This document shows positions 1-20,218 of a DNA stretch of 20,218 bases, in pieces. Every line of letters begins with the position of its first letter. Position 1 is the stretch's first letter. A model generated the notes under the pieces. That model was not told where the DNA came from, made no database searches, and worked only from the letters and a program-made list of their open reading frames with translations. Origin of the DNA: a virus; IMG/VR virus record IMGVR_UViG_3300027963_000408, positions 1 to 20,218 of that record. The stretch is one strand, 5' to 3'. A program made the position numbers and the translations under genes.

Positions 1-230
1 AGTCGGATGAAGGCAAAGCAATTATGGAAGCCTCTCGCAAACTCGGTGGTTTGCTGGGCGGCAAACGAAATGAAACCGGCGAACTCCAGCAGTCAGAGAT
101 TCTGCAAATGTTGCAGACACTGCCTAAGGCAGGCGGCATGACTCCTGAGTCCCGTGCAATTCAGTCAGCCCCGCCTCCGGGAATGACGCCCCCTGGCGCA
201 GGTGCGCCAAAACCCCCTGGACTAGGATAA
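1..230 (+). CDS. C-terminal fragment of probable portal protein (5' truncated)
   Basis: The reading frame starting at base 3 is open from the window edge to the TAA at 228-230, so this is the 3' end of a longer gene and the ATG at 24 is probably an internal Met. The visible 75 or so residues hold a short charged segment with a Gly-Gly-Leu-Leu-Gly-Gly motif, a Leu/Gln-rich helix-like stretch (EILQMLQTLP) and a Pro/Gly-rich tail ending in PKPPGLG. The call as portal rests on position: it lies just before a scaffold-like gene and the major capsid gene, the usual portal-scaffold-capsid order, and many phage portals end in flexible Pro/Gly/Gln-rich tails. No diagnostic portal motif is visible in the fragment, so another head protein is possible. 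Confidence 0.5.
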   Translation, partial: SDEGKAIMEASRKLGGLLGGKRNETGELQQSEILQMLQTLPKAGGMTPESRAIQSAPPPGMTPPGAGAPKPPGLG

Positions 231-233
231 GCA

Positions 234-416
234 ATGGACCTCTTTAAGCCACGCGGAGCTTCTGCTCCCCGCCGCCCAACTGATGATCGTCAGGAAAACG
301 GCCAGATCGTAAACACGCCACGCTTCTCGCGTTTCGGCGGTCTTGACAAGCCATCTGATCTTTCTAAGAACAGAATGGCTGTTCAAAAGCCTGCTGACGG
401 CAAGAAAGTTATTTAA
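234..416 (+). CDS. small basic hypothetical protein between portal and scaffold
   Basis: This 60-aa protein starts 3 bp after the preceding stop. The sequence AGGAT, which overlaps the upstream stop codon, gives a plausible ribosome binding site. It is rich in Arg, Lys, Pro and Asp, has no membrane segment and looks largely disordered. I do not recognise a family. Its place between the probable portal and the scaffold suggests a small head-assembly or virion component, but that is inferred only from neighbours. The tight packing, same strand and good start signal support it being a real gene. Confidence 0.6.
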   Translation: MDLFKPRGASAPRRPTDDRQENGQIVNTPRFSRFGGLDKPSDLSKNRMAVQKPADGKKVI

Positions 417-439
417 ACCACATTGTAACGAGGGTAACA

Positions 440-970
440 ATGTCTCTTGAAAATCTATCAGTCGATGCACGCGATGAACTCGCAGCATTGGCCCAGCAAC
501 TTGCTGAGAATCCTTCTACCCGCAAAGAATTTTTGCGAATGACCAAGAAGGTTAAGCCTGATCTTCCAATTCCAGAATTGGAAATTGAAGATCACACCAA
601 CACTGCGGTCGCAGCAGCAGAAGCACGAGTCCAATCTCTGGAGAACAAACTCCGAGAGCGTGATGCCGTGGAAGAGCTGCAAAAGCGTCGCAATTCGTTG
701 AAGCAGAAGGGCTTGGCAAGTTCTGACGATGATATCAAAGGCATTGAGAAAATCATGCTTGAGCGCGGTATCACTAATCACGAGACCGCCGCTGAGTATC
801 ACGAGTGGATGAAGCAAGCCGCGACACCCACACCTTCCGGGTACAATCCACAAGTTATTCAGAAATTTGATTTGAATAAGTATTGGAAGAACCCAATTAC
901 CGCAGCAAGAAACGAAGCGGTCAGCGCATTGCAAGATTTGCGGCGACCGAATCGTCCTATTGGTTTGTAA
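440..970 (+). CDS. probable capsid scaffolding protein
   Basis: A 176-aa acidic, highly helical protein lies immediately upstream of the major capsid gene, the usual place for a phage scaffold. Residues about 55-85 (AAEARVQSLENKLRERDAVE and following) form a clear coiled-coil heptad pattern. The C-terminus is basic (RRPNRPIGL), as in many scaffolds whose C-terminal helix contacts capsid subunits. It would act inside the procapsid to direct shell assembly and then leave or be degraded; no protease motif is seen in it. The start follows GAGGGTAACA, a good Shine-Dalgarno at normal spacing. The assignment rests on position, composition and length, not on a recognised catalytic or family signature. 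Confidence 0.6.
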   Translation: MSLENLSVDARDELAALAQQLAENPSTRKEFLRMTKKVKPDLPIPELEIEDHTNTAVAAAEARVQSLENKLRERDAVEELQKRRNSLKQKGLASSDDDIKGIEKIMLERGITNHETAAEYHEWMKQAATPTPSGYNPQVIQKFDLNKYWKNPITAARNEAVSALQDLRRPNRPIGL

Positions 971-988
971 ACCTTACCGGAGATTGAT

Positions 989-1999
989 ATGGCCATTGGT
1001 GGCGGAATTCTACCGGCAACGGGATCAACTCAGTACACTGAGTTAACTTACGTCACTCGTAGGGCATTCATCCCGAAGCTGGTTGTACAGCTTTATAACT
1101 CGACCCCTCTTCTCGCAGCACTGATTGCTAACAGTCAGCAAGCCAGCGGCGGTGTGTCATCCGTAACAGTGCCTGTTCAAGGCGCTCAGTTTGTAAACGC
1201 ACAATGGTCGGACTACAGCGGCTCGTTCGCTCAACCGTCTGTCCAGCAGGGTGCTTACAACGCTGAGTTCAACCTCAAGTTGATGATCACACCAGTCCCG
1301 TTCCTCGGGATGGAAGGTGCGGTTCAGCAGGACGCAGCAATCATTCCGCTGATCGAAGCGCGTATGAACGATGCGACCAACGTGATGATGGACGCGATGG
1401 CAACGTCGCTGTACCAAAACTACACGAATACCCAGCAGTTTATCGGCCTTCCAGGCGCGATTGACGATGGTACTAACCTGGCGACCTACGGCAACATTAA
1501 CCGTAACACCTACACTTGGTGGAAGTCGAAGGTCTACAACGCTGGTAACGTCAACCCAACCCGTCAGAACATCCTGCAATACATTTCTGGAACCGTGAAG
1601 AACGGTGCAGAAGTGCCTAGCTTTGGTGTTTGCGGATTCGGTACTTGGACTCTGTTGGCTCAAGACTTTGTTGGTCAAGAGCAGTACACCATCACCCCAG
1701 GCTCTGCCTTTGATGGTGACAACAACGGGCCACAGGCTGCGTTCCGCGCACTGATGGTTGCTGGTGTTCCGATCTATCCAGATCCGTACTGCCCAGAAGG
1801 CGTTGTCTACTTTGTCAACACGAACTACCTGAACCTGTACATCCACGAGCAGGGTTCGTTTGTGTTTACTGGGTTTGAGTCCACTCTGCCTAACTGGCAG
1901 ATTGGTTACGTCGGCGCAGTGCTGATGATTGCTGAGTTGGTTAGCACTAAACCGAAGTCTATGACTCGGGTTAGTTCTTACAACTCGCTGACCCTGTAA
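989..1999 (+). CDS. major capsid protein (HK97-fold type)
   Basis: A 336-aa protein with the size and character of an HK97-fold phage major capsid protein. It forms the icosahedral shell. It has an N-terminal arm (about residues 1-45), a segment of beta character with VTVPVQGAQF (about 58-68) and a motif around RNTYTWWKSKVYNAG (about 170-185). This motif resembles the region around the conserved Trp pair in many capsid proteins of this type. A hydrophobic C-terminal part with VYFVNTNYLNLYIHE and GYVGAVLMIAELV follows, typical of the A/P-domain core strands. GGAG at 979-982 lies 6 bp before the ATG. It follows a scaffold-like gene and precedes small head proteins. The fold assignment is from sequence character and context; no alignment could be run. 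Confidence 0.85.
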   Translation: MAIGGGILPATGSTQYTELTYVTRRAFIPKLVVQLYNSTPLLAALIANSQQASGGVSSVTVPVQGAQFVNAQWSDYSGSFAQPSVQQGAYNAEFNLKLMITPVPFLGMEGAVQQDAAIIPLIEARMNDATNVMMDAMATSLYQNYTNTQQFIGLPGAIDDGTNLATYGNINRNTYTWWKSKVYNAGNVNPTRQNILQYISGTVKNGAEVPSFGVCGFGTWTLLAQDFVGQEQYTITPGSAFDGDNNGPQAAFRALMVAGVPIYPDPYCPEGVVYFVNTNYLNLYIHEQGSFVFTGFESTLPNWQIGYVGAVLMIAELVSTKPKSMTRVSSYNSLTL

Positions 2000-2003
2000 G
2001 GAG
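1997..2003 (+). promoter_or_regulatory. strong Shine-Dalgarno embedded in the capsid gene stop codon
   Basis: TAAGGAG lies at 1997-2003: the stop codon of the capsid gene is also the start of a near-consensus ribosome binding site, 6 bp before the ATG at 2010. The same arrangement recurs at 2334-2340 before the ATG at 2346. These are the strongest Shine-Dalgarno sequences in the window and fit high expression of the capsid-adjacent small proteins. Confidence 0.7.
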
Positions 2004-2009
2004 AGAAAC

Positions 2010-2336
2010 ATGGCTCTCGCCCTAAACAAGATCCTGATTGCCGGTGCTAACAGCAACACGGCTGGTGCTTACTTCACCACTCAGACTCTGATCGCTCCGG
2101 CAACCGTTGCCGGTAACGTAGTTCCTGCTGGCGTATATCTGATGTTCCCAACACTGAACAGCCAGATCTACGCTAACAACGGAACCGCGTTGGTTTTGCT
2201 GACCCCAGCAAACACTGGTGGAGTGCTGATCAGTGACGGTGTGAACGTAGTTGCCAACTCGACCACGACTGCAAACACCATCACCTTCTTGACGGTGAAC
2301 GGCGGTTTGACTGCAAACTCCACGTTTACTAGTTAA
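2010..2336 (+). CDS. small head-associated (possible decoration) protein
   Basis: This 108-aa protein is rich in Ala, Asn, Thr and Val, has almost no charged residues, and shows short alternating hydrophobic stretches typical of beta-rich virion proteins. It directly follows the major capsid gene with a strong ribosome binding site, the usual place for a capsid decoration or head-stabilising protein. There is no signal peptide or long membrane helix. I do not recognise a named family. The high-expression start signal and low-charge composition fit a structural protein made in many copies, but the role is inferred. Confidence 0.6.
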   Translation: MALALNKILIAGANSNTAGAYFTTQTLIAPATVAGNVVPAGVYLMFPTLNSQIYANNGTALVLLTPANTGGVLISDGVNVVANSTTTANTITFLTVNGGLTANSTFTS

Positions 2337-2345
2337 GGAGTAAAC

Positions 2346-2801
2346 ATGGCGAACGCAGATGCAGTTGGAGCAAACCTACCAGACTCTTTTGGTAACTATG
2401 CAATAGCACGAGTTAGCGGAGCGTCTTTGGCAACGGCTGGAAATGCGGTAGTGGCTATTCCGTTTCTTAGCGGCGGCCTCACAAATAGTGGGACGTTAGC
2501 TGGATCTGGAGAGGTAATTATTCGTCGGATTACGGTGCAAAACGCAAATGCTAGTGCATCGTTGGCTAACGTGAATATCACGACATCCAATGATGGCAAC
2601 ACTAGCAATGCGGTTGTTGCAACAGTCTCATTAGCAAATTTGACTGCTGTCAACAGGTTCCAAGACCTGACGATTGCTAGCCCCTACGCACTGACCACAG
2701 CAATTAACGGAGCGAATACTTCAGCATTGTATTTGAATGTCACCAACGCGGCATCGGCCATTGTTGACATTCGAATCTACGGTGACACGGTTTCGTTCTA
2801 A
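2346..2801 (+). CDS. beta-rich virion structural protein, possible decoration protein
   Basis: A 151-aa protein rich in Ala, Asn, Ser, Thr and Val with alternating strand-like segments (for example EVIIRRITVQNAN and SALYLNVTNAASAIVDIRIYG), which looks like a beta-sandwich. It starts after AAGGAG at 5 bp spacing. Its TAA at 2799-2801 overlaps the ATG of the next gene (TAATG). The placement in the capsid-proximal cluster and the composition suggest a head-surface or decoration protein that could give the shell extra domains. No family was recognised with certainty, and a neck or tail-surface role is also possible. Confidence 0.55.
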   Translation: MANADAVGANLPDSFGNYAIARVSGASLATAGNAVVAIPFLSGGLTNSGTLAGSGEVIIRRITVQNANASASLANVNITTSNDGNTSNAVVATVSLANLTAVNRFQDLTIASPYALTTAINGANTSALYLNVTNAASAIVDIRIYGDTVSF

Positions 2802-3121
2802 TGGAAGTCTACGTAACCAACTGTAGCGACACCGATCTGGCTGATCGTCATGCCGGTGTTGACTACAAGTTTAAAAAAGGTGTGCCTACGTCAGTCCCTA
2901 TCGAGGCTGCTAGGCACATCTTTGGTTACCAGGATGGTGACAAGCTCCCATACGCAGTCCGTCTGGGTTTTGCAACCCACTCGTCGGATGTTGAAATCGG
3001 ACTTGAACGGTTGGCTATGTTTCGCATCGGCCAACATTCAGCGCAGGACCGCATTCCCTCGGCGGTAGGCGTAGTACCCCTACCCGTCAAAAAAGTAGGG
3101 GTAGGGGGAAAAGTCTCCTGA
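2801..3121 (+). CDS. conserved-looking head/neck-region hypothetical protein
   Basis: This 106-aa protein begins in a TAATG overlap with the previous gene, so its translation is probably coupled. The N-terminal 50 residues look like a compact domain (MEVYVTNCSDTDLADR, then a VDYKFKKGVPTSVPIEAARH region and IFGYQDGD). The last 20 or so residues are low-complexity Val/Pro/Gly/Lys and are encoded by the inverted repeat at 3075-3103. Similar small proteins that begin with a V-Y-V-T-N type strand occur among phage head genes, but I cannot name the family. Its location between decoration-like genes and the adaptor suggests a head or neck structural part. Confidence 0.55.
   Translation: MEVYVTNCSDTDLADRHAGVDYKFKKGVPTSVPIEAARHIFGYQDGDKLPYAVRLGFATHSSDVEIGLERLAMFRIGQHSAQDRIPSAVGVVPLPVKKVGVGGKVS
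3075..3103 (+). repeat. inverted repeat (9-bp stem) at the 3' end of a coding region
   Basis: TACCCCTAC at 3075-3083 is the exact reverse complement of GTAGGGGTA at 3095-3103, separated by 11 bases that include a run of six A. A second register pairs CCCCTACCC with GGGTAGGGG. The strand downstream is purine-rich (GGGGGAAAAG), without the T run expected of a + strand rho-independent terminator. The element lies inside the last codons of the 106-aa gene, 36 bp before the ATG of the adaptor gene. It could be an RNA hairpin that tunes expression or protects a processed end. Confidence 0.6.
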
Positions 3122-3139
3122 GGGTTACAATAGGCAACT

Positions 3140-3985
3140 ATGGCAACCCTAAATTCGTATATCACAGACGTTCGCAGGCTTCTACACGATGCCAATGGGA
3201 ACTTCTGGTCTAACGATGAGATTACGGATTACGTCAATGATGGGCGTGAAAGGGTAGTACGAGACACTGGTTGCCTGCGTACCCTGCAAATTTCTGCTAC
3301 ACCACTCGCACCAGACGGCACAGCCGCAATTATCTGGTCTGCTGGACTTGTTGTCACCTCAGGACAGTACATATTTTCAAATATATTTATCTACCAAGTC
3401 ACAGTAGGTGGAACGCTGGGGACTACATCCCCTCCGTACCCCGCGTCCGGGACTAATTTCCCCCCGTCAACGGCTTTTACCAACGGCACAGCCAGTTTGC
3501 TGTACGTTCAGAATGCAGAAGTCATCCCGTTTTCGTCGTTACCTAATGGTTCGCAGACTTTGGATGTACTCAACCTGACGATCTACTGGGGGAATTCTAG
3601 GATTCCTCTGCGTTACCTTCCCTGGACGAACTTCAACGCCCAGTTGCGTTATTGGCAGAACTACGTTGGACGGCCCGTGTGCTTCTCAACGTATGGTCAA
3701 TCGCAAATTTACATCTCTCCTATCCCTGACCAGTCCTATAGCATGGAAGTGGATACGGTTATCCTGCCTTCTCCGCTGGTTTTGACCAATCCTACGGTCA
3801 ATGACGCCATCAATGATCCGTACACCGTTCCTGTGGCGTTCTACGCGGCCTACAAGGCAAAGTACAAAGAACAAAGCTACGGAGAATCTGAGATTTTCCT
3901 ACAGCAATACAACCGTCAAGTGCAGAGCGTGTTGAATTCGGTCTTCACGCGCAGGATTCCGGACCCATATAGCAGTCCTTACTAA
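3140..3985 (+). CDS. head-tail adaptor (connector) protein
   Basis: A 281-aa protein whose N-terminus (residues about 5-45) carries YITDVRRLLHDANG, then FWSNDEITDYVNDGRERVV and RDTG. This helical signature is typical of adaptor proteins that dock under the portal in short-tailed phages (T7 gp11 or HK97 gp6-type fold). The middle (about 60-200) is beta-rich with aromatic and Pro residues. The C-terminus has a helix-rich segment (FYAAYKAKYKEQSYGESEIF) followed by a QQYNRQVQSVLN motif, also common in this group. Its role would be to close the head channel and receive the nozzle encoded by the next gene, which begins 1 bp after its stop. The Shine-Dalgarno is weak (GAGGG some 16 bp upstream). The function comes from motif recognition and context. 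Confidence 0.7.
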   Translation: MATLNSYITDVRRLLHDANGNFWSNDEITDYVNDGRERVVRDTGCLRTLQISATPLAPDGTAAIIWSAGLVVTSGQYIFSNIFIYQVTVGGTLGTTSPPYPASGTNFPPSTAFTNGTASLLYVQNAEVIPFSSLPNGSQTLDVLNLTIYWGNSRIPLRYLPWTNFNAQLRYWQNYVGRPVCFSTYGQSQIYISPIPDQSYSMEVDTVILPSPLVLTNPTVNDAINDPYTVPVAFYAAYKAKYKEQSYGESEIFLQQYNRQVQSVLNSVFTRRIPDPYSSPY

Positions 3986-3986
3986 C

Positions 3987-6200
3987 ATGGCATCCCAAGA
4001 ACAGCAAAAAAGATACACTGTTCTGAAGACGTTCGGGGGGATCAACACCAAAGCCAACCGAACAGCCATTAAGGACGATGAATTCTCGTGGTTGGAAAAC
4101 GCCATGCCTATTGGCGACTCCAACATTAAGATTGTTCCCGCTCAAGAAGCAGTTAGAAACAGCACAGGCAATGTTGTTGTATTTTCCAACACAACTTCTT
4201 TTCTAACGTCTACAAATATCAATGTTTCTGACTACATAGTAAGTTTCCAAGCAAATGGTACGGCTCAAGCGTTCAATCTGACTAGCAATGTGACTAGCAA
4301 CGTAGCAGTTGCAGGCACGTTCAGCAATGCAAACGTCAGTGCTGCCCAGTGGAAGAACGAAAGACTGATCATTGCCGATACAGACAAGGGGTTGTCGAGC
4401 TGGAACGGAGCTAACGTAGTCTCTATAGGCTCAGTTGGCCTGATTGCCGTATCAAACCCAGGCTCTGGCTATACGGCTGCGCCAAACGTGGTGATCAGCG
4501 CACCAAACGATGCTAACGGGGTGCAGGCAGTAGCGACTGCAACAATTGTCACCGGATCTGGTGGTATCAGGTCAGTTTATGTGACTTCTGGAGGCTCTGG
4601 ATACACGGCTGTACCTGATGTAACCATCGGCGCACCCAACATCACGGGTGGAACCCAAGCTACAGCGGTTGCCAGCATCAGTGCTGGAGCTGTTGTTGCT
4701 ATTTCAGTTGTTGAAGCAGGGTCTGGATACACTTCTGTCCCTGCTGTAACTTTTTCAAGCGGTGGTGCTACTGCCAACGCAGTTATTTCTACTGGTGGTG
4801 TTAGCAGCGTATCCCTAACAAACGCAGGTAGCGGATATACGTCATCTCCAACCATCACTTTCTCAGGTGGTGGAGGGTCTGGAGCTAATGCCATAGCCCA
4901 GATCGTCACGTTCAGAACTGGAACAGTCAGCATCCTGCTCAACAACGGTGGTTCTGGCTATACGTCAGCCCCAACGGTAGCTATCAACGGTGCTAACACC
5001 ACTCCAGCTACTGCTACAGCCATTGTTCTGGGTAACACGGTCTCGCAGATTGTGATGACTAACCCAGGCGCCGGGTACACAACTGCGAATGTAACTCTTT
5101 CCGGTGGTGGGTTTAGCACTGCTGCCAATGTCACAGCGGTTGTAAACACAGATCAAGTAGTTTCTGTAGCCACATTCTCTGGCAGAACCTGGGTGGCTTC
5201 TGGACGTACCGTCTACTACTCTGCCGCAGACTCTTACAGTGATTTCACAAGCGTATCTGCTGGTTCACTGACCATTTCAGACTCTACGCTGCACGGCAAC
5301 ATCCGTGCGCTTCTCTCAGCCAACAATTTCTTGTACATCTTTGGCGAGACAAGCATAAACGTATTCTCTGACGTTCGCGTTGACACCAACGGTCAGACGT
5401 TATTCACAAATACCAACGTCTCTGCCAGCGTAGGAACCAAGCGTATCTACGCTATCTATCCGTTCTTCCGGTCTGTGCTGTTCATGAACGACTATGGGAT
5501 CTACTCCTTGGTCGGTTCTACTACCAGCAAGTTGTCAGACCCTCTTGACGGAATATTCCAACTCATAGACTTTGCTCAACCCATCAGCGGTGGTCAGGTC
5601 TTACTGAACAACATACTATGCGCGGCATTCTCCTTCACCTACAACGACCCGGCAAGTGGAGCGAGAAAGGTTCAGGCCGTGTTTTTCGAGAAGAAGTGGT
5701 TTCTAACCTCCCAAGGAGCGTTGGACTACATCACTTCCGTCCCTACAGCGGGGGTCATTCGCCTTTATGGGACCGCAGGCTCAAGCCTCTACCGTCTCTA
5801 TGCTAATTCCACAGTTGGGATAGCAACTACAATCCAGACTGCTCTGATGCCTATGGGTGATCCCATACGAACCAAGCAGGCATTGAAGTTTGGGATAGAG
5901 GCACAGTTGCAAGCAGCATCTACGCTCCTCATTAGCGTGGACAACGAACAAGGAACTGGATCTACTGGTGCTTACACCATAGACAATTCCGTCGTTTGGC
6001 TCAACAATTATCAAGTCCCGGTCACTTGGCAAAACAATAGTTTGCAGACTGTTGGCTGGGAAACGTCTTACGGATATGCTCTGTACAAGTCAGATGCCCA
6101 GCAATACGGCAAGTATCTCGGCCTGACCATCAACAGTAACAGTGCCGGATATACAGTAAATACTTTCGAGTTTGAACACGAATTGAGGGTGAGGTTCTAA
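3987..6200 (+). CDS. tail nozzle / tail tubular protein B-like, with GSGYT repeat insertion
   Basis: A 737-aa protein. The N-terminus (about residues 10-45) has LKTFGGINTKANRTAI followed by an LENAMP motif, typical of podovirus tail nozzle or stabilisation proteins (T7 gp12, P22 gp10 type). The second half (about 395-737) has propeller-like blades: SGRTWVASGRTVYYS, LYIFGETSINVFSD and SVLFMNDYGIYSLVG. Between them, residues about 150-390 contain six copies of a G-[SA]-G-Y-T motif at residues 159, 203, 245, 281, 322 and 361. The protein would extend the neck below the adaptor and form the DNA exit channel. Spacing to the adaptor gene is 1 bp, and the stop overlaps the next start (TAATG). A tail hub or needle-associated protein is the main alternative. 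Confidence 0.65.
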   Translation: MASQEQQKRYTVLKTFGGINTKANRTAIKDDEFSWLENAMPIGDSNIKIVPAQEAVRNSTGNVVVFSNTTSFLTSTNINVSDYIVSFQANGTAQAFNLTSNVTSNVAVAGTFSNANVSAAQWKNERLIIADTDKGLSSWNGANVVSIGSVGLIAVSNPGSGYTAAPNVVISAPNDANGVQAVATATIVTGSGGIRSVYVTSGGSGYTAVPDVTIGAPNITGGTQATAVASISAGAVVAISVVEAGSGYTSVPAVTFSSGGATANAVISTGGVSSVSLTNAGSGYTSSPTITFSGGGGSGANAIAQIVTFRTGTVSILLNNGGSGYTSAPTVAINGANTTPATATAIVLGNTVSQIVMTNPGAGYTTANVTLSGGGFSTAANVTAVVNTDQVVSVATFSGRTWVASGRTVYYSAADSYSDFTSVSAGSLTISDSTLHGNIRALLSANNFLYIFGETSINVFSDVRVDTNGQTLFTNTNVSASVGTKRIYAIYPFFRSVLFMNDYGIYSLVGSTTSKLSDPLDGIFQLIDFAQPISGGQVLLNNILCAAFSFTYNDPASGARKVQAVFFEKKWFLTSQGALDYITSVPTAGVIRLYGTAGSSLYRLYANSTVGIATTIQTALMPMGDPIRTKQALKFGIEAQLQAASTLLISVDNEQGTGSTGAYTIDNSVVWLNNYQVPVTWQNNSLQTVGWETSYGYALYKSDAQQYGKYLGLTINSNSAGYTVNTFEFEHELRVRF
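4434..5157 (+). repeat. six tandem GSGYT protein repeats
   Basis: Six imperfect repeats of about 36-44 residues occur in the nozzle-like protein. Each has G-[SA]-G-Y-T followed after a few residues by a short beta strand, such as VPAVTFSSGG or SSPTITFSGGG, then a Gly/Ala/Thr-rich linker. At the DNA level the copies are well diverged, so this is an old repeat array and not a recent slippage event. Arrays of GSGYTS-x-P-type units occur in other phage tail proteins and probably form stacked beta elements. Confidence 0.8.
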
Positions 6201-7363
6201 TGACTGTCCCATACGCATTTGCCAATCTAAGCGGGAACATCGCTCTCGCAAAGCTAGACAGCAATTTCAACACGCCGATCACCATCGGCAATACGTCTGT
6301 CTTGCTGGGCAACACAGTCACTACGCTTAACAACCTCACACTTGCCAACGTCACCATATCAAGCGGTACGGCATCAAACATCAGTTTGACAAGCCCTCTT
6401 GCCGTGTCTTCTGGGGGAACGGGTAGTGCAAATTTGACTGTCAACAATGTGTTGATAGGGAACGGCACTAGTGCTGTAACTTCTGTAGCACCAGGGACAA
6501 CAGGAAATGTTCTCACCAGCATCGGCGGTGCGTGGGTTAGCAACGCTGTTGTAAATAACGCAGCAGCAGGTTCTAACACACAGGTTCAGTACAACAACTC
6601 GGGTGCGTTGGGAGCATCTGCAAACCTTGTATTTGATGGGACGAACCTTGGTATTGGGACGAGTTCGCCTGCAAGAAAACTAGTTGTTTATGAAGCCGCA
6701 ACTGGTTCAACAATCCAAATAACGGATTCTGTTTCCGGCACTGGCGCTGCGGCTGGTAGTATTATTCAGCAATCTTTTGCTGATCAAAGTTTGCTTATAC
6801 GCAATTATGCTCCGGCGGGATATATTCGGTTTGATACGGCAGGTGCATCAGAAAAGATGCGCCTCAACTCCTCCGGCAACCTCGGTCTGGGGGTCACGCC
6901 GAGTGCTTGGGGAACTTTTTCTTCAGTTTTCCAAGGTGTTGGGTATTCTTTAGCGGGTTTTAGTTCTGGTACTAATGTTCAATCAGCATTGTATTGTAAT
7001 GCGTTCTTTAATGGAACTAATTACATATATAGAGGGAGCGCTGCCGCTTCACAATATTTGCAAATTAGTGGCGAACACCAATGGTTCAACGCACCCGTAG
7101 GCACAGCAGGTAATGCAATCACCTTCACACAGGCGATGACGCTGGATGCGAGTGGGAATCTTGGTATTGGGACGAGTTCGCCAAACGCATCAGCGATTCT
7201 AGACGCGCAAAGCACTACTAAAGGCGTGCGGATGCCCAACATGACTACAACGCAAAAGAATGCGATTGCTAGTCCTGCTGCTGGTTTGATGGTGTTTGAT
7301 ACGACTCTAGCAAAATTATGTGTTTACAGCGGTTCTGCTTGGCAGACCATCACTTCAGTTTAA
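6200..7363 (+). CDS. tail fibre protein with GIGTSSP-type shaft repeats
   Basis: A 387-aa protein starting in a TAATG overlap with the nozzle gene. Its N-terminus (about 1-60) is Asn/Thr-rich with strand repeats. At about 120-155 it has the fibre motif QVQYNNSGALGASAN followed by LVFDGTNLGIGTSSP. Further NLGIGTSSP or NLGLGVTPS motifs occur at about 230 and 325. The C-terminus has GVRMPNMTTTQKNAIASP and a final GSAWQTI segment, common at the tips of phage fibres that lack an intramolecular chaperone; no S74 peptidase domain is visible. It is expected to be trimeric and attached to the tail for host contact. The central part (about 160-290) is more A+T-rich than its flanks, and a 23-bp exact repeat brackets it, which suggests module exchange. 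Confidence 0.75.
   Translation: MTVPYAFANLSGNIALAKLDSNFNTPITIGNTSVLLGNTVTTLNNLTLANVTISSGTASNISLTSPLAVSSGGTGSANLTVNNVLIGNGTSAVTSVAPGTTGNVLTSIGGAWVSNAVVNNAAAGSNTQVQYNNSGALGASANLVFDGTNLGIGTSSPARKLVVYEAATGSTIQITDSVSGTGAAAGSIIQQSFADQSLLIRNYAPAGYIRFDTAGASEKMRLNSSGNLGLGVTPSAWGTFSSVFQGVGYSLAGFSSGTNVQSALYCNAFFNGTNYIYRGSAAASQYLQISGEHQWFNAPVGTAGNAITFTQAMTLDASGNLGIGTSSPNASAILDAQSTTKGVRMPNMTTTQKNAIASPAAGLMVFDTTLAKLCVYSGSAWQTITSV
6647..6669 (+). repeat. 23-bp direct repeat, copy 1
   Basis: This copy encodes the LGIGTSSP shaft motif and is identical base for base to 7160-7182. Exact conservation at synonymous positions, unlike other repeats in the window, suggests recent duplication or gene conversion. The two copies flank a 490-bp segment of different base composition. 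Confidence 0.8.
7160..7182 (+). repeat. 23-bp direct repeat, copy 2
   Basis: This is the second exact copy of the repeat at 6647-6669, in the same reading frame of the same fibre gene. The spacing between copy starts is 513 bp, a multiple of three, so recombination between copies would delete or swap the middle of the fibre without breaking the frame. Confidence 0.8.
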
Positions 7364-7373
7364 GGAATAAAGA

Positions 7374-7691
7374 ATGACTACTTTTAACTGGGAAATCTCT
7401 CAGCTTAACTGCCACCCGCAGTCTGATGATAAGACCAATGTAGTGTTCAACATTCATTGGCGCTGTACGGGTGTAGACGGAGCTTATACCGGCACGGTCT
7501 ATTCAACGACATCGGTTCCTGCGCCAACGGACTCATTTACTGAGTTTGCCGATCTTACTCAGCAAGATGTACTTGGCTGGATCTGGGCATCTGGTGTAGA
7601 CAAAGACTCTGCCGAGGCCGCTGTGCAAGCGCAGATTGACAACCAGGCAAACCCTCCTGTTGTTTCACCAAAACTTCCTTGGGCTAATTAA
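7374..7691 (+). CDS. small conserved phage protein downstream of fibre
   Basis: A 105-aa acidic protein with an N-terminal beta-like region (FNWEISQLNCHPQ, then VVFNIHWRCTGVDGAYTG) and a later helix rich in acidic residues and Ala (DVLGWIWASGVDKDSAEAAV). Proteins with a similar W-x-I-x-x-L-x-C-x-P and V-V-F-x-x-H-W-R pattern sit beside tail-fibre genes in many uncultured and marine phages, as I recall. Their function is unknown to me. It starts after AAGGAATAAAGA. The small size and position suggest a tail-fibre accessory or virion protein. Confidence 0.65.
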   Translation: MTTFNWEISQLNCHPQSDDKTNVVFNIHWRCTGVDGAYTGTVYSTTSVPAPTDSFTEFADLTQQDVLGWIWASGVDKDSAEAAVQAQIDNQANPPVVSPKLPWAN

Positions 7692-7693
7692 AA

Positions 7694-8026
7694 ATGGGAA
7701 TTCAAGCCTTTACCCCTATGGGGAACACGATAACCTTTACGGCTACCGCTAGTTCTCCCACAACTTCCGTGCAAGCTGCGTCTACCACTCTTGGTGGTAA
7801 CCAGTACCGCATCATCAACAGCGGTAACGTAACGGTGTTTATGGGGTACGGGCAGGCTAACGCAAGTGCGGTAGCAAACGCAATAGTTGTAACCAGCACT
7901 CAGTCATCTATCCCGTTGCTGTCAGGTACAGACGAGATCCTGACGTTCACCCCTAACGCTTACTTTGCTGGTATAACTAGTAGTGGTAATGCTGTGATAT
8001 ACATCACACCAGGAGATGGGGTCTAA
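7694..8026 (+). CDS. small beta-rich structural protein
   Basis: A 110-aa protein rich in Thr, Ser, Ala and Val with very few charged residues. Strand-like segments (TITFTATAS, YRIINSGNVTVFMGYG, AVIYITPGDGV) suggest a small beta-sandwich. It starts 2 bp after the previous stop with only a weak Shine-Dalgarno, so coupling to the upstream gene is likely. The N-F/Q-x-F-T-P-M-G-N start and the N-S-G-N-x-T-V-F region resemble small phage proteins encoded near fibres or capsid decoration genes. I cannot assign a definite function. Confidence 0.6.
   Translation: MGIQAFTPMGNTITFTATASSPTTSVQAASTTLGGNQYRIINSGNVTVFMGYGQANASAVANAIVVTSTQSSIPLLSGTDEILTFTPNAYFAGITSSGNAVIYITPGDGV
8011..8015 (+). promoter_or_regulatory. 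ribosome binding site deciding the start of the large fibre
   Basis: AGGAG directly abuts the in-frame ATG at 8016, leaving no spacer, and lies 12 bp before the in-frame ATG at 8028. The start at 8028 also falls 1 bp after the upstream stop codon, as in other junctions here, so 8028 is preferred over 8016. Confidence 0.55.
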
Positions 8027-8027
8027 C

Positions 8028-10922
8028 ATGGTTCTCAAGACTGTTTCTACTCTTGGTGGTGGTGGCGGGGGAGGAAGTGGTACTCCTGGGGGCGCTAACA
8101 GCACAATCCAGTTCAACAACGCTGGAGCTTTTGCTGGTTCTGCCAACCTTACTTGGGACGGTGGCAACGTACAGATAGGGTCTAGCGGAATAATCAAGCT
8201 ATCTAACGGTGTTACTAACTACGTTGGATTTAATGCTCCGACAATCATTCCGGCCAATGTTACTTGGACATTGCCGAGTACGGACGGAGCTACGGGTAAT
8301 TTTTTAATTACCAATGGTTCAGGAACTCTTTCTTGGGCTGCTGCAAATCTGACTCCGATTGCTCCGTCAAACTATGCTTTGCCTGTCGTGTCTGGCAACA
8401 CCACGGTAGGTCAAACGCTGTCATCTACGACTGGTGGTTGGAACGGGTATCCAGCGCCAACGTATGCCTATCAATGGGTACGTGGAGTTAGTAATATTGG
8501 TGGAGCAACATCAGCGACCTATCCACTCGTAGACGCTGACTATAACAACACTATCAAAGTTATCGTCACTGCAACTAACTCAGCAGGCAGTGCAAATGCC
8601 ACGTCTAATGCAACCGCAACTATTGCAGGTACGGTTCCCGGTGCTCCTACGATTGGCACTGCGACGGCAGGCAATGCTCAGGCGTCTGTCGCGTTTACCG
8701 CGCCTGCTGTCACTGGCGGTCCGGCTATTACGAGCTACACGGCAACATCTAGCCCCGGTGGTATTACAGGGTCTGCTGCGTCCTCGCCCATTACTGTGTC
8801 TGGTCTGACCAACGGGACGGCGTATACGTTTACTGTTACCGCGACCAACAGCATCGGCACTGGTCCGGCAAGCGCGGCTAGTAACAGCGTTACGCCAACG
8901 GCTGTTGTGCAAGATGCTTCGTTCGCCTACGTTCCATTGTTGCTAGAGACAACTAGCACCAACGGGCAGAACAACCAAGGCACAACGACCACCAACGGGT
9001 TCCTTGACAGCAGCAGCAGCCCTGTCACCATCACCCGCAACGGCACACCGACGCAGGGTTCAATCACTCCGTATTGGCCCGCTGGTCAATGGAGTAACTT
9101 TTTTTCATCTAGTTACTTGAGTGTTGCGGACAGTGCGAGTCTTAGGTTTGGGGCTGCAAACTTCACTATTGAAGCATGGGTGTTTCGTACGGCATCGGGA
9201 GCAACACACACAATTGCTGCCAAAGGCGCGTCAACCCCAACCGGATGGGTTTTACAAGTTAGCTCTGCTGATAAACTTGTTTTTATTGATACGTCAACAA
9301 GCATTACTGGCGCTACCAGTCTTGCGGCAAATACTTGGTATTACGTCGCTGTCGTTCGCGCCGGAACTGGTTCAAACCAAACAACTTTATATGTCAACGG
9401 AGTGTCCGACGGAACAGGTACATCTGCAACCACGTTTAGCCAAACCGACGCAATGCGTATTGGAACGGACAGAAGCGCGGCAAACGGTTTTGCTGGGTAT
9501 ATTTCTAATCTTAGGTTGTCTAATACAAACCTGACAATTTCATCCACACCGACTACTCCACTAACAGCTTCAGGCAGCACAATTTTTTTATCCTGCGGAT
9601 ACAACCGTTTTGTCGATGGTTCATCTTTAACTAGCGCGATCACTATTGGCGCCGGCACCCCCACCGTCCAAGCATTCCAGCCGTTCTCCCCGGCTGCTGC
9701 GTATACTCCTGCGGCGTATGGTGGGAGTGGGCTTTTTAATGGCAGTACGGATTATTTGTCAGAAACAGACCTAACTCCTATAACTTTTGGGACTAACGAC
9801 TTTACTATAGAGTTTTGGAGTCATTTGATTTCAAAACCACAACTTTTTCCCGGCCTGTTTTACATAAGTGGAAACACCTCGGGCTCTACTACGGTACGGA
9901 TGGAGTTATACGCAGGAAATAACGTTGCCGGTGCAACGGCATACAATTTATATGCACCGGGGCTTTTGCTTAATGGCGGCACAATTATATACAACACTTG
10001 GACCCATATTGCTCTTGTTAGGTCTTCAAACACTTTGACTTTATATGTAAACGGCGTAAGTGTTGCAAGCGCCAGCGTAACCGGAGTTTCTTTTGGCGGC
10101 ACGGGGACTGGTCTGAAGTTAATGAGCGACGGCACAAGTGCCGGTTCTGCATATGGTTACATTTCCAATTTCCGAGTAGTCAAAGGCACCGCCGTCTACA
10201 CCGGAGCATTCACTCCACCTACGCTTGCACCGCTAACAACAGCAGGCTCAACCAGCGCAGCAAGTTACTCAAACACCACCAACGTCAATACAAGTTTTGC
10301 AGCCGCAAACACTTCTCTCCTGCTCAACATGACCAACGCAGGAATCTACGACGCCGCCGTGCAGAACGACATGATTACAGTTGGTGATGCTCAGTCTAGT
10401 ACCACGCAAAAGCAGTGGGGTACAACAAGCATGAAATACGACGGCACTGGCGACTGGCTGACGGCTATTGATAGTACGCAGCTTCAGCTAGGTACTGGTG
10501 ACTTTACGATTGAAGGATGGGTTTACCTTTCTTCGGTCAGTGTTGCTTACGGAATTTTGAGCAAAGGTACTGCAACGACTGGTTGGTCCGCAAACGTAAC
10601 TGTTTTGAACAAACTTCAGTTTAGCTATACGGCGTCTAACTTGACCGGAACAACATCATTGGCAACCGGCACTTGGTATTATTTTGCTATTGTTCGTTTT
10701 GGTAGTGCTACAGGAAACCTAAAGTTATACCTAAACGGTTCTCTTGAAGCTACAAGTGGCGGCGCTGTGACGGATAACTTCAATCAAACCAACATTTTAT
10801 ATGTTGGCGCAGATCGAATCGGAGGAAGCGCACTTAACGGATACCTACAAGATATTCGGATAACTAAAGGTGTGGCTCGCACCGTCACTACAACGCCAAC
10901 CGCAGCATTCCCTGTTCAATAA
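8028..10922 (+). CDS. large modular tail fibre / receptor-binding protein (Ig-like, FN3-like, three LamG-like domains)
   Basis: A 964-aa protein with the modular build of a phage adhesin. Residues about 10-20 are a poly-Gly linker. About 20-110 is a fibre base with STIQFNNAGAFAGSANLTW. About 108-200 is an Ig-like domain (PAPTYAYQWVRG, IKVIVTATNSAGSAN). About 202-290 is a fibronectin type III-like domain (VPGAPTIGTATAGNAQASVAF, GLTNGTAYTFTVTATNS). Three concanavalin/LamG-like domains (Laminin_G_3 type) follow at about 298-500, 508-725 and 756-950. Each has an N/D-F-T-I-E-x-W strand, a TWYY or TWTH segment, a LYVNG or LYLNG turn and a closing GY-I/L-x-N/D-x-R strand. Such domains bind cell-surface glycans or proteins, so this is the best candidate for host recognition. 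No chaperone domain is visible at the C-terminus; the next gene may assist folding. Confidence 0.8.
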   Translation: MVLKTVSTLGGGGGGGSGTPGGANSTIQFNNAGAFAGSANLTWDGGNVQIGSSGIIKLSNGVTNYVGFNAPTIIPANVTWTLPSTDGATGNFLITNGSGTLSWAAANLTPIAPSNYALPVVSGNTTVGQTLSSTTGGWNGYPAPTYAYQWVRGVSNIGGATSATYPLVDADYNNTIKVIVTATNSAGSANATSNATATIAGTVPGAPTIGTATAGNAQASVAFTAPAVTGGPAITSYTATSSPGGITGSAASSPITVSGLTNGTAYTFTVTATNSIGTGPASAASNSVTPTAVVQDASFAYVPLLLETTSTNGQNNQGTTTTNGFLDSSSSPVTITRNGTPTQGSITPYWPAGQWSNFFSSSYLSVADSASLRFGAANFTIEAWVFRTASGATHTIAAKGASTPTGWVLQVSSADKLVFIDTSTSITGATSLAANTWYYVAVVRAGTGSNQTTLYVNGVSDGTGTSATTFSQTDAMRIGTDRSAANGFAGYISNLRLSNTNLTISSTPTTPLTASGSTIFLSCGYNRFVDGSSLTSAITIGAGTPTVQAFQPFSPAAAYTPAAYGGSGLFNGSTDYLSETDLTPITFGTNDFTIEFWSHLISKPQLFPGLFYISGNTSGSTTVRMELYAGNNVAGATAYNLYAPGLLLNGGTIIYNTWTHIALVRSSNTLTLYVNGVSVASASVTGVSFGGTGTGLKLMSDGTSAGSAYGYISNFRVVKGTAVYTGAFTPPTLAPLTTAGSTSAASYSNTTNVNTSFAAANTSLLLNMTNAGIYDAAVQNDMITVGDAQSSTTQKQWGTTSMKYDGTGDWLTAIDSTQLQLGTGDFTIEGWVYLSSVSVAYGILSKGTATTGWSANVTVLNKLQFSYTASNLTGTTSLATGTWYYFAIVRFGSATGNLKLYLNGSLEATSGGAVTDNFNQTNILYVGADRIGGSALNGYLQDIRITKGVARTVTTTPTAAFPVQ

Positions 10923-10931
10923 GGATTAAAA

Positions 10932-11381
10932 ATGTTACTTGCAAACATCAATCTTGTCGTCAAAGACAGCTCAGAGTGGTTTCCGTTCCAGAACTTTGGT
11001 TCTACCGGACCAACGCTTGAGTACATCCGTGAATGCGGGTTCTACCCGATTTGCGTATGGAAGCCCTACGACCACGCAACGGAGAAGTTGGTCCCTGCTG
11101 CTCCTCATTTGATTGACGGTCAAGTTTTTACCGTTGACGTGGCTCCAATGACGGAAGAAGACCTAGCGCAGCGCATCGCAACGCAGTGGCAGGTGATTCG
11201 CACTCAGCGCAACCAGATGCTCAAAGACAGCGACTGGACGCAGGTAGCAGATGCACCAAGCGACAAAACTGCATGGGCCATCTATCGTCAAGCACTGCGT
11301 GACATTACAACAGAAACAGATCCGTTCAAAATCACTTGGCCTAAGTATCCAAGTCAAGTAGATGTACTACCGATTAAATGA
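10932..11381 (+). CDS. phage tail assembly chaperone-like protein
   Basis: A 149-aa protein. Residues about 90-145 contain IRTQRNQMLKDSDWTQVAD, then TAWAIYRQALRDI and TWPKYP. This R-x-x-x-L-x-x-S-D-W-T-Q ... W-x-x-Y-R-Q-x-L-R-D-I pattern is the signature of the phage tail assembly chaperone family (Phage_tail_APC, PF16778), usually encoded directly downstream of a tail fibre. The N-terminal part (about 1-80) is a separate small domain with WFPFQNFGS and ECGFYPIC. In this family the protein is thought to help fold or attach the fibre. Here it follows the 964-aa fibre by 9 bp, with AAGGA upstream of its ATG. The family call is firm; the exact role in this phage is inferred. Confidence 0.75.
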   Translation: MLLANINLVVKDSSEWFPFQNFGSTGPTLEYIRECGFYPICVWKPYDHATEKLVPAAPHLIDGQVFTVDVAPMTEEDLAQRIATQWQVIRTQRNQMLKDSDWTQVADAPSDKTAWAIYRQALRDITTETDPFKITWPKYPSQVDVLPIK

Positions 11382-11391
11382 TGGTGATTGA

Positions 11392-11589
11392 ATGTCAGAC
11401 AATATTGAGACCAAACTAGCCGTGCACGAAGCTATTTGTGCCGAGAGATACAAGCAAATCTCTGATAGTTTGGCTTCCGGCGACAAGAGGATGACCAAGA
11501 TTGAGTATCTTCTCTACGCAGTGATTGCAGCGGTGTTGTTTGGTCCAGGTGTTGCAGCAGAGTTTGTCAAAAAGTTGTTAGGGCTATGA
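11392..11589 (+). CDS. small single-span membrane protein, holin/XhlA-like candidate
   Basis: A 65-aa protein with a polar, charged N-terminal half (helix with KLAVHEAICAERYKQISDSL) and one hydrophobic segment at about residues 38-56 (EYLLYAVIAAVLFGPGVAAE), followed by a short basic end (KKLLGL). This layout, a soluble helix followed by a C-terminal membrane span, resembles XhlA-type accessory lysis proteins and other small phage membrane proteins. The next gene starts in a 4-bp ATGA overlap with its stop and also encodes a membrane protein. The lysis role is inferred from topology and clustering; no endolysin gene is in the window. Confidence 0.6.
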   Translation: MSDNIETKLAVHEAICAERYKQISDSLASGDKRMTKIEYLLYAVIAAVLFGPGVAAEFVKKLLGL

Positions 11590-11897
11590 CTGAAAAACTA
11601 GAAGCAAAGTCTCAACTTATTGAGAAGACCGCGTTTGCGGTGCTTCCTATTCTTTTTACTTGCGTTGTCTACCTGATGAGTGCGTTGGACAAACTCACGC
11701 ATGAAGTTACTGTGCTTAACGCCAAGATCTCCCTTGTTGTTACATCTGACAACAAGCAAGCCGTTAACTCTGGGGCTGAACTTGCGCGGGAAAAATTGCG
11801 GCAAGAACTTGAGAAAGAAATACAACGAAATCGTGACATGATTCACGACAATCAAAAGCATATCAGCATTATTGAAGATCGCATGGCCAGGAAGTAA
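11586..11897 (+). CDS. small membrane-anchored coiled-coil protein
   Basis: This 103-aa protein starts in an ATGA overlap with the preceding gene. One membrane span lies at about residues 15-34 (TAFAVLPILFTCVVYLMSAL). The rest is a long charged helix (about 65-100, with REKLRQELEKEIQRNRDM) of coiled-coil character. This resembles spanin-like or holin-accessory proteins, but no lipobox is seen. Its TAA overlaps the ATG of the next small membrane gene (TAATG). The three adjacent single-span proteins look like a lysis or membrane-remodelling cassette. I do not recognise a specific family. Confidence 0.6.
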   Translation: MTEKLEAKSQLIEKTAFAVLPILFTCVVYLMSALDKLTHEVTVLNAKISLVVTSDNKQAVNSGAELAREKLRQELEKEIQRNRDMIHDNQKHISIIEDRMARK

Positions 11898-12052
11898 TGG
11901 AAATAGCTGAACTTTTCCTAAAAGCATGGCCTATTCTACTGGGTCTGGTTACGCTCATAATTGTGTTGTCAAAACTAGATTTGAGAGTTGCTGTGCTTGA
12001 AGAAAAGGTCAAGTCTGCGTTTGAAATTATCAACAAGATGAGAGACAAATAA
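11897..12052 (+). CDS. 51-aa small membrane protein
   Basis: A short gene with overlapping stop/start junctions on both sides: its ATG overlaps the upstream TAA (TAATG at 11895-11899) and its own TAA overlaps the ATG at 12052. The product begins MEIAELFLKAWPILLG. It has one hydrophobic span at about residues 7-24 (FLKAWPILLGLVTLIIVL), followed by a charged helix (KLDLRVAVLEEKVKSAFEII) that reads as a short coiled coil. It has the same layout as the two upstream proteins: membrane span plus helix. The coupling on both sides and good amphipathic pattern support it being real despite its length. The function is unknown; a holin-type or membrane accessory role is possible. Confidence 0.65.
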   Translation: MEIAELFLKAWPILLGLVTLIIVLSKLDLRVAVLEEKVKSAFEIINKMRDK

Positions 12053-12390
12053 TGAATATGGACGACCTTTCTTACGTTGAGTTTGGAGACGTAGACGGTC
12101 TGGGAGTAATGTTGTTTGAGAACGGTGTGCAGCACAAGTTGTTCTACGAACAGTTGGCTGACAAAGGTATCTTGATACCTCAGTATCCAATCATAGATGC
12201 AGATCCTGATAACTTAGATGACTGGTTGTTTGTTCACAACCAAGAACATGAAAGACTGGCAAGTCAACTGAACCTAGACAATCCTTTTCAGTTGATCAAC
12301 GCAGATTGGCAAGTAGAAGATGACTTCTATGATTGGATAGGAGTACATTTGAGCATCCATCAACAAATTGTAAAAGTCCTTAACCTGTAA
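12052..12390 (+). CDS. hypothetical protein with internal DW-x-x-x-H duplication
   Basis: A 112-aa acidic protein (pI clearly low) starting in a TAATG overlap; a second Met at residue 3 (12058) is an alternative start. Two segments resemble each other: LDDWLFVHNQEHERLASQLN at about residues 54-74 and FYDWIGVHLSIHQQIVKVLN at about 92-111. Each has D-W-[LI]-x-V-H-x-x-x-H and a following Leu-rich helix, so the protein appears to contain two helical copies. Phage genomes carry small proteins of this DW-x-x-H type near tail and lysis genes, but I know no defined function. The paired His residues could bind metal, though that is speculation. Confidence 0.6.
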   Translation: MNMDDLSYVEFGDVDGLGVMLFENGVQHKLFYEQLADKGILIPQYPIIDADPDNLDDWLFVHNQEHERLASQLNLDNPFQLINADWQVEDDFYDWIGVHLSIHQQIVKVLNL

Positions 12391-12394
12391 TCAT

Positions 12395-13315
12395 ATGTTT
12401 AATCGAAAAATATTTGTTTCTATTGCATCGTATCAAGACGCAGATTTGTGGCATACAGTCAATGATATGGTCATCAATGCTGCAAGGCCATGCAGACTTC
12501 ACATTGCCATTCTTGATCAATCTGACACACCTTCTCCTCCAACAGAAGGTGTTTTGCAACGTGTACACAAAATAACGTACACGAACATCTCTCCAAAATA
12601 TTCTCGTGGTCCGTGTTGGGCTAGACACGTTCTTCAAAGTTACATCAGAGATGAAGAATTTTTTCTTCAGTTAGATGCTCACATGAGGTTTGACGCCGGT
12701 TGGGATGACAAACTCATACGGGAATACGATGATCTGTCTACTAAGAACGTTAGAACAATTTTGAGTTCATACGTTTGTGGGTTTGAAAAGAAAGAAGACG
12801 GGACTATTGAAAAACAAAAGTTTCCGGGTCATGCTCTAGTGTTGAAACCTTTGCCAGACGCAAAGTTGCAAATTCACACGCCAATCATGATTTTCCAAGC
12901 GCATCCAACTCCATCCCAGGTTGCAATACCTGGGTATCACATGGGGGGTGGATTCTTTTTTGGACCTTCGGCTGTTACTCAAGAAGTTCCGTATGACCCG
13001 TGGCTTTACTTTCACGGTGAAGAACAGAATCAAGCTGTCCGTGCTTTCACACACGGGTGGGATATCTATCACCCAGTAGACATCCCGGTCTATCACATCT
13101 ACAAAGATGATCGGAAACGGCATTGGAATGAAGACAAGAACACTGGAAGGTCAGAAGCATGGGTGATGCTTGACCGTGAGTGCAACCAGCGTATGCACCG
13201 TCTTCTGTACGACCGTGCACCTCTGGGTATTTACGGTCTTGGGTTCAAACGTACGTTAGAAGAGTTTGCAGAGTTTTCTGGTATTGACTACATCAACAAA
13301 ACTATCAGAAGATAA
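12395..13315 (+). CDS. Skp1/mucin-type GlcNAc glycosyltransferase (GT60-like)
   Basis: A 306-aa enzyme of the GlcNAc-transferase family PF11397 (CAZy GT60-like). The start reads IFVSIASYQDADLWHTVNDM, the typical nucleotide-sugar-binding entry strand. Residues 71-77 are RGPCWAR. Residues 91-99 are LQLDAHMRF, carrying the D-x-H form of the metal-binding DxD motif that marks this family. GYHMGGGFFFG is at about 180-190, and YFHGEEQNQAVRAFTHGWD with VYHIYK at about 205-237 matches the family's GEE and final His motifs. Known members use UDP-GlcNAc to modify hydroxyproline on Skp1 or threonine in mucin-type proteins. All motifs appear intact, so the enzyme is probably active. It lies 4 bp after the preceding gene and two genes before the Thr/Pro-rich 808-aa protein, its possible substrate; other virion proteins or host glycans are alternatives. 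Confidence 0.85.
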   Translation: MFNRKIFVSIASYQDADLWHTVNDMVINAARPCRLHIAILDQSDTPSPPTEGVLQRVHKITYTNISPKYSRGPCWARHVLQSYIRDEEFFLQLDAHMRFDAGWDDKLIREYDDLSTKNVRTILSSYVCGFEKKEDGTIEKQKFPGHALVLKPLPDAKLQIHTPIMIFQAHPTPSQVAIPGYHMGGGFFFGPSAVTQEVPYDPWLYFHGEEQNQAVRAFTHGWDIYHPVDIPVYHIYKDDRKRHWNEDKNTGRSEAWVMLDRECNQRMHRLLYDRAPLGIYGLGFKRTLEEFAEFSGIDYINKTIRR

Positions 13316-13318
13316 GTT

Positions 13319-13567
13319 ATGGATGAACTCCAACAAGCACAAGCCGCTACCCAACAGTTCATGCAACAGTATGGGTTGGATGCTAGGACTATGGCGTCTA
13401 TAGGTCAGATGGCACAAGAGGCAATACAGGATCAAAGCCTGTATACGCTCCTGCGTGAGCAGTTGTTGGGTAGCCAGATTCTCACAGAGAAAGAGTTGCC
13501 AGAGCAGGTCAATTACATGACCTTGGCTGCGCTTGCGACTATGGGCGCTCTGGCAGGAGGTCAGTAA
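13319..13567 (+). CDS. small Gln-rich hypothetical protein
   Basis: An 82-aa protein, mostly helical, with a Gln/Ala-rich N-terminus (MDELQQAQAATQQFMQQYGL) and a hydrophobic Ala/Gly/Met-rich C-terminus (MTLAALATMGALAGGQ), which is too short and weak for a secure membrane span. The start is 3 bp after the glycosyltransferase stop, and the TAA overlaps the ATG of the mucin-like gene (TAATG). I do not recognise it. Its coupling to the 808-aa gene suggests the two products function together, for example as a chaperone or co-packaged partner. Confidence 0.6.
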   Translation: MDELQQAQAATQQFMQQYGLDARTMASIGQMAQEAIQDQSLYTLLREQLLGSQILTEKELPEQVNYMTLAALATMGALAGGQ

Positions 13568-15993
13568 TGGCTAAACTAGTAGTAGCTCCAGGGGAAGAAG
13601 ACTTTCTTGAGCAACAAACTCTTGCACAAGGTCCTGGTTTAGGTTCGACCACGCTAGAGGAATCCCAACGCCAACAAGCGTATAGAGAGGCACACCCAGA
13701 GTTATATGCGTACCCGCCTATAGACGCTGACGGCGGGTTTGGTTTTGGGCAGTTTTTTGGGGCGGTATTAGCAGTTGCAGCCATTACAATTCCAGGTCTT
13801 GGAGCTGCTATTGGATCAGCAATTCTTGGAAGCTCTGCTGCTGCGGTTGGTGCTGCGGTTGGATTGTCTGCCGCACAAGTAAGCGCGGCTGTTGGTTCCG
13901 CTGCCATATCTGCTGCTACAACCGCTGCACAGGGTGGATCTGCTGAAGATATTCTTAGAAACGCTGCTGGCGCTGGACTATCAACAGGGTTAAATCTTGG
14001 TCTTGGTGGCGGTGTTGGAGGAGCTGTAGTTGGATCTACTGCTGGAACAATTGTCAAAGGTGGGGATGCAGAACAAATTCTGACCAATGCTGTTGCTGCT
14101 GGTGCAGGAGCAGGCGTTTCTGGAGTTTTAGGAACAACTGCTGGTACTGCTGTCAGAACTCTTATTGCAACCGGGAACGTAGAGCAATCATTGTTGTCTG
14201 CTGCGTTGACAGAAATAGGCGCACAAACACAAGGCAAAACCGGAATAGGTGGAGTTGCAACACCAAATGTTGTCCAAACAACTGCTGATGCCACACCCGT
14301 TTCTTCTCCCATAAGTTACGGTGGGTATTCGTATACGGAAATGTCTGATGGGACAGTTCAAAGAATAAATGAAGAAAACGGGAAAACTGCTGTCATATCT
14401 TCTGATGCTTGGTCGCAAATAAAAGAAGGGATAGAGCCTTCCGTTCTTGCAGGCCAAACTTCAGCAGGAACTCTCGAGCCTGTTACTGTTGTTGGGTCAA
14501 CAACTTTATTAGATACAACTTATAATTTGTTGTCTAACGGTGGCGCTGAATATATTGATGACAAAGGAACAAAAAGAACTCTGTCTCCTCAAGAATGGGC
14601 AATAGAGCAAAACCAGTTAGGAGGCACTGCCGCTCCTACTCTTGCTCCGGTAAGTGTCACTGCGACTACTTTACCTCCATCGTTAGACACTCAAATATTG
14701 AGTTTGATGAATGCGACAGAGGCTCCAACTTTATTTGTTGGTACAGTTGCACCAACTTTGCCGCCAGTAACGGTATCAGCAACTACCTTGCCTCCATCAA
14801 TAGATACTCAAATACTGAGTTTGATGAATGCAACGGAAGCGCCAACTTTATTTCTTGGTACGGTTGCACCAACTTTGCCGCCAGTAACGGTATCACCAAC
14901 CACTCTGCCTCCGTCGATAGATGATCAAGTTCTAAATTTAATTTCTCCAACAGAAGCACCAACCCTTCCCCCCGTAGCAGTTACCGCAACCACTGAGTTA
15001 CCTACTCTTTCACCGACATTGCCGGTTCCTACGTTGCCTGTGGTAACGATAGCAGCAACTTCAGAATTGCCCACATTGCCTCCGTGGTGGGATCAAATGA
15101 CCGCTGGTCCTACGTTGCCTATTGTAACAGTAGAAGAAACTACTTTATCTGTAACACTAGGGCCAACGCTCCCTGTTGTAACAATTTCTGCTACAACAGA
15201 AACTCCCACTTTTGGACCAACACTTCCTCCTGTGACAATCTCTGCCACGACTTTGCCGCCGTGGTGGGATCAGATGACTGCTGGTCCGACTCTTCCTCCG
15301 GTAACAATATCTGCAACTACAGAATTGCCTACTTTAGGGCCTACGTTACCGCCTGTCACGATATCAGCAACCACAGAATTACCGACTCTTGGACCGACTC
15401 TACCGCCGGTAACCATCTCGGCTACTACTGAATTACCTACGCTTGGTCCCACTCTACCGCCGGTAACTATTACTGCTACAACGTTACCTCCTTGGTGGGA
15501 TCAAATAACACTTCCTCCAGTAACAATATCTGAGACTACGGATATTCCTACACTTGGACCAACTTTACCACCTGTAACAATCACGGCAACTACGGATATC
15601 CCTACTCTGCCGCCAGTAACGATTTCCCCGACAACAGAAATACCTACGTTACCTCCGGTTACCATTGTTCCAACCACGGAACCACCTACTTTACCTCCAA
15701 CGTTGCCACCGGAGACAACACCTCCTGTTACTACTTTACCTCCCGTTACGACTGCACCTCCAACAATTAAAACAACAAAAGAACCAACTTATCCGGTTGT
15801 CATAAGTGTTACTCCTCCACCTCGACCTCGTGCACCTAGTACAATTACCGGTGCAAGTCCGGCCAGATTACTGGCAGACGCTCTGGCGGCGTACAGGCCA
15901 GCGGGTGCTATAGAAGGTGAAGAGTCTGGAAAAGAAAGGCAAAATGTTTGGAATGAAAAATCACTGCGTCTCAAAGACGCTCTGGGGTTGTAA
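13567..15993 (+). CDS. mucin-like Thr/Pro-repeat virion protein
   Basis: An 808-aa protein with four zones. Residues 1-60 are a soluble N-terminal part. Residues about 61-225 are Gly/Ala-rich and hydrophobic, with three spaced copies of a G-[GT]-[SDN]-x-E-[DQ]-x-L motif (about 133, 165, 202), as seen in phage internal or membrane-active proteins. Residues about 230-355 form a small mixed domain (YGGYSYTEMSDGTVQRINEE). Residues 357-745 are a Thr/Pro-rich array built of TLPPVTISATTELPTLGP-like units with three PPWWDQ inserts and two 39-residue units. A charged C-terminal helix region (about 762-808) ends the protein. The array has no Cys and almost no Lys or Arg until residue 735, like eukaryotic mucin repeats. 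It would make an extended rod, perhaps O-glycosylated. Its neighbours point to a virion or ejected protein; function is not known. Confidence 0.7.
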   Translation: MAKLVVAPGEEDFLEQQTLAQGPGLGSTTLEESQRQQAYREAHPELYAYPPIDADGGFGFGQFFGAVLAVAAITIPGLGAAIGSAILGSSAAAVGAAVGLSAAQVSAAVGSAAISAATTAAQGGSAEDILRNAAGAGLSTGLNLGLGGGVGGAVVGSTAGTIVKGGDAEQILTNAVAAGAGAGVSGVLGTTAGTAVRTLIATGNVEQSLLSAALTEIGAQTQGKTGIGGVATPNVVQTTADATPVSSPISYGGYSYTEMSDGTVQRINEENGKTAVISSDAWSQIKEGIEPSVLAGQTSAGTLEPVTVVGSTTLLDTTYNLLSNGGAEYIDDKGTKRTLSPQEWAIEQNQLGGTAAPTLAPVSVTATTLPPSLDTQILSLMNATEAPTLFVGTVAPTLPPVTVSATTLPPSIDTQILSLMNATEAPTLFLGTVAPTLPPVTVSPTTLPPSIDDQVLNLISPTEAPTLPPVAVTATTELPTLSPTLPVPTLPVVTIAATSELPTLPPWWDQMTAGPTLPIVTVEETTLSVTLGPTLPVVTISATTETPTFGPTLPPVTISATTLPPWWDQMTAGPTLPPVTISATTELPTLGPTLPPVTISATTELPTLGPTLPPVTISATTELPTLGPTLPPVTITATTLPPWWDQITLPPVTISETTDIPTLGPTLPPVTITATTDIPTLPPVTISPTTEIPTLPPVTIVPTTEPPTLPPTLPPETTPPVTTLPPVTTAPPTIKTTKEPTYPVVISVTPPPRPRAPSTITGASPARLLADALAAYRPAGAIEGEESGKERQNVWNEKSLRLKDALGL
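13963..14200 (+). repeat. three Gly/Ala-rich repeats with E-[DQ]-x-L motif
   Basis: Within the mucin-like protein, GGSAEDILRNAAGAGLS, GGDAEQILTNAVAAGAGAG and TGNVEQSLLSAALTEIGA are three related units spaced by about 32 and 38 residues. They alternate a polar helix start with a small-residue glycine zipper-like stretch. The DNA of the copies is diverged, so the repeat is old. Glycine zippers of this type suit membrane insertion or tight helix packing. Confidence 0.6.
14635..15801 (+). repeat. Thr/Pro-rich mucin-like tandem repeat array
   Basis: About 390 residues of imperfect tandem repeats built on L-P-P-V-T-[IV]-[ST]-x-T-T. It includes three consecutive identical 18-residue units at 15289-15342, 15343-15396 and 15397-15450, three PPWWDQ inserts (residues 505, 564 and 641) and two long 39-residue units near the start. 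Thr and Pro dominate, and charged residues are rare. This is a protein-level repeat array in one open frame, not a CRISPR or a DNA satellite. Confidence 0.85.
14746..14895 (+). repeat. 33-bp exact direct repeats marking a 117-bp (39-aa) duplication
   Basis: The 33 bases at 14746-14778 are repeated exactly at 14863-14895, spaced 117 bp apart and in frame. The intervening unit (containing LPPSIDTQILSLMNATEAP) also resembles the preceding one closely. Exact identity across synonymous sites points to a recent duplication, unlike the older codon-diverged units downstream. Confidence 0.75.
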
Positions 15994-16968
15994 ATGAGTG
16001 AACTACGCAAGATGACCCGTATGGGTGGAGATCTCCGCAAGATTGCCCGTCTGCTGCAAGACAAGGGCAGGAACGGAGATACGATCCTGGCGCACATCAA
16101 CCCTCGTGAGGCTGCACTCCTGCGTGAGCATGGCGGTTCTGGTGAGATCAACCCAGAAACCGGCCTTATGGAGTTTGCTGACGAAGAAGCAGGGTTTGAA
16201 GCATATCAACCACCAGACATTTCTTCCGATGAACCCGGATTTGAGGCGTATTCACCTCAACCTGAGATTGTTTCTGGACCATCTTACGGTCCGGGAATTG
16301 ATCTTACTGCCCAGCAAAGTCCAATCGCCCCTCAAGAAACGATAGCCGCTCGTGGTGCAGCAGTAGGGGGAACTCCAACTGATTACTCTCTTGCTGGTGT
16401 GCGTCCTCCTACTGCTTTGGGAGAACCTATTGCTGGACCACAAGCAGGACCATCACAAGCACCGGGGCAGAAAGGATTCTTGGAATCACTGTCCGGTGGT
16501 GACAAGACCCGCCTTGGATTGGCAGGTGTTCAGGGTCTCTCTACCGCGCTTATGGCTAACAAAGCACGAGCTGGAGCGCAGCGTGGTGCAGAGCAGATCC
16601 GTCAGGTTGGAGCACCATATGCTCAACGTGGTCTAGCAGAACAGTCTGCTGCACAGCGTGGTGAACTGACTCCTGTTGGTCAACAACAAATAGATGCCAT
16701 GCGAGCCAGAGCAGCCCAGGCTGGTGTTGCCCGTGGCGGAGTGGGTGTTGCACAGCAGCAGAGAGCAGAAGAAGACCTGCGTCAGCGTCTTAATGCCGCT
16801 AGAGAATCGTTTGGCTTACAGTTGAGCCAGATGGGTGACAAGTACACTATGGATGCCATCAAAGCAGGGATGCAGGCAGACGCAGAGGTCAATCAGCTCT
16901 ACAACCAGATGTTTGGTAACCTTGCCAGGATTGCTGCACCGACAGTGATTCAACCTGGAGCCAAGTAA
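15994..16968 (+). CDS. probable internal virion protein with HINPxEA / GGSGxINPxTG motif
   Basis: A 324-aa protein that starts immediately after the mucin-like gene's stop. Residues about 30-62 hold DTILAHINPREAALLREHGG followed by SGEINPETGLMEF. This H-I-x-P-x-E-A ... G-G-S-G-x-I-N-P-x-T-G-L pattern recurs in large virion proteins of uncultured marine and freshwater phages, as I recall. The middle (about 65-160) is Pro/Gly/Ser-rich and disordered. Residues about 170-310 are Ala/Gln/Arg-rich helices (GLAGVQGLSTALMANKARAG, QQQRAEEDLRQRLNAARESF) of coiled-coil type, typical of ejection proteins. Its stop overlaps the next start (TAATG). A role as an internal core or ejected protein is inferred from composition and position. 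Confidence 0.6.
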   Translation: MSELRKMTRMGGDLRKIARLLQDKGRNGDTILAHINPREAALLREHGGSGEINPETGLMEFADEEAGFEAYQPPDISSDEPGFEAYSPQPEIVSGPSYGPGIDLTAQQSPIAPQETIAARGAAVGGTPTDYSLAGVRPPTALGEPIAGPQAGPSQAPGQKGFLESLSGGDKTRLGLAGVQGLSTALMANKARAGAQRGAEQIRQVGAPYAQRGLAEQSAAQRGELTPVGQQQIDAMRARAAQAGVARGGVGVAQQQRAEEDLRQRLNAARESFGLQLSQMGDKYTMDAIKAGMQADAEVNQLYNQMFGNLARIAAPTVIQPGAK

Positions 16969-18494
16969 TGGCTACACAATTCCTCACAGAAGCACTTGGA
17001 ACCGCCTTGGGATCTCCCGCTATGGGAGGTTTACCCAGGTTGCCTGCTGCTGAAAAGAGGATTGCTCCGTCTCCAGAAGAAGATCTGGCAAGAGCAGAAG
17101 GTGAGATCAAAAGTACACTCACCAAAAGAGAAGATCTGACCACTCAACTTGGCAAAGCAGTCACAGCACAAGTTGACCAAGATCTCAAAGAAAAAGCATT
17201 TGGTGCAGAGCAGCAAAGCATAGCCGCAAAGAAATCAAAGACTCTTCTAGATGATCTTGAGTCTAAGTTTGCAAACTCACCAGAGTACAAAGAATACCAA
17301 GCCAACGCTGACAAGACAGCAGAGGAATTGACGTTCAAACCAAGCCAAGAAAACGTTCAGACACTTGCTCTGGTGTTCAGCGTAATCAGTGCCAGCGGGT
17401 TCTTGTTGGGCGGGTTGAACAAGAGGAATGCTCTGTCGGCAATGTATGCCATGAATGGCTTGACAGAGGGTTACGCAAAGGGCCGTGAAGACTTGTTCAA
17501 GCAGCAGCGTCAGACGTTTGAGACCAACGTCAAGGCTATGCAAGACAGGATGAAAGTCCTCAAAGACAAGTTGGACGTTGGCATCAAGACGCTTGCCCGT
17601 GACAAAGAACGTGGCGAGTTGGAGATCCAGGCTGCCATGGCAGAGGCTAACGCTGATTTCCTGAAGAGTCAGAAAGATGCTCGTGGTGTCATTGCTACCA
17701 GAGAAATTTTAGAGAATCAAATCAAACAGTTAGACAAGTCTCTTGATTTTCTTCGTTCGTCAGAAGAAAAGTACAGAGCACGTCAAATGCAGGGTTATTG
17801 GAATGAAAGAAAGTTGACTACGCAGGAGACGTTGGCTGCTGCAACCAATGAAAGGTTGGCGCAACAATTTGCAGCATCACAACAATCTGCACAACAAAGA
17901 GCAGATGCAGCAGAAAGAAGATTCCAGCAAGGTCAAGCGGCTGCTGAAAGCAGGTTTATGCGGTCTCAAGAAGCTAAGGCTCCGGCTGGAGGGAAACCTC
18001 CTCCTGTAAACGTACAACAAGCAGTTCAACTTAGAAACACTTTGATTCCAGAATTAAAATCGGTGTTGCCTGTTTTGGAAAGAATTCAAAAGCAAGGCGA
18101 TTGGCCCAGGTTCACTGGTCTTATTGGCGTAGAGCCTCGACTTGCTGAAGCATCTTTTAGAAACGATCCAGAAGCTCAAAAAGCAATTAGAACACTTGCT
18201 AGATTTAGAAGTGCAGAGTTTGAAACTGCTGGCAAAGCACTTACTAAGGTTGAGAATCGAATTCTAGCTCCTTTATACCAATCAGGATTTAGAGATTACA
18301 ACGCCTTAAAAGGTGCAGTTGAAGACGGTTTGGAAGCCATGTCAACACAAAAACTTGCTTACGAACGTCAATATCCTCAACTTGCAAGCGAAGAAGTTCC
18401 AGAAAGAACGGTTCAGTCTGGAGGTCTTACTCAAGCAGAACAAAAAGAGCTAGATGATCTTAGGAAAAGATTTCCTAAAGGTGCTTCCAAATGA
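16968..18494 (+). CDS. probable internal (ejection) protein, long coiled coil with hydrophobic segment
   Basis: A 508-aa protein. Residues about 37-110 and 165-335 are long charged helices with heptad character (AEGEIKSTLTKREDLTTQLG; QTFETNVKAMQDRMKVLKDK; SAQQRADAAERRFQQGQAAA). Residues about 130-150 form one hydrophobic segment (VQTLALVFSVISASGFLLGG) that could enter a membrane, followed by a conserved-looking SAMYAMNGLTEGYAKGREDL stretch. The C-terminal domain (about 345-508) is helical and globular. A coiled coil interrupted by a hydrophobic segment fits a podovirus internal protein that leaves the head with the DNA and spans the cell envelope. It starts in a TAATG overlap and ends in an ATGA overlap. 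From about base 17,700 the gene becomes A+T-richer and uses AGA for Arg more often. Confidence 0.6.
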   Translation: MATQFLTEALGTALGSPAMGGLPRLPAAEKRIAPSPEEDLARAEGEIKSTLTKREDLTTQLGKAVTAQVDQDLKEKAFGAEQQSIAAKKSKTLLDDLESKFANSPEYKEYQANADKTAEELTFKPSQENVQTLALVFSVISASGFLLGGLNKRNALSAMYAMNGLTEGYAKGREDLFKQQRQTFETNVKAMQDRMKVLKDKLDVGIKTLARDKERGELEIQAAMAEANADFLKSQKDARGVIATREILENQIKQLDKSLDFLRSSEEKYRARQMQGYWNERKLTTQETLAAATNERLAQQFAASQQSAQQRADAAERRFQQGQAAAESRFMRSQEAKAPAGGKPPPVNVQQAVQLRNTLIPELKSVLPVLERIQKQGDWPRFTGLIGVEPRLAEASFRNDPEAQKAIRTLARFRSAEFETAGKALTKVENRILAPLYQSGFRDYNALKGAVEDGLEAMSTQKLAYERQYPQLASEEVPERTVQSGGLTQAEQKELDDLRKRFPKGASK

Positions 18495-19960
18495 GTGATC
18501 GTGAAGAGCTTTTAGCCCTTAGGCGTCTTGCAGAATTAGAATCTAAGGCCGCAAAACAACCTGCTGCTGAACCACAGCCAAAGCAAGAACCAAAACAAGA
18601 ACCATCTGTTGGAAAGAAAGCAGGTGCATTTTTGTATGGAGCAGGCACGGGTTTGGTAAGCGGTCTTGGAGAACTAGAAAGATTTGGCGTTCAAACCGTT
18701 CCAGAAACTCTTGGCTTTTCAAGTGCAGCAGACAGAGGCAAGTTTCTTGGAAGAGAAACAATTTTTCCAACAACTAAAGAAGTTGAAAAGGGTTTGCAAA
18801 AAGTGGGGGTTCAACCACCTGCTGAAGATGTAAGTGGATATAGAACCGCTGGTGAAATCATTGGTGGGTTTGGCATGGCCGGTCCTCGTTTGCTCAGAGG
18901 TGCTGGAAGAAGCCTTGCTGGTGCTGCTTCCGAAACTGGAGAGCGTTTGGCAAGAAGAGCAGAAGATTTAGGATTTAGAGTTAGTGCCGCACAAGCAAGA
19001 CAAAAAAGGCCGGTAGGCGTATCTGGTCCTGTGTTTGGATCAGAAGCAAACCAGACTCTTGCCAACAGACTTGCTTCTGAAAGCACTGGAGTCCCCGGAG
19101 TAAACGAAATTGATGATGTGTTCATCAGGAGTCGTTTGACAAATCTCGGAAACGAATACGACAATTTGTTTGCTAATCAACAAATTCGTCTCGACCCTCA
19201 GTCAATTCAAGCATTGCAAGATGTAGCAAACATTCAAAATTTGCTACCGACTGCTGCGGCAGGAGTAAGCACTGCTGCTAGACAATCAGTCAACAACATA
19301 CTGAGAAATTACCAACAGATGGCGAGAAGGCCGGGAGCAAACCCAGCCACGTTTTCTGCTAATGGTCCTGAGTTACAGCAAATTAGATCTGGTTTGCTGA
19401 CTGCTGCTAGAAACTCTCCTGACATGGCTACGAGGAGCGGAATATTTGATTTGTTAGAAGGAATTGACCAATCAATAGCTAGGAATCACCCACAGATATT
19501 TGCGGAAATTCAAAGGTTGAATCCTTTGTATAGAAATACTGTAAACCTTGAACAACTAATGCAACAAGGTGGGATTCGTCAGGGTAACGTAAGTCTTGAT
19601 CGTCTTGGGAATATGCTTGGTCAACGTCCGGGTTCTGTTCGCTATCAACCAACTGGTCTTGATGAACTTGGTCAGTTAGGAAGAGAACTTCAGATGAGAG
19701 CCATTTGGGAACCTTCTGGTCGAGCATATACCCCAGAGATGGCCGCTGCCGGTCAAGCGGCTGGAGTGAGAACCGGTGCTGTAGAGTCACTTGCAAGATT
19801 AAGCACTCCGTTCCAACGGACTCTACAAAGAGGTTTGCAACCTCCTGCCGGTCAACAAACTGCGGCTCAACGAGCAACCAGAGCATTAGCCAATAGTCCA
19901 GCTACTACTGCGACATTAGGTGGAATTGCTGCAAGACAAGTTCAACCAGAAGAACAATGA
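18491..19960 (+). CDS. probable internal virion / ejection protein
   Basis: A 489-aa protein starting in an ATGA overlap with the previous gene. The N-terminus has a short helix (EELLALRRLAELESKAA), then a Lys/Pro/Gln-rich linker. A Gly-rich amphipathic stretch (KKAGAFLYGAGTGLVSGLGE, about 42-61) and another around AGEIIGGFGMAGPRLLRGAG (about 119-140) follow, which could associate with membranes. The remainder (about 165-480) is Gln/Asn/Arg/Ala-rich helix with no catalytic motif that I can identify. Gly-rich amphipathic segments plus long helical domains are common in phage ejection proteins. No transglycosylase or peptidase motif is visible. Arg codons are mostly AGA, unlike the small gene that follows. 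Confidence 0.55.
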   Translation: MSDREELLALRRLAELESKAAKQPAAEPQPKQEPKQEPSVGKKAGAFLYGAGTGLVSGLGELERFGVQTVPETLGFSSAADRGKFLGRETIFPTTKEVEKGLQKVGVQPPAEDVSGYRTAGEIIGGFGMAGPRLLRGAGRSLAGAASETGERLARRAEDLGFRVSAAQARQKRPVGVSGPVFGSEANQTLANRLASESTGVPGVNEIDDVFIRSRLTNLGNEYDNLFANQQIRLDPQSIQALQDVANIQNLLPTAAAGVSTAARQSVNNILRNYQQMARRPGANPATFSANGPELQQIRSGLLTAARNSPDMATRSGIFDLLEGIDQSIARNHPQIFAEIQRLNPLYRNTVNLEQLMQQGGIRQGNVSLDRLGNMLGQRPGSVRYQPTGLDELGQLGRELQMRAIWEPSGRAYTPEMAAAGQAAGVRTGAVESLARLSTPFQRTLQRGLQPPAGQQTAAQRATRALANSPATTATLGGIAARQVQPEEQ

Positions 19961-20154
19961 GTAAGAAGCGAGGTATCAGCACAGATTTAGAGAAAGCTAT
20001 CGCAGATATGCTGCGTGTGACCATCTCTGACCCTGAGGCTAGTCTTGATGCTAAGATGAAGGTTATCGACCGTGCGCTGAAGTTGGAAGCTCTGCGTCTG
20101 AAAGACGAGGGTTCTGACTGGGGTACGGGTTTTATGAACGATGACGATGAGTAA
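19957..20154 (+). CDS. possible terminase small subunit-like protein
   Basis: A 65-aa charged helical protein starting in an ATGA overlap with the ejection-like gene. It has RGISTDLEKAIADMLRVTIS and then an AKMKVIDRALKLEALRLKDE segment, ending with GSDWGTGFM and an acidic tail (NDDDE). Short proteins with this D-L-E-x-A-I/V-A ... K-x-x-x-I-D-R-A-L-K-L-E-A pattern are, as I recall, found just upstream of large terminase genes in uncultured podoviruses, which suggests a role in genome packaging. It lacks a recognisable helix-turn-helix beyond the helical pattern. The next gene lies mostly outside the window, so the context cannot confirm it. Confidence 0.4.
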   Translation: MSKKRGISTDLEKAIADMLRVTISDPEASLDAKMKVIDRALKLEALRLKDEGSDWGTGFMNDDDE

Positions 20155-20218
20155 TCTATATGGAAGCCATTCAATTGATCAAACTAGCCTTGACCGTGGT
20201 GACGGACAGGCTTATTAC
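20147..20218 (+). CDS. 5' end of the next gene (frame ambiguous, 3' truncated)
   Basis: Two open frames run off the window. An ATG at 20147 overlaps the previous gene's end by 8 bp and reads MSNLYGSHSIDQTSLDRGDG onward. An ATG at 20160, 5 bp after the previous stop, reads MEAIQLIKLALTVVTDRLIT, which looks like a normal amphipathic helix. With only 24 and 19 codons visible, I cannot tell which is translated. A gene here fits the gap-free layout. A large terminase subunit or a lysis protein would be usual next neighbours, but nothing in the fragment shows either. Confidence 0.35.
   Translation, partial: MSNLYGSHSIDQTSLDRGDGQAYY

Follow-up and report, generated by a model that had tools for sequence, protein, structure and literature searches.

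Passages of PMC8724618 present mucin-type O-glycosylation as eukaryotic and make no mention of phages. They assign GT60, the pp-alpha-GlcNAcT family, to protists and to the last eukaryotic common ancestor, and describe it as the initiator of mucin-type O-glycans in protists, without the ricin-like domain found in GT27. The Skp1 HyPro enzyme is also a GT60 member (section of PMC6939170). Among phages, the capsid and tail tube of virions are known to be glycosylated (extract of PMC12363180), and in the mycobacteriophages Che8, Corndog, and Myrna, phage-encoded glycosyltransferases modify the phages' own virion proteins and shield particles from antibodies (extracts of PMC12363180 and PMC12619734, citing Freeman 2023). 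A preliminary description of the locus analyzed here stated that no phage system of its kind had been described. We found no report of GT60-type enzymes (PF11397) or mucin-like arrays in phages in the open-licence literature, but the statement does not hold for phage-encoded virion glycosylation in general, given the mycobacteriophage examples.

The window, i.e., the whole stretch of 20,218 nucleotides from IMG/VR virus record IMGVR_UViG_3300027963_000408, had no DNA similarity to known phages, and its nearest annotated relatives by capsid were two Manatee Spring metagenome phages. The enzyme gene sits within the late structural gene run, in a tight same-strand series with at most 4 bp between genes and an overlap of one base between g17 and g18:

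12052..12390, + strand: g15, conserved protein of 112 aa (71-98% identity in 80 relatives)
12395..13315, + strand: predicted GT60-type (PF11397) polypeptide HexNAc-transferase of 306 aa with no extra domain (Pfam, AF2 model, PDB matches, dN/dS)
13319..13567, + strand: g17, small conserved protein of 82 aa (identity mostly 69-94% in relatives, both with and without the enzyme)
13567..15993, + strand: g18, modular protein of 808 aa and proposed substrate (relatives at the same locus on dozens of phage contigs)

Thus the enzyme lies two genes upstream of the array protein, as first described, with one small gene between them. The variable insertion point is flanked by g15; where the enzyme is missing, g17 comes immediately after g15. 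We consider it quite likely that the GT60-type enzyme glycosylates the Thr/Pro array of g18, which would give a mucin-like segment in a putative particle protein.

The initial reading of this gene as an intact glycosyltransferase with LQLDAHMRF and GEE motifs was confirmed by matches to Pfam PF11397 (E=1e-53, 183.5 bits against a cut-off of 21; two stretches in total, the best spanning residues 57-299) and to the PHROG 24687 glycosyltransferase (2e-43), with the motifs located at residues 91-99 and 208-210. Alignment of 49 phage and bacterial relatives revealed that the DxH, the GEE, and a late histidine are conserved throughout this set:

12674..12682, + strand: D94-x-H96 (DxH), likely metal-binding motif, both residues invariant
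13013..13024, + strand: H207-G208-E209-E210 motif, the last three residues invariant (49/49) and H207 present in 46/49
13094..13096, + strand: H234, invariant histidine (49/49)

By analogy with GT27, D94 and H96 may serve a metal role, for which H234 would be a candidate third ligand. Pairwise dN/dS values of 0.03-0.08 indicate strong purifying selection on the gene. Its closest bacterial homologues come from Pseudacidovorax (50% identity), Azohydromonas (49%), and Ramlibacter (about 40%), and a Thr/Pro array is mostly absent near the gene in these genomes, so they do not explain the pairing seen in the phage.

Fold prediction, which had been proposed as a check, was run, and the closest structures were polypeptide O-glycosyltransferases. 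The AF2 model (pLDDT 92, pTM 0.92) was compared against the PDB with Foldseek, in which the first 44 matches were polypeptide GalNAc-transferases with the single exception of human B4GALNT1. After realignment, the top 29 entries were all ppGalNAc-Ts (Z 19.9-23.4, next best 17.6), and the structural alignment spanned about 265 of the 306 residues at about 14-18% identity to the GT27 enzymes. Among solved structures, the modeled enzyme is therefore most similar to polypeptide GalNAc-transferases, while searches of PDB sequences with the enzyme or its profile returned no significant match. Since the catalytic fold fills all 306 aa and the ricin-like C-terminal lectin domain is not present, the enzyme is not filed as GT27.

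Four parts of g18 could be distinguished:

13744..14226, + strand: Ala/Gly-rich hydrophobic helical region, about residues 60-220, the best-conserved part of the N-terminal alignment
14302..14619, + strand: small beta/alpha domain, present twice just before the array, about residues 246-290 and 306-351 (AF2 pLDDT mostly 82-93)
14620..15765, + strand: mucin-like Thr/Pro array, residues 352-733 (composition, tandem repeats)
15862..15990, + strand: conserved C-terminal tail (ARLLADAL...LRLKDALGL), retained in relatives whatever the composition of the linker

The helical region was modeled with low confidence, the N-terminal model (pLDDT 60) had no significant match in the PDB, and no match to g18 was obtained in Pfam, PHROGs, NCBIfam, or the phage collection. 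The copy number of the beta/alpha domain differs among relatives. Thr/Pro repeats nearly free of Lys/Arg had been noticed in this 808-aa protein, and the count bears this out: the 382 residues of the array comprise 96 Thr, 82 Pro, 19 Ser, 24 Asp/Glu, and 0 Lys/Arg, with Pro at position +3 of 59 of the 96 Thr. At 52% Thr+Pro+Ser, and with tandem repeats of 117 and 54 nt, it has the composition of a mucin domain, i.e., long, repeat-rich, and charge-poor. Comparable arrays occur in relatives on five other contigs; together with the purifying selection on the enzyme, this indicates that the array is not due to chance.

Related phages provide a natural experiment: six contigs carry the enzyme between g15 and g17, whereas some 30 close relatives lack it there. 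In carriers, the g18 arrays are Thr/Pro-rich and poor in Lys/Arg, whereas close relatives without the enzyme mostly have charged P/E/K/V linkers. Thr made up 16-23% of the g18 linker with the enzyme versus 7-18% without it (Mann-Whitney p=2e-4), while no such difference was observed in g06, g07, g08, g11, g12, or g17, and Thr in g19 was slightly lower in carriers. When 58 g18 proteins were ranked by mucin-likeness, the top seven were exactly the seven with an adjacent glycosyltransferase (Fisher 6e-6), five of them GT60 and two of the GT2 family. The latter belong to L104 and L111, farther relatives with Thr/Ser-Pro arrays in which this unrelated enzyme lies just upstream of g15. Moderate Thr/Ser-Pro arrays were also present in L099, L086, L110, and L078, fragmentary contigs in which no glycosyltransferase was detected; the thresholds defining an array were set after the data had been seen. 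On two trees, enzyme presence changed at least three supported times, and the Thr-rich array never went the opposite way. Only three independent contrasts were available; the direction was the expected one, but three is a number with which a sign test is unable to reach significance. The within-group association is inflated because the enzyme and g18 are near neighbours and are co-transferred by recombination.

Linkage of the two genes was then assessed among 32 dereplicated distant phages carrying a PF11397-family enzyme; the IMG/VR collection as a whole contains more than 580 relatives. A Thr/Pro-repeat ORF was found within one gene of the enzyme in 11 of them (2.9 expected, p<=0.0002) and within two genes in 14 (5.6 expected, p<=0.0002), and of the genes lying in distal parts of these contigs, only 3% were that near to such an ORF. 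In the reverse direction, the enzyme occurred at 5/56 Thr/Pro-repeat loci versus 0/46 Pro/Ala-repeat loci, a weak and only suggestive difference (p=0.06); the Pro/Ala control replaced a random-pattern scan, which gave only four loci. The linkage expected from the preliminary description is thus present in the phage's own group and in 14/32 distant phages but is not universal. About half of the distant phages had no Thr/Pro ORF nearby, and for this reason the enzyme family probably has further substrates.

These results are consistent with a cytosolic, phage-encoded polypeptide O-HexNAc-transferase of GT60 type, with the fold of GT27 mucin initiators minus the lectin domain. Late in infection, it would draw its sugar from the host nucleotide-sugar pool, most likely UDP-GlcNAc, which is made by every walled bacterium; GlcNAc is the probable donor sugar because the sequence family is GT60. 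We infer that single alpha-linked HexNAc residues would be placed on threonines of the disordered array, and that a particle protein, structural or ejected, would thereby acquire a stiff, densely glycosylated, mucin-like segment; shielding, adhesion, and protease resistance are conceivable roles for it. Conserved linkage, the predicted fold, and the lack of any Thr gain in the other virion proteins tested argue for glycosylation of the array as originally proposed, whereas incomplete linkage across distant phages argues against it.

Prolyl-hydroxylase-like genes of the PF13640 family were nearly absent, occurring in 2/50 distant phage contigs with the enzyme (all of them fragments), which points to threonine as the likely acceptor. 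The Skp1 enzyme does belong to GT60 (section of PMC6939170) and the array is rich in Pro, as would suit hydroxyproline, the acceptor in Dictyostelium Skp1. However, Pro stays abundant in non-carriers and it is Thr that tracks the enzyme, so hydroxyproline appears highly improbable as far as phage-encoded PF13640 enzymes are concerned. The window's own contig was covered in part, by ORFs and Pfam.

Modification of the host surface is a frequent role of phage glycosyltransferases, and the enzyme might act on a polymer such as LPS, capsule, or teichoic acid, causing superinfection exclusion or serotype change, with the proximity of g18 being incidental. Some distant family members are indeed far from any Thr/Pro ORF, and the XacN1 copy adjoins a carbamoyltransferase, has a GT9 gene nearby, and lacks a strong array within 12 kb. 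Nevertheless, the position within the late structural run, the polypeptide-transferase fold, and the covariation with g18 Thr content and, among unrelated phages, with T/P ORFs make this unlikely. That another virion protein is the target and the g18 array a plain disordered spacer is quite unlikely: although capsid and tail tube glycosylation is known in phages (extract of PMC12363180) and the laminin-G/fn3 fibre g11, one candidate target, is Thr-rich in all members (about 15%), no other tested virion gene becomes richer in Thr or mucin-like sequence in carriers. The enzyme and the Thr-rich g18 allele could also co-travel merely as neighbours without any substrate relation, as the single small gene between them, the disagreement of the two trees (predicted by recombination), and the three contrasts would allow. 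Yet distant phages show the same pairing with other T/P proteins, and in L104 and L111 the enzyme belongs to an unrelated family, which renders such hitchhiking very unlikely.

Evenly balanced, in our judgment, is the broader proposal that mucin-type O-glycosylation operates in prokaryotic viruses and a few bacteria, with a dedicated polypeptide HexNAc-transferase as the partner of Thr/Ser-Pro repeat proteins, and that in one phage lineage the linker of one structural protein was converted into a mucin-like array in association with the gain of an enzyme, which came from one or the other of two unrelated families. If glycosylation of g18 is true, initiator and array together would extend the mucin principle to bacterial viruses as a very simple cytosolic enzyme-substrate pair, testable in E. 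coli. It would also offer a possible explanation for the Thr/Pro repeat proteins of many phage genomes and bear on the spread, sticking, and protease resistance of particles, and the enzyme could serve as a soluble tool for O-HexNAc modification.

With the CAZy GT60 members, namely Skp1 Gnt1 of Dictyostelium and Toxoplasma and the mucin enzyme of Trypanosoma cruzi, the phage enzyme shares the PF11397 match (1e-53), the single catalytic domain, and the absence of a ricin-like domain. Unlike them, this putative transferase is encoded in a late structural run beside a viral array protein, and a prolyl hydroxylase partner was not seen for it, PF13640 genes being present in only 2/50 distant contigs. 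The GT27 ppGalNAc-transferases have the solved fold closest to the model, which they match over its full length (Z up to 23.4), but differ in their lectin domain, in sequence (about 14-18% identity), and probably in donor, for which GlcNAc is the likely choice in the phage enzyme. The mycobacteriophage systems are of the same kind as the one proposed here, i.e., phage-encoded glycosylation of virion proteins. Their targets are capsid and tail tube proteins, whereas in the present case a mucin-type initiator is proposed to act on a long Thr/Pro array. Phage virion glycosylation as such is already known, and what would be new is its performance by a mucin-type initiator.

The pairing of a GT60-type glycosyltransferase with a mucin-like Thr/Pro array is real and recurs in unrelated phages. 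The window is a linear virus record of 20,218 bp (IMG/VR), and its late structural genes all lie on one strand:

989-1999, major head protein (PHROG 9953)
3140-3985, head-tail protein, SU10-adaptor-like
8016-10922, fibre-type protein with laminin-G/fn3 domains
10932-11381, tail-fibre-assembly-like ORF
12395-13315, glycosyltransferase (PF11397, 1e-53)
13567-15993, g18, the array protein

After 11381 come small genes, the conserved g15, the glycosyltransferase, g17, g18, and more proteins of unknown function. The preliminary description had placed and characterized the enzyme and array genes correctly.

The AlphaFold2 model of the enzyme (49 sequences) reached a pLDDT of 92 and a pTM of 0.92. 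Foldseek searches against the PDB returned polypeptide GalNAc-transferases as top matches, with human B4GALNT1 the sole other protein among the first 44, and VIA-align placed 29 polypeptide GalNAc-transferase entries at Z 19.9-23.4 before a drop to 17.6. D94-x-H96, G208-E209-E210, and H234 were invariant across the 49 sequences; we take D94, H96, and H234 to be a candidate metal site, by analogy with GT27 rather than by superposition. The sequence places the enzyme in GT60, described (PMC8724618) as the pp-alpha-GlcNAc-transferase family that initiates mucin-type O-glycans in protists and, unlike GT27, lacks a ricin-like domain.

In g18, the 382-residue Thr/Pro array (352-733) is preceded by an Ala/Gly-rich helical region and two small beta/alpha domains and followed by a C-terminal tail; the helical region and the tail are conserved. 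Although the predicted structure of g18 was poor, its genomic neighbourhood and its hydrophobic helices point to a possible minor structural or ejected protein. The beta/alpha domain (~45-60 residues; window 14302-14619) is repeated before the array in the window and in g18 of the fetched contigs L002, L003, and L004, with differing copy number; its fold was modelled with confidence, and it matched no family. Within the lineage the kind of linker is hypervariable (Thr-Pro, Ser-Pro, Gly-Thr, Ala/Lys-rich, and Pro-Ala in g18 of L078, L081, L086, L092, L107, and L111), with a C-terminal end of the same conserved kind.

The preliminary description had suggested looking for PF11397 genes close to Thr/Pro-repeat ORFs in other phages, and such pairs were found. 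A profile search of the viral collection retrieved at least 581 related stretches, of which the best 80 were dereplicated at 70% identity into 32 distant representatives. Among these 32, a Thr/Pro-repeat ORF was found within the fetched stretch (at most ~21 kb) in 16, no more than two genes from the enzyme in 14, and immediately upstream on the same strand in nine. When the enzyme was placed at random in the same loci (5,000 draws), the mean number within two genes was 5.6 and the maximum 13. Elsewhere on these contigs, at a distance from the enzyme, such ORFs were about three times rarer, and 3% of genes had one within two genes. The reverse search found the enzyme in 5/56 TPTPTPTPTP-coding loci versus 0/46 Pro/Ala-repeat loci (p=0.06), an enrichment that is no more than suggestive. 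The remaining 16 of the 32 phages had no Thr/Pro-repeat ORF in the fetched stretches, and the family therefore probably has several kinds of substrate.

Dozens of related contigs were fetched with g15, g17, g18, and the enzyme as queries. Six, counting the window, carried the enzyme between g15 and g17; in ~30 close relatives g17 directly followed g15, and the non-carrier contigs that were sampled had no PF11397 match at other positions. Values of dN/dS of 0.03-0.08 indicate strong purifying selection on the enzyme. Carriers and non-carriers share the g18 C-terminal tail but differ in the linker: carriers have long TLPPVTISATT-type arrays (Thr 16-23%), while non-carrier linkers are mostly Pro/Glu/Val/Lys (Thr 7-18%), usually with higher charge. 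Threonine was not raised in the other virion genes tested in carriers. Enzyme presence required four changes on trees of g15+g17 and g06+g07, at least three of them on well-supported branches. Independent pairs, at n=3 below what a sign test needs, showed either a Thr-rich array with the enzyme or no difference, never the reverse.

In two farther relatives, L104 and L111, which lack GT60, the g18 arrays are long and of the TTAPT or SPSP/PTPT type; each phage has a GT2-family gene (PF00535) immediately upstream of g15 (L104:1941-2684; L111:4261-5004), near the site that holds GT60 in the window. As these genes are 98.8% identical, we counted them as one event. When 58 g18 proteins (leaving out the truncated L004) were ordered by mucin-likeness, the top seven were exactly those with an adjacent glycosyltransferase. 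Six of the remaining 51 (L099, L086, L110, L078, L063, and L029) have 118-207-residue arrays with no enzyme detected, and arrays are thus not strictly dependent on one.

Glycosylation of the Thr/Pro array by the enzyme, the main inference of the preliminary description, is the best-supported reading. Since walled bacteria have UDP-GlcNAc in their cytosol, a soluble phage enzyme could draw on it and would need no partner. Of 50 phage contigs with the enzyme, only two have prolyl-hydroxylase-like genes, and this near-absence favours Thr over hydroxyproline as acceptor. Mucin-type glycosylation is expected to give extended, protease-resistant spacing; a shield role for glycosylated g18 is speculation. 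GT60-type genes have a carbamoyltransferase nearby at L145:11989-15706 (XacN1) and L261:9235-10803, and in 5/50 phage contigs, a hint that some phages may decorate the transferred sugar further.

PF11397 genes also flank or adjoin Thr/Pro/Ser-rich proteins in some bacteria (L261:5945-10803, Jiulongibacter; L281; L284). By eye, the N-termini of these proteins resemble twin-arginine (Tat) signals, which would fit cytosolic glycosylation followed by export. Genomes of Sphingomonas and Caenimonas encode a large Thr/Pro-repeat protein within 100 bp of a PF11397 gene (L268:4382-7987, L231:765-5099).

We found no description of GT60-type enzymes or mucin-like arrays in phages in the searched literature, within which they appear undescribed. 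Virion glycosylation by phage-encoded enzymes is already known from mycobacteriophages (cited in PMC12363180 and PMC12619734), and the pair would therefore be a further variant of it, not a new category of phage glycosylation.
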